NCBI RefSeq assembly: GCF_026898135.2
Contig: NZ_CP114035.2
Location: forward strand, 2,149,501 to 2,213,500
Direction of reading: 5' to 3'
DNA: 64,000 nucleotides
Source of the DNA: Pseudomonas fortuita
GTDB taxonomy: Bacteria; Pseudomonadota; Gammaproteobacteria; Pseudomonadales; Pseudomonadaceae
Shown here: piece after piece, positions 1 through 64,000 of the stretch
How positions within the stretch are numbered: the first letter of the stretch is position 1
How the letters are laid out: every line of letters starts with the position of its first letter
Translations under genes and position numbers: made by a program
Notes under the pieces: generated by a model
Database searches by the model: none
Told to the model about the DNA's origin: nothing
What the model saw: only the letters and a program-made list of their open reading frames with translations

Positions 1-913
1 GGTCAACGCGCTGTTCTGTGCGCCTACCGCCATGCGTGCCATCCGCAAGGAAGATCCGGAGGGCGAGTTGATCCGCAGGCACGACCTCAGCTCGCTGCGC
101 CAGCTGTTCCTGGCGGGTGAGAAGCTCGATTCCAGCACCCATGAATGGCTGGAGCGGGTCACTGGCAAACCGGTGCACGACCACTGGTGGCAGACCGAGA
201 CCGGCTGGCCGGTCACCGCGCCCTGTGTGGGGCTGGAAGGCAGTGCGGCGAAGCCGGGCTCAAGCAACCGGGCGGTGCCGGGTTATCACGTGCGTGTGCT
301 GGATGACGAGGGCCACTTGCTGGGCCCCAACCACCAGGGCTCGATCGTCATTGCCTTGCCACTGCCGCCTGGGTGCAGCCAGACCCTGTGGGGCGACCAC
401 GAGCGTTACTTGCAGGCTTACCTGCGCACCTACCCGGGGTATTACCACACGGGCGACGGCGGCTTTCTGGATGATGACGGTTTTGTCTACATCATGGGGC
501 GCACGGATGACGTGATCAACGTGTCCGGGCACCGGCTGTCTACCGGCGAAATGGAGGACCTGGTGGCCTGCCACCCGGCAGTGGCCGAGTGTGCGGTGAT
601 TGGCGTTCATGATGAAATCAAGGGGCAAGTGCCGTTGGCGCTGGTTGTCCTCAAGGACGGCGAGGGCATTGCCGAGGCGCAGTTGCTGGTGGACCTGGTG
701 GGTAGCGTGCGCGAGTCTATTGGCCCGCTGGCCTGTTTCAACCGGGTTCGGCTGGTGAAGCGGCTGCCCAAGACCCGCTCGGGGAAAATCTTGCGCGCGG
801 TGCTGCGCAAGATTGCCGATGGGCAGGATTACGTACCGCCTTCTACCCTGGACGACCCGGCGGTGCTTGGGGAGATCGAGGCGGTGCTGGCGGATTTGCC
901 CAGGGCGGGTTGA
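1..913 (+). CDS. prpE: PrpE-like acyl-CoA synthetase, 3' part only
   Basis: C-terminal part of an AMP-forming acyl-CoA synthetase that activates a short-chain acid (probably propionate or acetate) to its CoA thioester. The reading frame is open to the left edge, so the gene begins outside the window. Visible motifs are WWQTETGWPV (adenylate binding), WGDHERY, GRTDDVINVSGHRL (hinge) and PKTRSGKILR, which holds the lysine that is acetylated for control in this family. The LPLPPGC segment and the LFLAGEKLD stretch resemble propionyl-CoA synthetase more than acetyl-CoA synthetase. A palindromic REP pair follows the stop. The family is secure; the acid preferred is inferred. Confidence 0.8.
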   Translation, partial: VNALFCAPTAMRAIRKEDPEGELIRRHDLSSLRQLFLAGEKLDSSTHEWLERVTGKPVHDHWWQTETGWPVTAPCVGLEGSAAKPGSSNRAVPGYHVRVLDDEGHLLGPNHQGSIVIALPLPPGCSQTLWGDHERYLQAYLRTYPGYYHTGDGGFLDDDGFVYIMGRTDDVINVSGHRLSTGEMEDLVACHPAVAECAVIGVHDEIKGQVPLALVVLKDGEGIAEAQLLVDLVGSVRESIGPLACFNRVRLVKRLPKTRSGKILRAVLRKIADGQDYVPPSTLDDPAVLGEIEAVLADLPRAG

Positions 914-926
914 TGCTTGACCTCAG

Positions 927-1020
927 GGCCTCATCGCCGGCAAGCCAGCCCCCACAGGTTGGTCACAGACCCTGAAGCCTGCGCGGTACCTGTGGGAGCC
1001 GGCTTGCCGGCGATGAGGCC
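927..1020. repeat. REP inverted pair
   Basis: Two 33-base arms (927-959 and 988-1020) are reverse complements apart from two mismatches, separated by 28 bases. Each arm has the form cctcatcgccggcaagcc followed by a cccacaggt tail. This is the P. putida-type REP unit seen repeatedly in the window. It lies between convergent genes and could form a long hairpin in RNA from either side. Confidence 0.85.
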
Positions 1021-1038
1021 GGTGCGGGCAATTCAGGT

Positions 1039-2109
1039 CTAGGGGGCTACCTGGTGCAGTTGCCCCAGCCGGCTGCGGGTACGCATCAGGTCGGCGAGTG
1101 GGCCGCCCAGGCTCTCTTCCAGCGGCCGTTTGCCAATCACCGTCACCTGTCGGTCCTGGTCATACAACACATCCACCAGGTTGACGAAGCGCTGCTGGGC
1201 CGCCAGCGAGCACTGCGCCAGGTCATCCAGCCCATCGATGATCCATTCATCGTACTGCTGCGCCAGCGCCAGGTAGTCGATCACCGCGGTGGCCTTTTCA
1301 CACAAATCGTCAAAGCCAAGTACCACCCGCCGGCCATCGATAGCCAGCGCACGCAGCGGGCGTTTGTTCACTTCAAGCATGACCGGCTGCTCGTGCGGCA
1401 CGCTCAGCACCTGGCGCTGTGCTGCCGTCCCTGGCCATACATAGTGGCCCTGGGTAAAACGCTGGTGCTCGCGATTGGCTGGCAAGCTACGGAAGTCGGT
1501 GTCGCCACCCACCTCCAGCACTTGCATGCGCCCGTTGATCAGACGGATTACCGGCAGGAAGCGCTCGTGGTACAGCGGGTTGGGCAATAGCCCTTCGGGC
1601 GCATAGTTGGAGGTCACCAGCAGGAACACGCCGCGGGCGAACAGCGCGTTGAACAAGCGGGTAAGCAGCATGGCATCGCCGATGTCATGCACGTGAAATT
1701 CGTCGAAGCACAACACCTGGCAGCCGCCCACCAGTTCGTCGAGGGTCGCGCCCAACGCATCGTCCAGGGCTCGATGGCGGTGCATGCCCTGATGAAGGCG
1801 GGCAAAGAAGTCATGAAAATGCAGGCGGCGCTTGGCCTCGACCGGCACCGCCTGGAAGAAGCCGTCCAGTAGCCAGCTCTTGCCGCGCCCCACCGCCCCA
1901 TAGAGGTACAGGCTGCGCGGCTGGCCGTGTTCAAGCAGTACCAGTTGTTCGGCCATGCAGTGGATCACCTGTCGCTGGCCGTCACTGAGCTGGTAACCCC
2001 GGCTTCGGGCTTTGTCCTCGAACCCGTCAAGCAGTTCGCTCTGGTTGACGGGGGCGCCGCGCAGGCGCTGGCCAAGCTGGCGCAGTGGGGCAGGGATCCA
2101 GGCAGACAC
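1039..2109 (-). CDS. zapE: Cell division ATPase ZapE (AFG1-like)
   Basis: AFG1/ZapE-type P-loop ATPase of 356 residues. In Enterobacteria ZapE associates with the Z ring and is needed under low oxygen or heat; the mitochondrial homologue AFG1 assists turnover of respiratory proteins. Seen here: Walker A GAVGRGKSWLLDGF near the N-terminus, Walker B VLCFDEFHVHDIGDA, sensor segment LVTSNYAPEGLLPNPLYHERFLP, and the family C-terminal region with IDYLALAQQYDEWIIDGL. I prefer the GTG at 2109 because AAGGAG lies 8 bases upstream of it; the TTG two codons earlier is too close to that site. It stands alone, convergent to the preceding gene. Confidence 0.88.
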   Translation of the reverse strand: MSAWIPAPLRQLGQRLRGAPVNQSELLDGFEDKARSRGYQLSDGQRQVIHCMAEQLVLLEHGQPRSLYLYGAVGRGKSWLLDGFFQAVPVEAKRRLHFHDFFARLHQGMHRHRALDDALGATLDELVGGCQVLCFDEFHVHDIGDAMLLTRLFNALFARGVFLLVTSNYAPEGLLPNPLYHERFLPVIRLINGRMQVLEVGGDTDFRSLPANREHQRFTQGHYVWPGTAAQRQVLSVPHEQPVMLEVNKRPLRALAIDGRRVVLGFDDLCEKATAVIDYLALAQQYDEWIIDGLDDLAQCSLAAQQRFVNLVDVLYDQDRQVTVIGKRPLEESLGGPLADLMRTRSRLGQLHQVAP

Positions 2110-2236
2110 AGGCAACGCTCCTTGGGCGATGGCGGGGCAGCGTGCAGCTTGCCCGAGGGCGGCCGTTTTGACTAATACAGAAAGTGACCGGCAATGATCA
2201 CTTCATGCGATAGGTCGGGCCGCACACCCGCTTTGC

Positions 2237-2479
2237 CTAGCCCTTGCGCTCCAGCTGGCGCTCAATCATGTACTTCACTGCCAGGCGGCGCTCCTTGAGG
2301 TGGCGCAGGTCTTCGTCGACGAAGTTGCCCGCCGAGATCGATTCGGCGGCCAGTACCTGGTTGTCGATGTCCACATACTCGTCCAGCAGCCGGTCAAGCG
2401 CCTTGTCCTGCTGGCGGCGTTGCTGGACGATTTCACGCGGGTAGTGCAGGTCCTGGTAGAGGTCGTGGGAGACAGGCAT
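2237..2479 (-). CDS. Small DUF465/YdcH-like protein
   Basis: Small, charged, helical protein of 80 residues with no signal peptide or membrane segment. The pattern of an N-terminal MPVSHDLYQD and a C-terminal LKERRLAVKYMIERQL fits the YdcH/DUF465 family of short alpha-helical hairpin proteins, whose function is unknown. An ATG six codons upstream exists, but AAGGAGG sits just ahead of the ATG at 2479, so that start is chosen. It has its own promoter region upstream, shared with the divergent tRNA. Confidence 0.75.
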   Translation of the reverse strand: MPVSHDLYQDLHYPREIVQQRRQQDKALDRLLDEYVDIDNQVLAAESISAGNFVDEDLRHLKERRLAVKYMIERQLERKG

Positions 2480-2738
2480 GAGGTCCTCCTTGGTCAATGC
2501 AATGGGCTTATCTGATTGGAAGGGAGGAATGCGATTGTGTTGAAGCGAAGCGGAAGGAAAGCGACGGATGGTCGTTCTCGCACCACTGAAATGACTAACC
2601 CGCTGTTTTTTGGTAATTTTTTTTCATCAGGGGGTTCACAGACCGAAAGTTTGTTGTTAAAGTGCCGCGCATTCCAAGACAACAACCCAGTTGTCACTCA
2701 GTTGGAATTGTCAGAGCAGCGAATGCTGCATCCGATAC

Positions 2739-2813
2739 AGGGGCGTCGCCAAGCGGTAAGGCAGCAGGTTTTGATCCTGCCATGCGTTGGTTCGAATCCA
2801 GCCGCCCCTGCCA
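2739..2813 (+). tRNA. tRNA-Gln (anticodon TTG)
   Basis: Complete cloverleaf read by eye. Acceptor stem aggggcg pairs with cgcccct (2739-2745 with 2803-2809). D-arm gccaagcggtaaggc, anticodon stem gcagg/cctgc with loop ttttgat (anticodon TTG at 2771-2773), T-arm with ggttcgaatcc, discriminator G and an encoded CCA at 2811-2813. It reads glutamine CAA/CAG codons. It stands alone with no second tRNA nearby. Confidence 0.96.
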
Positions 2814-2912
2814 TTTTTCAGATTAAAACGTATGTCACCCGGTGCTTAGAAAAATAGGCGCTGGGTTTTGTCGTTTCCGCAGTGTTCTCATCGATCCGCA
2901 GTCCCTGCAGAA

Positions 2913-3015
2913 GCGGCCTTGTGTTGCGATGGGCTGCGCAGCAGCCCCGGGGATCTGCAATCCTTGGGGCTGCCATGCAGCCCATCCGACCGGTCCGGCG
3001 CCCCGGCAAGGCCGC
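2913..3015. repeat. Composite REP-like palindrome
   Basis: Nested inverted repeats: gcggccttg (2913-2921) pairs with caaggccgc (3007-3015), atgggctgc (2929-2937) with gcagcccat (2977-2985), and an inner short hairpin ggctgcgcagcagcc lies at about 2932-2946. It sits between the tRNA and the end of the hybrid kinase gene, so it may end transcription from either side. A related half-unit occurs at 14793-14837. Confidence 0.65.
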
Positions 3016-3030
3016 TCTTACAGCCGCGGC

Positions 3031-5418
3031 TTACCCGGTAATGCCCAGCATCTCGTTCAGCACCCTGGCCAGCTGATCACTCTGCACAGGCTTCTGGATC
3101 ACCACGCTGCCCGGTAGCTCCAGCCCTTGCAGCTCTGCATAGCCAGTCAGGAACACCACCGGCAACTGGGGGTACCCTTCGCGCGCAGCCAACGCCAATT
3201 GTGCGCCGTTGAATTCGGGCATTGCGAAATCGGTAAGCAGCAGATCGATTTCATCGTCCAGCAACGCCAATGCCTGCTCGCCGCTGTGCGCCTGACGTAC
3301 CTGGTAGCCATACTGGCGCAGCACATCGCCAAGCATGTCACGCACCAGATGGTCATCGTCCACCAGCAACACCGTGCGGTTGCGGCCACTTTCGCTGACT
3401 GGCTGGTTGAGCATCGGTACCACGGGCTCACTGACGGCCTGGTCCTTTACTGCTGGCAGGTACACCGCCACCTGGGTGCCCTGGCCAGGCGCGGTGTCGA
3501 TGTGCACGCCTCCCCCGGACTGTTTGGCGAAGCCGAACACTTGGGCCAGACCCAGGCCCGAACCCTTGCCGATGTCTTTGGTGGTGAAAAACGGCTCGAA
3601 TACCTTGGTCAGCACCTCTTCGTTCATGCCGCAGCCGGTATCGCGGATGCTCAGCATTACATACTCGCCGGGATCCGGATCTTCCGGGCGTTGCGGGCGG
3701 GTGTCGATGCGGGTGTTGCGGGTAGTCAGGGTCAGTTGGCCGCCGTCAGGCATGGCATCGCGGGCATTGATCGCCAGGTTCAGGATGATCATCTCTGTCT
3801 GGGTGGGGTCGGTCAGTGCCTGCCACAGGGCCTGGTCCAGGTCCAGGCGCACTGAGACGTTGCCCCCCAATGTGCGGCGCAACAGTTCTTCCAGGCCGGT
3901 CAGGGTCTGGTTGAGGTTAAGTGCTACCGGCTCCAGGCGCTGGCGGCGCGAGAAAGCCAGCAACTGCGACGTCAATTTGGCGCCACGCTCGCCCGCTTCG
4001 CGGATGTGGGTGAGGCGCGTGCGGGCCTTGTCCAGGTCGGCCTTGGCCAGGTCGCGCTCAAGGAAGCTGGCGCCGGTGAGGATCACCGTCAGCAGGTTGT
4101 TGAAGTCGTGGGCCACGCCAGCGGTCAGCTGGCCGACTGCTTCGAGCCGCTGCATCTGCTGCAGCGCCGCCTCGATGCGCTCGCGTTCGTTGATCTGTTC
4201 ACGCAGGCGGGCGTTGGCCTCTGCAAGGCCCAAGGCGGCTTCGCGCTCGCTGGTGATGTCGCGTGCCACCACGTACAGCAGGGTGTCTTCAGGCACCACC
4301 ACCCACGACAGCCAGCGTTGCTGGCCGCCGGCGTGCAGGATGCGGCCGACGAAACGTACGCTGGTACGGCCATGGGCGAGGGCGGCCAATTCGGTCAGCA
4401 GCAGTTCCTGGTCGGGCTCGGGCAGCAGGTGCAGCAATGACGTTTGGCTCAGGCGCTCGCGGGAGAAGCCCAGGCTGGCTTCCCATGCAGGGTTCAGTGC
4501 GACTGGGGTCAGGTCTTTGTTCAACACTGCCAGCAGGTCCTGCGACAGCTCCCAGGCACGGTCGCGTTCGCGGGTGCGGCGCTCGACCCTTTCTCCCAGC
4601 ATCTCGTTGAGCTGACGCAGCGCCTGGGTGGCCAGGCGTTGCGTGTTGACGTCCTGCAGCACGCCGGAAAAACGCACGCACTGGCCATCGACGAACTGGC
4701 TCTGGCCGCTGCTGAGCAACCAGCGTGGTTCCAGGCCGTTGGGTTGCGCGATGCGAAATTCGACCCGATAGCGGCCGCCGCTCTCCGGGCGCATGGCGTG
4801 TTCCACGGCCTCACGTACCATTGGCAGGTCGTCCGGGTAGATGCCGTCGTAGAACACTTCAAGGCTCATTTCGGTGCTGACAGGCAGGCCGAACAGGATC
4901 TTGCAGCGGTCGTCCCACAGCAACAGGTGCTCTTGTGGGCGCAGGTCCCAGGTGCCCATGCCGGCGGCATCGATGGCAATCCGCGCACGTGCTTCGACGT
5001 CGACCAGGGCCTCTTCGGCGCGGCGCCGGCGCTGGCGTTCCTGCACTTCGGTCAGGGCCCGGCGTACCGCCTTGGGCAGCAGTGGCAGGTTCTTCTTCAG
5101 CACATAGTCAGTGGCGCCCAGGCGGATCATTTCCACCGCGTGCTCTTCGCCGTAGATGCCAGACAAGAAGATGAACGGAGTGTCCGGTGCCAAACGCTGC
5201 GAGATGGCCAGCACCTCGGTGCCAGACGACCCCGGCAGGACGCAGTCGCACAGGATCAGATCGTAGCGTGCCTCACGCAGGGCATGTTCAACCCCCACAT
5301 GGTCGAACACAAGCTGTGACTGCACATGCAGCCCGCTGCGCTCCAGACGCATCAGGGTAAGCTCGGCGTCCATCGAGCTGTCTTCGACCATCAGCAGTTT
5401 CAATGGTGTTTGCTGCAT
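3031..5418 (-). CDS. Hybrid sensor histidine kinase (REC-PAS-PAS-HisKA-HATPase-REC)
   Basis: Soluble hybrid kinase of 795 residues with no membrane segment. Order: an N-terminal receiver (about 6-125, phospho-acceptor probably Asp58 in LILCDCVLP), a PAS region (about 150-260, PAC-like LSSGQSQFVDGQCVRFSGVLQDV), a coiled linker, a second PAS (about 290-390), HisKA with VGQLTAGVAHDFNNLLTVI, an ATPase domain with NLAINARDAMPDGG, DTGCGM and GKGSGLGLAQVFGFAKQSGG, and a C-terminal receiver with LLTDFAMPEFNG. Third gene of the phytochrome operon, 13 bases after the response regulator. The N-terminal receiver suggests it is itself a target of the upstream phytochrome kinase, directly or through the stand-alone regulator; that link is inference. 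Confidence 0.9.
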   Translation of the reverse strand: MQQTPLKLLMVEDSSMDAELTLMRLERSGLHVQSQLVFDHVGVEHALREARYDLILCDCVLPGSSGTEVLAISQRLAPDTPFIFLSGIYGEEHAVEMIRLGATDYVLKKNLPLLPKAVRRALTEVQERQRRRRAEEALVDVEARARIAIDAAGMGTWDLRPQEHLLLWDDRCKILFGLPVSTEMSLEVFYDGIYPDDLPMVREAVEHAMRPESGGRYRVEFRIAQPNGLEPRWLLSSGQSQFVDGQCVRFSGVLQDVNTQRLATQALRQLNEMLGERVERRTRERDRAWELSQDLLAVLNKDLTPVALNPAWEASLGFSRERLSQTSLLHLLPEPDQELLLTELAALAHGRTSVRFVGRILHAGGQQRWLSWVVVPEDTLLYVVARDITSEREAALGLAEANARLREQINERERIEAALQQMQRLEAVGQLTAGVAHDFNNLLTVILTGASFLERDLAKADLDKARTRLTHIREAGERGAKLTSQLLAFSRRQRLEPVALNLNQTLTGLEELLRRTLGGNVSVRLDLDQALWQALTDPTQTEMIILNLAINARDAMPDGGQLTLTTRNTRIDTRPQRPEDPDPGEYVMLSIRDTGCGMNEEVLTKVFEPFFTTKDIGKGSGLGLAQVFGFAKQSGGGVHIDTAPGQGTQVAVYLPAVKDQAVSEPVVPMLNQPVSESGRNRTVLLVDDDHLVRDMLGDVLRQYGYQVRQAHSGEQALALLDDEIDLLLTDFAMPEFNGAQLALAAREGYPQLPVVFLTGYAELQGLELPGSVVIQKPVQSDQLARVLNEMLGITG

Positions 5419-5431
5419 CGTTGCGGCGGCC

Positions 5432-5893
5432 TCAATTGCTACCGCGACGATTCAGCCGCAGTGAGCCGGGTGGCGGTTCGTTAAGCACTGCCCAGAATAT
5501 CCCGAGGTCGGAAATGGCGGCGACGAATTCCTTGAAATCTACCGGTTTGACCACGTAGGCGTTGACCCCAAGTTCATAGGCACGCAACAGGTCGGGCTCC
5601 TCCCGCGAGGAGGTCAGCATTACCGTGGGGATGCTGCGCAGTTCGGCAGTGGCGCGTACTTCCTTCAGCACTTCCAGGCCATCGACCTTGGGCAGTTTCA
5701 GGTCCAGCAACAGCACGGCAGGGTTGCCGTCATCGCGTGTGGCATAGCTGTTGCGGCGCAGCAGGTAGTCGAGTGCGTCGGCGCCATCGCGCAGCACGAT
5801 GACCTCGTTGGCCAACTGGCTGCGTTCCAGGGCCAGCAGGGTCAGTTCCAGGTCCCGGGGGTTGTCTTCGACCAGCAGGATGGGTTTGAGCAT
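5432..5893 (-). CDS. Single-domain response regulator (Rcp1-like)
   Basis: Receiver-only protein of 153 residues with no output domain. Key residues are Glu9 and Asp10 (VEDNPRD), phospho-acceptor Asp64 in LLLDLKLPKVDG, Thr94 and Lys116 in VVKPVDF. This is the type of stand-alone regulator that partners phytochrome kinases, as cyanobacterial Rcp1 partners Cph1. The gene lies between the phytochrome (15 bases upstream) and the hybrid kinase (13 bases downstream), so all three are probably co-transcribed. With no DNA-binding domain, its effect must pass through protein contact or phosphotransfer. The only GAGG near the start is about 13 bases from the ATG, a weak ribosome site. Confidence 0.9.
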   Translation of the reverse strand: MLKPILLVEDNPRDLELTLLALERSQLANEVIVLRDGADALDYLLRRNSYATRDDGNPAVLLLDLKLPKVDGLEVLKEVRATAELRSIPTVMLTSSREEPDLLRAYELGVNAYVVKPVDFKEFVAAISDLGIFWAVLNEPPPGSLRLNRRGSN

Positions 5894-5908
5894 GATAGTA
5901 GCGGTGCC

Positions 5909-8155
5909 TCAGGTAGCAGTGTTTCGGGGGAGGGTAAAGTGGAAGCTTGCGCCCTGGTCGGTCTGGCCTTCTGCCCAGACCCGGCCATCATGGCGCTCGA
6001 TGATGCGGCGCACACTGGCAAGGCCAATCCCTGTGCCCTCGAAGTCTTCCATGCGGTGCAGGCGCTGGAATACACCGAACAGCTTGCTTGCATAGGCCAT
6101 GTCGAAGCCCACGCCATTGTCGCGAATGCAGATCTCGGTTTCGCCCGGATGCAGCACCGCACTGATCGCGATGTGTGCAGGTGAACGGCCGCGCGTGTAC
6201 TTGATTGCATTGGCGATCAGGTTGCGCAGCGCCAGGTTGATGAAGGCCGGATCGCCAATTACCTTGGGTAGCGGAGCGATGTCCCAAACGATTGCGCGGC
6301 CTTCGTAATCGGGGGCCAGCTCGCTGCGAATGGCATCGACCAGCGTATTGAGGTCCACGTCGGACAGGCGCAGGGCCGAGCGGCCCATCTGCGAGAAGTT
6401 GAGCAAGTTGTCGACCAGGCTACCGGCGAAGTTCGCCGCTTCGCCGATATGATTCAGGAAGCGCTTGCCGCGCTCGCTCAGGCCCTGGCCTTCCAGTTCG
6501 CCCAGCAGTTCGGTGTAGCCCGCGATGTGCCGCAGGGGGGCGCGCAGGTCGTGGGAAACACTGTAGGAAAACGCTTCGAGTTCCTTGTTCGAACGGCGCA
6601 GGTCACCCGCCAGCTGGGCCAGTTCTTCTGCTTTACGCAGGACGATGCCAAGCACGGCGGTGCGCAGTTCCAGTACGCCCTCGATCACCAGCGGGTCCCA
6701 AGGCTCGCTGTAGCCGCGCAGTTCTTCCTGCCAGCGTTCGAAACTGTGCCGCGGGTCGAGGTTGCCCTGCGGCCCGACCTGCTTGATCGGCTGGCCCGCC
6801 CAGTTCACCGTGCGCACTTGCTCTGGCCGGAACCACAGCAGGTAGTGCGAGTGGATCTGCGAGATGGCCACCGCCAGTACGCCGCCGGCATGGGCAGCGA
6901 GCTCGGGCAGGTCAGTGATGTCGCGGCGCACGTTGTCACTGTGGAATACAGTGTCTTCGCCGCGCTGGCCAAGCCAGTGCACCAGCGCGGTCACCTGGGC
7001 TTCAGGCGGCGTCTGGCCGATCAGGTCACAGCGTTCGGCCGAGATGACGGCGGCGCCCTGGGCATCGGCAAAAGCCAGCAACACCTGGGGCAGGTCACGC
7101 AGGCCATCACTGACGCTGTCGTGGTCGGCCATGGACGAAATCATGCGCACGATGTGTTGGCGCAATGCCAGCAGCTTGCGCGTGTTGGCATGGGACTCGC
7201 GCGATTCGATCTGCAGCGACAGCACACTGGCCAGCAACTCGCAGGCTGTGCGGGTACGCAGGTCCACCGCGCGCGGCTGTTGATGGTGGCAGGACACCAG
7301 CCCCCACAGCTCGCCGTCGACCACGATCGACAGCGACATCGAAGCCAGCGTACCCATGTTGCGCATGTATTGCAGGTGCACCGGCGAGACACTGCGCAGC
7401 GCGGCAAAACTCATGTCCAGTGCCTTGCCGGTGCGTGGGTTGAGCGCCGGGAGCAGGGGCGAGGGTTGATAGTTGGCATCCTCGATCACGCGGATGCGGT
7501 TGACCCGGTACAGTTCGCGCGCCTGGCGCGGGATGTCTGCAGCCGGGAAGCACAACCCCAGGTAAGCGGGGTAACTTGGGTCAACCGCCTCGGCCAGTAC
7601 CTGGCCGTTGCCCTCGGCATCGAAACGGTACGCCTTGACCCGGCCAAAGCCGGTAATGCGCTTGAGCTGCAACACCGTTTGCTGCAGCAGGTCTTCGAGG
7701 CTGCTGGCCAATTGCAGGCTGCCGACAAAGTTGCGCACCAGCGGGTAATAGTCGCCTTGCCCCGCCAGTTCCGGCGATAAACACGGAGGTTCGAATTCGG
7801 CAATCAGTACGTCGTCGTGGCCGTGCACCAGCAAATGCAGCGGGGTGCCGTAAGGCGCACCTTGGGACAAGCGCACATCCCCGATGTGAAAGGGGAAGAT
7901 TTCATCTTCAGGCAGCCGTGCCAGTTGCGTGTGCAGGTCAAAGCCATCGTTGACCAGGTTGGCGAAAGGGCAACCGATCAGTTCACGGGCCGGCAAGCCC
8001 AGCCAGTGCTCGACGTTTTCACTGGCCTGCAGCACGCACAGGTCGATGGGGTCCAGCACCAGCAGAAAACCGTGGGGCTGGACGCTGCTCGGCACGTGGA
8101 TAGGTTCCCGGGCACAGCGCTCCATGGCTTCTGCCAGCGTGGTGTCTGCAGTCAT
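5909..8155 (-). CDS. bphP: Bacteriophytochrome histidine kinase
   Basis: Biliverdin-binding red/far-red photoreceptor kinase, 748 residues from the chosen start. The N-terminal PAS has MERCAREPIHVPSSVQPHG; Cys14 sits where bacteriophytochromes attach biliverdin. The GAF domain has FPAADIPRQARELY, a variant of the PASDIP signature, and HLQYMRNMGTLASMSLSI. A PHY domain follows, with YLLWFRPEQVRTVNWAG. The kinase core has YSVSHDLRAPLRHIAGYTELL (phospho-His), NLIANAIKY, DNGVGFDM and GTGIGLASVRRII. An ATG seven codons upstream lacks a ribosome site, whereas AGGAG lies about 11 bases before the ATG at 8155. No heme oxygenase gene (bphO) is in view, so biliverdin must come from elsewhere. The gene diverges from the pilus operon. 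Confidence 0.95.
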   Translation of the reverse strand: MTADTTLAEAMERCAREPIHVPSSVQPHGFLLVLDPIDLCVLQASENVEHWLGLPARELIGCPFANLVNDGFDLHTQLARLPEDEIFPFHIGDVRLSQGAPYGTPLHLLVHGHDDVLIAEFEPPCLSPELAGQGDYYPLVRNFVGSLQLASSLEDLLQQTVLQLKRITGFGRVKAYRFDAEGNGQVLAEAVDPSYPAYLGLCFPAADIPRQARELYRVNRIRVIEDANYQPSPLLPALNPRTGKALDMSFAALRSVSPVHLQYMRNMGTLASMSLSIVVDGELWGLVSCHHQQPRAVDLRTRTACELLASVLSLQIESRESHANTRKLLALRQHIVRMISSMADHDSVSDGLRDLPQVLLAFADAQGAAVISAERCDLIGQTPPEAQVTALVHWLGQRGEDTVFHSDNVRRDITDLPELAAHAGGVLAVAISQIHSHYLLWFRPEQVRTVNWAGQPIKQVGPQGNLDPRHSFERWQEELRGYSEPWDPLVIEGVLELRTAVLGIVLRKAEELAQLAGDLRRSNKELEAFSYSVSHDLRAPLRHIAGYTELLGELEGQGLSERGKRFLNHIGEAANFAGSLVDNLLNFSQMGRSALRLSDVDLNTLVDAIRSELAPDYEGRAIVWDIAPLPKVIGDPAFINLALRNLIANAIKYTRGRSPAHIAISAVLHPGETEICIRDNGVGFDMAYASKLFGVFQRLHRMEDFEGTGIGLASVRRIIERHDGRVWAEGQTDQGASFHFTLPRNTAT

Positions 8156-8439
8156 CAATGAAAACGCTCCTGTCATGTCCGTCCATGTATGGCATAGGCG
8201 CCTGGCGCTGGATGAACGCTCTTCAGCCTACCAGAAACCAGGCACATTTACCGGCCCTCGGCCATTGGAGACATGGAGTTCGCCTGTGGTTCTGCGCCGT
8301 TTCGGGTTTTTTTTAACGGGGCGCTATCGCTTTATCGCTAATACCAAAAAACGGTTGGGTGCCACCGTCGTTGCCCTGCCTCACTGCTACGCTCTGTTCA
8401 GGACGTTTCGACAAGGATAACAAGGTGACGGAGCGCTTA
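8156..8439. promoter_or_regulatory. Divergent promoter region, phytochrome / Csu pilus
   Basis: Intergenic stretch of about 280 bases between the phytochrome operon and the pilus operon. It contains a T-run at about 8307-8314 flanked by an imperfect GCGCC...GGGCGC inverted repeat, and a more AT-rich part around 8330-8350. I cannot point to a convincing -10/-35 pair. Both operons must be controlled from here, so any regulator of pilus expression should bind within it. Confidence 0.4.
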
Positions 8440-8952
8440 ATGGCAGCGGTATTGGGCCTGTTGTTCAGCGGCAGTACCGTAGCAGCGGATTTTCTTGTGG
8501 AAGTGCGTGTGCTGGTGCAGCGCGGTTGCATGCTGGTCAACCAGCCCCGCGACGCGGGTGCCCAGGCCCTCGGGCGCATTGACCTGGGCTCGTCGGCACG
8601 CCTGGACGGCCCCGGCGCGCCGATGAGCGGTGTTTTGCTCAGCCAGCGTCCCCCGCGCCTTGAATGCAATCCGGACACGCCGTATCAGGTGCGTGTCGAT
8701 GGTGGCCAGCATGGTGGCGCCGGCGAGCTGCGCTACCTGGCCAGCGACGACCGCACGGCTCGGCCCATCCCCTATCGCTTGTACCGCGACGCTGCCTGGC
8801 GTGAGCCGCTTGCGGTAGGGGTCGCCCAGTCGGCAAGGGTGCCGGGCAGTGGCTCGGTGGAGCTGCCGTTGTACGCACGCATCGACAAACTGGCGTGGGT
8901 GCCGAATGCAGGGGTTTACGCCGACCTGCTTAAAGTCACGGTCACCTGGTAG
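8440..8952 (+). CDS. Spore coat U (SCPU) domain pilus protein 1
   Basis: Exported pilus subunit-like protein of 170 residues with an SCPU domain. A signal peptide ends near VAADF, and the mature part has the conserved pattern of an early cysteine (RGCMLVN), a GxxxLG/DLG segment, a second cysteine (RLECNP), the DGGQH turn, YRLYRDAAW and a closing VYADLLKVTVTW. These features match Csu-type subunits of the archaic chaperone-usher pili. First gene of a seven-gene pilus operon. GGAG lies 6 bases before the ATG at 8440; a GTG five codons earlier is a possible alternative. Confidence 0.82.
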   Translation: MAAVLGLLFSGSTVAADFLVEVRVLVQRGCMLVNQPRDAGAQALGRIDLGSSARLDGPGAPMSGVLLSQRPPRLECNPDTPYQVRVDGGQHGGAGELRYLASDDRTARPIPYRLYRDAAWREPLAVGVAQSARVPGSGSVELPLYARIDKLAWVPNAGVYADLLKVTVTW

Positions 8953-8982
8953 GGACGCCGCCATGCTCAAGGACGCCACGCC

Positions 8983-9519
8983 ATGAACCGCATCTCGATC
9001 TTGTTGCTAACCCTTGGCCCGCTGCTGGTTCCCGGCGGTGAGGTGCACGGCAGCACCACCGGTTTCATCCAGGCGCGGTTGGTGATCAGTGCAGCCTGCC
9101 AGATCAGCAGCAACGACACGCAACCGGCTGTGCTGGGCAACCCAGGGGTGCTGGATTTTGGCGAGCGCGGCCCGAACTGGGACCAGCCCCTGCGCAGCCG
9201 GGTTGATGAGGCGGGCGGCGCGGGCACCCTGCAGATCAGCTGCACGCCCGAAGTGCGGGCCTTTAATGTACGGATCAATGGTGGACTGAATGGCGACGAC
9301 GGGGTGCGCCGGTTGAGTAATGGCCGAGAACTCATCCCTTATCAACTGGCGGTCGACCCAGGCGGTAATAGCCGCTACGCCATCGGCCAAGCGCGTGCTT
9401 TTACCATCAACAGCACCCAGCAGGTGCCAATCCCGATTTATGGCGTGGTAGTGGCACCAGCGCGTGCACTGCCGGCCGGGCTGTACCGCGACACCCTCAG
9501 AGTGACCCTGGACTGGTAA
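8983..9519 (+). CDS. Spore coat U (SCPU) domain pilus protein 2
   Basis: Secreted SCPU-domain subunit of 178 residues. Signal peptide about 1-24 (ILLLTLGPLLVPGGEVHG), then the subunit pattern SAACQIS, VLDFGERG, LQISCTP, INGGLNG, LIPYQLAVDPG and the C-terminal YRDTLRVTLDW that donates or accepts the strand in pilus assembly. It lies 30 bases after the first subunit gene, with AAGGA upstream of its ATG. It is probably CsuA- or CsuB-like, a minor or adaptor subunit; which one cannot be settled from the sequence alone. Confidence 0.82.
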   Translation: MNRISILLLTLGPLLVPGGEVHGSTTGFIQARLVISAACQISSNDTQPAVLGNPGVLDFGERGPNWDQPLRSRVDEAGGAGTLQISCTPEVRAFNVRINGGLNGDDGVRRLSNGRELIPYQLAVDPGGNSRYAIGQARAFTINSTQQVPIPIYGVVVAPARALPAGLYRDTLRVTLDW

Positions 9520-9537
9520 CCACGCAAGGAGACTCCG

Positions 9538-10071
9538 ATGCGAACGAACCTTACATGCTGCATGCTCGCAGGCCTGGGCCTGGCCTTGGCTTCACAGGCC
9601 CAGGCCGCCACGGTGACCGGCAGCATCAACTCGACCCTGACGCTTATTTCGGCGTGCCAGGTAAATGGTAGTTCGGGGACGTCGGGGCTCAACTTCGGTG
9701 CCTTGAACTTCGGTACCCAGGATGCCTTGTTCGTCACCGCCAATGCCCAGGTGCTCGGCGGCGGCGGCGGTGCCATGAGCATCCTGTGCTCGGCGGGTAC
9801 GGTGCCTGCGATCAAGGTGCGCGCAGGCCTGCATGACGGCCAGTCGAGCGGTGGCACGCGTGCGCTCGCCGATGGGGCCGGCAACTTTGTGCCGTATGAC
9901 CTGTACACCGACACCGGGCGCACGACCTTACTGGCCATTGACGGCACCATCACCCTGCCGACCAGCACGGGCGTGGCCCAGACCGTCAACCTCTACGGCA
10001 AGGCCGTGGGCAAGGCGGGCCTGCCTGCAGGAGTCTACAGCGACACCATCTCGGTCGAACTGTCGTTCTGA
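9538..10071 (+). CDS. SCPU-domain pilin, probable main subunit (CsuA/B-like)
   Basis: SCPU-domain pilin of 177 residues. A signal peptide ends at QAQA-ATV, followed by TGSINSTLTLISACQVNG, LNFGALNFGTQ, MSILCSAG, LHDGQSSGGTR, VPYDLYTDTGRT and VYSDTISVELSF. The Gly/Ala/Thr-rich, low-charge mature chain and the FGxLNFG segment most resemble CsuA/B, the major pilin of Acinetobacter Csu pili, but assignment as the main shaft subunit is inference. AAGGAG lies 7 bases before the ATG. It is followed 3 bases later by the next subunit gene. Confidence 0.84.
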   Translation: MRTNLTCCMLAGLGLALASQAQAATVTGSINSTLTLISACQVNGSSGTSGLNFGALNFGTQDALFVTANAQVLGGGGGAMSILCSAGTVPAIKVRAGLHDGQSSGGTRALADGAGNFVPYDLYTDTGRTTLLAIDGTITLPTSTGVAQTVNLYGKAVGKAGLPAGVYSDTISVELSF

Positions 10072-10074
10072 GCC

Positions 10075-10578
10075 ATGCGCGGCTGGCTGGCAGGTGGCAT
10101 GACCGGAGTCGGCATGCTGTTGGCCGCCCCGTTGGGGGCGGTGACCACCAGTACCTTCACAGTCACAGCGCAGGTGGTTGCCGGGTGCCTGGTGGTGGGC
10201 GGTGTCACCAGTTACGGCACGCTCGATTATGGCTCACAGTCGGCGCTTTCCAAGGGGTTGCTCAGCACGTCGCTGGGTGGCACTACAGTGACCTTCCAGT
10301 GCACGCCGGGCGTGGCCATGAGCATGAGCCTGGACGGTGGGCAGAACAGTGCCAGTGGCACACGCAATTTGAAGCGCACCTCCGGCACGCAAGTGCTGGC
10401 TTACCAGTTGTACCGGGACGCGGCCTACAGCCAGAGCCTGGGCATCGGCCAAAGCGTGGCCGTGAGCTATTCCGACCCGACGGCGATCAAGCTGCCGGTC
10501 TACGGGCGGGTCCAGCTGACCGGCGTGCTGCCGGCTGGGACCTACACCGATGTGGTGCAAGTGACGGTGACCTGGTAA
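10075..10578 (+). CDS. Spore coat U (SCPU) domain pilus protein 4
   Basis: SCPU-domain subunit of 167 residues with a signal peptide ending near LGAV. Pattern: TAQVVAGCLVVGG, YGTLDYGSQS, VTFQCTPG, SLDGGQNSASGTRNL, LAYQLYRDAAYSQSLG and a C-terminal YTDVVQVTVTW. The ATG at 10075 lies only 3 bases after the previous stop and has no clear ribosome site; the in-frame ATG eight codons later is preceded by AGGTGGC and may be the true start. Translational coupling with the preceding pilin is likely. Confidence 0.8.
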   Translation: MRGWLAGGMTGVGMLLAAPLGAVTTSTFTVTAQVVAGCLVVGGVTSYGTLDYGSQSALSKGLLSTSLGGTTVTFQCTPGVAMSMSLDGGQNSASGTRNLKRTSGTQVLAYQLYRDAAYSQSLGIGQSVAVSYSDPTAIKLPVYGRVQLTGVLPAGTYTDVVQVTVTW

Positions 10579-10618
10579 TCGCCAGCGCCACCAACGACAA
10601 GTGTTTAAGGAGAGCTGC

Positions 10619-11395
10619 ATGCGGGCAGGCGCGAAGTGGGCGCGTGGATTGATAGGCTTGTTCTGGCTGGCGAGCCTGCCGGCCGGGGCAGCCACCTCGG
10701 TGCTGATCTGGCCGATCGACCCGGTGCTGGAGGCCGACCAGAAGGCCGGTGCACTGTGGCTGGAAAACCGGGGCACTGCGCCGGCCAACCTGCAGGTGCG
10801 GGTATTCGCCTGGCGCCAGGGTGATTATCAGGAGCAGTTCCAGGCGCAGCGCGAGATCATCGGCAGCCCGCCTGTCGCGAACATTGCCCCCGGGCAAAAG
10901 CAGCTGATCCGCCTGACCCGAACTGGCCCTTCACCTGCCGGCCAGGAGCAGGCCTACCGCATCATCATCGACGAGATCCCGCCCGCCATCCCGGTCGACA
11001 AGGCCGAGCCCGGTGCCACGGCGGCGATTCGTTTGCAGATGCGTTATTCGGTGCCGCTGTTCGTTTATGGCGAAGGGCTTTGGGGTAAGGCCGACCCTGA
11101 AGGCAAACGCAATGCCGAGGGCGTGGGCAAGCCGCAGGTCAGCTGGCGGCCGGTGACGGTGCAGGGCAAACCTTACGTTGAACTGCGTAACACCGGCCCC
11201 GTGCATGCGCGGCTGACCGATGTAGTGGTGCAGCAAGGCAGCCAGAGCAAGCCACTGGCTGAAGGCCTGTTGGGCTATGTGCTACCGGGCGCCAGCATGC
11301 GCTGGCCTGCTCCCATGGCGGCCTCCAGCGGCAGCGTGCTGAAGGGCAGGGTCAATGGCCAGAGCGCAGCGGACGCCATCCGCCAAGGCCAATGA
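10619..11395 (+). CDS. Periplasmic pilus chaperone (CsuC-like)
   Basis: PapD/FimC-type periplasmic chaperone of the archaic class, 258 residues. Signal peptide about 1-22, then an N-terminal Ig-like domain with LIWPIDPVLEADQKAGALWLEN, GTAPANLQVRVF and the subunit-binding motif NIAPGQKQLIRLTR. A second domain carries YVELRNTGPVHARLTDV. It should hold SCPU subunits in the periplasm and pass them to the usher encoded next. AAGGAG lies 6 bases before the ATG at 10619, so the ATG six codons upstream is rejected. It is followed 12 bases later by the usher gene. Confidence 0.88.
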   Translation: MRAGAKWARGLIGLFWLASLPAGAATSVLIWPIDPVLEADQKAGALWLENRGTAPANLQVRVFAWRQGDYQEQFQAQREIIGSPPVANIAPGQKQLIRLTRTGPSPAGQEQAYRIIIDEIPPAIPVDKAEPGATAAIRLQMRYSVPLFVYGEGLWGKADPEGKRNAEGVGKPQVSWRPVTVQGKPYVELRNTGPVHARLTDVVVQQGSQSKPLAEGLLGYVLPGASMRWPAPMAASSGSVLKGRVNGQSAADAIRQGQ

Positions 11396-11407
11396 GTCAA
11401 CGATTGA

Positions 11408-13801
11408 ATGCAGTGCAGGGGCCAGGGAGGACCCGGCAATGGTTGGAAACCGTGTGTGAAATGGCTCTTGGCGACGACGCGCCGCAGGTGCCTGTTGCTG
11501 GCCATGGCCAGCCCGGTGCTGGCGCTGGCCGACGACCTGCCCCCGCCACCCACGGAGATGTCCGCCATCGCCGACGCTACCCTGTACCTCGACCTGGTGG
11601 TGAACCAGATGCCAAGGGCTGAACTGGTGCCGGTGCAGCAGCGGGCCGGGCAGTTGTACCTGGGCAGCGAGGTATTGCGGGCAGCCGGTATCTCGTTACC
11701 GGGCAACCCCCAAGGCGAGGTAGCCCTGGAAAGCATCGCGGGGCTACACACCGACTATGACAGCCAGAACCAGCGTTTGCTGTTGCAGGTACCACCGGCC
11801 TGGTTGCCAGACCAGCAGGTGGGTGATCGCAACCTGTACCCGGCCAGCGACGCGCGCAGCAGTTTCGGCGCCCTGTTCAATTACGACCTCTACCTGAACG
11901 ACACCGATGAAGGCGGCACCTACCTGGCAGCCTGGAACGAGCTGCGCCTGTTCGACAGTTGGGGGACCTTTTCCAGTACCGGGCAATGGCGCCAGTCATT
12001 CAATGGCGCGCAGGCGGACGATACCCGCCAAGGCTTCATGCGTTACGACACCACCTGGCGCTTCACCGACGAACAGCGCCTGCTCACTTACGAAGCCGGT
12101 GATTTCGTGACCGGGGCCTTGCCATGGAGCAGTTCTGTGCGGGTAGGCGGCGTGCAGCTGTCGCGCGACTTCGCTGCGCGCCCCGATCTGGTCACTTACC
12201 CGTTGCCGGCGTTCGCAGGCGAAGCAGCGGTGCCGACATCGCTCGACCTGTTCATAAACGGGTTCAAGTCCAGCACCACCGAGCTGCAGCCGGGCCCGTA
12301 CACCCTGACCAACGTGCCGTTCATCAATGGTGCCGGGGAGGCGGTGGTGGTCACCACGGACGCCCTGGGCCGGCAGGTGTCGACCACCTTGCCGTTCTAT
12401 GTCACCAGCAGCTTGCTGCAGAAGGGCCTTTCTGACTACTCGGTGGCCGCCGGTAGCCTGCGGCGTGATTACGCCGTGCGCGATTTCAGCTACGGGCCGG
12501 GTGTTGCCTCGGGCAGCCTGCGCTACGGGCTCAGCGACACCTTCACCCTGGAAACCCACGCCGAAACAGCCGAGTCGCTAATGCTTGGCGGCTTGGGCGG
12601 CAACATGCGCCTGGGCACCTTCGGCGTGCTCAACGCCGCCTTGGCGCAAAGCCGCTTCGACGGTGACACAGGCCACCAGGTTGCCCTCGGTTACCAGTAC
12701 AACAGCCAGCGCATCGGCTTCAGCTACCAGCGCCTGCAACGCCGCGGCGACTATGCCGACCTGACCCGGGTCGACTCCCAGGACATGCAACTGAGCAAAA
12801 GCAGCGAACAGGTCACCCTCAGCCTCAACCTGAACGAGTACGGCAGCATTGGCGCCGGTTACTTCGACGTGCGCGCCGGGGATGGCACGCGTACCCGGCT
12901 GATCAACCTGAGCTACAGCAGGCCGCTATGGGGCAGCAGCAGTGTGTACCTGTCTGCCAACCGTGAAGTGGGTGACAGCCAGTGGGCCGTGCAGGCGCAA
13001 CTGGTGATCCCGTTCGACCTGCACGGCACCCTGGCGCTGGGCATGGAGCGCAGCAAAGAAGGCGAGACCCTGCAACGGGTGAACTACAGCCATGCGGTGC
13101 CGGCGGGTGTCGGCGTCGGCTACAACCTGGGCTATGCGGCAGGCAGCGACCGTGATGCCTACCGGCAGGCAGACGTCACCTGGCGCTTGCAGTCGGTGCA
13201 GTTGCAAGCCGGTGTGTATGGCAGCAGCGGCGAGATGACACGCTGGGCCGATGCCAGTGGCTCCCTGGTGTGGATGGATGCCGGGGTGTTCGCCGCCAAC
13301 CGCATCGACGATGCCTTCGTGGTGGTCAGTACCGCAGGCTACGCCGATGTGCCGGTGCGCTATGAAAACCAGGAGATCGGCCGTACCGATGGCAATGGGC
13401 ACTTGCTGGTGCCGTACAGCAGCGGTTACTACCGTGGCAAATATGAAATCGACCCCATGGACCTGCCGCCGGACGTCCTCGCGCCAAGCGTCGAGCAGCG
13501 GGTGGCGGTACGACGGGGCAGTGGCTACCTGCTGGAGTTCCCGCTCAAGCGTGTGATGGCGGCCAGTGTCGAACTGGTGGACAGCAACCAGCAGGCGCTC
13601 AAGCTGGGTAGCCGCGTTACCCATGCTGAAAGCGGCAGCCAGGCGGTGGTCGGTTGGGATGGGCTGGTGTACCTGGAGAACCTCTCGCCGCATAACAGCC
13701 TGCAGGTAGAGGTTGAGGGTGGTGGACAGTGTGAGGTGGCCTTCGACCTGCCCAAGGCTGAAGGTTCGATCCCCCTGATTGGCCCGTTGGTATGCAGATG
13801 A
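11408..13801 (+). CDS. Outer-membrane usher (CsuD-like)
   Basis: FimD/PapC-family outer-membrane usher, up to 797 residues. The N-terminal domain (DATLYLDLVVNQMPRAELVPVQQRAGQLYL) is followed by a long beta-barrel rich in Tyr/Gly alternation with a plug (DLFINGFKSSTTELQPGPYTL) and C-terminal domains (YVENQ-type VPVRYENQEIGRTDGNGHLLVPY). It forms the secretion pore that assembles Csu subunits. The start is uncertain: the ATG at 11408 precedes a basic stretch and the hydrophobic LLLAMASPVLALA; a GTG at 11456 would give a tighter signal peptide, and neither has a strong ribosome site. The stop overlaps the next gene's ATG (ATGA at 13798). Confidence 0.92.
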   Translation: MQCRGQGGPGNGWKPCVKWLLATTRRRCLLLAMASPVLALADDLPPPPTEMSAIADATLYLDLVVNQMPRAELVPVQQRAGQLYLGSEVLRAAGISLPGNPQGEVALESIAGLHTDYDSQNQRLLLQVPPAWLPDQQVGDRNLYPASDARSSFGALFNYDLYLNDTDEGGTYLAAWNELRLFDSWGTFSSTGQWRQSFNGAQADDTRQGFMRYDTTWRFTDEQRLLTYEAGDFVTGALPWSSSVRVGGVQLSRDFAARPDLVTYPLPAFAGEAAVPTSLDLFINGFKSSTTELQPGPYTLTNVPFINGAGEAVVVTTDALGRQVSTTLPFYVTSSLLQKGLSDYSVAAGSLRRDYAVRDFSYGPGVASGSLRYGLSDTFTLETHAETAESLMLGGLGGNMRLGTFGVLNAALAQSRFDGDTGHQVALGYQYNSQRIGFSYQRLQRRGDYADLTRVDSQDMQLSKSSEQVTLSLNLNEYGSIGAGYFDVRAGDGTRTRLINLSYSRPLWGSSSVYLSANREVGDSQWAVQAQLVIPFDLHGTLALGMERSKEGETLQRVNYSHAVPAGVGVGYNLGYAAGSDRDAYRQADVTWRLQSVQLQAGVYGSSGEMTRWADASGSLVWMDAGVFAANRIDDAFVVVSTAGYADVPVRYENQEIGRTDGNGHLLVPYSSGYYRGKYEIDPMDLPPDVLAPSVEQRVAVRRGSGYLLEFPLKRVMAASVELVDSNQQALKLGSRVTHAESGSQAVVGWDGLVYLENLSPHNSLQVEVEGGGQCEVAFDLPKAEGSIPLIGPLVCR

Positions 13802-14766
13802 AGACGGGTTGGCGCATGTTGTCGGCCGTTATACTGCTGCTGTGGGCTGGCTCGGCCTGGGCCAAGTGCACGGTAGTGTCGACCTTGCCGGTGCTGTTCG
13901 GCGCAGTCAATTCGACCCAGGTACGCCTGGCCAGCCAAGCCGCCTCTACCAGCAACGCGGGCTTGCAGTGCAACGGAACGGTGCTGAGTGTGCTCAGCAG
14001 CAGTGACTCGTTCAAGCTGACCGTGACCCCGGCCACTGGCGGGTTGGTAGGGCCTACTGGTGATGTTATCCCTTACACCCTGTATGCCGATGCCACCACC
14101 AACTTCCCGATTACCCGGAATGTAGCCTTCGAGTTTGGTCGCACCGGTATTCTCGACCTGCTCGGCCTGCTCAACGGCACGCCCAAGGCGGTGCCGCTCT
14201 ATATCCGCACACAGATTGGCAGTAACGTTGCAGCGGGGTTGTACCAGGAAACCCTGTCGCTGGGGTGGGCATGGAACTATTGCGAAGGGATTGCCATCGG
14301 TGGGCTTTGCATCGGGCGTGACAATAGCGCTGGCTCTGCAAGCCTTACCGTGAGCCTGACCGTGACGAACGACTGCCAGATCACCACGCCTGACATCAAT
14401 TTCGCCAGCGCCCCGGTGGTGGCCGGGTTCGGCACAGTAAGCCAGAGCCTGAGCGTTTCGTGCACCAAGGGCAGCAGCTATACGGTGGGCTTGAATGATG
14501 GGCAGAACGTGGCCAATGGTCGCCGGCGAATGAAGTCGGCGGCCAACAACTACCTGGCGTATGACATCTTCAAAAGTTCCGGGACGGTGCGCTGGGGTTC
14601 ATCGGGTGCCGCCAGACGCTCCAGCACGGATGCCGACGTAAACCCCGGCGCGGGTACAGGCACGGGTAGCCAGGTGTTCAACTACAACGCCAAGGTCTAT
14701 ACCGACCAGGCTACACCGCCGGCAGCCACCTATTCCGACAGCGTGATACTGGATGTGCAGTTTTGA
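13798..14766 (+). CDS. Two-domain SCPU tip adhesin (CsuE-like)
   Basis: Last gene of the pilus operon, 322 residues from the ATG that overlaps the usher stop (13798; an ATG two codons earlier at 13792 is also possible). Signal peptide ends near SAWA-KCTV. Two SCPU-type halves are visible. The first (about 20-165) has LQCNG, VIPYTLYADATT and GLYQETLSLGWAWNYC; the second (about 175-322) has NDCQITTPDINFASAP, LSVSCTKGSSYTVGLNDGQN, YLAYDIFKSSG and TYSDSVILDVQF. The two-domain build and final operon position match CsuE, the tip adhesin that binds hydrophobic surfaces in Acinetobacter. Transfer of that adhesive role to this protein is inference. Confidence 0.86.
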   Translation: MKTGWRMLSAVILLLWAGSAWAKCTVVSTLPVLFGAVNSTQVRLASQAASTSNAGLQCNGTVLSVLSSSDSFKLTVTPATGGLVGPTGDVIPYTLYADATTNFPITRNVAFEFGRTGILDLLGLLNGTPKAVPLYIRTQIGSNVAAGLYQETLSLGWAWNYCEGIAIGGLCIGRDNSAGSASLTVSLTVTNDCQITTPDINFASAPVVAGFGTVSQSLSVSCTKGSSYTVGLNDGQNVANGRRRMKSAANNYLAYDIFKSSGTVRWGSSGAARRSSTDADVNPGAGTGTGSQVFNYNAKVYTDQATPPAATYSDSVILDVQF

Positions 14767-14792
14767 CTGAATCCCATTCCTGCCTCGGTTCC

Positions 14793-14837
14793 CTGTAGGA
14801 ACGGCCTTGTGTCGCGACAGGGCTGCGCAGCAGCCCC
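14793..14837. repeat. Half REP-like unit
   Basis: ctgtaggaacggccttgtgt followed by a short hairpin ggctgcgcagcagcc. It resembles one side of the composite palindrome at 2913-3015. It lies between the convergent pilus tip gene and the carboxypeptidase gene and may act as a terminator-like barrier. Confidence 0.55.
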
Positions 14838-14883
14838 GAGATGGCAGACCCAGCACCGATTGCCGGGGCCGCGTGAGGCAAGG

Positions 14884-16032
14884 CTAGCGCAAGTCGCCAA
14901 CCATCTCCGCCAGGGTCTTCAGCACCGCTCCGGCCAGTGCCTTCGAGCGCGCCCCCGACCAGCCGGCAACCGCATCGGGCGCGTCGTCGTGGTCCTTGAA
15001 CGGCATCTCCAGCGTCAGCGACAGGCAGTCATGGGCCATGCCCACGGCATTGCAGGCCAACGTGGTATTCGCCTGCCCGGGCTCGTCGCGGGTATAGCCG
15101 TGCACGGTCTGGAAGTCGCGGGTCACGCTGCACAAAAGGCTGCGGAACTGCTCTTCGAGTTTTGCCAGCCGTGGGGTGTAGCCCGGGTTGCCCTCACAGG
15201 CGGCGGTGAATACGTGCGGAATTTCTTCGTCACCATGCACGTCAATGAACGCATCCACGCCGTACCGCTTCATCTGCGCCTGGGCGAAGAATACCTCCGG
15301 CGTCAGCTCGACGCTGGCGTCCTGCCAGGCACGGTTGAGGTCCTTGCCCTTGAAATTGGTGCGCAGGTGACCGAGGAACGTGCCGTCGGGGTTCATGTTG
15401 GGGATCAGGTACAGGTCGGCCTTGGCCAGCAAGCCCTGGAGCACCTCGTCGTTGGCTTGCAGGCGGTCGATCACGCCTTCCATGAACCATTCGGCCATGT
15501 GCTCACCCGGGTGCTGCTGGGCAATCAGCCACAGCTTGCGCTTGCCTGCCGCGCCATCGCCGGCTCGCAGCAGGGGAATATCGCGGCCCTGCACACTGCG
15601 ACCGCTGGCCAGCAACTCGACCCCAGGGATTTGGCGAGCACGCTCGATCAGCTGGTTGTGACGCGCGCGTGGGTAGGGTTCGAAGTAGGCGAACCAGATC
15701 TGGTCCTGCTCCGCTGTTACTTCGAACGACAGCGCTGTGCCGTCGAACTGGCTGGGCACGCGGAACCAGGTTTGCTGGTCGTAGGAGGCCACCGCGTTGT
15801 AACCGCTCCAGGCGTTTTTGTACGAGGAGCCGGAAGCGTTGTCGAGGCTGAAGCGATAGACCTGGCCCGGCGTCAGTCCACTGACCTTGAAGTGGAACCA
15901 CTGATAGTGGCCGCTGTGGGTATCCGGCCGGATGGCCAGGTGCACCTGGGCAGGGTTGCTGGCATCCAGTACCTGGATGTTGCCGGAATCGAAAGCGCAG
16001 TCGATCTGCAGGGGGGACAGCGTCACGGTCAT
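14884..16032 (-). CDS. M14-family zinc carboxypeptidase (cytosolic CCP-like)
   Basis: Metallocarboxypeptidase of 382 residues without a signal peptide. An N-terminal beta-rich domain (about 1-120, with YQWFHFKVSGL and AYNAV-type WSGYNAVASYD) is typical of the CCP/Nna1-like subfamily. The M14 catalytic domain follows, with zinc ligands in QQHPGEHMAEWF (HxxE) and FIDVHGDEE (His), substrate segment MNPDGTFLGHLRTNFKGKDLNR, and the catalytic glutamate in SLTLEMPFKD. Eukaryotic CCPs remove glutamates from tubulin tails; the bacterial substrate is unknown. It is divergent from the AraC-type regulator at 16216 and separated from it by about 180 bases. Confidence 0.88.
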   Translation of the reverse strand: MTVTLSPLQIDCAFDSGNIQVLDASNPAQVHLAIRPDTHSGHYQWFHFKVSGLTPGQVYRFSLDNASGSSYKNAWSGYNAVASYDQQTWFRVPSQFDGTALSFEVTAEQDQIWFAYFEPYPRARHNQLIERARQIPGVELLASGRSVQGRDIPLLRAGDGAAGKRKLWLIAQQHPGEHMAEWFMEGVIDRLQANDEVLQGLLAKADLYLIPNMNPDGTFLGHLRTNFKGKDLNRAWQDASVELTPEVFFAQAQMKRYGVDAFIDVHGDEEIPHVFTAACEGNPGYTPRLAKLEEQFRSLLCSVTRDFQTVHGYTRDEPGQANTTLACNAVGMAHDCLSLTLEMPFKDHDDAPDAVAGWSGARSKALAGAVLKTLAEMVGDLR

Positions 16033-16215
16033 GTGCCGGGCTCCTTTGCGGGCGTTGTTGTAGGGGTACTGTACACGGCTTGGCAGGGTTACTGCGCGCG
16101 ATCAGGTGATACGCGGGCCCTGCGCGGGTACGCTCGCTGGGCTGAATGCGCTTTAACGTCACTGTCATACGGCCATGGCAGCATCCGGGTCCCCCTTCGC
16201 ACAGGTGAAACCACA

Positions 16216-17187
16216 GTGCACTCCGGCCTGACCCGCAAGCCCTTCATGCTTCGCACAAGCGACATGCGCAGCGATGATTTCGGTGCCCTGTTCACCCAGA
16301 TGTTCGGTAGCTTGTATGCCGACATGCCGCCGCTGGCCCAAGGCATCAGCATTGGGGGCGTGTATGGGCGCTTCGAAGGCATGAGCGTGCGCCGCATGCA
16401 GTACGGCGGCGATTTCAGCATCACCCTGCCCACACCACAGGATGAGATCACCTTCGTGCTGCCCACCGCTGGCAAGATCATTTTCGATCACCGGGGCGAG
16501 TCGATTGGTGGTGCCCACGTGGGGCTGGCGGTCGACAAGCGCGACATTCGCACCGTGCGTTTTGCCGAAAACCATGCCCAGTGCGGCATGTCGATACGGC
16601 GCGCGTTGTTTGCTGAGCGCTTGTCACTGTTGTTGGGCCAGCCTTTGGCGGCACCGGTGTGTTTTGCTCCAGTGGTCGACCTGGCGTTGCCGGTGTTCCA
16701 GGGCATACGTGCGTTGCTGGAAATGGCCACCGGTACGCAGTTCGACCAACTGATCAATACCGGCATGCTGATGCCCACCCGGCTGCAGGAAATGGTGGTG
16801 GATGCGGTGCTGGAGGCGTGGCCGCACACCTATAGCGATGCTTTGCGCAGCCCCGCACCTGCGTTGGCGCCGCGCCATGTGAAGCTGGCGATGGCCTATC
16901 TGCACGAGCACCCGGCGCGCTTGGTCAGTGGCACTGAGCTGGCGAGGTTGGTCAATGTCAGCCTGCGCGCCTTGCAGGATGGCTTTCGCCGTTTTGCTGG
17001 CACATCGATTGTGGGTTATCAGCGGCAGGTACGGCTGGAGAGCGCGCGCCAGGTACTGGCGCGCGGGGAGGGCGGGTCGGTGGCCGAAGTAGCCTTGCGC
17101 CATGGGTTCAGCAACGCGGGGCGTTTTGCCCAGTACTTCCAGCAGGCGTTCGGGGTAAGCCCGGCTGAGTTGAGGCGCGGCAGGTAA
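16216..17187 (+). CDS. AraC-family regulator with AraC-binding-like-2 N-terminus
   Basis: DNA-binding regulator of 323 residues. The N-terminal part (FGALFTQMFGSLYADMP, FSITLPTPQDEITFVLPTAGKIIFDHRGE) resembles the AraC-binding-like 2 domain. The C-terminal double helix-turn-helix has VSGTELARLVNVSLRALQDGFRRF and VAEVALRHGFSNAGRFAQYFQQAFGVSPAEL. The reading frame stays open far upstream on the strand opposite the carboxypeptidase, so the start is a judgement: the GTG at 16216 has AGGTGA about 7 bases upstream, whereas the ATG at 16246 has no ribosome site. Its target is unknown; the divergent carboxypeptidase and the convergent autotransporter are candidates. Confidence 0.82.
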   Translation: MHSGLTRKPFMLRTSDMRSDDFGALFTQMFGSLYADMPPLAQGISIGGVYGRFEGMSVRRMQYGGDFSITLPTPQDEITFVLPTAGKIIFDHRGESIGGAHVGLAVDKRDIRTVRFAENHAQCGMSIRRALFAERLSLLLGQPLAAPVCFAPVVDLALPVFQGIRALLEMATGTQFDQLINTGMLMPTRLQEMVVDAVLEAWPHTYSDALRSPAPALAPRHVKLAMAYLHEHPARLVSGTELARLVNVSLRALQDGFRRFAGTSIVGYQRQVRLESARQVLARGEGGSVAEVALRHGFSNAGRFAQYFQQAFGVSPAELRRGR

Positions 17188-17215
17188 GGCCTGATACCAG
17201 TCAGTAAAGCCAATC

Positions 17216-17234
17216 GGGGCTGCAAAGCGGCCCC
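17216..17234. terminator. Hairpin between convergent genes
   Basis: ggggctgc-aaa-gcggcccc forms an 8-bp stem with one G-T pair and a 3-base loop. It lies between the AraC regulator's stop and the autotransporter's stop. There is no strong T-run on either side, so it is at best a weak bidirectional terminator. Confidence 0.45.
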
Positions 17235-17245
17235 AATGATATGGT

Positions 17246-19159
17246 TTAGAACGCGTAGCTGGCCTTGAGGCTGCCACTCACCCCGTGGCTGTCGCCTGCG
17301 CCCATCGCCGCCACTTCGCCGCCCACACTCAACGCACCCAGGTTGGCCATCAGGCTCACCCCGCCAGTAAACTGGTCGCGGTTGTCGAACGCCGCACGTT
17401 GCTCGATATCCAGCCCCAGCAGATGCCCCTGGCTGTCCACTTGCTGATCCCCCAGGGCATGTTCGTAACCCACTTCCACCCCAGGCACCCACTGCCAGCT
17501 GCCGACGGGGATGGGCGCGAAAGACGCATTCAGGTTGGCCCCTGCACTGCGGCGGGTTGCCTTGAGGTCGTCCACTTGCAGGGCCAGTTCGCTGCCTTTC
17601 TCGGTAAAGCCGTTCAGGTCGACGTGGCTGGCCCGCACGCCAATGCTCGGCTCCAGCACCACGCCATGGGTGGGCAGGCGATAACCCAGCGCCAGGCTGG
17701 CGCCAGCCAGCGTACCGTGGCTGTCACCCTTGGCCGTGCCCAGGCCGCCGCCCAGTTCGCGTTTGCTGGAGTAGTCGAGCCAGCCACCCCTGATGTCGGC
17801 ATCGATGAACAGTCCGTGCTCCAGGCCGCCAGGGGCGAAGCGTGCGCCCAGGCTGAGGAAGGTCAGGTCGGTATCGGCCTCGCCACCGGCCCCGCCCACC
17901 TTGCCACGGTTATAGCCAAAACCGGCATGGCCGCTGAGCTGCTCGGAAAAGCGCTGGGTCATGCCCACCATCAACCCCTGGCTATGCGCGTTGCTGCTGG
18001 CCGCATGGGCTGAGCCGTCAGTGCCGAGGTAGCCGGCCAGCGCCGTGCTCCACAGGCGCGCCTGGCCGGCCTTGAGGCCGCTGCTGTCGGCAAAGGGCGA
18101 AGCCGCACGCTCGACCATGGCGCCCTGGCGCAGCAGGTAGCTGGCGGCATCCGCGTGCACCTGGCCGCCAACGGTCGAGGTCACGCCGCCCAAGCTGCCG
18201 GCATCGATGGCCGATTGCAGGTAGTAGTTGTAGGCGCTGTAGCTGCCCGACAGCGAGGTGTCCTGCAGCTCGCGCAACAATTGCGCGCCGGCGGCGCCGT
18301 TGCCCAGCAGGCCTGCCTCGCCGGGCAGGGAACCATAGCGCACCATCTTGCCGCGCAGCACGTAGATCGTTTCCTGGCTCAGGCCCAGGCCCTGCTTGAG
18401 GTAGTTGTCCATGTTGCCGTAGTTGGCGCTGATTTCATCGAGGCCAGCCTGCAGGTAGCTGGCTTCGACCCCCAGCAGCGGTGCATAGATTTCGGCCATG
18501 CTCGCCGGCATCGCCGCCAGCGTGGCAGCCACGCGGGCGGCGGTGTAGCCGTTGGTGGCCAGGTAGTTACTCATGATGCTGGCCTCGTCCACCCCGGCGA
18601 TGCTCAGCAGCACCGCTGCCGTCCAGCCGGTGCGGTCCTTGCCCGCGGTGCAATGAAACAGCGCGGCGCCATCGGCAGCCGCCAGTTCGTTGAACAGCAC
18701 GGCAAACTGGCCACGCATGCCGGCGTCGCTGACGAAGGCGCGGTTGGTCTCCTGCATCATCGCCCGCGCCTGTTCTGCGCTGCTGAAGGAAATGTTGGTG
18801 ATGTTGGAGCCCGATGTGGTGCTGCCAATGATGTCGATGTTGGTGTAGCTGGCGCCGCCCGGCAGCGTATCGGGCGTGCTGGCGATTTCGCTTGGGGTGC
18901 GCAGGTCGTACACATTGCTGATACCCAGGCCATTGAGGGTGGCCAGGTCGGCGGCGGTCGGGGTAAGGGCGTTGGCACGGTAGAACACACCCGCCCGCAT
19001 TGTGCCGTCATGGCTGGTCGGGTAGGCGCTGGTGGTGCCGGCGAGGTCGCGGAAATTATCCATACCGGCCAGGCGTGGGGTGGCGAGCGCTTCGGCGGCA
19101 TGGGCGGTGGAAATGGCAAGGGTAAGCAGGGACAGGGAGCAGAGCACACGTTGCAGCAC
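17246..19159 (-). CDS. Autotransporter with tyrosine-phosphatase passenger
   Basis: Predicted secreted or surface phosphatase, 637 residues. Signal peptide about 1-21 (SLLTLAISTAHA). The passenger begins with RLAGMDNFRDLAGT and YDLRTPSEI, both typical of the PF13350 tyrosine/serine phosphatase family, and has the P-loop HCTAGKDRTG with nucleophile Cys170 and Arg176 (CX5R). From about residue 370 the chain turns into an autotransporter beta-barrel (ALAGYLGTDGS, FGYNRGK, LGYRLPTHGVVLEPSIGVRAS) and ends in ASYAF, a terminal Phe typical of BAM-inserted barrels. The GTG start has GAGG about 8 bases upstream. The linker has no obvious repeats. Whether the passenger is cleaved, and its substrate, are unknown. 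Confidence 0.88.
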   Translation of the reverse strand: MLQRVLCSLSLLTLAISTAHAAEALATPRLAGMDNFRDLAGTTSAYPTSHDGTMRAGVFYRANALTPTAADLATLNGLGISNVYDLRTPSEIASTPDTLPGGASYTNIDIIGSTTSGSNITNISFSSAEQARAMMQETNRAFVSDAGMRGQFAVLFNELAAADGAALFHCTAGKDRTGWTAAVLLSIAGVDEASIMSNYLATNGYTAARVAATLAAMPASMAEIYAPLLGVEASYLQAGLDEISANYGNMDNYLKQGLGLSQETIYVLRGKMVRYGSLPGEAGLLGNGAAGAQLLRELQDTSLSGSYSAYNYYLQSAIDAGSLGGVTSTVGGQVHADAASYLLRQGAMVERAASPFADSSGLKAGQARLWSTALAGYLGTDGSAHAASSNAHSQGLMVGMTQRFSEQLSGHAGFGYNRGKVGGAGGEADTDLTFLSLGARFAPGGLEHGLFIDADIRGGWLDYSSKRELGGGLGTAKGDSHGTLAGASLALGYRLPTHGVVLEPSIGVRASHVDLNGFTEKGSELALQVDDLKATRRSAGANLNASFAPIPVGSWQWVPGVEVGYEHALGDQQVDSQGHLLGLDIEQRAAFDNRDQFTGGVSLMANLGALSVGGEVAAMGAGDSHGVSGSLKASYAF

Positions 19160-19477
19160 GGATCAGGCCTCAGGCAGTGGGTTAGGCTGTCTACTGTCCT
19201 GGGGCAACATGAAACTGAATGTTACATTTTGCGGTGATGTGCAAAGGCTTGCGCGATCTGTCCTTGTTTTGCGTCTTCTGTCCCGGCGACTGGGGCGCAA
19301 AGCGCCCCGTTAATCACACACTGGCCAGACCTGGAACGCAGGGTTGCTTTCATTTCGGCTGAGGCGAGGGTTTGCCTGTTTTTGTTTTTTGCATATTAGC
19401 TTATGAATTTAATTACTTTTATTTATTTGATCTAGCCGGCTACATTCGCAGTTTCTTCAACCTGCAAGGAACTGCGG
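19160..19477. promoter_or_regulatory. AT-rich promoter region of the sulfonate-binding genes
   Basis: A gap of 318 bases between divergent genes. It holds a perfect hairpin ggggcgc-aaa-gcgcccc (19292-19308), then a markedly AT-rich stretch (about 19375-19435) that probably contains the promoter for the binding-protein genes. Next to the start is an inverted repeat CGCAGTT (19447-19453)/AACTGCG (19470-19476) whose right arm touches the AAGGA ribosome site. Such AT-rich leaders are common for CysB-controlled sulfur genes, but I cannot define a CysB site. Confidence 0.4.
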
Positions 19478-20440
19478 ATGTCCATTCGATCTCGCCTGCT
19501 GCTTTTCGCGGCTGCCACACTGCTGGCTACTCAGGCATTTGCCAGTGACCGCCTGACCCTGCGCATCGGTGACCAAAAAGGCAACATGCGCGCCCAGCTG
19601 GAGGCAGCCGATGCCCTGCGTGACTTGCCTTACGACATCCGCTGGGCCGAATTCCCCGCCGCCGCGCCTTTGGCCGAGGCACTGAATGCCGGCGCGATCG
19701 ATGCTGGCATCATTGGCGATGCACCATTGCTCTTCGTGCTGGCCTCTGGTGCGCCGGTCAAGGCCATTGCCGTGGACAAGTCCGACCCGTATGGCACGGC
19801 GCTGCTGGTGCGCCCCGACGCAGCGCTGCACAGCGCTGCCGACCTCAAGGGCAAGCGGATCGCCACGGGCCGTGGCTCTATAGGCCACCACCTTGCATTG
19901 AAGGCGCTGGATCAGGTCGGGCTCAGCGAAAAGGACGTGGAGTTTCGCTTCCTCGGCCCCGTCGACGCCAAGATCGCCCTGGCCAATGGCTCGGTGGACG
20001 CCTGGTCGACCTGGGAACCCTACACCGCGCTGGCCGAGCAGAGCGGCCAGGGCAAAGTGCTGGTCAACGGTCGGGGGTTGTCCAGTGGCAACAGTTTCCT
20101 GGCCGCCACCGACAAGGCGCTGGGTGATCCGGCTCGCAAGGCCGCATTGCAGGACTACCTTGTGCGCCTGGCCGGCGCCCAGGTCTGGGCTTACCAGCAT
20201 CTGGACAGCTATTCACAAACCCTGGCTGCGATCATCGGCTTTCCGCAGGATGCTGCCCGCCTGCAGTTCGAGCGGCGCCAACTGGTTTGGCAGGCGATTG
20301 ACGCGAAGACCATCGGCGAACAGCAGGAAACCGCCGACTTTTACCACGCCCACGGCCTGATGAATCAACGCCTGGACGTGGCCCCAACCTTTGCCAGTGG
20401 CTTTAGCGTGCCCGCCCCTGACTCACTGGCCCAACATTGA
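19478..20440 (+). CDS. Sulfonate-type ABC transporter substrate-binding protein 1
   Basis: Periplasmic binding protein of 320 residues in the SsuA/TauA/NMT1 fold. Signal peptide 1-22 (AATLLATQAFA-SD). Family signatures: LRIGDQKGNMRAQLEA, WAEFPAAAPLAEALNAGAIDAGIIGDAPLLFVLASG, VRPDAALHSAADLKGKRIATGRGSIGHHLALKAL and VDAWSTWEPYTALAE. It should bind an alkanesulfonate or sulfate ester for uptake. AAGGA lies 7-8 bases before the ATG. The partner permease and ATPase (SsuB/SsuC) are not adjacent; only a second binding protein follows, so the pair must use a transporter encoded elsewhere. Confidence 0.87.
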   Translation: MSIRSRLLLFAAATLLATQAFASDRLTLRIGDQKGNMRAQLEAADALRDLPYDIRWAEFPAAAPLAEALNAGAIDAGIIGDAPLLFVLASGAPVKAIAVDKSDPYGTALLVRPDAALHSAADLKGKRIATGRGSIGHHLALKALDQVGLSEKDVEFRFLGPVDAKIALANGSVDAWSTWEPYTALAEQSGQGKVLVNGRGLSSGNSFLAATDKALGDPARKAALQDYLVRLAGAQVWAYQHLDSYSQTLAAIIGFPQDAARLQFERRQLVWQAIDAKTIGEQQETADFYHAHGLMNQRLDVAPTFASGFSVPAPDSLAQH

Positions 20441-20454
20441 CCCGGAGACGTCCC

Positions 20455-21417
20455 ATGCTGCACCGCAAACGCCTGCGCCACCTGGCCCTGGGCCTGCTGC
20501 TCGGCTGCCTGCTGCCGTCGCTCGCCAGCGCCGATCAGACCCTGCGCATCGGTTACCAGAAGTCCTCAACCCTGCTGACCTTGCTCAAGGCCCGTGGCAC
20601 CCTGGAGCAGCGCCTGCAGGCCGAAGGTATCCGCGTCAGCTGGCACGAGTTCCCCAGTGGCCTGCCGCTGCTGGAGGCGCTGAACCTGGGCAATATAGAC
20701 CTGTCGGCGGATGTGGCCGACACCGTGCCTGTATTCACCCAGGCAGCTGGCGCCAAGCTCACCTATTTTGCTCGTGAGGCGCCATCCCCCTCGGCCCAGG
20801 CCATCCTGGTGCCAGCCGACTCGCCGCTCAAGACCCTGGCCGACCTCAAGGGCAAGCGTGTGGCGGTGACCAAGGCGGCGGGCAGCCATTACCTGTTGAT
20901 CCAGGCCTTGGCCAAGGCCGGTCTTGGTTTCAAGGACATTACCCCGGCGTACCTGATTCCCGCCGACGGCCGGGCGGCGTTCGAGAACGGCAAGGTCGAT
21001 GCCTGGGTCACCTGGGACCCGTATGTGGCCAGCGCCCAGCGCCAGCAGAACGCGCGCATCCTGGCCGATGGCAGCGAGCTGGCGAGTTACCAGCGCTACT
21101 ACCTGGCCGGTAGCGATTACGCCAAGGCGCATCCTGAAGTGCTGCAGCAGGTGTACCAGGCGCTGCGCGAGATCGGGGCCTGGACCAAGGCCAACCCTGC
21201 AGCGGCTGCCCGGGTACTGGGGCCGCTGTGGGGCAACCTGGACAGCGCGACGGTGCAGCAGGCCAATGGCCGACGCAGCTATGACGTGCAGCCGGTGCAA
21301 CTGGGCAACCTGGGTGAGCAACAGCGTATTGCCGATGCCTTCTACCGCGAAGGGCTGCTGCCCAAACCGGTGGATGCGCGTGCGGTGACGGTGTTCGAGC
21401 CGCACGCTGCTGACTGA
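20455..21417 (+). CDS. Sulfonate-type ABC transporter substrate-binding protein 2
   Basis: Second SsuA-like periplasmic binding protein, 320 residues, starting 14 bases after the first. GGAG lies 7 bases before the ATG at 20455. Signal peptide about 1-24 (GLLLGCLLPSLASA-DQ). Signatures: LRIGYQKSSTLLTLLKARGTLEQRL, WHEFPSGLPLLEALNLGNIDLSADVADTVPVFTQAAG, VPADSPLKTLADLKGKRVAVTKAAGSHYLLIQAL and VDAWVTWDPYVASAQ. It is clearly homologous to its neighbour but far from identical, so the duplication is old and the two probably bind different sulfonates. It is closer to classical SsuA than the first. Confidence 0.88.
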   Translation: MLHRKRLRHLALGLLLGCLLPSLASADQTLRIGYQKSSTLLTLLKARGTLEQRLQAEGIRVSWHEFPSGLPLLEALNLGNIDLSADVADTVPVFTQAAGAKLTYFAREAPSPSAQAILVPADSPLKTLADLKGKRVAVTKAAGSHYLLIQALAKAGLGFKDITPAYLIPADGRAAFENGKVDAWVTWDPYVASAQRQQNARILADGSELASYQRYYLAGSDYAKAHPEVLQQVYQALREIGAWTKANPAAAARVLGPLWGNLDSATVQQANGRRSYDVQPVQLGNLGEQQRIADAFYREGLLPKPVDARAVTVFEPHAAD

Positions 21418-21462
21418 GGATACGCGCGAAGAGGCCGGTGCCGACAGTCTGTAAACTGAGGG

Positions 21463-22236
21463 CTACTTGAAGAACTGACTGGGCGTAGTACCGAAGTGGC
21501 GCTTGAACATGCTGGCAAAGGCACTGGGGCTGTCATACCCCAGTGCCCCCGCCACGTCGATGATCCGCTCGCCCAGGGCAATCCGCTCCAGTGCCTGCAT
21601 CAGCCGCGCCTGTTGGCGCCACTGGCCGAAGGTCATGCCGGTTTCGCTGCGGAACAACCGCTGGATGGTCTTCTCGTCCACCCCCAGTTGCTGGCCCCAG
21701 TCGGCCACAGTGGCGTTATCGTCGGGCCGCTCTTGCAATCCCGTGCAAATCACCCGCAGGCGCTTGTCGCTGGGTTGCGAGAGCTTAAGCGGCAAGGTCG
21801 GCAGTACGCTGATCTCGTCGAGGATCAGGCGCATTACCCGGGCTTCGCGCGAGTCCTCGGCAAAGGGTGCGGTAAAGCCCACCGAAGCCTTGATCAATTC
21901 GCTGAGCAGCGGCGAGATGCTGATGGCCTTGCTCTGCAGGGGCAGGCCCGCTGCCGCATCGGTGCGCACGAACACACTGCGCATCTTCACATCGCCCACG
22001 CAGCGGATGGCATGCACCTGGCCGCAAGGCATCCACACCCCGCGGCTGGGTGGCACTGTCCAGCATTCGTTGCCGGACTCGACGATCATCAGCCCTTTGA
22101 TGGCATAGATCAGTTGATGCTTGGCATGGGTATGGGGCTCGATGAACCAGTCGCTGGGGTAGTCCGTTGCACGGCTACCCACTTCCCAGGTCCACTGATC
22201 GACCTCCACCAGCAATTCGCGCTGCGGTTTTACCAT
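21463..22236 (-). CDS. AraC-family regulator with cupin sensor
   Basis: Regulator of 257 residues. An N-terminal cupin-type domain (IEPHTHAKHQLIYAIKGLMIVESGNECWTVPPSRGVWMPCGQVHAI) precedes an AraC DNA-binding domain with VADWGQQLGVDEKTIQRLFRSETGMTFGQWRQQARLMQALERIALGERIIDVAGALGYDSPSAFASMFKRHFG. This build resembles NimR-type regulators that control a neighbouring exporter. It lies 36 bases downstream of the MFS gene on the same strand, with GAGG 5 bases before its ATG, so it probably shares an operon with that exporter and controls it. Confidence 0.88.
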   Translation of the reverse strand: MVKPQRELLVEVDQWTWEVGSRATDYPSDWFIEPHTHAKHQLIYAIKGLMIVESGNECWTVPPSRGVWMPCGQVHAIRCVGDVKMRSVFVRTDAAAGLPLQSKAISISPLLSELIKASVGFTAPFAEDSREARVMRLILDEISVLPTLPLKLSQPSDKRLRVICTGLQERPDDNATVADWGQQLGVDEKTIQRLFRSETGMTFGQWRQQARLMQALERIALGERIIDVAGALGYDSPSAFASMFKRHFGTTPSQFFK

Positions 22237-22272
22237 CGTGACCTCGTATAGATGCAGCCTGGCAGCGCCACT

Positions 22273-23502
22273 TTAGCAGCAGCGGCTGGGCGGGGCCTTC
22301 GAACGGGTTGCTGGCAACAGCGCGGTTACCAGGCCCAGCAGCGGCAGGAACGCGATCGCCTGGTATACCCACTCGATGCCATGGCGGTCGGCCAGCTCAC
22401 CCAGGCCGGCGGCACCAATGCCGCTGATGCCGAACATCAGCCCGAACATTACCCCCGAAACCATGCCGACCCGGCCCGGCACCGCTTCCTGGGCATACAC
22501 CACCAGCGCCGCGAAAGCCGAGGACATTACCAGGCCGATGGCCACCGCCAGTATCGCTGTCCAGGCCAGGTTGGCGTGGGGCAGGGCGAGGGCAAAGGGT
22601 GCCACGCCAAGAAACGAAACCCAGATCACCGCCTTGCGCCCGATGCGGTCTCCCACCGGGCCACCGGCAAAAGTGCCCAATGCCACGGCTGCGAGGAACA
22701 CGAACAGATACAGCTGGCTGTGTTGCACGCTCAGGCCGAAGTGCTCGATCAGGTAGAAGGTGAAGTAGTTGGTGAACGAGGCGATGTAAACAAACTTGGC
22801 GAACATCAGTACGGCGACCACCACCACGGCGCGCCACATGGCGCCCCGCGACAGCCCGGGGGCCTGCTGGCCGGCGAAACGCTTGAGCCGGGCCTGGCCG
22901 TGGCGCATGCTCCAGCCGGTCACCCGCAGCAGCACCAGCACGGCCAGCGCAGCCGCCAGCATGAACCAGGCAATGGCCGGCTGGCCGTGTGGTATGACGA
23001 TGGCAGCGGTCAGCAGCGGGCCGAGGGCGGAGCCTGTGTTGCCACCCACCTGGAAGGTCGACTGGGCGGTGCCGAAGCGCCCGCCTGAGGCCATGCGGGC
23101 CACCCGCGAAGCTTCGGGGTGGAAGGTTGCCGAACCTACGCCGACCACCGCAGCAGCCACCAGCAGCATTTCATAGCTGCCCGCGAAGGCGAGCAGGGCG
23201 ATGCCCGCCAATGTCACCAGCATACCGGCTGGCAACAGGTACGGTTGCGGGTGCTTGTCGGTGTACATCCCGACCCAGGGTTGCAGCAGAGAGGCTGTTA
23301 CCTGGTAGACGAGGGCGATCCAGCCGATCTGGGCAAAGCTCAACGCGAAGTCGCTTTTCAGCATCGGGTAGATCGACGGCAGTACGGCCTGGATCAGGTC
23401 GTTCAGCAGGTGGGCGAAAGCGGCAGCACCGACGATACGGACTACAAAGCCCTGAGGTTGGTCGGCAGGCGGGGCGGCGGCCAAGGCGGCGGAAGTTGTC
23501 AT
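22273..23502 (-). CDS. MFS exporter, fosmidomycin-resistance (Fsr) family
   Basis: Twelve-segment major facilitator of 409 residues. The opening VRIVGAAAFAHLLNDLIQAVLPSIYPML, loop VYQVTASLLQPWVGMYTDKHPQPYLLPAG, and GVGSATFHPEASRVARMASGGRFGTAQSTFQVGGNTGSALGPLL are the typical pattern of the Fsr (fosmidomycin-resistance) family. It is probably a drug or metabolite exporter in the inner membrane. The start is set at the ATG of MTTSAAL (23502); the frame runs 31 codons further upstream, but that part looks non-coding. A NimT/NimR-like exporter-regulator pair with the AraC gene downstream is likely. The substrate is unknown. Confidence 0.87.
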   Translation of the reverse strand: MTTSAALAAAPPADQPQGFVVRIVGAAAFAHLLNDLIQAVLPSIYPMLKSDFALSFAQIGWIALVYQVTASLLQPWVGMYTDKHPQPYLLPAGMLVTLAGIALLAFAGSYEMLLVAAAVVGVGSATFHPEASRVARMASGGRFGTAQSTFQVGGNTGSALGPLLTAAIVIPHGQPAIAWFMLAAALAVLVLLRVTGWSMRHGQARLKRFAGQQAPGLSRGAMWRAVVVVAVLMFAKFVYIASFTNYFTFYLIEHFGLSVQHSQLYLFVFLAAVALGTFAGGPVGDRIGRKAVIWVSFLGVAPFALALPHANLAWTAILAVAIGLVMSSAFAALVVYAQEAVPGRVGMVSGVMFGLMFGISGIGAAGLGELADRHGIEWVYQAIAFLPLLGLVTALLPATRSKAPPSRCC

Positions 23503-23650
23503 GGGCAAGGTTCTTCTGTGGCAAGGGAACAAGGCATTGCCGCCGCAGGTTAGCCAGTACCCAGGTTGCCTGTCTCCCGCCGAACAGGCAGCCACTGTCG
23601 CGTTTCGGGCATCCGTGCCCGCACCGCTGTTCCAACCCCCGCTGGGTGGC

Positions 23651-24115
23651 TCAGAGACCCAGCTCGCTCAACCCGGGGTGGTCATCCGGGCGCCGCCCCA
23701 GCGGCCAGTGGAACTTGCGCTCGGCTTCGCTGATGGGGTGTTCGTTAATGCTCGAGTGGCGGTTGTGCATCAGCCCATCGTCGGCGAACTCCCAGTTCTC
23801 GTTGCCGTAGGCGCGGAACCATTGTCCGCTGTCGTCGTGGTACTCATAGGCATAGCGCACGGCAATACGGTTGCCGGTGAAGGCCCACAGCTCCTTGATC
23901 AGGCGGTACTCCAGTTCGTGGTCCCATTTGCGGGTGAGGAACGCCTCGACCTCGGCACGCCCACGGGGGAACTCGACGCGGTTGCGCCAGACCGTGTCAG
24001 GGGTATACGCGAGGGCGACTTTGGCCGGGTCGCGGCCGTTCCAGCCATCTTCGGCCAGGCGCACCTTTTCGATGGCACTTTCGTGGGTGAAGGGCGGTAG
24101 TGGTGGTCGGGACAT
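23651..24115 (-). CDS. NTF2-like protein, DUF1348 family
   Basis: Small cytosolic protein of 154 residues. [75 protein letters not shown] and the C-terminal [12 protein letters not shown] are the signature of the DUF1348 group of the nuclear transport factor 2 superfamily. The cone-like fold may bind a small ligand; no enzyme activity is established. GAGGAG lies 7 bases before the ATG. It stands alone between the Fsr exporter and the aldo-keto reductase. Confidence 0.85.
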
Positions 24116-24279
24116 CGGCGTACTCCTCAGGTCGTTTGGTTTTTAGCAGGTTAGCTGCCGGTGCCTGGACAGAGAATGGATGTGCGCGACACTTCATAAT
24201 TGCGGTGCGTGGAACAATACAGGCTTGTGAACGAAGCCATGGCCTTGCCGCGCGCAGTCGGGCCTGGCTGTGCGGCAGT

Positions 24280-24296
24280 GGGCCGCAAGGCGGCCC
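24280..24296. terminator. Short GC hairpin
   Basis: gggccgc-aag-gcggccc gives a perfect 7-bp stem. It lies just downstream of the aldo-keto reductase stop on the minus strand and ahead of the NTF2-like gene. No T-run follows, so termination is uncertain. Confidence 0.4.
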
Positions 24297-24330
24297 TCAA
24301 TGCCTGTATCAAGGCTGAAAAGTTGGGGTG

Positions 24331-25134
24331 TCAGTCCCAGACCGGCGCCAGGCCGTCAGGGCTGACTTCTCGGCCATTGCGTTCGAGTGTGGCGATGCGT
24401 GCCATGTCGTCGGCGCCCAGCTTCAGGTCACGGGCAAGCAGGTTGCTGGCCAGGTTTTCGCGTTTGGTCGAAGACGGGATGACCGCGTAGCCCAGCTGCA
24501 GGGCCCAGGCCAGCGCAACCTGGGCGACGGTGGCCTTGTGCTTGGCTGCTATTTCGGCCAGTAGCGGGTCTTTCAGAACCTTGCCGTAGGCCAGGGTCAT
24601 GTACGAAGTCACGGTAATGCCCTGTTCATTCAGAAATGCTGCCAGCTTGCTGTTCTGCAAGTACGGGCTCAGCTCGATCTGGTTGGTGGCAATTTCGCCT
24701 TTGCCGACTACATCAATGGCCTGGCGGGTCAGCTCGATATTGAAGTTGGACACACCGATCTGGCGTGTCAGCCCCAGCTTCTTCGCTTCGGCCAGCGCAG
24801 TCATGTATTCGCGCAGTTCCACGCCGTTGCCCGGCGCCGGCCAGTGGATCAGCAGCAGGTCGACGTAGTCGGTGCGCAGCTTCTCCAGGCTCTCGCGCAG
24901 GCTGGCAATCAGCTTGTCGGCGGCATAGTTGTCGACCCAGATCTTGGTGGTGATGAACAGCTCGTTGCGCGGCACGCCACTTTCGGCGATGGCCTGGCCG
25001 ACTTCGGCTTCGTTCTTGTAGATCTGTGCGGTGTCGATGGCGCGGTAGCCCAGCGCCAGGGCCGACTTGACCGAGTCGATGACAGTTTGGCCAGTGAGGC
25101 GGAAGGTGCCGAGCCCGAAGGAAGGAACGCTCAT
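24331..25134 (-). CDS. dkgB: Aldo-keto reductase DkgB (2,5-diketo-D-gluconate reductase B)
   Basis: NADPH-dependent aldo-keto reductase of 267 residues, which reduces 2,5-diketogluconate, methylglyoxal and similar carbonyls in the cytosol. Seen: [11 protein letters not shown], the catalytic Asp/Tyr segment [18 protein letters not shown], the lysine in [24 protein letters not shown] (catalytic His), [25 protein letters not shown] and the cofactor-binding [15 protein letters not shown]. Length matches DkgB of E. coli. AGGAG lies 7 bases before the ATG. Monocistronic. Confidence 0.9.
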
Positions 25135-25340
25135 TGAGTTACTCCTGAATAGTGGGGGAAATCATGTGACGGCCAGTGTGCAGGTTCGCAAGGCAGCGAA
25201 TAAGCCGCTGCTGCGTCAAAGTCATTTGAACTGTAGGCAAGAATGATTCCGCGCACATCTGTTCAGAGCGTGAGGTAGCGCAACGGCAGGTTTAACTTGA
25301 TTCGAGTCGTAAGGCCCTTCAACGCCAGGGGCCAGGAACG

Positions 25341-25363
25341 AAAAAGCCCGCCGGGTGGCGGGC
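25341..25363 (-). terminator. Rho-independent terminator after cysI-DUF934
   Basis: On the minus strand, gcccgcc-accc-ggcgggc makes a perfect 7-bp stem followed directly by TTTTT. It begins about 20 bases past the stop of the DUF934 gene and closes the sulfite reductase operon. Confidence 0.88.
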
Positions 25364-25383
25364 TGTTCGCTGGAGCGGGACGA

Positions 25384-25878
25384 TCAGCGGCGGCGGAACA
25401 GCGGCAGCGGCTCGTCGGTGGCGGCCTGGTAGGTCACCGAGAAGTCCTTGAGGCTTTGCAGCGCGTCTTCCGGGTCCTTGTCGGCCCGGATGGCGAACGC
25501 ATCGAAACCGCAGCGGGCCATGAAGAACAGCTGGTCGCGCAGTACGTCGCCGATGGCACGCAGCTCGCCCTTGAACTTGTAGCGGTCACGCAACAGGCGC
25601 GCATTGGAATAGCTGCGCCCGTCGGTGAAGGCCGGGAAGTTGAGCGCGATCACCTGGAAGTACTGCACGTCTTCGCCGATTTCTTCCGCTTCTTCGTCGC
25701 TGTCCAGCCACACGCCCAGGCCGCCGTCGCGGGCCTTGAGCACATGGGCGTGGTCACGCCACAGCTGCAGCGGCACGATGTAGTCGTCGCAGTTGGTCAG
25801 CTCGTCGAACGAGGTTTCCTTGGGCAGCAAGTGCCAGGTTTCGTCGACGATCTGGTTGTTCTTAATGATTCGCTGCAT
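25384..25878 (-). CDS. DUF934 protein, sulfite-reductase partner
   Basis: Cytosolic protein of 164 residues of the DUF934 family, almost always encoded after the hemoprotein sulfite reductase in proteobacteria lacking a classical cysJ beside it. Visible conserved parts: GVWLDSDEEAEEIGEDVQYFQVIALNFPAFTDGRSYSNARLLRDRY, GELRAIGDVLRDQLFFMARCGFDAF and DKDPEDALQSLKDFSVTYQ. Its start overlaps the end of cysI by 17 bases, pointing to translational coupling. A role in electron supply or assembly of the reductase is inferred from context; no cofactor motif is evident. Confidence 0.9.
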   Translation of the reverse strand: MQRIIKNNQIVDETWHLLPKETSFDELTNCDDYIVPLQLWRDHAHVLKARDGGLGVWLDSDEEAEEIGEDVQYFQVIALNFPAFTDGRSYSNARLLRDRYKFKGELRAIGDVLRDQLFFMARCGFDAFAIRADKDPEDALQSLKDFSVTYQAATDEPLPLFRRR

Positions 25879-27514
25879 AGACGCGTTCCTTGAAGGGGTC
25901 GATGCCGATACGCTGGTAGGTGTCGATGAAACGCTCTTCCTCGGTACGTTGCTCGACGTACACGGCGATCAGCTTCTCGATCACATCGGCCATGGCATCC
26001 TGGGCGAAGGACGGGCCGAGGATCTTGCCCAGGCTTGCGCCGCGCGCAGCATTGCCGCCCAGCGACACCTGGTAGAACTCCTCACCCTTCTTGTCCACGC
26101 CGAGGATGCCGATGTGGCCCACGTGGTGGTGGCCGCAGGCGTTCATGCAGCCAGAGATGTTGAGGTCGATTTCGCCGATGTCGAACAGGTAGTCCAGGTC
26201 GTCGAAACGGCGCTGGATGGACTCGGCGATCGGGATCGACTTGGCGTTGGCCAGCGAGCAGTAGTCACCGCCCGGGCAGCAGATGATGTCGGTCAGCAGG
26301 CCGATGTTCGGGGTGGCGAAGCCGCTTTCGCGCAGCTCCAGCCACAGCGCATGCAACTGACGCTGCTCGACATCGGCGAGGATGATGTTCTGCTCGTGCG
26401 AGGTGCGCAGGAAACCGAAGCTGTAGCGCTCGGCCAGGTCGGCGACGGCGTCCAGCTGCTTGTCGGTCAGGTCGCCCGGGGCAACGCCGGTAGGCTTGAG
26501 CGACAAGGTCACGGCCACGTAGCCAGGGCGCTTGTGGGCGCGGGTATTGCGCGAGCGCCAGCGGGCGAAGCCTGGGTTTTCTGCGTCCTGGGCGGCGTAG
26601 TCGACATTGTCGAGGGCCAGGTACTCCGGGTCGACGAAGTGGCGCGATACGCGTTGTACTTCGTCTTCGGTCAGGGTGGTACTGCCGCCGCGCAGGTGGA
26701 CCATTTCGGCCTCGACCTTCTCGGCAAACACTTCAGGTGTGAGCGCCTTGACCAGGATCTTGATCCGCGCCTTGTACTTGTTGTCACGGCGACCGTAACG
26801 GTTGTACACGCGCAGGATGGCGTCCAGGTAGCTGATCAGGTCTTGCCACGGCAGGAATTCGTTGATGAACGAGCCGACCACCGGGGTACGGCCCAGGCCG
26901 CCGCCAACCAGCACGCGGAAGCCCAGTTCGCCAGCAGCGTTGCGCACCGGCTCCAGGCCGATGTCGTGCACTTCGATGGCGGCGCGGTCTTCCTGCGAGC
27001 CGTTGATGGCGATCTTGAACTTGCGCGGCAGGTAGGCGAATTCCGGGTGGAAGGTGGTCCACTGGCGGACGATCTCGCACCATGGGCGCGGGTCGATGAT
27101 TTCGTCTGCGGCCACACCGGCGAACTGGTCGGTGGTGGTGTTGCGCAGGCAGTTGCCGCTGGTCTGGATCGCATGCATCTGCACGGTAGCCAGCTCGGCG
27201 AGAATGTCCGGAATGTCTTCCAGTGCCGGCCAGTTGTACTGCACGTTCTGGCGCGTGGAGATGTGCGCGTAGCCTTTGTCGTAGTCGCGAGCGATCTTCG
27301 CCAGGGTGCGGACCTGGCGGGCGCTCAGCTGGCCGTACGGCACGGCGACACGCAACATTGGTGCGAAACGTTGGATGTATAGGCCGTTCTGCAGGCGCAG
27401 AGGGCGGAATTCTTCTTCGCTCAGCTCACCGGCCAGGTAGCGGCGGGTCTGATCACGGAACTGCTTGACGCGGTCCTCGATGATCCGCTGATCGTACTCG
27501 TCGTATACGTACAT
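25862..27514 (-). CDS. cysI: Sulfite reductase hemoprotein CysI
   Basis: Siroheme/[4Fe-4S] enzyme of 550 residues that reduces sulfite to sulfide for cysteine synthesis, in the cytosol. Two nitrite/sulfite reductase repeats are present: YAHISTRQNVQYNWPALEDIP and SGNCLRNTTTD, then the cluster- and heme-binding cysteines in CCPGGDYC and ISGCMNACGHHHVGHIGI. Conserved basic residues for sulfite lie in KFKIAINGSQED. It resembles the single-chain form found in pseudomonads rather than the E. coli CysJI pair. The leader carries an AT-rich stretch (about 27595-27650) suited to CysB control, though no exact site can be called. Operon with the DUF934 gene. Confidence 0.93.
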   Translation of the reverse strand: MYVYDEYDQRIIEDRVKQFRDQTRRYLAGELSEEEFRPLRLQNGLYIQRFAPMLRVAVPYGQLSARQVRTLAKIARDYDKGYAHISTRQNVQYNWPALEDIPDILAELATVQMHAIQTSGNCLRNTTTDQFAGVAADEIIDPRPWCEIVRQWTTFHPEFAYLPRKFKIAINGSQEDRAAIEVHDIGLEPVRNAAGELGFRVLVGGGLGRTPVVGSFINEFLPWQDLISYLDAILRVYNRYGRRDNKYKARIKILVKALTPEVFAEKVEAEMVHLRGGSTTLTEDEVQRVSRHFVDPEYLALDNVDYAAQDAENPGFARWRSRNTRAHKRPGYVAVTLSLKPTGVAPGDLTDKQLDAVADLAERYSFGFLRTSHEQNIILADVEQRQLHALWLELRESGFATPNIGLLTDIICCPGGDYCSLANAKSIPIAESIQRRFDDLDYLFDIGEIDLNISGCMNACGHHHVGHIGILGVDKKGEEFYQVSLGGNAARGASLGKILGPSFAQDAMADVIEKLIAVYVEQRTEEERFIDTYQRIGIDPFKERVYAANH

Positions 27515-27727
27515 AAAAGTCCTGTCTCAGGCATGCAGCTATTCGCGCGCACGGCCGCGCACTCCGGTACGGAGCCGTGGAACGATATCAGGTTGCGGTT
27601 ATGCGCTAAAGTGATGTTTTTGCATATGAAAAGAACCAAATGGACTATGTGAGACTGACTGCCATTTGTACGCCGGGCGCAGCCAGGCGGTTATAATCCG
27701 GCGTTTGCTTCGCAGAGATGTGACCCC

Positions 27728-28804
27728 ATGCTCAAGGCCCTGTGCCAAAGCTTGTGTCTTGCCCTGCCACTGGCGGCAAATGCGCAGCCGGCCTCGGTGG
27801 TGTTCCTCAATCCGGGGCTGTCCACCGAGACATTCTGGACCAGCTACACCCGCTTCATGCAGGCCGCTGCGGACGAACTGGGCATGTCCCTGCGCGTTGA
27901 GTACAGCGAGCGCCGAGCCGACCGGGTGCTGACCCAGGCCCGCGCGATCTTGAGTGGGGCGCAGCGGCCAGACTACCTGGTGCTGGTCAATGAGCAGTAC
28001 GTGGCACCGGAAATCCTGCGCCTGTCGCGTGGTACCGGGGTCAAGCTGTTGCTGGTCAACAACGGCCTGACCGCCAGCCAGGCCCGTAGCATACAGGCCC
28101 AGCCGGACAAGTACGCCGAGCCCCTGGGTACCCTGATGAGCAACGATGAGCAGGCGGGCTTCCAGATGTTGCGCCTGATGGTCGCGCAACTGCCTCGCGA
28201 CGCAGGGCCGGTGGACCTGGTGGCCTTTGCCGGGCTCAAGACCACACCGGCCTCGCAGTTGCGCGAGGAGGGCATGCGCCGCGCCCTGGCCGACTTCCCT
28301 CAGGTGCGCCTGCGTCAGGTGGTATACGGCGGCTGGAGCCGCCAGCGTGCCTATGAACAGGCGCAGCAATTGCTGGAGCGTTACCCGGCCACCCGCCTGG
28401 TGTGGTCGGCCAACGACGAGATGGGCTTTGGCGCCATGCAGGCGTTCGAGGAAGCAGGGCACACACCGGGGCGTGATGTGCTGTTCGGCGTCGTCAACAG
28501 TTCGCCTGAGGCCTTGCGTGCGCGCATCGATGGGCGCTTGAGCGTGCTGATGGGTGGGCATTTCACCCTGGGTGGCTGGGCCATGGTGATGCTGCACGAT
28601 GATGCCCACGGGGTGGCGCTGAACCGCGACGGCCAGCGTGTGCACAGTGCCCCGGTGTTGCAGGCGATCGATCAGGCCAAGGCCAGGCGGTGGCTGAAAC
28701 TGCTGGAGCGGGACGACTACGGCGTCGATTTTCTGAATTACAGCGCCGAAGGGCAGCCGGCCAGTTACCAGTACCCGTTCCTGACGTCACCGGTCGAGTA
28801 TTGA
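27728..28804 (+). CDS. Periplasmic binding protein (type 1 sugar-binding fold), orphan
   Basis: Exported binding protein of 358 residues. Signal peptide about 1-19 (LCLALPLAANA-QP). The mature chain has the peripla_BP_4-type order: VVFLNPGLSTETFWTSYTRFMQAAADELGM, QARAILSGAQRPDYLVLVNEQYVAPEILRL, KLLLVNNGL, GTLMSNDEQAGFQML, FAGLKTTPASQLREEGMRRAL and VWSANDEMGFGAMQAFEEAG. No permease, ATPase or sensor kinase gene lies nearby, so it may serve a distant sensor or transporter. It is divergent from cysI across about 210 bases. Confidence 0.83.
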   Translation: MLKALCQSLCLALPLAANAQPASVVFLNPGLSTETFWTSYTRFMQAAADELGMSLRVEYSERRADRVLTQARAILSGAQRPDYLVLVNEQYVAPEILRLSRGTGVKLLLVNNGLTASQARSIQAQPDKYAEPLGTLMSNDEQAGFQMLRLMVAQLPRDAGPVDLVAFAGLKTTPASQLREEGMRRALADFPQVRLRQVVYGGWSRQRAYEQAQQLLERYPATRLVWSANDEMGFGAMQAFEEAGHTPGRDVLFGVVNSSPEALRARIDGRLSVLMGGHFTLGGWAMVMLHDDAHGVALNRDGQRVHSAPVLQAIDQAKARRWLKLLERDDYGVDFLNYSAEGQPASYQYPFLTSPVEY

Positions 28805-28889
28805 AAGACCCTGCTTGAGGGAAGGGCATTGCTCGTCTTAACTGCTGGTTGTGAAGTGCATTCCCATAACCACTACAAGAGGCAATGCA

Positions 28890-29003
28890 ATGGGAAACTC
28901 AACCAAGGTCCGCAAAGCTGACAGCAGTGTCGACGCCTGGGCGATCCTCTGCCTGATCGTCCTGGTGGTGGTCACTGCCGTGTATTGGGTCAGCCACCAG
29001 TAG
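28890..29003 (+). CDS. Small single-pass membrane protein (37 aa)
   Basis: A 37-residue protein: a hydrophilic basic N-terminus (MGNSTKVRKADSSVDAW), one hydrophobic segment (AILCLIVLVVVTAVYWV) and a short SHQ end. AGAGG lies 7 bases before the ATG, and a strong terminator follows 31 bases after the stop, so it is likely expressed. An N-in inner-membrane peptide is the simplest reading. The function is unknown, and I do not recognise the family. Confidence 0.72.
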   Translation: MGNSTKVRKADSSVDAWAILCLIVLVVVTAVYWVSHQ

Positions 29004-29034
29004 ACTTCTCTTTCAGACCGTGATGTAGCAACAG

Positions 29035-29066
29035 CGCCTGCGGGGGGATGTCCTGCGGGCGTTTTT
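29035..29066 (+). terminator. Rho-independent terminator
   Basis: An 11-bp stem (29035-29045 with 29051-29061, three G-T pairs) with a 5-base loop is followed by TTTTT at 29062-29066. It closes the 37-residue membrane-protein gene. Confidence 0.85.
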
Positions 29067-29072
29067 GTGTGG

Positions 29073-29181
29073 CCTGTCCCGGCCTCATCGCCGGCAAGCC
29101 AGCTCCCACAGGTACAGCGCAGGCCCTGAGGCTGCAGAAAACCTGTGGGAGCTGGCTTGCCGGCGATGAGGCCGGGACAGG
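29073..29181. repeat. Perfect 41-bp REP inverted repeat
   Basis: Arms 29073-29113 and 29141-29181 are exact reverse complements over 41 bases with a 27-base spacer. They contain the REP core ggcctcatcgccggcaagcc and the agctcccacaggt tail. The right arm ends at the base before the DUF2970 stop codon (29182-29184, minus strand), so transcripts from either side would carry a very stable hairpin. Confidence 0.92.
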
Positions 29182-29397
29182 CTAGCGGGTAAGGTGCAGG
29201 GCCAGTTGCACCAGGCCGATCAGCACCATGATGAAAATCAGGGTGAAGAGCGTCCCCAGTGCAATGAAATGGCTGGCTTTGCCGTGGGTGAAGTCGCGGG
29301 TGCGGTTCTTGCCGCTTTGCACGCCGAAGGCGGCGGCGAGGATGCTGTGCAGCATCTGCCAGAAGGTTGGGGGTTTGCCCTGGCTGGAATCATCCAT
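29182..29397 (-). CDS. DUF2970 small membrane protein
   Basis: A 71-residue protein with an N-terminal amphipathic part (TFWQMLHSILAAAFGVQSGKNRTRDF) and one C-terminal transmembrane helix (FIALGTLFTLIFIMVLIGLVQLAL). This is the DUF2970 pattern, common in beta- and gammaproteobacteria and of unknown function. GGAGCTACC precedes the ATG. It lies downstream of metH on the same strand, but a REP pair separates them, so it is probably its own unit. Confidence 0.82.
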   Translation of the reverse strand: MDDSSQGKPPTFWQMLHSILAAAFGVQSGKNRTRDFTHGKASHFIALGTLFTLIFIMVLIGLVQLALHLTR

Positions 29398-29458
29398 GGT
29401 AGCTCCTGAAGATCAGAGGCAATCAGGAACAGTGTAGGCAATGGCGCTAAGGTTGCTT

Positions 29459-29560
29459 GTGCCGGCCTCTTCGCGGGGCAAGCCCGCTCCCACAGGTTCG
29501 GCACAAACCGCCAGGGCAGTGATTTACCTGTGGGGGGCTTGCCCGCGAGGAAGCCGGCAC
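29459..29560. repeat. REP inverted pair downstream of metH
   Basis: Arms 29459-29497 (gtgccggcctcttcgcgggg...) and 29526-29560 are near-complementary. The right arm ends 4 bases before the metH stop codon (29565-29567, minus strand). It is a diverged REP variant with a tcttcgcggggcaagcc core. Confidence 0.85.
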
Positions 29561-29564
29561 AGTC

Positions 29565-32500
29565 TTAGCTGTCGTACCCGAGATTCGGTGCCAGCCAGCG
29601 CTCGCTTACGCTCACATCCTGCCCTTTGCGCGCGCTGTAGCGCTCGATCTGGTCCTTGTCGACCTTGCCAACGGCAAAGTACTGCGCCTGCGGGTGGGCA
29701 AAGTACCAGCCACTCACCGCCGCCGCCGGGAACATGGCAAAGTGCTCGGTAAGGAACACACCGCTCGGCCCGGTTTCGCCGATGGCGGTGCCGTCGAGCA
29801 GGCGGAACAGGGTTTCTTTTTCGGTGTGGTCGGGGCAGGCCGGGTAGCCCGGTGCCGGGCGGATGCCGCGGTACTGCTCCTTGATCAGCGCTTCGTTGTC
29901 CAGGTGTTCGTCGCGGGCATAGCCCCAGTGCTCTTTACGCACCTGCTCGTGCAGCCACTCGGCGCAGGCTTCGGCCAGGCGGTCGGCCAGGGCCTTGACC
30001 ATGATCGAGCTGTAGTCGTCGCCTTTGTCCTGGTAAGCCTTGGCCACTTCCTCTGCACCAATGCCGGCAGTGGTGATGAACCCGCCCACATAGTCGGTGA
30101 CGCCGCTGGTTTTTGGCGCGACAAAGTCAGCCAGCGACCAGTTGGGTTTGCCGTCGGGCTTGATGGTCTGCTGGCGCAGGTGGTGCAGCGTGGCCAGCGC
30201 CTGGCCGTCCTCGCCGTACACCTCGATGTCGTCATCGGCCACCTGGTTGGCCGGCCAGAAGCCGAACACCGCGCGGGCGCTGATCAGCTGCTCGTCGATC
30301 AGCTTGTCGAGCATCTCGCGGGCATCCTTGTACAGCGCGGTGGCAGCCTCACCGACCACCTCGTCGGTGAGAATGCGCGGGAACTTGCCGGCCAGGTCCC
30401 AGGAAATGAAGAACGGGGTCCAGTCGATGTATTCGGCCAGGGTGCGCAGGTCGATGTCTTCCAGTACCTTGACGCCGGTGAAGGAAGGCACTGCTGGCTG
30501 GTAACCGGCCCAGTCGTACTTCGGCTTGGCGGCGATGGCCTGGGCGTAGCTCAGGCGCTCGGTACGGGCGCTGCGGTTGGCGGTGCGCTCGCGCACATCC
30601 ACGTATTCCAGGCGGGTTTTCTCGACGAAGCCCGGCTTGAGCTCTTTGGACAGCAACTGGGTGGCCACGCCGACCGCCCGCGAGGCATCGGTGACGTAGA
30701 TGACGGCGTCGTTGCTGTACTTGGGTTCGATCTTGACTGCGGTGTGCGCCTTGGACGTGGTGGCGCCGCCGATCATCAGGGGCAGTTCGAAGCCCTGGCG
30801 CTGCATTTCGCGGGCAACGTGGACCATCTCGTCAAGCGACGGGGTAATAAGGCCGGACAGACCGATGATGTCGCATTTTTCGTCGCGGGCGGTTTGCAGG
30901 ATTTTCTCGGCCGGCACCATCACGCCGAGGTCGACGATGTCATAGCCGTTGCAGCCCAACACCACGCCGACGATGTTCTTGCCAATGTCGTGCACGTCAC
31001 CTTTTACCGTGGCCATCAGGATCTTGCCCTTGGCTTCTGGCTTGTCACCTTTTTCGGCTTCGATGAACGGGATAAGGTGCGCCACCGCCTGCTTCATCAC
31101 GCGGGCCGATTTGACCACCTGGGGCAGGAACATCTTGCCTGCACCGAACAGGTCGCCAACCACGTTCATGCCACTCATCAGCGGGCCTTCGATGACCTCG
31201 ATGGGGCGTGCGCATTGCTGGCGGCACTCCTCGGTGTCCTCGACGATGTGCGCGGTGATGCCTTTGACCAGTGCGTGCTCCAGGCGCTTGCCGACCGGCA
31301 GCGAACGCCAGGCTTCGTTTTCGACTTCCTTGGTGGCGCCGCCGCCTTTGTAGTCGTCGGCAATGGCCAGCAGGGCATCGGTCCCTTCCGGCGTGCGGTT
31401 GAGCACCACGTCCTCGACCTTTTCACGCAGCTCGGCCGGGATCTCGTCGTAGATCTCCAGCTGGCCGGCGTTGACGATACCCATGGTCAGGCCGTTGCGG
31501 ATGGCGTGGAACAGGAACACCGAGTGGATCGCCTCGCGCACCGGGTTGTTGCCACGGAACGAGAACGACACGTTGGACACACCGCCCGAGCTCAGCGCAT
31601 GGGGCAGGTGGTCACGGATATAGGCACAGGCCTCGATGAAGTCGACGGCGTAGTTGTTGTGCTCTTCGATACCCGTGGCAACGGCGAAGATGTTCGGGTC
31701 GAAGATGATGTCTTCCGGCGGGAAGCCCACTTCGTTGACCAGAATGTCGTAGCTGCGCTTGCAGATTTCCTTCTTGCGCGCGGCGGTGTCGGCCTGGCCG
31801 ACTTCGTCGAAGGCCATGACCACCACGGCGGCACCGTAGCGCTTGCACAGGCGGGCATGGTGCTTGAACTGCTCGACGCCTTCTTTCATGGAAATGGAGT
31901 TGACGATGCCTTTGCCCTGAATGCACTTCAGGCCGGCTTCGATCACTTCCCACTTGGAGGAGTCGATCATGATCGGCACGCGGGAAATGTCCGGCTCGCC
32001 AGCGATCATGTTGAGGAAACGGACCATGGCCGCCTGGGAATCGAGCATCCCTTCGTCCATGTTGATGTCGATCACCTGGGCGCCGGCCTCGACCTGCTGC
32101 AGGGCGACTTCCAGGGCTTCGGTGTAGTTTTCTTCACGGATCAGCCGGGCGAATTTGGCCGAACCGGTGATGTTGGTGCGCTCGCCGACGTTGACGAACA
32201 GCGACTGGCGATCAATGGTGAACGGTTCCAGGCCGGACAGGCGACAGGCCTTGGCAATCTCCGGGATCTCGCGTGGCTTGTATTTGGCCACGGCCTCGGC
32301 AATGGCCTGGATGTGGCCCGGGGTGGTACCGCAGCAACCCCCGATGATGTTGAGGAAGCCGCTGGCTGCGAACTCTTCGACCACCGCAGCCATTTCGGCC
32401 GGGGTTTCGTCGTACTCGCCGAAGGCGTTCGGCAGGCCGGCGTTGGGGTGGGCGGAAACGTGGGTGTCGGCTTTGGTCGACAACTCTTCCAGGTAAGGGC

Positions 32501-33272
32501 GCAGGTCTTTGGCGCCGAGGGCGCAGTTCAGGCCCACGGAAATCGGCTTGGCGTGGCGCACCGAGTTCCAGAACGCTTCGGTGGTCTGGCCCGACAGGGT
32601 GCGGCCAGAGGCGTCGGTGATGGTGCCGGAGATCATGATCGGCAGTTCGATAGCGTCGTCTTCAAACACCTGCTGCACGGCAAAAATGGCCGCCTTGGCG
32701 TTGAGGGTGTCGAAAATGGTTTCGATCAGGATCAGGTCCGCGCCGCCCTCGATCAGGCCACGGGTGGCCTCGATGTAGTTCTCTACCAGCTCATCGAACG
32801 TGACGTTGCGGTAGCCGGGGTCGTTGACGTCCGGGGAAATCGAGCAGGTGCGGCTGGTAGGGCCCAGTACACCTGCGACGAAGCGCGGCTTGTCGGGCGT
32901 TTCCAGGGTCTTGGCATCGGCTACCTGGCGGGCAATGCGCGCGCCTTGCACGTTCAGCTCATAGACCAGCGACTCCATGCCGTAGTCGGCCTGGGAAATC
33001 TGCGTGGCATTGAAGGTGTTGGTTTCTAGAATATCCGCACCGGCATCGAGGTAGGCTTTCTCGATGGCGGCGATCACGTCCGGGCGGCTGAGCAGCAACA
33101 GGTCGTTGTTACCCTTTACATCGCTTGGCCAATCGGCGAAGCGCGTGCCACGATAGTCGTGTTCCTCGAGACGGTAGCTTTGGATCATAGTACCCATGCC
33201 GCCGTCGAGGATCAGGATGCGCTCTTTGAGGGCGTTCTGGAGTGCTTGGAGACGAGCGCTGCGGTCGGACAT
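29565..33272 (-). CDS. metH: Cobalamin-dependent methionine synthase MetH
   Basis: Four-module cytosolic enzyme of 1235 residues that moves a methyl group from methyltetrahydrofolate to homocysteine. Homocysteine domain: [13 protein letters not shown], and zinc cysteines in [16 protein letters not shown] and [13 protein letters not shown]. Folate domain: [31 protein letters not shown]12 domain: [28 protein letters not shown], with the cobalt-ligand His in DVHDIG. Activation domain: [62 protein letters not shown]. The start is set at [11 protein letters not shown], with AGG about 9 bases upstream; the frame extends seven codons further. No cobalamin or SAH riboswitch was recognised in the short leader shared with cti. 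Confidence 0.97.
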
Positions 33273-33448
33273 AGGAACTACCTGGTCGGGCAAATATCAG
33301 AAGGTGCAGAATCATATCAAAGTTGCGCGGTTTTTAGGCGCACCGCCCATTTGCATGAAAACTGCTCATGTTGCTGGCGCGATTAACAGCACCCAAAGAC
33401 GACCAGGCAACAACAGTGACAGCTTTCAGGACCCAGGACTTTTCGCAC

Positions 33449-35749
33449 ATGGTGCATCGTATTCTTGCCGGCGCCTTCGCTCTGCTCATCAGCAGCGTGG
33501 TGTTCGGGCAAGCCCCCCAGTCGAGCCCGGCCATTTCCTATACCCGGGACATTCAGCCGATCTTCACCGAGAAATGCGTGGCCTGCCACGCCTGCAACGA
33601 CGCCGCCTGCCAGCTGAAGCTGGAAAGCCCGGAAGGCGCGGTACGCGGTGCCAGCAAGGTCCCGGTTTACGAGGGCGACCGCAGCAAGGCGGTGCCTACC
33701 ACGCGGCTGTTCTACGACGCCCATAGCGAGGAGCAATGGCGCAAGAAAGGCTTTTACTCGGTGCTCGACAACCAGGGCAGCCAGGCCGCGCTGATGGCGC
33801 GCATGCTGGAGCTGGGGCACAAGACCCCACTCACGCCCAATGCCAAACTGCCCGAGGACATTGTGCTGGGCCTGAGCCGCAACAACATGTGCCCGTTGCC
33901 CCATGAGTTCGACGCCTATGCCGGTGCCCATCCCAAGGAGGGCATGCCCTTGGCCGTTACCGGGCTGACCGACAAGGAATACGACACCATGCGCCGCTGG
34001 CTGGCGGCCGGGGCGCCTGTTGAGTATCAACCGATCAAGCCAAGCGAAACCGAAGCCAGGCAGATCGCCGAGTGGGAAGAACTGCTCAACCGCCCGGGTT
34101 CCACCGAGGCCCTGGTCGGCCGCTGGCTTTACGAGCACCTGTTCCTGGCGCACATCTACTTCGTCGGCGGCGAGCAGGGCCACTTCTTCCAGTGGGTGCG
34201 GTCACGCACGCCCAGCGGCCAGCCGGCCGACATCATTGCCACGCGTCGCCCCAACGACCCACCCGGCACCGACTTCTATTACCGCCTGATCCCGGTGCAG
34301 GGCGTGATCGTGCACAAGACGCACATCACCTACCCGATGGGGCCGCAGAAGCTCAAGCGGGTGAAGCAGCTGTTCTACGCCGGTGACTGGCATGCTACCG
34401 CGCTGCCAGGCTACGGCCCGCGTCACCGCGCCAACCCGTTTGAAACGTTCGAGGCAATCCCGGCAGTGGCGCGCTACCAGTTCATGCTGGATAACGCCGA
34501 GTACTTCGTGCGTACGTTCATCCGTGGCCCGGTGTGCCGCGGGCAGATTGCTACCGACGTGATCCGCGACAACTTCTGGGCACTGTTCCAGGAGCCCGCC
34601 TTCGACCGCTACATCACGGATGCCAAGTACCGTGGCGAGGCCACCCCGCTGCTGGCCATGCCTGGGCAGATCGATGATGTGGGCAGCGTGCTGAGCCTGT
34701 GGCACGCCTACCGCGACAAGCGCAACGAGTACGAAAAGCTGCGTCGCGACGCCTATGCCGACATGCCGGCGCCAGGGTGGTCGACGCTGTGGGCCGGTAA
34801 CGACAACGCGCTGCTCAGTATCTTCCGCCATTTCGACAGTGCCTCGGTGACCAAGGGCCTGATCGGTGATGTGCCGCTGACCATGTGGTTGTTCGACTAC
34901 CCGCTGTTCGAGCGCACCTACTACCAGCTGGCGGTCAACTTCGATGTGTACGGCAATGTTTCGCACCAGTTGCAGACGCGCCTTTATTTTGACTTGATCC
35001 GCAATGGCGCCGAAGTCAACTTCTTGCGCCTGATGCCGGCCGAAAAGCGCAAGGACATCCTCGGCGACTGGTACCAGAACAGCGGCAAGGTGAAGATGTG
35101 GATGGATTATGAAGACATCGACACCGACACGCCCAGTGGCATCTCGCTGGACGCGCGTAACCCCAAGCGCGATTTTGGCCTGAAACTGCTGCAGCGCACC
35201 GGCAGCCTGAATGCTGCGCCCGACCCGATAAACCGCTGCCAGGGCGCCTTCTGCTCACGACCGCAGGTGAGCGAAGAGTTCCGCAATGCCGAGCAGTCGC
35301 TCAGCCGCCTGGTGTCGCGCCCGGCTGCGGGGCTGAAGGTGATCAACCAGTTGCCCGAAGCGACCATGCTGCGCATCGAAGGGCAGGGCGGCCAGCGCCA
35401 GGTGTACAGCCTGCTGCGCAACCGCGCGCACAGCAACGTGGCGTTCCTGCTGGGTGAGGCGTACCGCTACCAGCCCGGGTTGGATACCCTGACCCTGTAC
35501 CCGGGCGTGCTCAGCAGCTATCCCAACTTCATCTTCAACGTGCCGACCAAGGATGTGGCGGAGTTTGTCGAGGACCTGGAATATGCGAAAGACGATGCAG
35601 CCAGGTTCGAGCGCATCGTCATGCGCTGGGGCGTGCGCCGCAGTCACCCTGAGTTCTGGCGCTACTTCCATGACCTGAACAGCTTCATCAAGGAGACCAC
35701 GCCGGTCGAGGCGGGTGTGCTGGACATGAACCGCTATGAGAACCTCTGA
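33449..35749 (+). CDS. cti: Fatty acid cis/trans isomerase Cti
   Basis: Periplasmic cytochrome c-type enzyme that converts cis to trans unsaturated membrane fatty acids under solvent or heat stress, a hallmark of P. putida and relatives. 766 residues from the chosen ATG. Signal peptide about 1-20 (LAGAFALLISSVVFGQA). The heme-c motif CVACH (Cys43, Cys46, His47) follows. Conserved blocks include MCPLPHEFDAYAGAHP, FYYRLIPVQGVIVHKTHITYPMGP, NAEYFVRTFIRGPVCRGQIATDVI, WSTLWAGNDNALLSIFRHFDSASV and YGNVSHQLQTRLYFDLIRNGAEVNFLRLMP. Length matches known Cti. It is transcribed divergently from metH; a longer in-frame start at 33368 is unlikely because it would bury the signal peptide. Confidence 0.96.
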   Translation: MVHRILAGAFALLISSVVFGQAPQSSPAISYTRDIQPIFTEKCVACHACNDAACQLKLESPEGAVRGASKVPVYEGDRSKAVPTTRLFYDAHSEEQWRKKGFYSVLDNQGSQAALMARMLELGHKTPLTPNAKLPEDIVLGLSRNNMCPLPHEFDAYAGAHPKEGMPLAVTGLTDKEYDTMRRWLAAGAPVEYQPIKPSETEARQIAEWEELLNRPGSTEALVGRWLYEHLFLAHIYFVGGEQGHFFQWVRSRTPSGQPADIIATRRPNDPPGTDFYYRLIPVQGVIVHKTHITYPMGPQKLKRVKQLFYAGDWHATALPGYGPRHRANPFETFEAIPAVARYQFMLDNAEYFVRTFIRGPVCRGQIATDVIRDNFWALFQEPAFDRYITDAKYRGEATPLLAMPGQIDDVGSVLSLWHAYRDKRNEYEKLRRDAYADMPAPGWSTLWAGNDNALLSIFRHFDSASVTKGLIGDVPLTMWLFDYPLFERTYYQLAVNFDVYGNVSHQLQTRLYFDLIRNGAEVNFLRLMPAEKRKDILGDWYQNSGKVKMWMDYEDIDTDTPSGISLDARNPKRDFGLKLLQRTGSLNAAPDPINRCQGAFCSRPQVSEEFRNAEQSLSRLVSRPAAGLKVINQLPEATMLRIEGQGGQRQVYSLLRNRAHSNVAFLLGEAYRYQPGLDTLTLYPGVLSSYPNFIFNVPTKDVAEFVEDLEYAKDDAARFERIVMRWGVRRSHPEFWRYFHDLNSFIKETTPVEAGVLDMNRYENL

Positions 35750-35820
35750 TCGGGTAGGCTGACCTTTCCGAGTACCCTGCGGTCGGAAATGGTGGGTGGT
35801 CCGGGGGCTGCTATGCAGCC

Positions 35821-35904
35821 CAATCGCCGGCAAGCCAGCTCCCACAGGCCTGCGTAGTGCTCAGGCGTGCGCGGTTTTTGTGGGAGCTGGCGTGCCGGCG
35901 ATGG
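35821..35904. repeat. REP inverted pair
   Basis: Arm 35821-35847 (atcgccggcaagccagctcccaca) and arm 35879-35904 (tgtgggagctggcgtgccggcgat) are near reverse complements. It lies in the 207-base gap between cti and the acyltransferase gene. Confidence 0.82.
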
Positions 35905-35956
35905 AGCGTAAAGCGCTCCCGAAGGCCTCAATACACCGGCAAGCGCAGGGTATTTC

Positions 35957-36991
35957 ATGCTGTATTCGCTTCAGGCACTGCGGGCGTTCGCCGCCTGGGT
36001 GGTGGTCTGCCACCATTTCATGCAGATCTTCTTCGACTTCCACGCCACCGGCCCCATCGGCCAACTGCTCACCGACCGTGGCGCCGTGGGGGTCGACATC
36101 TTCTTCGTCATCAGCGGGCTGGTCATCTACCTGTCGACCCGCGACAAAACCATCGAACCGCGCCAGTTCCTGCTCAATCGGGTGCTGCGTATTGTTCCTG
36201 CCTACTGGTTCTACACCGCATTGATGGCCGCGTTGCTGCTGGCCTTCAGCCAATGGATGCCGCATCAGGAATTCGCCTGGCATCACCTGCTCTTGTCAAT
36301 GTTGTTCATCCCGGCGGAGAACCCCGGAGGCTATGGCCTGTACCCGACCCTGAACGTGGGCTGGACGCTGAACTTCGAGATGTTTTTCTACCTGCTTTTC
36401 GGCCTGGCCTTCCTGGTACGCCAACGGCATCACTTGCTGTTGGTTACCGTTGCTCTGCTACTGGTCAGCGAGGTACTGGGGCGCATGGGTGTGGTCAGCC
36501 GCTTCTACAACAACGACATCATCTACGAGTTCCTGCTCGGCATCGGTGTGGGCGTGCTGTACCGTCGCGGGATGATCCGCCAGGGCAGGTGGTTGCCGCT
36601 GGCTTTGCTGGGCGTGGCCAGCCTGGCGATCTACCACCTGGACGCTTCCCAGCGCTTGCTGCATTGGGGGGTGCCAAGTGCGATGATCGTGCTGGCCTTT
36701 GTGGCCCTGGAGCCACTGTTCCAAGGCAATCGGCTGCTCAAGGCCCTTGGCGATTGTTCGTACTCGGTGTACCTGATTCATGTCCTGGTGCTGTATGCCG
36801 GCTGGTTCGCCAGCCAGCGCCTGCATCTGAACCCGTATCTGGTATTTGCCCTGTGCGTGCCGTCCATTGGACTAATGTCGTGGTTCAGCTACCGGTGGCT
36901 GGAGCGCGGCCTGTACCGGCGCATGCAGGCCTGGCTGGCGGCGCCACGGGGGCCATCCCGTGAATATGCGCTTTCCCGAGTCAATTACTAG
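35957..36991 (+). CDS. Membrane acyltransferase (acyltransferase 3 family)
   Basis: Polytopic inner-membrane protein of 344 residues, about ten hydrophobic segments, of the OatA/acyltransferase-3 family that O-acylates sugars or other surface molecules. It has the family start LQALRAFAAWVVVCHHFMQ, with catalytic-type His in the first segment, then GAVGVDIFFVISGLVIYLSTRDKTIEPRQFLLNRVLRIVPAYWFYT (the RxxR motif region), GWTLNFEMFFYLLFGLAF and LGDCSYSVYLIHVLVLY. The acceptor is unknown. No polysaccharide genes lie nearby, so it may act on a lipid or LPS component. Confidence 0.88.
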   Translation: MLYSLQALRAFAAWVVVCHHFMQIFFDFHATGPIGQLLTDRGAVGVDIFFVISGLVIYLSTRDKTIEPRQFLLNRVLRIVPAYWFYTALMAALLLAFSQWMPHQEFAWHHLLLSMLFIPAENPGGYGLYPTLNVGWTLNFEMFFYLLFGLAFLVRQRHHLLLVTVALLLVSEVLGRMGVVSRFYNNDIIYEFLLGIGVGVLYRRGMIRQGRWLPLALLGVASLAIYHLDASQRLLHWGVPSAMIVLAFVALEPLFQGNRLLKALGDCSYSVYLIHVLVLYAGWFASQRLHLNPYLVFALCVPSIGLMSWFSYRWLERGLYRRMQAWLAAPRGPSREYALSRVNY

Positions 36992-37040
36992 GACTTTGTT
37001 CAAGGGCCGGGTTGGCGTACACTTGGCCGCAAGTCTGTGA

Positions 37041-37634
<594 letters not shown>

Positions 37635-37855
37635 CGTCGACGCGCTCCTGTAGGGTTCGCGTAAATGCGGCTCTCTTAGCAACAAACTGTTACGGTTTCA
37701 ACCCCTGCGACAACAGGCCGCAGCCCGGTTTCAAAGGGCTGCAGGCCATCCCCGCCTTCGTCGGGTAGAACCCCTTGGGGTGTCATGCCAGAATGCCCCG
37801 GTTTTTCAGCCGGCCCGTCCCGAGGGTCGGCACCTTCCCTGTAAAGGATGGTTTC

Positions 37856-38464
37856 ATGAATGATCTATACACCCGGCGCGCCGTTGTCGCCGGGATGGGC
37901 GTTCTCGGGCTTGGCCTGCTGGCAGGCTGCAGCCCGGCCCGGGGGCTCGAGTTCAAGTACGGCAAGAACATGAGCAACGAAATCCTCGGGCGCAAGTTCA
38001 GCCTCAAAGACCCGCAAGGTAACGTGCGCACCCTGTCGAGCTTCTACGGCAGCATGCCGATGATCTTCTTCGGGTTCACCCAATGCCCGGCGGTTTGCCC
38101 GACCACCCTGGCGCGCGCGGCACAAATCCGCAAGCTGCTCAGAGGCCGCGACCGCGACCTGTTCCAGGTAGTGTTCATCACCCTGGACCCGGAGCGCGAC
38201 ACCCCCGAGGTGCTCGATGCCTATGTCAAGGCCTTTGACCCCACGTTCACCGCGCTCACCGGCACCCCGGAAGAAATCGCCGCAGTGGCCAAGGAGTTCA
38301 AGGTGTTCTACGAGAAGGTCCCGGCCGGTGACACCTATACGATTTCTCACTCGTCCACCAGCTACGTCTACGATACGCGTGGCACCCTGCGCCTGAGCCT
38401 GGGCCATTCCCTGAATGCCAAGGAATGCGCCGAAGACCTGGTTACCCTGATGGAGATCTGCTGA
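37856..38464 (+). CDS. SCO1/SenC-family copper-delivery protein
   Basis: Periplasmic, membrane-anchored thioredoxin-fold copper chaperone, 202 residues. The N-terminus GMGVLGLGLLAGCSPA ends in a lipobox-like LAGC, so it is probably a lipoprotein. Copper ligands are the CPAVC pair (Cys77, Cys81) and His165 in TISHSSTSYVYD. The core FFGFTQCPAVCPTTLA and VFITLDPERDTPEVLDAYVKAF is typical of SCO. AAGGA lies 7-8 bases before the ATG. It is followed immediately by a PCuAC gene, which supports metallation of a cytochrome oxidase CuA site, although no oxidase genes are in the window. Confidence 0.92.
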   Translation: MNDLYTRRAVVAGMGVLGLGLLAGCSPARGLEFKYGKNMSNEILGRKFSLKDPQGNVRTLSSFYGSMPMIFFGFTQCPAVCPTTLARAAQIRKLLRGRDRDLFQVVFITLDPERDTPEVLDAYVKAFDPTFTALTGTPEEIAAVAKEFKVFYEKVPAGDTYTISHSSTSYVYDTRGTLRLSLGHSLNAKECAEDLVTLMEIC

Positions 38465-38947
38465 ATGTCGATGCAACCGATCAAACGCGGCCTGGCTGCC
38501 CTGGCACTGATGGGTCTGGCCCTGCCGGCCCTGGCCCAGACTACCGTGAGCGATGCCTGGGTCCGTGCCAGCGTGCCGCACCAGCAGTCCACCGGTGCCT
38601 TCATGACCCTGACCGCCAGCAGCGACAGCAAGCTGGTGAGCGTGGCTTCGCCCGTGGCCAAGACCGTGCAGGTGCACGAAATGACCATGAACGGCGACGT
38701 GATGGGCATGCGTGAGGTGAAGGCTGTCGAGTTGCCGGCCGGCAAGGCCGTGACCCTGGACCCCAATGGCCTGCATGTGATGCTGATGGGCCTGAACGAA
38801 CAGGTGAAGGAAGGCGATAAAGTGCCGCTGACCCTTACCATCGAGGATGCCAAAGGGGCCAAGGAAACCCTCGACGTGCAGGCCGAAGTGCGTCCGCTCA
38901 ACGCCGAGGCCGGCGGTGGGCATGACCACATGCACATGAAGCACTGA
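38465..38947 (+). CDS. Periplasmic copper chaperone PCu(A)C
   Basis: Copper chaperone of 160 residues. Signal peptide 1-24 (LALMGLALPALA-QT), then the DUF461/PCuAC fold with Cu(I) ligands in VHEMTMNGDVMGMREV and LHVMLMGL (the H-M...H-x-M pattern). The C-terminal tail HDHMHMKH adds extra His/Met ligands. The ATG starts right after the SCO stop codon, so the two are translationally coupled and probably work together to load CuA. Confidence 0.94.
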   Translation: MSMQPIKRGLAALALMGLALPALAQTTVSDAWVRASVPHQQSTGAFMTLTASSDSKLVSVASPVAKTVQVHEMTMNGDVMGMREVKAVELPAGKAVTLDPNGLHVMLMGLNEQVKEGDKVPLTLTIEDAKGAKETLDVQAEVRPLNAEAGGGHDHMHMKH

Positions 38948-38965
38948 TAACGTTGAACGGGGCAG

Positions 38966-39055
38966 CCTGTGGGAGCGGGCTTGCCCCGCGAACACCGGCA
39001 AAGCCGGTGCCATTCACCGCGTTGTCTCCTTCGCGGGGCAAGCTCGCTCCCACGG
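38966..39055. repeat. REP inverted pair, reversed order
   Basis: Arm 38966-38992 (cctgtgggagcgggcttgccccgcgaa) and arm 39030-39055 are near reverse complements, with an inner small hairpin accggc-aaa-gccggt (38994-39008). The tails face outward, the opposite order to most REP pairs in the window. It lies between convergent genes. Confidence 0.8.
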
Positions 39056-39070
39056 CGGCCCCTGGTTCAA

Positions 39071-39298
39071 TCAGCTGCGAAACTTGGGCAGCGGCCTGTC
39101 GAGTGTCAGCGAGGTCAGGGTCTTTCGAACCTGGGCCTCATCGGCCTCCAGTGCCTTCAGGCTGGCGCGGATCTTGCCGGCGGCGGGCACATCGCCCTGC
39201 CGGTCGATCCAGTCGGCAATCTCCTTGCAGGCGCTGTTCAGGCAGGCCTGGCGCTGGTTCATCAGCGACAGGAGGGTGGTGAGCTCTCTTTCGGACAT
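39071..39298 (-). CDS. Small hypothetical protein (75 aa)
   Basis: Hydrophilic helical protein of 75 residues (MSERELTTLLSLMNQRQACLNS..., ending LDRPLPKFRS) with no membrane segment. GGAGGA lies 7 bases before the ATG at 39298, so that start is preferred to the ATG five codons upstream. The helical content and heptad-like leucines suggest a short coiled coil. I do not recognise a named family. Confidence 0.68.
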   Translation of the reverse strand: MSERELTTLLSLMNQRQACLNSACKEIADWIDRQGDVPAAGKIRASLKALEADEAQVRKTLTSLTLDRPLPKFRS

Positions 39299-39313
39299 GG
39301 CAGGATCCTCCAT

Positions 39314-39697
39314 TCAGCCTTGTCAGTGTAGCAGAGGGTTGGCGGGGCTCCTGCTGCCTCTGGAGGACATGGCGAAAACGCGGAAAAATGGCCGCTCCGT
39401 TGCCCAAGTAACATCGAGTTGCTATTTTGGGCGGATAAACGCAATGTTTAAACCGTTGCCACCACTCCGCATGCGGTACCAACCTGCACTGCTTGATCAG
39501 GTGTGCTGAATAGTTCTGCGATGCAGTTTTGCAAGGGGTAGGCCTGCTTTCGGCATTAATTAATGGGTGTAGGAATATTCCAAGCCTGAATTTTCCTGCG
39601 CTGGCCGTGCCGCAATGGTTACAACTTTAGCGTTGAGCCCGGTGTTGAATGAACTCTAAATTCAGCCGACCTAAACCGCTGGCTCAGGAATACAGCC
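39314..39697. other. Gene-free, lower-GC gap
   Basis: About 380 bases with clearly lower GC than the neighbours and no ORF on either strand with plausible coding character. I see no tRNA, strong hairpin or clear repeat. It forms the left part of a lower-GC patch that continues through the broken MFS gene, consistent with a stretch of foreign or decaying DNA. Confidence 0.5.
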
Positions 39698-40917
39698 ATG
39701 ATGCAGGCGTTGAGTCGTAACCCCGGAACACGTTCTCTGGCGGTGGGCTATTGCTTTTCCAAATGTGGTGAGTTTGCGTTCGAAGCTGCGTTTGCTGTGG
39801 CAATCGTGTCCATGACCGAGGCGGATCTGCTTTTGATTGGCATCGCCTATTTCTTCCGCTACTTGCCGAGCATGGTGTGTTCACCCTTGGGCGGTTGGCT
39901 GGCAGATAGCGCCGACAAGAAACGAATACTTTTGGCGGTAGAGGCGGCCAAAGGCCTGCTGGCACTTGCCTTCTTTACCTTGTTCAGCTTGTCCTCACCC
40001 GTGTTACCGGTCCTGGTCGGCCTTGCGATGTGATGACAGCGCTCGAATGCCTTTATGTGCCTGCGTTTCGCGCGTACTTTCCCGAACTTGTCGCAAAGCA
40101 ACAGCAGGCCTCGGTCAACAGCGGTATTCAGGTGATCGAGGATGCTGCCTCGATTATCGGGCCTCTGGTGTTTTCGGCATGTGTGTCACTGCTGTCTCGC
40201 GAAGCAACCTTCCTGTTCTTTGCGGCGTGCCTGGTGTTGTCGGCCATTTCCATCGCTACCCTTGGGCCTGCCAGGCAGGGCGTCCGGCAGGTATTCGATG
40301 GGCGCGCCATTGTCCGGGATGCGGCGCGTAGTGTAAGTCAGCTCAGGGTCAGCAATGCGCCTTTGTTTGCTGTTATTGGCTGCACCACGCTCTGTGCGAT
40401 GTTCGCCACGTCGGTGATTCGCTTCATTCTTCCTGCGTCAGTGCTGGAACACTTCGCCTCTGAAGCGGCGGTGGGTTACGTATTTTCACTGCTTGCTGCA
40501 GGCACCGTATTGGGTGGCATGCTCTACACACGCTTCAACCCGCGCACAACCGCACGACTGGTGGTGCGTTACTGGGTGCTGTACGGCGCACTGTTTTTTG
40601 CTGCAGCCGTGGCACTGCAATTCAACAGCTGGCTGTTTCTGCTGTTCTTGTTCATGGTCGGCTTCATGGGGGCATTTGTCGACATCGCGATCGTGACCAA
40701 CATCCAGTGCTTGTCGAACGAGCAGGAAGTTGGCAGAAATTTTTCCCTCTATTACTTCACAGCTGTCATTGGTGACGCCGCTTCAGGGCTGGTTGCCAGC
40801 CTGGTCTTTGTGCTTGCGGGGCCGGCCACCTTGATCTGGATGACGCTCATGCTGTTCATCGCGCCAGTGCGCTGGAACCTGAAAGCACATTCCCTTGATG
40901 GCGACCATCGTGAATAG
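39698..40917 (+). pseudogene. MFS transporter split by a frameshift (EntS-like)
   Basis: Two adjacent frames together make one major facilitator of about 405 residues. The first (39698-40033, 111 residues) has the N-terminal segments and the family loop FRYLPSMVCSPLGGWLADSADKKRILLAVEAAKGLLAL. The second (40030-40917, from GTG 40030 or ATG 40033) continues without a gap from TALECLYVPAFRAYFPELVAKQQQASVNSG to the end. The junction reads ATGTGATG: the frame shifts by the equivalent of a 2-base insertion or 1-base loss. Either this is a genuine broken gene or sequence error, or the TGATG overlap lets ribosomes restart. GC is lower than in the flanks. Confidence 0.75.
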
Positions 40918-40964
40918 CCCGACGTGCGATGTTGGCGCATGGGGCAAGCTTGAGTTGCAGGGCG

Positions 40965-41810
40965 TCAGGCGGGTAATGCCGAGTGAGCGCATGCCTGCCG
41001 ATACGCCCCTGGTGTCACCCCGTAGGCCTGCTTGAACTGCCGGCTCAAATGGCTCTGGTCGGCAAAGCCAAGGTCGAACGCCACCTCCGAAGCGGTCAGG
41101 CCGCTCTTCAGCATTTCCCGGGCGCGGACCAGGCGCCGCTGCTTCAGCCAGGCGTGCGGCGGCTGGCCGGTGGCCTGGCGAAACACCCGGGCGAAGTGGA
41201 AGGGCGACAGGTTGACGGCTGCCGCCAGCGCTTCGAGCGAGGGCGGGTCGGCCAATTGGCTTTCCAGCAGTTCGCGGGCGCGGGCCACGGCCAGGGGTTC
41301 GTGGCCGGGGGCCGAGGGTTCGGCGCATTGCCCGTGCCGCTGCACCAGGGCCAGTACCGCCTGGCGCCAGGCGGTCTGTTGCTGCAGGGCGCTGGCGCCG
41401 TTTTCGGACAACTGATGGAGTTGGCTGAAGGCGATGGCCAGGGCCGGGTCGTGGATCACGCTGTCCTTGAAGCTGGGCATGCCGTGGCGGCCCAGTTCCA
41501 GTTCGTCCAGTACACCGGTGACCCGCTCGTGCTCGGGGTAGAAGCCGCGATAACGCCAGCCCGCCTCATGGGCGGTGGCGCCGGTATGCAGCTCGTCGGG
41601 GTTGATCAGCACCATGCTGCCGACCGGCGCCAGGTGCTCACTGCCCCGGTGCCAGAAGCGCTGGGCGCCGGATTCGATCACGGTGAATACATAGCCTTCA
41701 TGCACATGCGGGGCGAACCGCTGCTGGACGTAGCGCGCGTGCAGCATCTCGACGTCGCCCAGGGCCGGCGCTTGCCAGAGGTGTGTCTGTTCGCGCAGGG
41801 GCGGGTTCAT
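40965..41810 (-). CDS. AraC-family regulator of the azlCD operon
   Basis: Regulator of 281 residues. Cupin-like sensor (FAPHVHEGYVFTVIESGAQRFWHRGSEHLAPVGSMVLINPDELHTG) and an AraC DNA-binding domain (PPSLEALAAAVNLSPFHFARVFRQATGQPPHAWLKQRRLVRAREMLKSGLTASEVAFDLGFADQSHLSRQFKQAYGVTPGAYR), typical of regulators beside amino-acid exporters. Its ATG overlaps the azlD stop by four bases, so it is third in an azlC-azlD-regulator operon and probably controls it. Confidence 0.9.
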   Translation of the reverse strand: MNPPLREQTHLWQAPALGDVEMLHARYVQQRFAPHVHEGYVFTVIESGAQRFWHRGSEHLAPVGSMVLINPDELHTGATAHEAGWRYRGFYPEHERVTGVLDELELGRHGMPSFKDSVIHDPALAIAFSQLHQLSENGASALQQQTAWRQAVLALVQRHGQCAEPSAPGHEPLAVARARELLESQLADPPSLEALAAAVNLSPFHFARVFRQATGQPPHAWLKQRRLVRAREMLKSGLTASEVAFDLGFADQSHLSRQFKQAYGVTPGAYRQACAHSALPA

Positions 41811-42121
41811 GCCAGCCAGCTGCGTAGAAGGAAGAAGATCAACATGCTCACCAGCATGCTCAGCAACACGCTGCGGGTCAACAGTACCAGGGCGATGGCC
41901 ACCAGAGAACCCAGCAGGTAGGGGTTGAGCAGGCTCAGGTTGAGCTGGTGGTCGGGCATGAAGATGATCGGGCCGCAGATGGCAGTGAGCATGCCCGGCA
42001 CGGCAAAGCCGAGGAACTGCCGGGCGTTGGAGCTCAGCCGCAAGGGGAGCCGTGGCTCCAGGAACGCGTAGCGGTTGAGGAACACAATGGCGCCCATGGC
42101 GAAAATCAGGATCCAGGTCAT
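41807..42121 (-). CDS. azlD: AzlD-family transporter small subunit
   Basis: Membrane protein of 104 residues with about four hydrophobic segments (MTWILIFAMGAIVFLNRYAFLEP, FLGFAVPGMLTAICGPIIFMP, LNPYLLGSLVAIALVLLTRSVLLSMLVSMLIFFLL). It matches AzlD, the small partner of AzlC in branched-chain amino-acid export. Its start overlaps the azlC stop and its stop overlaps the regulator's start, each by four bases. The exported compound here could be a branched-chain amino acid or an analogue. Confidence 0.88.
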   Translation of the reverse strand: MTWILIFAMGAIVFLNRYAFLEPRLPLRLSSNARQFLGFAVPGMLTAICGPIIFMPDHQLNLSLLNPYLLGSLVAIALVLLTRSVLLSMLVSMLIFFLLRSWLA

Positions 42122-42810
42122 GCTCGGGCTCCGGCAAATTTCTGGCAGATGAACCCGGCGCTCATGCCCAGCAGGCCTGCGACCACCAGGGCGGTTTCCC
42201 AATGCCAGTGGCTGAACAGGACCGAGCAGAACAGCGACACGGCGACGCACACCACGGTCGGCAGGTTGCGCACCAGCGGTGCAATCAGGGCGACGAAGGT
42301 GGCGACGATGGAAAAGTCCAGGCCGAGTTGGTCCAGGTGGGGAATGTTCTGGCCCAGCAGGATACCGGCCAGGGTGAACAGGTTCCAGGCGACGTAGAAC
42401 GTCAGGCCTACCCCCAAGGCGTACCAGCGGTTGAATTGCTGCTGGTCGTACTGGCTGGTCAACGCGAAGAATTCGTCGGTCAGCAGAAAGCCCAGGCCCA
42501 ACCGCCAGCGCAATGGCTGGCTGGACAGCACCGGGCGCATCGACAGGCCATACAGCAGGTGCTGCGAGGTCAGCAGCAGGGTGGTGAGCAGGATCGACGC
42601 CAGGTTGGCGCCGCCCTTGAGCATACCAATGGCGACCAATTGCGCGGCACCGGCGAAGACGATGGCCGATAGCCCTTGCCCCTGCCAGGCACTGAGGTTG
42701 GCCTCGATGGCCATGGAACCGGCCAGCAGGCCCCAGGGGGCGACGGCCAGGGACAACGGCATGATGGCGATAGCGCCGTGAAGGAAGGCTTGGCGAGCGA
42801 TGTGGGGCAT
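42118..42810 (-). CDS. azlC: AzlC-family transporter large subunit
   Basis: Polytopic membrane protein of 230 residues. The AzlC pattern is clear: FLHGAIAIMPLSLAVAPWGLLAGSMAIEANLSAWQGQGLSAIVFAGAAQLVAIGML, LLTSQHLLYGLSMRP, LGFLLTDEFFALTSQY, and further hydrophobic segments to the C-terminus. It forms an exporter with AzlD. The start is set at the ATG of MPHIARQAFL (42810); the frame continues upstream but into non-coding-looking sequence next to a REP pair. There is no strong ribosome site, so the start is tentative. Confidence 0.88.
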   Translation of the reverse strand: MPHIARQAFLHGAIAIMPLSLAVAPWGLLAGSMAIEANLSAWQGQGLSAIVFAGAAQLVAIGMLKGGANLASILLTTLLLTSQHLLYGLSMRPVLSSQPLRWRLGLGFLLTDEFFALTSQYDQQQFNRWYALGVGLTFYVAWNLFTLAGILLGQNIPHLDQLGLDFSIVATFVALIAPLVRNLPTVVCVAVSLFCSVLFSHWHWETALVVAGLLGMSAGFICQKFAGARA

Positions 42811-42914
42811 GATGGCTGCAACGCGTGTACGAGGCAGATCAGCATGCCAGACGGGGCGGGGGATGGCTTGAACGATCTTGCTGATCGGGTTTGATTTCAA
42901 GGCAAACACAAGCC

Positions 42915-43009
42915 CTGTAGGAGCAGCCTCGTGCTGCGAAGAGGTCATTACAGCCGAAAACAATCTTTAGCCTTACCGGCCTCTTCGCAGCACAAGGCTG
43001 CGCCTGCAG
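42915..43009. repeat. REP inverted pair
   Basis: Arms 42915-42944 (ctgtaggagcagcctcgtgc...) and 42980-43009 are near reverse complements with a 35-base spacer. This is the ctgtaggagcagcc variant of the REP family. It lies between the Sel1-like gene and azlC. Confidence 0.82.
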
Positions 43010-43074
43010 TGATCGCGCGGAATACAAAGTTTGAGTGAGACAGTTGCCCAACAGGGACCGCGTCTGGCAGAGGA

Positions 43075-43770
43075 TCACGGGCGGCTGGTCAGGTGCTGTT
43101 GCGCTGTCACGCAGCCGTTGATGTCCACGGCTTTCTGCAGCAGGCTCAGACGGTGCGGTGGGTCCAGGTCGCCGAGCAGGCGGTACACCTCGGCCTGGTA
43201 GTCGCGCTGCCGGCCCCAGAGCATTTCGAGACCTTGAGGCTGGCTGCGGCTGCAGGTCAGGCGGGTGGCTGGCTGCGGGTAGTAAGGGGCGTACACGGTG
43301 GCCATGCTGGGGATGGCTTCCAGCGCTGCACGGTACTCGCTGCTGGTGTTGTAGGGCCGGCACCAGGTAGCGATCGCTGGCGCGGGTGCAGCAAAACCCT
43401 GCTTGAGACTGGCTTCGAGCAACGGGCAGGCGGCATCCGGTATTTGCGTGGCGGGCAGATAAGTCATGTAGTACAGCGCCAGGCGGTACTGCGCAACCGG
43501 GTGGCCCAGCTCTACCGACTTTTTCAACAGGGCAACCGCTGTCGGCAGCGTGTGGGCCATGGCTTGGCCCTGGCGGCTGAGCTCGGGGTCGCTGCCCAGG
43601 GCGGTACGCAGGGTGCTGGTATCGTCGCCCTGACGATCGGCCTGCTCCAGCAGCGGCAAGGCCTGGCGGTAGAGCAGGTCGGCGTGAGGGTCGATGCTCA
43701 CCTCCAGCGCGTGCGCAGCCAGCGGCATCAGGGCGACCAACAGCGGGGTCAGGCGTCGCGTGCGGCTCAC
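43075..43770 (-). CDS. Sel1-like periplasmic protein
   Basis: Exported protein of 231 residues. Signal peptide about 1-22 (LTPLLVALMPLAAHA-LEV). The body has helical repeat character like Sel1/TPR units (PLLEQADRQGDD, AVALLKKSVELGHPVAQYRLALYYM, CPLLEASLKQGFAAPAP), plus four or more cysteines that could form disulfides. Such repeats usually bind protein. The GTG at 43770 is chosen because GGGG lies about 6 bases upstream and it gives a compact signal peptide; a TTG nine codons earlier is less likely. The function is unknown. Confidence 0.72.
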   Translation of the reverse strand: MSRTRRLTPLLVALMPLAAHALEVSIDPHADLLYRQALPLLEQADRQGDDTSTLRTALGSDPELSRQGQAMAHTLPTAVALLKKSVELGHPVAQYRLALYYMTYLPATQIPDAACPLLEASLKQGFAAPAPAIATWCRPYNTSSEYRAALEAIPSMATVYAPYYPQPATRLTCSRSQPQGLEMLWGRQRDYQAEVYRLLGDLDPPHRLSLLQKAVDINGCVTAQQHLTSRP

Positions 43771-43908
43771 AGGCAAGCCCCGTGGACGGCCAGGCAAGGA
43801 GGGGCGGCTTCGATGTTAATAGCGGTCAAGCGTACGCCTCGGGAAAATCGGAACGACGGCCTATTCTAGCCACCCAAGGGGGGTGGCCGGAAGACCACTC
43901 GGCAACTG

Positions 43909-44991
43909 TCAGACGAGCTTGATCGGTGTGACCTTGCGTTGAGCGTGTTTTTCCTGGGCGAGGCCAAGTTTTGCGGTAATCACTTTGGCCAGGGCGTTGT
44001 TACCCAGGTCGTTCAGGTGCAGGCGGTCGATGAACAGGTCCGCGCCGAACACCGGCGAGCTGCTGAGCATGCTGTTCATGTCGTAGCAGGGCACTGGGTC
44101 GGCCTGGCTTTTGATACGGCGGAAAAAGGCCGAGTGCAACTGGCTATCGAATGCGCCGTCGAGCAGCCGGTCGAAGTTCGCCGGTTGTTGCTCCAGCGCG
44201 GCCAACATGGCTTGCTCACCAACGGGCAAGGTGTCCCGACACCAGGGCAGCAGCGGCTGCAGGATGAAGGTGAGGGTGGCATGGCTGTCTGCCAGCAACC
44301 TGTCCCACTGACGCAAGGTCCGGCCAATGCTGTCGGCCGCGCGAGCCAAGCGCTTCTCCGGGGGTGACAGCGGCCAGAAGGCCGGGGGGGCGGTCGCAGG
44401 TGTGGTCAGGGCCTGGCCGATGCGCCGCCACAGTGACTGCCGGCGGGGTGGTGCGGCAGGCTGCATGCCTTCGCTGAAGCTGTTGAGAAAGGCCTGGTAG
44501 GCCTTGGCGTGCTGTGGGTCGTTGGGGCTGGCGAGGACTTCGCACAGCGCTTCATGGGCCAGGCTGTTGAGGCCACTGAGCACCACCACGTGGCCGAGTT
44601 GGCCAAGGCGGTGCTGGTGAGTCAGGAACATCAGCAGTTCCTGGCCAGCATTGAGACCGCAACCGGCCAGGCTCAGCCACACCTCGCCGGTAAGGGCCGA
44701 CAGGTGCGAGGCCACCGTGTGCTCGTCGGAGCTGGCGCCGATACCCAAGGCGGTCGAGCCGCCGACCAGCAGGTTGATACGTGAGGCGCCGCCGCGTTCT
44801 GCCGCCGAAAAACGCTTGCCGGCAAAGTGGCTGTAGCGCAGGCCAAGGGCATCAGTGTTGATGGTTCCGGACCGGTAGCCGGTTTCATGCACGTGCACAG
44901 TGTGCGGCGCACGGCGGCTGCCCAACAGCAGAAAGCGTTGGTAGTCCTGCTGCAACGGTGAAGGAGACGGGCCTGTATCAGTCGCTGTCAT
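43909..44991 (-). CDS. SGNH-hydrolase-like protein
   Basis: Cytosolic protein of 360 residues without a signal peptide. The segment NLLVGGSTALGIGASSDEHTVASHL has a Ser in a GxS context like block I of SGNH/GDSL hydrolases, GLNAGQELLMFLTHQHRLGQLGHVVVLSGLNSL carries a G/N-type block, and DRLHLNDLGNNALAKVI near the C-terminus has the D-x-x-H pair of block V. Similar pseudomonad proteins are sometimes labelled inducer of phenazine A, but I cannot confirm that link. AGGAA precedes the ATG. It is the third gene of the YqcI/YcgG-LysE group, about 40 bases after the exporter, and may tailor a small molecule. Confidence 0.7.
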   Translation of the reverse strand: MTATDTGPSPSPLQQDYQRFLLLGSRRAPHTVHVHETGYRSGTINTDALGLRYSHFAGKRFSAAERGGASRINLLVGGSTALGIGASSDEHTVASHLSALTGEVWLSLAGCGLNAGQELLMFLTHQHRLGQLGHVVVLSGLNSLAHEALCEVLASPNDPQHAKAYQAFLNSFSEGMQPAAPPRRQSLWRRIGQALTTPATAPPAFWPLSPPEKRLARAADSIGRTLRQWDRLLADSHATLTFILQPLLPWCRDTLPVGEQAMLAALEQQPANFDRLLDGAFDSQLHSAFFRRIKSQADPVPCYDMNSMLSSSPVFGADLFIDRLHLNDLGNNALAKVITAKLGLAQEKHAQRKVTPIKLV

Positions 44992-45030
44992 GGTCTTTCC
45001 TTCTGTTGCACCGGGCGTTTCGCATCCGCT

Positions 45031-45657
45031 TCAGGCCGCCAGTTCGTTGAGGTTGTACAGCAGGCCGCCAGCGGCAATCAGCAGCAGGGCAACGCCCGAA
45101 GCCAGGCTGATCACCCGGTTGCTGCGCTGCGAAGCGATCTTGCCGATGGCGAAGATGTACAGGCTGAGCACGGCGAAATCGATGGCCACCCACAGCAGCG
45201 ACAACACCACCATGCTTTTGCCGAATGACTCGGTGATCTGGATGAACTGGGGGAAGAAGGCAATGAAGAAAATGATGTCCTTGGGGTTGGAAATGCCCAC
45301 CATGAAGCCTTGCAGCAGCCCGCCACGCCCGGTTTTGGGTGTTTCGCTCGTCGCGTCCGGGGCCGGCGCCTGCAGCACATCTCTTAAAGTGCCCACGGCG
45401 ATGTAGCCGATGAACAGGCAGCCCAGCAGGCTCATGGTGCTGAGCCATGCCTTGTCGATGGCGGCACTGGTGAGGATGATCCAGGCTGCGGCACCGATCA
45501 GCACCAGTGAGGCCCAGTTGGTGCCAACGGCAGTGAACATGGCCTTGCGCGAACCGGATGCAGCCGCGGTGTTGACGATCAGTGCCACTACGGGGCCTGG
45601 GGTGGCGATGAGCAGCAGGACGGTGAGGGCATAGGTGGCGGTGAGTGCGGTATTCAC
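45031..45657 (-). CDS. LysE/RhtB-family amino-acid exporter
   Basis: Inner-membrane exporter of 208 residues with six hydrophobic segments. It has the LysE/RhtB opening ALTATYALTVLLLIATPGPVVALIVNTAAASG, then NWASLVLIGAAAWIIL, GCLFIGYIAVGTL, and GFMVGISNPKDIIFFIAFFPQFI. The GTG at 45657 is chosen: it lies 2 bases past the stop of the YqcI/YcgG gene, and the frame upstream of it is antisense-like sequence of that gene. This tight coupling implies that it exports the product of that enzyme. Confidence 0.86.
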   Translation of the reverse strand: MNTALTATYALTVLLLIATPGPVVALIVNTAAASGSRKAMFTAVGTNWASLVLIGAAAWIILTSAAIDKAWLSTMSLLGCLFIGYIAVGTLRDVLQAPAPDATSETPKTGRGGLLQGFMVGISNPKDIIFFIAFFPQFIQITESFGKSMVVLSLLWVAIDFAVLSLYIFAIGKIASQRSNRVISLASGVALLLIAAGGLLYNLNELAA

Positions 45658-45659
45658 GG

Positions 45660-46448
45660 TCAGTTCTCGATCAGTAGGTCGGGTGTCGCCGGGTATGCGG
45701 CATGTGCGTGGAACGGGCAGCGTGACGGGTTGAGCGAGCCAGCCTCCTGCAACTGGTACTGCTTCCACTCGAAGTTGTCGTCATCGCCGAAAAAACCCAG
45801 GGTGTCAGGCATGACGCCGTCGTTGTAGTGGTGCACGCGCTCGCGAATACGCTCGCGGATTCGCTTGCCACTTTCGGTACTGGCGTTGGCCACTTCGTCG
45901 AAGTTCGCCCGTGGATTGATGACGAAGGTGATGTGATGCCCCAGGTTGCGGCTTTTCATCTGCTGGTGGCCGGGGAAGTTCATGTTGATGAACAAGGGCA
46001 TGCCGGCATAGCAGAACGACCAGCCGTTGTCGTCGGGGTCGGTCGGCATGCCCTGCGGCCATGGGTGCGGGTCGCGCGCATGCACGCCACGCAGCACCTT
46101 CCAGGCCAGTGCCTGCTGTTCGGCCAGGGTGTAATCGGCGGCGGTTTCGAGAAACACCACCAGCGGGCTGCCGATGCGCTGCTTGGGTGTGATCGGGGCG
46201 ATGGCGCGCACGTAGTCGGCCAGACCCTGGGCGATATCATCGGCGAGTTGCTCGGCACGGGCGAAGAGTATGTGGCAGGTTTCGCCGTTTACCGCCTTGC
46301 GGCCGAACAGGCAAGGGAAGTCGGGGTTGGCGAGAATACTGCGAAAGTGTTCTATGGTTTTGAAAGTCCAGTGTTGCGTAGTGCATCCATGTTCAACGGC
46401 CAGCTCTAGCGCATCCAGGCGATAGCAAGTTCCATATCCCGTAAACAT
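45660..46448 (-). CDS. YqcI/YcgG-family heme N-hydroxylase-like protein
   Basis: Protein of 262 residues in the YqcI/YcgG family (PF08892), which includes GntA, the heme-dependent N-hydroxylase of guanitoxin biosynthesis. Visible family blocks: FPCLFGRKAVNGETCHILFA, SPLVVFLETAADYTLAEQQALAWKVLRGVH, WPQGMPTDPDDNGWSFCYAGMPLFINMNFPGHQQMKSRNLGHHITFVINPR, RIRERIRERVHHYN and the C-terminal SRCPFHAHA, with the conserved CPF. Such enzymes hydroxylate a guanidine or amine nitrogen. No membrane segment is seen. GGGGAAA precedes the ATG. First gene of a group with a LysE exporter, divergent from a LysR regulator. The substrate here is unknown; arginine-like compounds are the obvious candidates. Confidence 0.85.
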   Translation of the reverse strand: MFTGYGTCYRLDALELAVEHGCTTQHWTFKTIEHFRSILANPDFPCLFGRKAVNGETCHILFARAEQLADDIAQGLADYVRAIAPITPKQRIGSPLVVFLETAADYTLAEQQALAWKVLRGVHARDPHPWPQGMPTDPDDNGWSFCYAGMPLFINMNFPGHQQMKSRNLGHHITFVINPRANFDEVANASTESGKRIRERIRERVHHYNDGVMPDTLGFFGDDDNFEWKQYQLQEAGSLNPSRCPFHAHAAYPATPDLLIEN

Positions 46449-46607
46449 GATTTCCCCAGGCGTTAATTAAGTGAACGTTCCAGTCATATGCAGGCAGGAT
46501 CTTGGTTATCTTTATTATTTACCTGCATTTTCCGAGACGCTCTCGACGTTGTAAAACGCGTGGAACTGTGACCTACTATTAGTCTTATTCATGCTCGGGA
46601 CGCCGCC
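46449..46607. promoter_or_regulatory. Divergent control region, YqcI/YcgG genes and LysR
   Basis: A 159-base, AT-rich gap. It holds a near-palindromic ATGCAGG (about 46489-46495) paired with CCTGCAT further right (about 46522-46528), around the AT-rich ttatctttattattta. This layout suits a LysR-type regulator bound between the two promoters. The exact site is not established. Confidence 0.45.
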
Positions 46608-47528
46608 ATGTCGGAACGGATTCAGGCCTTGCACGCCCTGCGTGCCTTCGAGGTGGCCTCTCGCTATGGCTCTTTTACCCGTGCGGCGGAAGAACTGGCC
46701 CTGACCCAGGGGGCGGTCAGCCATCACATCAAGACCCTGGAAGCCCTGTTTGGCTGCGACTTGTTCGAACGGCGTGGCCCGAAACTCAGCCTGACCGAGC
46801 ACGGGCGCCTGCTGGCGCAAGAGCTGAAAGTTGGCTTCAAGATCATCGAAAATGCTTGCGCATTGCTGCGCCAGGACCGCTACGGCTTGCGCTTGAAGGC
46901 GCCTTCCACGCTCACCGTGCGCTGGCTGTTGCGGGCGCTGGATGCGTTCAAGAAGGCCGAGGACAACTGCAGCGTGCAACTGTCCAGCGTGTGGATGGAC
47001 ATCGACACCGTGGACTTTTATTCCGAGCCCTACGACTGCGCCATTCTGTTGGCCAGCGGGCGTTTCCCCGCCGATATCGAGAGTTTCAAGCTGTTCGATG
47101 AGTGGTTGATCCCGGTGTGCCACCCCGATTACATGCCACAGGCCCAACCGGCCTTGGCCGACCTCGCCCAGTGCGAAATTCTGCACCCGTCACCCGACCG
47201 GCGCGACTGGCGGCGCTGGCTGGCGCGGATGGACGCACTGGACATCAGCATCGACCAGGGGCAGGTGTTCGATACGCTCGACCAAGGTATTTCGGCTGCG
47301 CAGCAAGGCCTGGGTATTTCGGTGGTCGACCTGGTGCTGGCCAGTGCCGACCTGCAGGCCGGGCGCCTGGCCACGCCGTTCAAGCATGCAGTGGCCACCG
47401 GTGACGGTTACTACATGACCTGGCTCAAGGCCAGCCCGAAAGCGCGGCAAATGCACAAGCTGCGCGACTTCCTGCTTGGCCAGGTGCCACCGCTGGCCCA
47501 CAAGGACATCAACTATCTGTACGGTTGA
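46608..47528 (+). CDS. LysR-family regulator (GcvA-like)
   Basis: Regulator of 306 residues. Helix-turn-helix: LHALRAFEVASRYGSFTRAAEELALTQGAVSHHIKTLEALFGCDLFERRGPKLSLTEHG, the GcvA-type opening. The effector domain follows (PSTLTVRWLLRALDAF, WMDIDTVDFYSEPYDCAILLASG, QGISAAQQGLGISVVDLVLA). It is divergent from the YqcI/YcgG-LysE-SGNH genes, so it probably controls them. Its 3' end overlaps the convergent LysR gene by 20 bases. Confidence 0.9.
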   Translation: MSERIQALHALRAFEVASRYGSFTRAAEELALTQGAVSHHIKTLEALFGCDLFERRGPKLSLTEHGRLLAQELKVGFKIIENACALLRQDRYGLRLKAPSTLTVRWLLRALDAFKKAEDNCSVQLSSVWMDIDTVDFYSEPYDCAILLASGRFPADIESFKLFDEWLIPVCHPDYMPQAQPALADLAQCEILHPSPDRRDWRRWLARMDALDISIDQGQVFDTLDQGISAAQQGLGISVVDLVLASADLQAGRLATPFKHAVATGDGYYMTWLKASPKARQMHKLRDFLLGQVPPLAHKDINYLYG

Positions 47529-48405
47529 ACACCCGCTCAAGCATGAAATCGATGAACACCCGTAACTTCGGCGGCACCTGCCGCCCGGACGGCCACAGCA
47601 GATAGAAACTGCCACGCCGCTCCATGAAGCTGTCGAGTACGCTGACCAGTGAGCCGTTGCCCAGTTCGCGACGTACGTTGAAGTCCGGCAGGCAGGTGAT
47701 GCCACGGTGGTTCAAGGCAAAGCAGACGCGTGTCTCGACATGGTTGCAAACCATCGAGATGGGGATGTCGTAGGCTTGTTCGGGGTGCTCCTGGCGCAGC
47801 GGCCAGGTTTCCAGCTTGCCATTGCTCGGGAAGCGATAATGCAGGCAGGTATGCGCGGCCAGGTCGCGCGGGTGCAAGGGTGTGCCGCGTTCGTGCAGGT
47901 ACCCGGGCGAGGCCACCAGGCGGTGCTGGAAGTGCCCCAGGAATTTGGCGTTGAGCCGCGAATCCACCGGCTGCCCACCGCGCATCACCACATCGAAGCC
48001 TTCGCCGACGATATCCACCATGCGGTCGGAAAAGTCCAGGTCCAGTTCCACCTGCGGATACAGCGCCATGAACTCCGCCAGCGCCGGCATCACCAGCGCT
48101 GTGACCTGTGGCATGCTGACGCGCAAGCGGCCACGCGGGCTTACGCTGGCCTGAGACAGCGCCTGCTCGGTGGCCTCGATTTCGGCCAGGATGCGCCGGC
48201 TGCGCTCGAGGAACAGCGTGCCTTCGGCGGTGAGGGTGATGCTGCGTGTGCTGCGGTGGAACAGGCGCACACCCAGGCGGCTTTCCAGGCGCGCAACGCG
48301 TTTGCCCACGGCCGAGGCACTGATACCCAGCGACTGGCCGGCGGCGACGAAGCTGCGGGTTTCGGCCACCCGGTTGAAGACCACGAAGCCGCTGAGGCTG
48401 TCCAT
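47509..48405 (-). CDS. LysR-family regulator (convergent partner)
   Basis: LysR-type regulator of 298 residues. N-terminal MDSLSGFVVFNRVAETRSFVAAGQSLGISASAVGKRVARLESRLGVRLFHRSTRSITLTAEG, then an effector domain with LDLDFSDRMVDIVGEGFDVVMRGGQP and GSFYLLWPSGRQVPPKLRVFIDFM, the pattern of the CrgA/DmlR-like group. The ATG at 48405 has AGGAA 7 bases upstream; the long frame upstream of it is antisense to the MFS gene. It is divergent from that MFS gene and probably regulates it. Confidence 0.9.
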   Translation of the reverse strand: MDSLSGFVVFNRVAETRSFVAAGQSLGISASAVGKRVARLESRLGVRLFHRSTRSITLTAEGTLFLERSRRILAEIEATEQALSQASVSPRGRLRVSMPQVTALVMPALAEFMALYPQVELDLDFSDRMVDIVGEGFDVVMRGGQPVDSRLNAKFLGHFQHRLVASPGYLHERGTPLHPRDLAAHTCLHYRFPSNGKLETWPLRQEHPEQAYDIPISMVCNHVETRVCFALNHRGITCLPDFNVRRELGNGSLVSVLDSFMERRGSFYLLWPSGRQVPPKLRVFIDFMLERVFNRTDS

Positions 48406-48523
48406 GCTGCTTTCCTGATTGCGGACATGGGTGTCCGGGGTGAGCGGCATTGTAGCCACCTTTTTCCGCAGTAGGCTTCCCTTGCAGACTGTCCGCCTTG
48501 TTTTCCTGCTCAAGGCACTTGCA

Positions 48524-49714
48524 ATGTCACAGACATCCTCCCCCCTGCTGCTGGATGCCAGCCGCGAACGCCTGCCCGTCAGCGGGCTGCTGGCGTTGGC
48601 CATGACCGGCTTTATCGCCATCCTCAGCGAAACCTTGCCGGCGGGCTTGCTCGACCAGATCGCCAACGGCATGCACATCAGCCAGGCCATGGCCGGGCAA
48701 TGGGTCACGGCCTATGCGCTTGGCTCGTTGCTGACGGCAATCCCGCTGGTGACCCTGACCCAGGGCTGGTATCGCCGGCGGGCCCTGTTGCTGGCGATCA
48801 TCGGCTTTGTGCTGTTCAACGGGCTGACTGCCTTGTCGACCTCCAACAGCGTGACCTTGGTCCTGCGCTTTTTCACCGGCGCTGCCGCCGGGCTGGCCTG
48901 GGGCCTGATCGCTGGCCATGCCCGGCGCATGGTGCCGGTGGCACAGCAGGGCCGGGCCATGGCGTTGGCCATGCTCGGGCAGCCGATTGCCTTGTCGCTC
49001 GGGCTGCCGATTGCCACCTGGCTGGGCGCCGGGCTGGGCTGGCGTGCAACGTTTGTTGTGGTCACCGTGGTGGCGTTGCTGCTGGTGGTGTGGGTGCTGC
49101 GCTCGGTGCCGGAGTACCCGGGGCATGCCGCCGGCAACCGCCGGGCGGCCAAGCAGGTGCTGCGCACGCCGGGGGTGTTGCTCGTGCTGCTGGTGATCCT
49201 GAGCTGGATCCTTGGCCACAACATTCTCTACACCTACATTGTGCCGCTGCTCGCGGCGGCCGGCATGGCTGCCGACATTGGCCCGGTGCTGATGGTGTTT
49301 GGCCTTTCGGCTCTGGCCGGAATTGGCATGGTGGGGTTGCTGGTCGACCGGCATTTGCGCACGCTGGTCTTGCTCAGCCTGGTCGGTTTTGCCTTGGCCA
49401 CACTGGCATTGGGGCAGGCGTCGTCGTGGTTGATGTACCTGAGCATCGCCCTGTGGGGCCTGACCTACGGTGGCGCACCCACCCTGCTGCAGACCGCCTG
49501 TGCCGATGCTGCGGGCGAGGGCGGAGATGTGGCGCAGTCGATGCTGGTGACCGTGTGGAACAGTGCTATCGCCCTGGGTGGGATCGTGGGGGGCGTGTTG
49601 CTCGCGGGGGGCGGGACCAAAGCCTTTGGCGCAGTGGTGTTGGTGTTGATCGCAGTGGCTTGGTCGCTGGCCTGGGCGGCGCGCAGAAGTGGCTTCGTGG
49701 CGGGGGCTCGCTAG
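48524..49714 (+). CDS. MFS transporter (AraJ/YdhP-like)
   Basis: Twelve-segment major facilitator of 396 residues. [84 protein letters not shown] is the pattern of the AraJ/YdhP/PbuE sugar and drug-efflux group. [25 protein letters not shown] matches the family C-terminal half. The start is set at the ATG of MSQTSS, with AAGG upstream. It is divergent from a LysR regulator. The substrate is unknown. Confidence 0.88.
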
Positions 49715-49748
49715 CGTAGAATTGCGTTTTTCAGCAGAGGTCGACGCA

Positions 49749-52109
49749 GTGGAGTTGCAGCAGGGTTTTGTGCTGACCCGTCATTGGCATGACACGCCCG
49801 AAGGCACCTGCGTGGAGTTCTGGCTGGCAACTGATCATGGGCCACGGCAGCTTCGTCTGGCCCCACAGGTTTCGGTGGCATTCATCCCGCAGGTGCATGA
49901 GGCGCATGCGCGGGTGTTGCTGGCCAACGAGCCCGGCGTCGAGCTGCGGCCACTGCGCCTGAAGGACTTCGACCAGCGCCCGGTGCTGGGGTTGTACTGC
50001 CGGCAGCACCGGCAACTGATGCAACTCGAGCAACGCCTTCGCACGGCGGGTATCGAGGTGTTCGAAGCGGATATCCGCCCACCCGAACGCTACCTGATGG
50101 AGCGCTTTATCACTGCCCCGGTACAGTTCACCGGCCAGCCCGATGCCCAGGGCGTGCTCTGCGATGCTCAGCTCAAGCCCTTGGCAGGTTATCGCCCGCC
50201 ACTGCGCCTGGTGTCGCTGGACATCGAAACCAGCGAGCGCGGCGAGCTGTACAGCATTGCCCTTGAAGGCTGTGGCCAGCGCCAGGTGTACATGCTCGGC
50301 CCGGCCAATGGCAAGGTCCACGGCCTCGATTTCGACCTGCACTACTGCGCCGACCGTGCTGCACTGCTGAGCTGCCTCAATCAGTGGATGGCCGAGCATG
50401 ACCCGGACGCAATCATCGGCTGGAACCTAGTCCAGTTCGACCTGCGCCTGCTGCATGAACACGCCAAATCGCTGGAGGTACCGCTGGCGTTGGGGCGTAA
50501 GGGTGCACTGATGACGTTGCGTAGCCATGCCGGTGGTGGCCACGTATTTGCCGATGCCCCGGGGCGGCTGTTGATCGACGGCATCGAGGCGCTGCGCTCG
50601 GCAACCTGGAGCTTCCCGTCATTCAGCCTCGAGAGCGTTGCCCAGACGCTGCTCGGTGAAGGCAAAGCCATCGACACGCCGTACCAGCGCATGGACGAGA
50701 TCAACCGGCGCTTCGCCGAGGACAAACCGGCCCTGGCGCGGTACAACCTCAAGGACTGTGAGCTGGTTACTCGCATCTTCGCCCACACCCGCCTGCTCGA
50801 GTTCCTCCTGGAGCGCTCGTCGGTCACTGGCCTGGCGGTAGACCGTAGCGGCGGATCGGTCGCCGCGTTTTGCCACTTGTACATGCCGCAGATGCACCGC
50901 ATGGGCTTTGTCGCCCCCAACCTTGGCAGCCGCCCTGAAGAAGCCAGCCCCGGTGGCTTCGTCATGGATTCGCGTCCAGGCCTGTACGACTCGGTGCTGG
51001 TGCTGGACTACAAGAGCCTGTACCCGTCGATCATTCGTACCTTCCTGATCGACCCGGTGGGCTTGGTGGAAGGCTTGCGTGTTCCCGATGACCAGCATTC
51101 GGTGGAAGGCTTCAGGGGTGGGCGCTTTTCGCGAAGCCAGCATTGCCTTCCGGCCATCGTCGAGCGTGTGTGGCAGGGCAGGGAGGCCGCCAAACGTGAT
51201 GGTAACGCGGCATTGTCGCAGGCACTGAAGATCATCATGAACGCGTTCTACGGTGTGCTGGGCTCCAGCGGTTGCCGCTTCTTCGACCCCCGGTTGGCCT
51301 CGTCCATCACTATGCGTGGGCACCAGATCATGCGCCAGACCCGGGCATTGATCGAGGCGCGCGGCTATGACGTGATCTATGGCGACACCGACTCTACCTT
51401 CGTTTGGCTCAAGGGTGCCCATGCCGAGGAAGACGCGGCGCGTATCGGCCGCGAACTGGTGGCCGAAGTCAATCGATGGTGGCAAGCACATTTGCACGAA
51501 ACCATGAACCTGCAGAGTGCCCTCGAACTGCAGTTCGAAGTACATTACCGGCGCTTCCTGATGCCAACCATTCGCGGTACCGAAGAGGGCAGCAAGAAGC
51601 GCTATGCCGGCCTGGTGCAGCGGGCCGACGGTTCTGAGGAGATGGTTTACAAAGGCCTGGAGTCGGTACGCACCGACTGGTCGCCGCTGGCCCGGGCGTT
51701 TCAGCAGGCGCTCTATGGCCGTGTGTTTCGCGGCGAACCCTACCGCGATTATGTCCGCGAGTATGTGCGGTGTACGTTGGCGGGCGAGCAGGACGCACTG
51801 CTGGTATATCGCAAGCGCCTGCGCAGGCCGCTGGCCGACTACCAGCGCAACGTGCCGCCGCATGTGCGTGCCGCACGTCTTGCCGACGAGTACAACAAGC
51901 GCCTGGGGCGCCCCCTGCAGTACCAACGTGGCGGCTGGATCAGTTACGTGATTACCACCGCCGGCCCTGAGCCGCTGGAAAACCTGCAGGCACCGATCGA
52001 CTACGACCACTACATCAGCCGGCAGCTACAACCGGTGGCAGATGCCATCCTGCCCTTTGTCGGCGATGATTTCGCTCGCCTTACCGACCAACAGTTGCTG
52101 CTGTTCTGA
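49749..52109 (+). CDS. polB: DNA polymerase II (family B)
   Basis: Damage-inducible family-B polymerase of 786 residues with proofreading, used for restart and translesion synthesis. Exonuclease motif DIETSERGE; polymerase motifs [17 protein letters not shown] (A), [24 protein letters not shown] (B) and YGDTDSTFV (C) are intact; [11 protein letters not shown] fits the thumb. The GTG start at 49749 has AGAGG 8 bases upstream; the frame runs 20 codons further, overlapping the MFS gene. Length matches pseudomonad Pol II. SOS control is known for E. coli polB; I did not find a clear LexA box in the short upstream stretch. Confidence 0.95.
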
Positions 52110-52187
52110 ACGGGTGGTAGTCGGGTAGGCGTCAACCCGGCGCAACAGTCTTCAGACTCGCATCTCCATGCCATCAAGGAGGCAGAG

Positions 52188-55100
52188 ATGCAGAACACTA
52201 GCAGTCAACTACCAGCTGCGGCCGATACCCTTGCCAGGGCGCAAGCCTGCCAGGACCAGTACATCGCGCAGCGGCTGCCGACCTGGATGATGCGGCTGAG
52301 CGTGGCAGAATTCACTCTCTTGACTGAGGCGCTGACGCAATTGCTGGCCTGCCGCGAAGGCCTGTCGGCAGCGCTGGCGCAGCTAAGCAACCTGGATGCA
52401 TTCACACAGACCTTGCTGCAAGAAGCGCTTGGCGCTCACGGCGAACTCGACGCTGATCGGCTGTACTTTCGCCAGTGGTACACCTTCACCTCGCCCACCG
52501 TCAGTTATGTGACCAGCAGGCTCCCAGTCGTAGGCAGCGACTACTACGAACTCCCCTTGCTCGAGGCCGCTCTGGGCAACTTTACCGCAGACCAGCTGCG
52601 CGAGCAGCCGCGTGGCAACTGCCTGGTGGATGAGCACGGCGTAAAGCGCAGTGAACTGTCTGCACTGGCCTTCGCCAAAATGTGTCGAGCGCTGGACCTT
52701 GGGCAGAAGTACCAGGCGCATCTGGACGCTGTCCTGCAGCCCGAAGTCAGAGGGTTGCTGGCGCGAAGGGAACGTTACAGCATGCTGGTAGATGCTCTGC
52801 AAGCCAGGGCGCAAGATGTGTTGAGCGCAGGCCAGCTGCAGTGGGTGGTGGAGTTTTGCCTTCAGGGCACGCTGGGCAAGCTCGAAGGCGCACCTGTTCA
52901 CATCCGGCAATTGAGGGTGCTCGGTTGCAGCTTGCAGCAGATCGTGGTGCTGGACGTGATCGATGAGGGCTTGCTGTACAACACCAGCAAGCTAGTGCTG
53001 GTGTATGTACCGGGTGACCCGCACGGCCCCTGGAGCGTGCGCAGCGACCTGGAAGATTATGCCCGCCGGGTGCTTGGCAACCGCCTGCGCGAAGAGGGCT
53101 ATCGGCGGTTTTTCAACCGTTTCGTGCGCCGTCGCGATAGCCAGCGATTCTTCTCGGCCGTCAGCGAACGGCTCGATGACGTTAGCGACTGGGCAACCAG
53201 GGACCTGGATGAGCAAACCTGTGCGTATCGCTTGCCGCTGTTCGAACATATCGCTGACGACTGGGTCGCCCGGATCAAGGACGATGCTGCAATCATTGCC
53301 CCACCCGTGGCCATGCTTGATCGCGAGGTCCAGGCAGCGCATAACCGCCGTTTGCGCGCTGAAGGCTGGACCCTGGCGGGGATCGCAGGGTACTTCGTGC
53401 CCGGCATTGGCGCGGTGTTGCTGGGGGTGATGGCCTGGGAGCTGCTTGAGCAGACGTTTCAGGCTGTCGGGGACTGGCAGGACAACGAGCGCAATGCGGC
53501 GCTGGCGCACCTGCTGAATGTAGGCAAAGGCCTGCTGGCTGTCGGGGCAACCGTCGCCGTGGTCGCCACGGTGCGTCGCGCCTGCATCGAGGTGGACAAG
53601 CTGGTGCCGGCGCAGTTGGCCAGCGGTGAAGAAAAACTGTGGAACGCAGACCTGGTGCCCTATCGCGGCGAAGCCCCGCCGGACGCGGCAGTGCTGGACA
53701 GGGAGGGGGTTCACCAGCTGGGCGAGCGTCGCTGGATCAGCATGGATGGGCACTGGTATGAGGTGAGTTGGCGCGACGCCGATGAACAGTGGCAACTGCT
53801 CCCTTATCAAGGGTATGCACCGCCGCTGCGTCACAACGGTGCCGGCGCGTGGCGGCTGTGGTGCGAGCAGCCCGCCGAGTGGGATGACACACGCCAGCTG
53901 TTTCGTCGTCTGGGCAGGCCATTGAGCGATCTCGATGACGCGCAGATCGATCAGTCGCTGGCCATCCATGGCCTTGATGACCAGCACTTGCGGGCTTGGC
54001 ATGTGTATGGCCGGGCGCCAGAAGCCGTGCTGGTGGACACCGTTTACCGCGTGCTCCTCGCCGGCCGCATCCGCACGTTGGTCAATCAGTTGCGTGAAGG
54101 CGTGGCCACCGCTGATGCGCAGTTGCTGGAGCGGGTGATTAATCTTCCTCAAGCCGCCGGCATGCAGGGTGCAGCACTGGCTGATGTGGCTTGGGCAGGG
54201 CGGCGAGAGCTGTTCCAGGAATTGTACGAAGAGCAGAATCCCGACACGCCGACGGGTCGCTCGCTACGCCGGGATTTTGCCAGCCTGCACCGCTTGGCGG
54301 CAGATGAGGTGCTGCGCGATGCCAGCGAGGATGACCTGCAGCAGCTTCGCGAGACCGGCCGCGTGCCCTTGTTCATGGCCGAGGCGGCAAGGTTGCAGGT
54401 TGCGCGGATCCGAATCGCGCGCGTGTATGAGGCGCTGAGCATTGATACACCGCAAAACCTCGACCTGGCGCGGGTGGTGCTGAATCTGTTGGGCCACGTG
54501 CGGGGTGCGCAGGGGCCTGGGTGGAGATTGTTTGACGGGGATGCCAGCGAGCCGTTGCTGACGATCGAGGGAACGGGGCAAACATTCGACCTGCTTCACC
54601 AGCATGGGGTGTTTCGCTTGCGCGATCCTGCGCGGCCTTCTGTCAGTCAGGCGGGCGAGCTGTTCGAGACCCTGGCTGCAGCCTATGACCACCCGTCTCA
54701 GGCGGCCATCGGCCAAGGCCATGCTTTCGTGCCCGCACTGCGCCAGGCGCTGGCGAATGTTGCAACCGGTCAAAGGCAGGCGGTGGTAAGTCTGCTTAGG
54801 CTGGAGCGGCCAAGCGGCTCGTTTTTCGCGCCGCAAAGGCTTGATGATGGCCGGATTGGCTACCCCCTTGCTGGCGGCCGGTTATGGGCCGCGCTGGGGC
54901 TGTCCAGACCGAGGGCGTCTCAGGCACGGCTTCGAGACCTGTACCCGGCCTTCAGTGATGAGCAGATCGGCCGCTGGCTGGCGCAAGACAACGCGCAAGC
55001 CAGGTTGCGTACGCTGGAACAGCAATTCGCACTGCTCAACACCCACCTGAACAGATGGGTACGCAATGCCTTTCCGACACCTGAGCTGGCCGCCCGGCGT

Positions 55101-56609
55101 GAGTTCAGAAAGGGCCTGACCGACTGCTGGCGCTTGCTTGTCCCCGAGCTTCAAGACAGTGCGGCTGTGCAGAGGGGGCGCTTCATGCTGACCCAGACCC
55201 GCAGCCGCTTGCAACAACTGCCAGTACTGCCGGCGCAAATAACTTTTCCGCACGTCTCAATCCTGGCCTTGCGCTCCATGCGCCTGGAGCGGATTCCGGA
55301 TGAGTTCCTGAGGGCATTTCCCAACTTGCGCAACCTGGAAATCACCCATTGTCGGCTCAGGCGTTTGCCTTTGCCGATGATGCTTACCCAAAGGCTGGAG
55401 GTGCTCGATCTGTCGGGTAACCAGATCGTGCTTGACGAAAGCCAGGCACTGATTCTTGCGGCTTGTCGTTCGCTGGTATACCTGAACCTTTCGGACAACC
55501 CTCTGGGCAGGGCATTTTCCGTTTTCGCAATGACCGAGCTACATGCGCTGCACCTGTCAGGCACCCAAATGCCCGAGTTGCCTTATGGGGTGCTCGAGGT
55601 GCCTGACCTGCAAACCCTTGACCTGAGTGACAACAGTATCTCTGCACTGCCCGATGGCTTTTACCGGTCGCAGCTATGGCGCGCAGGCAGAGTCGGGCTT
55701 TCTGGCAACCTGCTGGCGGCGACGCCTGAAGGGTTTTCGGCCTGGCACTGGCTTGAGGCAAGCCGGGTTCCCTACCGGCTGCGTTTTCTCGATGTATCGG
55801 CAGCTGAACGTCGCGATGAAATGGCCATGCTGTGGGTCCATCTTGAAGCCGACGAGCAATCGGCCGATTTCTTCAATACCCTGTCGGTGCTCACGGCCTC
55901 GGGAGCATTCAAGTTCTCTTCGACCGCGTGCGCGCTCGCATCCCGTGTGTTCGACATGTTCCAGGCGATGAACGAGGATGATGCACTCAAGCGTGAAGTG
56001 TTCGAACACGCCGCGGCGACCGACTGCCAGGATAACGCCACGGCCCGCTTCGCTGATCTGGAACTGCGGATGATGATATGGCGGGCGCAACGCGGCGGGG
56101 TTGCCCAGCAGCCTGAGCGGGCCTTGCTCTGTCTCGGTGGTCGGTTGTGGCGGTTGGCGTTGCTCGATCAGATTGCCGCAGAACACGCCCAACGGCAGGG
56201 GGCGGGCAATGAGTCGATCGAATTCGCCTTGGCATACCGGATCGCCTTGCGCAGGGCTTTGGATTTGCCTGGCCAGCCAGACGAAATGCTCTATCCAGGT
56301 ATTGCTGCGCTAAGCAAGCAGGATATTCGTGTGGCCCGGGACATGGTCCTGGCGGCACAGACCCGGGAAGGCGTTGCACATTATCTGTCACGTCAGTGGT
56401 TCTGGCAGGATTACCTGCGCAAGCGCTTCCCCGTTCGCCTGCAAGTGCCGCATCACATGCACGACGAACTGGAGCGGCTGATGGCCCTGGGTGGCCGGGA
56501 GGAGGAAATCGCACGGTTGCAGATCAGCAATCAGCAACGGGAGCACGCAGTATTGCTGCAGTTGACGCTGGAAGCGCTGGACATGCATTCGCCGCGTCTT
56601 CTCCAGTAG
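52188..56609 (+). CDS. Giant LRR/NEL-type E3 ubiquitin-ligase-like toxin
   Basis: Protein of 1473 residues with no N-terminal signal peptide. The large N-terminal region (about 30-850) resembles the DUF6543 dermonecrotic-toxin-like domain and includes two hydrophobic stretches (about 395-430, GYFVPGIGAVLLGVMAWELL; and about 445-465, LLAVGATVAVVATV) that could insert into a membrane. Leucine-rich repeats fill about 1020-1195 (LEVLDLSGNQI, LVYLNLSDNPL, LQTLDLSDNSI). The C-terminal part resembles the NEL (IpaH/SspH) E3 ligase domain, with catalytic-type Cys1280 and Asp1282 in ATDCQDNATARFADLEL. The ATG has GGAGG about 5 bases upstream. NEL effectors usually enter host cells by type III secretion; none is in view, so delivery is unknown. 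Confidence 0.82.
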   Translation: MQNTSSQLPAAADTLARAQACQDQYIAQRLPTWMMRLSVAEFTLLTEALTQLLACREGLSAALAQLSNLDAFTQTLLQEALGAHGELDADRLYFRQWYTFTSPTVSYVTSRLPVVGSDYYELPLLEAALGNFTADQLREQPRGNCLVDEHGVKRSELSALAFAKMCRALDLGQKYQAHLDAVLQPEVRGLLARRERYSMLVDALQARAQDVLSAGQLQWVVEFCLQGTLGKLEGAPVHIRQLRVLGCSLQQIVVLDVIDEGLLYNTSKLVLVYVPGDPHGPWSVRSDLEDYARRVLGNRLREEGYRRFFNRFVRRRDSQRFFSAVSERLDDVSDWATRDLDEQTCAYRLPLFEHIADDWVARIKDDAAIIAPPVAMLDREVQAAHNRRLRAEGWTLAGIAGYFVPGIGAVLLGVMAWELLEQTFQAVGDWQDNERNAALAHLLNVGKGLLAVGATVAVVATVRRACIEVDKLVPAQLASGEEKLWNADLVPYRGEAPPDAAVLDREGVHQLGERRWISMDGHWYEVSWRDADEQWQLLPYQGYAPPLRHNGAGAWRLWCEQPAEWDDTRQLFRRLGRPLSDLDDAQIDQSLAIHGLDDQHLRAWHVYGRAPEAVLVDTVYRVLLAGRIRTLVNQLREGVATADAQLLERVINLPQAAGMQGAALADVAWAGRRELFQELYEEQNPDTPTGRSLRRDFASLHRLAADEVLRDASEDDLQQLRETGRVPLFMAEAARLQVARIRIARVYEALSIDTPQNLDLARVVLNLLGHVRGAQGPGWRLFDGDASEPLLTIEGTGQTFDLLHQHGVFRLRDPARPSVSQAGELFETLAAAYDHPSQAAIGQGHAFVPALRQALANVATGQRQAVVSLLRLERPSGSFFAPQRLDDGRIGYPLAGGRLWAALGLSRPRASQARLRDLYPAFSDEQIGRWLAQDNAQARLRTLEQQFALLNTHLNRWVRNAFPTPELAARREFRKGLTDCWRLLVPELQDSAAVQRGRFMLTQTRSRLQQLPVLPAQITFPHVSILALRSMRLERIPDEFLRAFPNLRNLEITHCRLRRLPLPMMLTQRLEVLDLSGNQIVLDESQALILAACRSLVYLNLSDNPLGRAFSVFAMTELHALHLSGTQMPELPYGVLEVPDLQTLDLSDNSISALPDGFYRSQLWRAGRVGLSGNLLAATPEGFSAWHWLEASRVPYRLRFLDVSAAERRDEMAMLWVHLEADEQSADFFNTLSVLTASGAFKFSSTACALASRVFDMFQAMNEDDALKREVFEHAAATDCQDNATARFADLELRMMIWRAQRGGVAQQPERALLCLGGRLWRLALLDQIAAEHAQRQGAGNESIEFALAYRIALRRALDLPGQPDEMLYPGIAALSKQDIRVARDMVLAAQTREGVAHYLSRQWFWQDYLRKRFPVRLQVPHHMHDELERLMALGGREEEIARLQISNQQREHAVLLQLTLEALDMHSPRLLQ

Positions 56610-56822
56610 CGGTTCAGACCTCGGGCAGGTGGGCGTTGCGCCAGTGGCTTTGCGCTATGCTCTGAGTGGCGGTGATGTTTGCGCAGATGTTGCCGGCCGG
56701 TTATGGAAATCGGAAGTTACCTTTGTGCCGAGCACGTCTGGGGCTGCTGGTTTAGTCTCCCGCGTCGGATCTTTCTCCATGATCTGTAGTCTTTGGTTTA
56801 TCGAGAGAATAAGGAGATACGC

Positions 56823-57380
56823 ATGCTCGTCCGGTCACTGACCCTCGCTACTTTGCTCGCTGTCACCGGCCCGCTGCTGGCGGCTGACAGTGACGCACCG
56901 CTGGCCAAGGAAGTGGGCAAGGCCAGGCCCTTGGTGGTCATTGCGCCTAGCAGCGCAGACCCAACCTTGCGCGGATTGAACAAGGCTCTGGAGGACCCGG
57001 CCACCCAGGCGGCCTTCAAGGAGCGCAACCTGGTGCTGTACAGCGTCGCCAACATGATGGGCAAGCGCGAGGACAAGAACCTCGAACAACAGACCACCAT
57101 GGCCCTGATTCGTGAGCTGAAGCTGGGCGCGAGCAAGGGCACCAAGGTGATCCTGGTGGGCAAGGACGGTGAGCGGCACATGCTCAAGGACGACGACTCA
57201 GGCGAGGCCATCGACCCGCAGGTGATCCTCAAGGCGGTGGATGAACTGCCCGCAAGCGAAAAGGCCGTGGCTGCACCTGAACCGGTAGCGGCGGCACCGG
57301 AAACCAAGGCCAAGGCCAAGGACAGCAAGCCAGCCAAGCCAGCCAAGCCGGCTGCGCCGCCAAAGCCGCTGGAAGACTGA
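56823..57380 (+). CDS. DUF4174 periplasmic protein
   Basis: Exported protein of 185 residues. Signal peptide 1-21 (LTLATLLAVTGPLLAA-DS), a DUF4174 core of thioredoxin-like pattern but without redox cysteines (RPLVVIAPSSADPTLRGLNKAL, NLVLYSVANMMGKRE, KVILVGKDGERHML), and a low-complexity Ala/Pro/Lys tail (about 155-185) that looks unstructured. AAGGAG lies 6 bases before the ATG. The function is unknown. Confidence 0.83.
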   Translation: MLVRSLTLATLLAVTGPLLAADSDAPLAKEVGKARPLVVIAPSSADPTLRGLNKALEDPATQAAFKERNLVLYSVANMMGKREDKNLEQQTTMALIRELKLGASKGTKVILVGKDGERHMLKDDDSGEAIDPQVILKAVDELPASEKAVAAPEPVAAAPETKAKAKDSKPAKPAKPAAPPKPLED

Positions 57381-57487
57381 ACACCTGCATTGGCTGGCCG
57401 TGCGACCGGGCGTGTGTAGCGGTGGGGGGCAGCAGTGTATCGACGGTGCTGGGGTTGTGTGCCGAATTGCAGGTGGTGGCTCGGCTT

Positions 57488-58774
57488 TCAGTTGAGCTCG
57501 ATTCGCGCGCACAGCCCGCCACTGTCGCGGTTGCTCAGGGTCAGCCGACCACCCATGGCCTGGATCAGCTGGTGGGCAATGGCCAGCCCCAGCCCGGTGC
57601 CGCCGGTGCTGCGATTGCGTGAGCCCTCCACTCTGTAGAATGGCTTGAGCACTTCGTCCAGCTCGTCAGCGGGTATTCCAGGCCCATCGTCGAGCACGCG
57701 GATCACGGTCATGCCGCCCTCGCGGCACACCTCCAGCTCGGCAGCGCCGGCAAACTTGAGGGCGTTGTCCACAAGGTTCACCAGCACTCGGCGCAGGGCG
57801 TGCGGGCGGGTTTCCAGCAGGCTGCGCGTGCTGCCGTTACGCTGCACCTGGGCGCCACTGTCCTGATAGTCGAACACTAGGCTGTCGAGGAAGGCATCAA
57901 GGTCAATTCTGCACGCGGCTTCAGTGCTGGTATCCATGCTGCGGGCGTATGCTACGCCTTCGCGCACCAGGTGCTCCATCTCGCCCAGGTCGCTCCACAA
58001 TTTGTCCTTTTCGACCCCGTCGTCCATCACTTCGACACGCAGCTTCATGCGTGTGATCGGTGTTTGCAGGTCGTGAGAGATGGCCGCCAGCAGCTGCATG
58101 CGTTCCTTCAGGTGGGCGCTGATACGCGCCTGCAGGGCGTTGAAGGCCGCCGCGGCGTAGCGCACCTCGCGCGGGCCGCTTTCATCCAGCTGTACGCCGG
58201 GTTTGTCCGGATCGAGGTTGTCCACGGCGCGGGCCAGGCGAGTCAAAGGGCCAATGGCCAGGTGCACGGCCAACCAGGTGCACAGCAACAAGACTGCCAG
58301 CTGGATCAGCAGCACCATGGGCAGCCAGCGGGCCACCGGGACCGCCGATGGGGTGACGTCGATGGTCAGCGGCGCGCCGTCGGCAAGGCTCAGGTGGGCC
58401 TGGAAGTGGGCATTCGGGCCGGGGATGTCCTGGAAGGTCAGGCGGTAGTCGCTGCCGATGGCCTTGACGATCGACTCGGCGGCCATGGGCGGGTCGCTGC
58501 CGGGCATCGCCTCGCCGGCCAGGCCTTGGTCGAGACGGTAGCGGTAGGTATGCCGTTCCAGGCGCGGCAGCCAGGCCGCACGTTCGGCTGCAGGCAGGCG
58601 GTCGAGGATGGCCACTGACGTGGCCACGTCCTGTTCCAGGTTGCTGAGCATCATCGAGCGGCTGCTGATGTAGCGCTCGTAGGCCTGCAGCCCAAACGAC
58701 AAGCCGTAGGCCAGGATCAGGCCGGTCAAGAAGATCAGCCCCAGGCGCGAGGCCAGGGTACGAGGCCACTTCAT
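57488..58774 (-). CDS. Inner-membrane sensor histidine kinase
   Basis: Two-component kinase of 428 residues. First membrane segment about 10-30 (LGLIFLTGLILAYGLSFGL), a periplasmic sensor of about 120 residues, a second segment (LPMVLLIQLAVLLLCTWLAVHLAI), HAMP (GPLTRLARAVDNLDPDKPG), H-box AISHDLQTPITRMKLRVEVM, N-box LVNLVDNALKFA, DDGPGIP and GGTGLGLAIAHQLIQAMGG. Its ATG overlaps the regulator's stop (ATGA, 58771-58774), so the pair is one unit. The stimulus is unknown. The upstream open frame is antisense to the regulator and was excluded. Confidence 0.93.
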   Translation of the reverse strand: MKWPRTLASRLGLIFLTGLILAYGLSFGLQAYERYISSRSMMLSNLEQDVATSVAILDRLPAAERAAWLPRLERHTYRYRLDQGLAGEAMPGSDPPMAAESIVKAIGSDYRLTFQDIPGPNAHFQAHLSLADGAPLTIDVTPSAVPVARWLPMVLLIQLAVLLLCTWLAVHLAIGPLTRLARAVDNLDPDKPGVQLDESGPREVRYAAAAFNALQARISAHLKERMQLLAAISHDLQTPITRMKLRVEVMDDGVEKDKLWSDLGEMEHLVREGVAYARSMDTSTEAACRIDLDAFLDSLVFDYQDSGAQVQRNGSTRSLLETRPHALRRVLVNLVDNALKFAGAAELEVCREGGMTVIRVLDDGPGIPADELDEVLKPFYRVEGSRNRSTGGTGLGLAIAHQLIQAMGGRLTLSNRDSGGLCARIELN

Positions 58775-59511
58775 GACGGCGACTCGAGCAGTTGCACCGG
58801 CAGCGAGAACACATAGCCTTCGCTGCGCACGGTTTTGATGCAGCTGGGTTCGCGGGCGTCGTCGCCCAGGCGCTGGCGCAGGCGGCTGACCAGCAGGTCG
58901 ATGGAGCGGTCGAAAAGGTCGGCTTCGCGGCCCTGGGTCAGGTTGAGCAGTTGTTCGCGGCTGAGCACCCGCTGTGGGTGGTCCAGAAACACCCGCAACA
59001 GGCGGTACTCGGCGCCACTCAGGGCCACCAGGGTGCCTTCGTTGTCGAGCAGGTGGCGGGCGGTGGTGTCCAGCCGCCATTGGCCGAAGCGCAGCAGGCG
59101 GCTGCTTTCGCTGATGGTGAGGTTGGGTGGCAGCATGCGCGTGCGGCGCAGCACGGCATTGATACGGGCAAGCAGTTCGCGGGCAGAAAACGGCTTGGTC
59201 AGGTAATCGTCGGCGCCCATTTCAAGGCCGATGATGCGGTCGGTTTCATCGTTGCGGGCCGTCAGCATCAACACGGGCGTATTGCGGTGTTTGCCGGCGC
59301 GCAGTTCGCGGCACAGCAGCAGGCCATCGTCGCCGGGCATCATGATGTCGAGAACGATCAGGTCGACGCTGCTGGCTCCAAGGAAGGCCCGCATCTGCCT
59401 GCCGTCGGCGACGATGCTGGTGCGCAGGCCGTTCTTCTTAAGGTAGTTGCCGACCAGTTCGCGGATCTCGCGGTCGTCGTCGACGATCAGGATGTGATCG
59501 ACGTGTTCCAT
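58771..59511 (-). CDS. OmpR-family response regulator
   Basis: Response regulator of 246 residues. Receiver with Asp11/Asp12, phospho-acceptor Asp55 in LIVLDIMMPGDDG and a Lys in YLTKPFSARELLARI; winged-helix DNA-binding domain with LDTTARHLLDNEG, LSGAEYRLLRVFLDHPQRVLSREQLLNL and READLFDRSIDLLVSRLRQRLGDD. The ATG at 59511 has AGGAA about 8 bases upstream; the longer open frame before it lacks coding character. Partner of the kinase encoded downstream. Target genes are not evident from the surroundings. Confidence 0.93.
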   Translation of the reverse strand: MEHVDHILIVDDDREIRELVGNYLKKNGLRTSIVADGRQMRAFLGASSVDLIVLDIMMPGDDGLLLCRELRAGKHRNTPVLMLTARNDETDRIIGLEMGADDYLTKPFSARELLARINAVLRRTRMLPPNLTISESSRLLRFGQWRLDTTARHLLDNEGTLVALSGAEYRLLRVFLDHPQRVLSREQLLNLTQGREADLFDRSIDLLVSRLRQRLGDDAREPSCIKTVRSEGYVFSLPVQLLESPS

Positions 59512-59784
59512 GCGCAGCGTTCCTGTTCGAGTGGGTTTGGCGCAGTGTACCCGGCCCTTTTGCGCTTGCCTGCGGGGGTTTGTATTGCAGTGTATCTGGC
59601 AGGTGTATAGAACTGTAGCGGGGGCGGGTGAAGCGGCTCGGGTCAAAGCAGCACAGCACTGGGAGTTGACCGCTTGGCCGATAAAAGCCGGGTTCTGCTC
59701 CGGCTCGGAGCCTGGTTGCAGAACAAAGCGTACAATGTCGTTTCGGGTAACTGTATTTCAGTGGCTCATCACCGAGTAGCCTGC

Positions 59785-59958
59785 ATGTACCAGACACACC
59801 CCGGAACGCCCCAAAGAGCCCACGAACGCCTCTGCGAGCAAATCGAGACGTTTCTCCAGCGTGGCGGCCAGATCCAGCACGTAGCCATCGGTGTCACCGG
59901 TTCCCCTTATGGCGTAGCTAAAGTCCAGTGGCACAAGGAGCGTGCAGCCAAGCCTTGA
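59785..59958 (+). CDS. Small basic hypothetical protein (57 aa)
   Basis: A 57-residue basic protein. The segment RAHERLCEQIETFLQRGGQIQHVAIGVTGSPYG has the look of short pseudomonad proteins of the form R-x-R-E-x-L-x-x-Q-I-x-x-F-L-x-x-G-G-x-I, whose function I do not know. No strong ribosome site precedes the ATG. The frame remains open upstream, so the start is tentative. It sits in a lower-GC, gene-poor patch. Confidence 0.5.
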   Translation: MYQTHPGTPQRAHERLCEQIETFLQRGGQIQHVAIGVTGSPYGVAKVQWHKERAAKP

Positions 59959-60028
59959 TGGCCTGCCTTTGCGCCTGAACCCACCACCCTTCAGGCGCTT
60001 CAATACCCATTCTTGAAGGGGCACGCCC

Positions 60029-60262
60029 GTGAGCGAAGAGCCGAGCGATTGTGTAATCGCCGTTTGCATAGGTATTTCTGAGCAACAAGTGGCCCACTAC
60101 CGGCGGGAGAGCTTTCTGCTGGGGGACGGCTCATGGCTCGTGCATTTCGCTTTCATCATGCCCAAAGCGCTTCGTCATCAACTCACAGGCAGTTTTACAC
60201 TCTTGTTGAAGGCCTCTCGAGCGCCTGGCGATACCCGACAGGCAGACGAGGTAGGACCGTGA
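60029..60262 (+). CDS. Small hypothetical protein (77 aa)
   Basis: A 77-residue protein starting at GTG 60029, with AAGGGG 7 bases upstream. The sequence (MSEEPSDCVIAVCIGISEQQVAHYRRESF...) shows no membrane segment and no family I recognise. The ribosome site is the main reason to keep it. Confidence 0.4.
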   Translation: MSEEPSDCVIAVCIGISEQQVAHYRRESFLLGDGSWLVHFAFIMPKALRHQLTGSFTLLLKASRAPGDTRQADEVGP

Positions 60263-60414
60263 GGAAGGTTCAATACAGGCACTGTACGTAAAGAAGGTCG
60301 TTGTTATTTATGCTCATAAATAGATTGTGTCCAGTGGTCTGATACCTGTCTTTTATTTTCAGGCAGGGCGCATACTCATTAAGCTCAGATTATCTGGGCT
60401 TATGAGAGGTGCTT

Positions 60415-60666
60415 ATGTACGGTAAAAACCAGGCAGGGCAGGGCTCATCGGAGAGTGATCCGGAAATAGATCAGGATCGCCAAGGCTTGGGCAATGATCG
60501 TCTTGTTCAGCCTATAACTGATGATCGGAATAATTACATCGATCCTGAACCTGTTACTGAGGCCGGGCCAGAGCCTGCAGACAAGCTTTTGGCCTCGAAT
60601 GCACCGAAATTCAGCCGCTATTCTGACGGCCCGGATACCCCGTGGAGACGCGCTTGGCTGCACTAG
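60415..60666 (+). CDS. Small acidic hypothetical protein (83 aa)
   Basis: An 83-residue, very hydrophilic and probably unstructured protein rich in Asp, Glu, Gln, Asn and Pro (SSESDPEIDQDRQG, NNYIDPEPVTEAGPEP). GAGG lies 5 bases before the ATG. No family is recognised. It is followed about 105 bases later by a second tiny hydrophilic gene with a similar ribosome site, and the two may be related parts of one unit. Confidence 0.5.
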   Translation: MYGKNQAGQGSSESDPEIDQDRQGLGNDRLVQPITDDRNNYIDPEPVTEAGPEPADKLLASNAPKFSRYSDGPDTPWRRAWLH

Positions 60667-60772
60667 CCCTGCGCTGACAGATCGCATGACAAAGCATGCT
60701 TTTACCAGCGCTCCACTTCTCGAAGAAAATGATGATGAGCCATTGTAAGCAGGTGGCTTTATCGAGGTTTTT

Positions 60773-60946
60773 ATGAAAGACAAGCAAACTGTTCAACGCG
60801 GTAGTTGCTCGGATGAGGGCGACAATAAATCCACTCAGCGTTCCAGCAAGGGTGAAAACAGGGGGCCGCTTACAGAGCGTGCGTCGAGGGCTGAGTTGTA
60901 CAGTCGTCACGATAAAGTTGAACCGGCGAGTGACAACAAACGTTAG
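60773..60946 (+). CDS. Small hydrophilic hypothetical protein (57 aa)
   Basis: A 57-residue, charged, probably unstructured protein (MKDKQTVQRGSCSDEGDNKS... ending EPASDNKR). GAGG lies about 5 bases before the ATG, and a canonical terminator follows 43 bases after the stop, so a transcript ends here. Composition resembles small stress-linked pseudomonad proteins, but no family can be named. Confidence 0.55.
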   Translation: MKDKQTVQRGSCSDEGDNKSTQRSSKGENRGPLTERASRAELYSRHDKVEPASDNKR

Positions 60947-60988
60947 TTTCTAAAAACTTGAAGCTATTGTATCCGTTTGTACAGCCGG

Positions 60989-61018
60989 GGCGCCCTTCGT
61001 GGGCGCCTTCTTTTTTAT
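60989..61018 (+). terminator. Rho-independent terminator
   Basis: ggcgccc-ttcgt-gggcgcc makes a perfect 7-bp stem, followed by ttcttttttat. It closes the transcript of the tiny hydrophilic genes. Confidence 0.88.
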
Positions 61019-61197
61019 AACGACCTGCCCGCGCAGGGTTTTCCAGGATTCTACGAGGTTTCGCTGACAGGAATGCAGCTACAGAAGGACGCACATCCCG
61101 GCGTTGAGTGACACAGACGGGATACTTGGCAGGCGTCAAATGGCTCTTGACCGGGGAACACACGCCCCTCTGCCAAACGTTACACAGGAGAGATGCC

Positions 61198-61473
61198 ATG
61201 AATTTCAAGACTGTCGCCAGCGCCAGCCTGTTCGCCGTGCTCAGCTTTGGTGCCATTGCCGCCCAGGCCACCACCGCACCCATGGGCGCTGCCGGCGCCA
61301 TGCAGTACCGCTACGGTGAGCATCTGGATGTGAAGAAAGTGCTGTCGGTACAGGACGAGCAGAGCAACGCCTGCGGCCTGGTGAACACCCGCATGGACTA
61401 CCTCGACTCCAAGGGCCAGCAGCAGAGCGTGCAGTACCGCACCTACGCCACTGGCGGTTGCCATGACAACTGA
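61198..61473 (+). CDS. DUF2790 exported protein
   Basis: Exported protein of 91 residues. Signal peptide 1-24 (SLFAVLSFGAIAAQA-TT), then the DUF2790 pattern: YRYGEHLDVKKVLSVQDEQSNACGLVNTRMDYLDSKGQQQSVQYRTYATGGC. The two cysteines of the mature chain could form one disulfide. DUF2790 proteins are small pseudomonad proteins, some linked to metal stress; no function is proven. AGGAG lies 7 bases before the ATG. Its 3' end overlaps the thioredoxin-like gene by 11 bases, so the two are coupled. Confidence 0.85.
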   Translation: MNFKTVASASLFAVLSFGAIAAQATTAPMGAAGAMQYRYGEHLDVKKVLSVQDEQSNACGLVNTRMDYLDSKGQQQSVQYRTYATGGCHDN

Positions 61474-62002
61474 TCGCCGCCTGATGCTGAAAGCGGGAGG
61501 CATAGCCCTGGCGCTGACGGGGCTGGGGTTGGCCGGGCACCTGATGGCCCGTGACCGCTACGGCGCCATGCCGTCGCTGTCGGGGGCCAGCCAGTGGCTC
61601 AACTCGACCCCGCTGGATGGGCCGGCGCTTAAGGGCAAGGTGGTGCTGGTGGACTTCTGGACCTGGGACTGCATCAACTGCCAGCGCAGCCTGCCTCATG
61701 TGAACGACTGGGCGCGGCGTTATGCCGATCAGGGGCTGGTGGTGGTGGGCGTGCATACGCCGGAGTACGCCTACGAACATGACCTGGGCACCCTGCGAAA
61801 CAAGGTGGCCGGGCTGGGTATCGGTTATCCGGTGGCGGTGGATAATGACTACAAGGTGTGGAATGCCTGGGGCAACCAGTTCTGGCCGGCCCATTACTTT
61901 GTCGACCGTAAAGGACAGGTGCGCCATGTGCACTTTGGCGAAGGCGATTATGGCGGGCAGGAACAGCTGATACAGGCACTGCTGTATGAGAAAGGTGACT
62001 AG
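61463..62002 (+). CDS. Periplasmic thioredoxin-like protein (TlpA/DipZ type)
   Basis: Thioredoxin-fold protein of 179 residues. A basic N-terminus and hydrophobic segment (RRLMLKAGGIALALTGLGLAGHLMA) act as a signal or anchor. The redox pair is CINC (Cys70, Cys73) in FWTWDCINCQRSLPHVNDW, with VVVGVHTPEYAYEHDLGTLRNKV and the cis-Pro region FWPAHYFVDRKG, typical of the DipZ/TlpA-like group. It is coupled to the preceding DUF2790 gene, whose two-cysteine protein may be its substrate. Confidence 0.87.
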   Translation: MTTDRRLMLKAGGIALALTGLGLAGHLMARDRYGAMPSLSGASQWLNSTPLDGPALKGKVVLVDFWTWDCINCQRSLPHVNDWARRYADQGLVVVGVHTPEYAYEHDLGTLRNKVAGLGIGYPVAVDNDYKVWNAWGNQFWPAHYFVDRKGQVRHVHFGEGDYGGQEQLIQALLYEKGD

Positions 62003-62006
62003 GCTG

Positions 62007-62103
62007 TGCCGGCCTCTTCGCCGGCATGCCCGCTCCTACAACGACAGTGCAATCAGCGAAGTATGCGCACTCTCTGTGGGTGCGGGCGTGCCCGCGAAGA
62101 AGC
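62007..62103. repeat. Imperfect REP pair
   Basis: Arm 62007-62039 (gccggcctcttcgccggcatgcccgctcctaca) and arm 62074-62103 (tgtgggtgcgggcgtgcccgcgaagaagcc) are partly complementary. It is a diverged member of the REP family between convergent genes. Confidence 0.72.
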
Positions 62104-62116
62104 CAACACTTGCCTA

Positions 62117-62965
62117 TCAGGTGAAACTGGCAAAGTGCGCCTGCATCCGCGCCGCATCCGCCTGGCGCCCGCTGAACAGCTCGAACGCCTTTACCGCCTG
62201 GAACACCGCCATATTGCTGCCATCCAGCGTGCGGCAACCCAGTGCCCGAGCCGCGCGCAGTAGTTCGGTTTCCAGCGGGAAGTAGATGATTTCCGCCACC
62301 CACAGGCCCGCATGCAGCAGCTCGACCGGTAGCGGTGTGCCCGGTAGCTTGGCCATGCCCACCGGCGTGGTATTGACCAGCCCGTCTGCCTCGGCCAGCG
62401 CCGCGGCCAGGTCGGTGCCGAGTACTGCGCGGCCCGTGCCGAAATGCTCATTCAGGTTGTCTACCAGCGCTTGCGCGCGGGCCGCATCCACTTCGAACAG
62501 CACCAGTTGCTCGACCCCTTCAATCAGCAGGGCGTGGGCCACGGCCGACCCGGCGCCACCGGCACCCATCTGCACCACCTGGCGCCGGGCCACATCAGGC
62601 AGGCCGCGGCGCAAGCCTTCGGCAAAACCCAGGCAGTCTGTGTTATGGCCGACGCGCTTGCCGTCCTTGAGCACCACGGTATTCACCGCGCCGATGCCAC
62701 GGGCTTCATCCGACAGTTCGTCGAGCAGCGGCAGGATCGACTGCTTGAACGGGTAGGTGATGTTAAGCCCGGTAAAGCCTGTGTGCTGCGCGGCGTCGAG
62801 CAGCCCGGGCAGGGCGCTGTCCTCCAGTTGCAACTGGTCGGCATCAATCAGCCGATACAGGTAGCGCAGGGCCTGGGCGTCACCTTCGTGTTCGTGCAGG
62901 GCAGGGGTGCGCGACAGCTGGATGCCGCGGCCGATCAAGCCGGCAAGGATGGCGTGCTGGCTCAT
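62117..62965 (-). CDS. Quinate/shikimate dehydrogenase (AroE-like)
   Basis: Dehydrogenase of 282 residues of the shikimate dehydrogenase superfamily. [12 protein letters not shown] binds substrate; [17 protein letters not shown] holds the catalytic Lys; [11 protein letters not shown] and [16 protein letters not shown] (dinucleotide loop) follow. After the loop the chain reads [11 protein letters not shown]: an acidic residue where NADP enzymes have a basic patch, so NAD preference is likely, as in catabolic quinate/shikimate dehydrogenases. AGGAG lies 8 bases before the ATG at 62965. It overlaps the aroQ stop by 4 bases and is probably a second, catabolic copy distinct from the biosynthetic aroE. 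Confidence 0.87.
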
Positions 62966-63411
62966 GCCGTGCGCTCCTGGAACATTTCGGCGAAGTGGCT
63001 GAGGGCCATGCGGTAGCCATGGCTGCCCAGCCCGCAAATCACCCCGACGGCGATGGACGATACAAATGACAGATGGCGGAACGGCTCGCGCTTGTGCACG
63101 TTCGACAGGTGTACTTCGATGACCGGCAGTTCACTGGCCACCAAGGCGTCGCGGATGGCCACCGAGGTGTGGGTCCAGGCGCCGGGGTTGATCACGATAC
63201 CGGCGCAGCGGCCGCGGGCGGCGTGGATCCAGTCGATCAGTTCACCTTCGTGGTTGGTTTGGCGGAATTCGATTTCCAGGCCATGGCCATGGGCAGTGTC
63301 GGCACAGCTTTGGGCCAGGTCAGCCAGGGTTTCGTGGCCATATTGAGCAGGCTCGCGGGTACCCAGCATGTTCAGGTTAGGGCCGTTGAGCACGAGAATA
63401 AGGGGGTTCAT
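62962..63411 (-). CDS. aroQ: Type II 3-dehydroquinate dehydratase (AroQ)
   Basis: Small dehydratase of 149 residues interconverting 3-dehydroquinate and 3-dehydroshikimate. [20 protein letters not shown] contains the flexible-loop Arg and catalytic Tyr; [17 protein letters not shown] and [20 protein letters not shown] complete the active site. The ATG at 63411 (MNPLILVL) is preferred; an ATG three codons upstream is also possible, and neither has a strong ribosome site. Operon with the AroE-like gene; pairing with an NAD-type dehydrogenase suggests quinate/shikimate breakdown. Confidence 0.92.
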
Positions 63412-63466
63412 GACGAGCATCGCTTTGTTGTTGTTGGATGCACCTAGTTTTGTACCGCCTGGTTAG

Positions 63467-63485
63467 TTTAGTCAATTGGACTAAA
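63467..63485. promoter_or_regulatory. Palindromic operator TTTAGTC-N5-GACTAAA
   Basis: A perfect 7-bp inverted repeat, TTTAGTC (63467-63473) and GACTAAA (63479-63485), with spacer AATTG. It lies 56 bases upstream of the aroQ start, inside its promoter region. Its size and symmetry suit a dimeric repressor of TetR or IclR type. No such regulator gene is in the window. Confidence 0.65.
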
Positions 63486-63534
63486 ACGCCGCACCGGGAA
63501 AGTGGGCGATTATCGAACTGTTGAGGTGTGCAGG

Positions 63535-63550
63535 CCCCCGCCTACGGGGG
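63535..63550. terminator. Short GC hairpin
   Basis: cccccg-ccta-cggggg makes a 6-bp stem with a 4-base loop between the two divergent promoters. No T-run follows on either strand; its role is uncertain. Confidence 0.4.
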
Positions 63551-63570
63551 ATTTGGCTTTCTGCGCCTGC

Positions 63571-63586
63571 ATTACAAAATTGTAAT
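63571..63586 (+). promoter_or_regulatory. Heavy-metal response-regulator box ATTACAA-AA-TTGTAAT
   Basis: A perfect 7-bp inverted repeat (63571-63577 with 63580-63586) about 73 bases upstream of the czcC-type start. It matches the general form of CopR/CzcR-type boxes (ATTACA...TGTAAT) bound by metal-sensing OmpR-family regulators. Function as such a box is inferred from the motif and the downstream gene. Confidence 0.7.
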
Positions 63587-63658
63587 TTTCCTGCCACCGC
63601 CCCGATAAGCACGGCTTCCTACAGTCCTTCGCCTAAACGCGTCGACGAGGATTTGTTC

Positions 63659-64000
63659 GTGCCCATCCCCCGCAAGACCGCTTTGCTCTGCCTGTTGCTG
63701 GCCAGTGTCACCAGTGCCCAGGCCAGTCAGAGCCTGAGCCTGCCCCAGGCGCTTGCCGCCGCCTTTGCTCAAAACCCAGAGCTGGCCGCAGCCGGCCGGG
63801 AAATCGGCATTGCCGACGGCGAGCGGCGCCAGGCCGGGTTGATCCCCAACCCAGAGCTCGCCTGGGAGGTCGAGGACACCCGCCGCGATACCAGCACCAC
63901 CACCGTCACCCTCAGCCAGCCGTTGGAACTGGGCGGCAAGCGCGGCGCACGTATTGCTGTGGCTGGCACCGGCCAGGCCATTGCCCAGCTTGGCCTGGAG
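63659..64000 (+). CDS. czcC: CzcC-type outer-membrane efflux protein, 5' part only
   Basis: First 114 codons of a TolC-like outer-membrane factor of the CzcC group (Co/Zn/Cd efflux). GTG start with GAGG 8 bases upstream; signal peptide about 1-23 (KTALLCLLLASVTSAQA-SQ). LSLPQALAAAFAQNPELAAAGREI is the TolC-family start, and GLIPNPELAWEVEDTRRDT followed by TLSQPLELGGKRGARI is the CzcC/CusC signature. It runs off the right edge; czcB and czcA would be expected next. The upstream metal-type box supports zinc or cadmium induction. Confidence 0.88.
   Translation, partial: MPIPRKTALLCLLLASVTSAQASQSLSLPQALAAAFAQNPELAAAGREIGIADGERRQAGLIPNPELAWEVEDTRRDTSTTTVTLSQPLELGGKRGARIAVAGTGQAIAQLGLE

What the first reader, a model, noticed from the sequence alone, without database searches (positions are those of the whole stretch)
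43909..47528. Compact group for making and exporting an N-oxidised small molecule
A YqcI/YcgG protein (family of the guanidine N-hydroxylase GntA), a LysE exporter starting 2 bases after its stop, an SGNH-like protein and a divergent GcvA-like LysR regulator form a neat unit. It looks like a minimal pathway: N-hydroxylate an amino acid (arginine is the obvious candidate), modify it, export it, and sense it. This may be an undescribed signal or toxin pathway. The nearby Sel1-like gene may or may not belong.
Basis: partly seen in the sequence, partly recalled or inferred. Interest (0 to 1): 0.72.

Follow-up and report, generated by a model that had tools for sequence, protein, structure and literature searches.

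The report
Mobile module: hydroxylase, exporter, regulator
Three neighbouring genes, found together in Pseudomonas and on plasmids of unrelated bacteria, look like a minimal kit that oxidises a free amino acid (probably arginine) on nitrogen, pumps the product out and is switched by its own regulator; no experiment has tested this yet.

Summary
The core is real and wider than claimed: LysR / YqcI / LysE occurs in 38 of 38 close loci. It also occurs in 15 distant loci without the window's other genes: seven related Pseudomonas genomes, five genomes of two other genera, and plasmids of Thioclava, Pantoea and Klebsiella. In a phylum-wide control, none of 22 other YqcI genes had a LysE within the stretch examined. 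The enzyme is not GntA (48 bits, cut-off 145). It groups with AglA and has AglA's fold, heme-ligand cysteine and substrate gate. At two AglA positions it has the R and E whose introduction lets AglA hydroxylate free L-arginine at N-delta. The SGNH gene is a local addition, homologous to CgnD (crocagins) and apparently GvgA (formylaminooxyvinylglycine). Best reading: a minimal, sometimes plasmid-borne module that N-hydroxylates and exports a free amino acid, most likely L-arginine. Substrate, product and effector are inferred, not shown.

The parts
45660..46448 (-). YqcI/YcgG-family protein, predicted thiolate-heme N-hydroxylase (heme ligand C46; gate F153, R180, F183; heme-carboxylate contacts R167, R198, R202; E227, Q230)
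   Evidence: PF08892; AglA homology; residue map; AlphaFold pLDDT 91, Foldseek best five all AglA, TM 0.71-0.73 / 0.77-0.78
45031..45657 (-). LysE-family amino-acid exporter, GTG start 2 nt after the YqcI stop
   Evidence: PF01810 62 bits, cut-off 25.6; position; linked in 38 of 38 close loci and in the 15 distant triad loci
46608..47528 (+). divergent LysR-type regulator, GcvA-like
   Evidence: PF00126 and PF03466; GcvA subfamily model 223.7 bits, below cut-off 288; 52-59% identical to the LysR of the 15 distant triads
46549..46581 (+). conserved promoter-like/operator-like element in the divergent intergenic region: TTGTAA-N19-TACTATTA, reading towards lysR
   Evidence: 53 of 54 loci, window included, keep the two boxes exactly 19 nt apart (consensus chosen after looking at the same loci)
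43909..44991 (-). SGNH hydrolase of the CgnD / GvgA kind (S79, D322, H325); lineage-specific addition to the triad
   Evidence: homology to CgnD E 5.7e-71, Foldseek TM 0.67/0.80; 52 of 52 close homologues in 396 genomes of the window's genus, own genome included, lie next to a YqcI
43075..43797 (-). protein of unknown family ('Sel1-like'), may belong
   Evidence: 38 of 38 close loci, also where the flanks break (L029, L031, L034); no significant Pfam match; not found at the 15 distant triads

Best explanation
LysR, YqcI and LysE form one functional unit. The YqcI protein is a thiolate-ligated heme oxygenase that N-hydroxylates a free guanidino amino acid, most likely L-arginine, at an internal or terminal guanidine nitrogen, with electrons from a general cellular ferredoxin or reductase encoded elsewhere. 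The LysE protein exports the hydroxylated amino acid, which also protects the maker. The LysR senses arginine, the product or a related amino acid and controls the divergent operon. In the window's close relatives (P. putida group) an SGNH hydrolase of the CgnD/GvgA kind was added, probably to finish or hydrolyse a conjugate of the product. The exported compound is most simply an arginine antimetabolite or a diffusible signal. Shown by computation: gene linkage, predicted fold, catalytic residues, common descent of the triad. Inferred: heme binding, substrate, regiochemistry, export of the product, effector, ecological role.
For: Triad in 38 of 38 close loci and in 15 distant loci without the window's other genes: L057-L061, L065-L067, L153-L159; these are about six lineages, since the seven L153-L159 are close kin. 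Control: 0 of 22 other YqcI genes of a 398-genome phylum sample have a LysE-profile match nearby, also at a relaxed E of 0.01, while the profile finds divergent LysE proteins elsewhere. Labelled triad rows fall on one branch, support 100/98. C46, F153, R167 and R198 in 112 of 112 relatives, E227 in 111 of 112. Predicted fold matches AglA. AglA K196R, K225E and the double mutant gain N-delta-hydroxylation of free L-arginine (PMC12866846); the window protein has R198 and E227 there. ChmN of the same family makes N-delta-hydroxyarginine from free L-arginine in vitro (PMC11177257, passages). YqcI is also paired with LysE in Priestia and with amino-acid permeases on five other plasmids. Amino-acid oxygenase plus amino-acid exporter is published logic for secreted antimetabolites (PMC3684760; PMC4357302; passages). 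Intergenic element kept in 53 of 54 loci.
Against: R and E at those two positions are common across the family (E in 19 of 22 GntA-side and 8 of 10 other AglA-side rows; R in 17 of 22 and 5 of 10), so they are probably ancestral and not specific for free arginine. Q177 of AglA, which positions the guanidine, is N here. No reductase is among the nine neighbouring proteins scanned. LysE membership does not name a substrate. No member of this clade was assayed in any paper seen. The 22 other YqcI genes of the phylum sample stand without a LysE neighbour, and 10 further AglA-side genes lack the divergent LysR, so the partnership is a property of one clade.
Confidence: 0.58

Rival explanations
1. 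Same machine, other substrate: the enzyme hydroxylates another free guanidino or amino compound (homoarginine, agmatine, guanidinobutyrate or a non-guanidine amino acid) and LysE exports that.
For: AglA Q177 is N in this clade; other plasmid relatives have different amino-acid transporters, which suggests substrate diversity; known members act on arginine conjugates as well as on free arginine.
Against: The characterised members described in the passages read act on arginine or arginine-derived guanidines; the residues that hold the arginine chain and backbone in AglA (F152, R179, F182) are kept.
Confidence: 0.2
2. Detoxification: the LysR senses an incoming arginine antimetabolite (for example a plant one such as canavanine), YqcI hydroxylates it and LysE expels it.
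For: Regulator plus enzyme plus exporter is also resistance-gene logic; the module is on plasmids, one of them typed as conjugative; many hosts are plant-associated (recalled).
Against: The passages read place the characterised YqcI enzymes in biosynthesis, none in detoxification. LysE alone could export the analogue.
Confidence: 0.14
3. In the window's close relatives the four genes are a cut-down remnant of a larger gvg-like peptide-templated pathway, in which the SGNH protein releases a product from a small peptide; only part of it still works.
For: L191 carries a relative of the triad plus GvgC-, GvgF- and GvgA-like genes and a Lys-rich small peptide; SGNH is a homologue of CgnD, a leader peptidase.
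Against: The LysE of L191 is only about 23% identical to the window's. The distant triads scanned have no such genes, so the triad stands without them. None of the 38 close loci has GvgC- or GvgF-like genes, yet the SGNH keeps S79, D322 and H325, against decay.
Confidence: 0.12
4. Chance neighbours without joint function.
For: Among the close loci the wider neighbourhood is syntenic too, so linkage there alone proves little.
Against: Same order and orientation at unrelated sites in several genera and on three plasmids; a search of the own genome with the window LysE gave eight matches, itself included, so adjacency by chance is unlikely.
Confidence: 0.03

Closest known systems
AglA / AlpD (argolaphos biosynthesis, Streptomyces monomycini)
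   Same: YqcI/YcgG fold, Cys heme ligand, Phe152/Arg179/Phe182 gate
   Different: AglA acts on aminomethylphosphonate-arginine, inside a phosphonate cluster; K196 and K225 are R and E here, Q177 is N; no LysR-LysE partners seen in the passages read
ChmN (chalkophomycin), DcsA (D-cycloserine)
   Same: same family; ChmN hydroxylates free L-arginine in vitro; DcsA proposed for free L-arginine
   Different: both belong to natural-product pathways that consume the hydroxyarginine; their sequences were not compared here
GntA (guanitoxin), NCBIfam NF041366
   Same: same Pfam family
   Different: window protein 48 bits against cut-off 145; the GntA side is a separate branch with H for R179 in 21 of 22 rows
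IDO operon (Bacillus thuringiensis) and Hil operon (Pantoea, Pseudomonas)
   Same: free amino-acid hydroxylase with amino-acid exporter (RhtA); LysR regulator in Hil; proposed secreted antimicrobial amino acid
   Different: dioxygenases acting on isoleucine, not a heme guanidine oxygenase; unrelated genes
gvg (formylaminooxyvinylglycine) and amb (AMB) clusters of Pseudomonas
   Same: toxic amino acids with LysE-type exporters; GvgA is an esterase-like protein whose P. chlororaphis counterpart is IopA, and one relative of the window SGNH bears the name Inducer of phenazine A
   Different: the window unit lacks gvgB-, gvgC- and gvgF-like genes at the locus; no NRPS among the neighbours scanned
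CgnD (crocagin leader peptidase, PDB 8a2n)
   Same: homologous SGNH protein, catalytic residues at matching places
   Different: no small peptide ending like GvgB found beside the window SGNH; crocagin enzymes were not searched for

Membership tests
YqcI/YcgG (PF08892) | score over the curated cut-off | tested here: met
   203.2 bits, cut-off 27
YqcI/YcgG heme guanidine hydroxylases | heme-ligating Cys (AglA C44) and substrate gate (F152, R179, F182) | tested here: met
   C46, F153, R180, F183
YqcI/YcgG heme guanidine hydroxylases | sandwich fold of AglA | tested here: met
   predicted model pLDDT 91; five AglA entries the only PDB hits with E at or below 0.001
YqcI/YcgG heme guanidine hydroxylases | binds heme and N-hydroxylates a guanidine | not testable with these tools
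   needs protein and assay
GntA (NF041366 equivalog) | score over cut-off 145 | tested here: not met
   48 bits; four of the 22 phylum-sample proteins were scanned, and all four are over it
AglA orthologues | argolaphos cluster context and K196/K225 substrate contacts | tested here: not met
   no phosphonate genes among the nine proteins scanned; R198 and E227
LysE exporters (PF01810) | score over the curated cut-off | tested here: met
   62 bits, cut-off 25.6
GcvA (NF008352) | score over cut-off 288 | tested here: not met
   223.7 bits: GcvA-like LysR only
CgnD/GvgA SGNH hydrolases | homology and Ser-Asp-His triad | tested here: met
   E 5.7e-71 to CgnD; S79 invariant, D322 and H325 nearly so in 38 aligned sequences, one of them truncated. 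The GvgA sequence itself was not held; that link rests on cluster order and the published domain table
gvg-like clusters | gvgA, gvgB, gvgC, gvgF together | tested here: not met
   only a GvgA-like gene; none of 38 close loci has GvgC- or GvgF-like genes by tblastn, no Lys-rich SIYP peptide beside the window SGNH
graminine-type pathways | SznF-like partner beside the YqcI gene | not tested
   no SznF sequence was searched for

The most novel reading that the evidence does not exclude
An undescribed, sometimes plasmid-borne secretion module found across alpha- and gammaproteobacteria makes free N-hydroxy-L-arginine with a single non-P450 heme-thiolate enzyme and exports it as the final product. 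It would be the smallest known guanidine-hydroxylation pathway, with a cognate LysR that lets makers and non-makers sense the compound. Separate lineages have built further tailoring onto it: an SGNH hydrolase in the P. putida group, and gvg-like peptide-templated chemistry in the L191 genome.
Probability: 0.33. Interest if true: 0.75.

Novelty: new variant of a known kind. Interest (0 to 1): 0.57.

Why it matters
The characterised YqcI/YcgG enzymes named in the passages read work inside natural-product pathways. A stand-alone enzyme-exporter-regulator triad would show that N-hydroxylated arginine (or a close relative) is itself a secreted bacterial product, and gives a small system in harmless P. 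putida for testing substrate, export and sensing. N-hydroxyarginine is the intermediate of NO synthase and an arginase inhibitor (recalled), so a bacterial source of it would matter for microbe-microbe and plant-microbe interactions. The SGNH link to CgnD and GvgA also suggests that gvg-like clusters are peptide-templated, a testable idea for the small ORF gvgB.

Tried and rejected
GntA membership: rejected by score and tree. AglA-type phosphonate context: none among the proteins scanned. Phage origin: no match in 50,697 phage records. Riboswitch or other Rfam RNA near the operon: none at gathering threshold over 42000-49000. The sigma-70 consensus scanner does not see the 19-nt-spaced element, since it allows spacers of 16-18 nt only; it found one other site, at the chance level. 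A T-N11-A palindrome for LysR was sought in the window's intergenic region and not found. A GcvA-type CTAAT box (recalled motif) is in nine of the ten close rows printed but is not kept at that place in the distant triads. Literature: the lists returned (40 of 269 shown) held no title or abstract describing a LysR-YqcI-LysE unit; only the papers named in this report were opened, and the library lacks most subscription journals. Free N-delta-hydroxyarginine as an antimetabolite of Bacillus is recalled; one search did not yield the source. Bacillus subtilis ycgF-ycgG adjacency is recalled and was not checked. A GvgB-like peptide elsewhere in the own genome was not searched.

Corrections made on checking: a notebook entry said R198 and E227 in 112 of 112; the table gives 112 and 111. 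The 112 are the relatives of at least 215 aa among the 120 listed (147 found; 8 listed ones dropped as short). The absence of the window's other genes at L153-L159 had been seen only over 3.8 kb and was then tested over 13-15 kb, as was the sensitivity of the LysE profile on divergent LysE proteins.
Full report
What is there. The YqcI/YcgG protein (45660-46448, minus) scores 203 bits against PF08892. A LysE-family exporter (45031-45657, minus) begins with GTG two bases after its stop. A 360-aa protein without a Pfam match (43909-44991, minus) follows after about 40 nt. A LysR-type regulator (46608-47528, plus) is divergent. The window is part of a 6.3-Mb single-contig genome with one PF08892 match.

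Is it a unit? In 38 close loci from named records (37 titled Pseudomonas, two of them MAGs, and one titled Pantoea sp.; that they are the P. putida group is my reading of the names), LysR, YqcI and LysE are present in 38 of 38, the 360-aa gene in 37 (missing in L020) and the 'Sel1-like' gene in 38. This alone is weak, because AzlCD, an AraC regulator and a family-B DNA polymerase are syntenic in most of these loci too. The strong evidence is outside. The same order and orientation, LysR divergent from YqcI followed closely by LysE, is found in 15 distant loci: five genomes of two other genera of the family (L057-L061), seven more distant genomes of the window's genus (L153-L159; the query relative P0060 is named P. 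syringae pv. tagetis), and plasmids of Thioclava (L065), Pantoea vagans (L066) and Klebsiella pneumoniae (L067, typed as conjugative). Thirteen window proteins were used as tblastn queries there; beyond the three, only weak matches of the second LysR to LysR paralogues appear. Identities are 36-50% for YqcI, 45-52% for LysE and 52-59% for LysR. The seven L153-L159 are close kin (85-88% to P0060 apart from the identical one), so the 15 loci are about six lineages.

Controls. In a phylum-wide sample, 22 of 398 genomes had a PF08892 match (23 matches, the window's own included). None of the 22 others has a LysE-profile match in the about 15 kb examined, at E 1e-5 or at E 0.01, and the profile does find divergent LysE proteins such as those of L191, L194 and L197. 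Four of these 22 proteins were scanned against NCBIfam and all four are over the GntA cut-off. The association is thus a property of one clade, not of the family. A plasmid search gave 48 records with relatives, of which I opened 12: three are triads. Of ten further AglA-side genes without a divergent LysR next door (nine on plasmids and L160), five have an amino-acid permease beside them (L068, L101, L102, L104, L106; L068 also has a LysE 2.2 kb downstream), one has an overlapping LysE (Priestia, L099), and four have neither within the limits used (L100, L103, L105, L160; L105 has a weak LysE match 1.3 kb upstream). A class-wide search gave one more relative, at 31% identity with a stop inside (G470), without LysE in its 7.3-kb contig. 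In the tree of 63 rows the 16 rows labelled as triad lie on one side of one branch (100/98), counted against the labelled rows; 41 rows carry no label and several relatives of unknown context lie inside. AglA and L105 are long branches, so their exact place is unsure.

The enzyme. The only significant solved relatives are the AglA entries. The AlphaFold model (pLDDT 91) has five Foldseek hits with E at or below 0.001, all AglA. PMC12866846 (abstract and parts 1-3 of 7 read) reports C44 as thiolate ligand, salt bridges from R166, K196 and R200 to the heme, a gate of F152, R179 and F182, and that K196R, K225E and the double mutant let AglA hydroxylate free L-arginine at N-delta. In the window protein these positions are C46, R167, R198, R202, F153, R180, F183 and E227. 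Among 112 relatives C46, F153, R167 and R198 are in 112 and E227 in 111. So the protein naturally has the two changes that convert AglA to free arginine. The caution is that E, and mostly R, are also common on the GntA side (19 and 17 of 22) and in other AglA-side proteins (8 and 5 of 10), so AglA's lysines look derived and the window state ancestral. Q177 of AglA is N here. ChmN of this family makes N-delta-hydroxyarginine from free L-arginine in vitro with spinach ferredoxin and its reductase (PMC11177257, passages read). Free L-arginine is therefore the best single guess, not a result. No reductase is among the neighbours scanned.

The regulator and its DNA. In 53 of 54 loci, the window included, the intergenic region holds two boxes exactly 19 nt apart, consensus TTGAAA-N19-TACTATGA reading towards lysR (window 46549-46581). 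Scores against this consensus are 12 to 14 of 14 in 52 of 54 loci and at most 11 in 54 shuffled sequences. The consensus was chosen after looking at the same loci, many of which are close relatives, and the shuffle was mononucleotide. It may be the lysR promoter, the LysR operator or both.

The SGNH gene. It is absent from the distant triads. In 396 genomes of the window's genus there are 52 homologues of at least 64% identity, own genome included; 52 of 52 lie within 2.5 kb of a YqcI gene, while 11 of the 63 genomes with YqcI (398 searched) lack it. It thus belongs to the unit in the window's close relatives but is not part of the ancestral core. Its nearest solved structure is CgnD, found also by sequence profile at E 5.7e-71. 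CgnD is the hydrolase that frees the crocagin core from its leader, with Asp325, His328 and Ser79 at the active site (PMC10070186, passages), matching D322, H325 and S79 here. One relative bears the name 'Inducer of phenazine A'. PMC8067088 (passages) equates iopA and iopB of P. chlororaphis with gvgA and gvgC, and lists gvgA as a lipase/esterase, gvgB as a Lys-rich small ORF, gvgC as a heme-oxygenase-2 protein, gvgE and gvgK as LysE exporters and gvgF as a NodU carbamoyltransferase. Loci with distant SGNH relatives show that order: SGNH, PF14518 protein, amidinotransferase-like, LysE, carbamoyltransferase in L196 and L197 (in L196 by tblastn only). The genome behind L191 joins both worlds: LysR (68%), YqcI (43%), PF14518 protein, LysE (about 23% to the window's), carbamoyltransferase and SGNH (47%) in a row. 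None of the 38 close loci has the carbamoyltransferase or PF14518 gene. The own genome has a carbamoyltransferase at 34% identity elsewhere and weak matches to the PF14518 protein. Published gvg-like clusters share gvgA, gvgB, gvgC and gvgF and are mostly uncharacterised (PMC8064604, section 20).

How it most likely works. Arginine (or a similar free amino acid) is hydroxylated on the guanidine by the heme-thiolate enzyme, the product leaves through LysE, and LysR sets the level by sensing arginine or the product. Secreted amino-acid antimetabolites with an exporter are described in related settings: the IDO and Hil operons (PMC3684760, passages), AMB with AmbA (PMC4357302, passages) and formylaminooxyvinylglycine (passages). 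In the window's close relatives the SGNH hydrolase may act on a conjugate; what it acts on is unknown. Only the genes, their linkage, the predicted fold and the residues are shown.

Novelty. The family, the exporter class and the exporter-oxygenase logic are known. The free-standing LysR-YqcI-LysE triad was not described in any title or abstract listed, within an open-access library. I call it a new variant of a known kind.

Noticed in passing
   Followed up: partly
L191, L194, L197 beside the SGNH genes: Small Lys-rich ORFs of 25-29 aa with a shared SIYP near the C-terminus; with a relative of the leader peptidase CgnD beside them, they look like peptide precursors and fit the published description of gvgB. 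None was seen in the two L195 stretches examined; L196 was not examined.
   Followed up: partly
L066:10702-15238 (Pantoea vagans plasmid): Downstream of the triad: a DUF1543 protein, then a TonB-dependent siderophore receptor and an ABC substrate-binding protein; a metal-related product is conceivable there.
   Followed up: no
L099:6962-14705 (Priestia megaterium plasmid): YqcI and LysE overlap by 8 nt, followed by an MFS gene and an ornithine carbamoyltransferase, ATP-grasp and TPP-enzyme set, possibly an uncharacterised biosynthetic cluster.
   Followed up: no
L104:920-10288 (Mesorhizobium huakuii plasmid): YqcI with amino-acid permease and radical SAM protein, near an argininosuccinate-synthase-related gene and a 2OG-Fe dioxygenase.
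   Followed up: no
window 52188-56609 (+): 1473-aa protein with ToxA_N, leucine-rich repeats and a C-terminal NEL E3-ligase domain; it looks like a secreted effector-type protein.
   Followed up: no
window 40965-42963 (-): AzlC and an AzlD-like gene (branched-chain amino-acid exporter type) with an AraC-family regulator just downstream of the unit; AzlC and AraC confirmed by Pfam, AzlD by position only.
   Followed up: no
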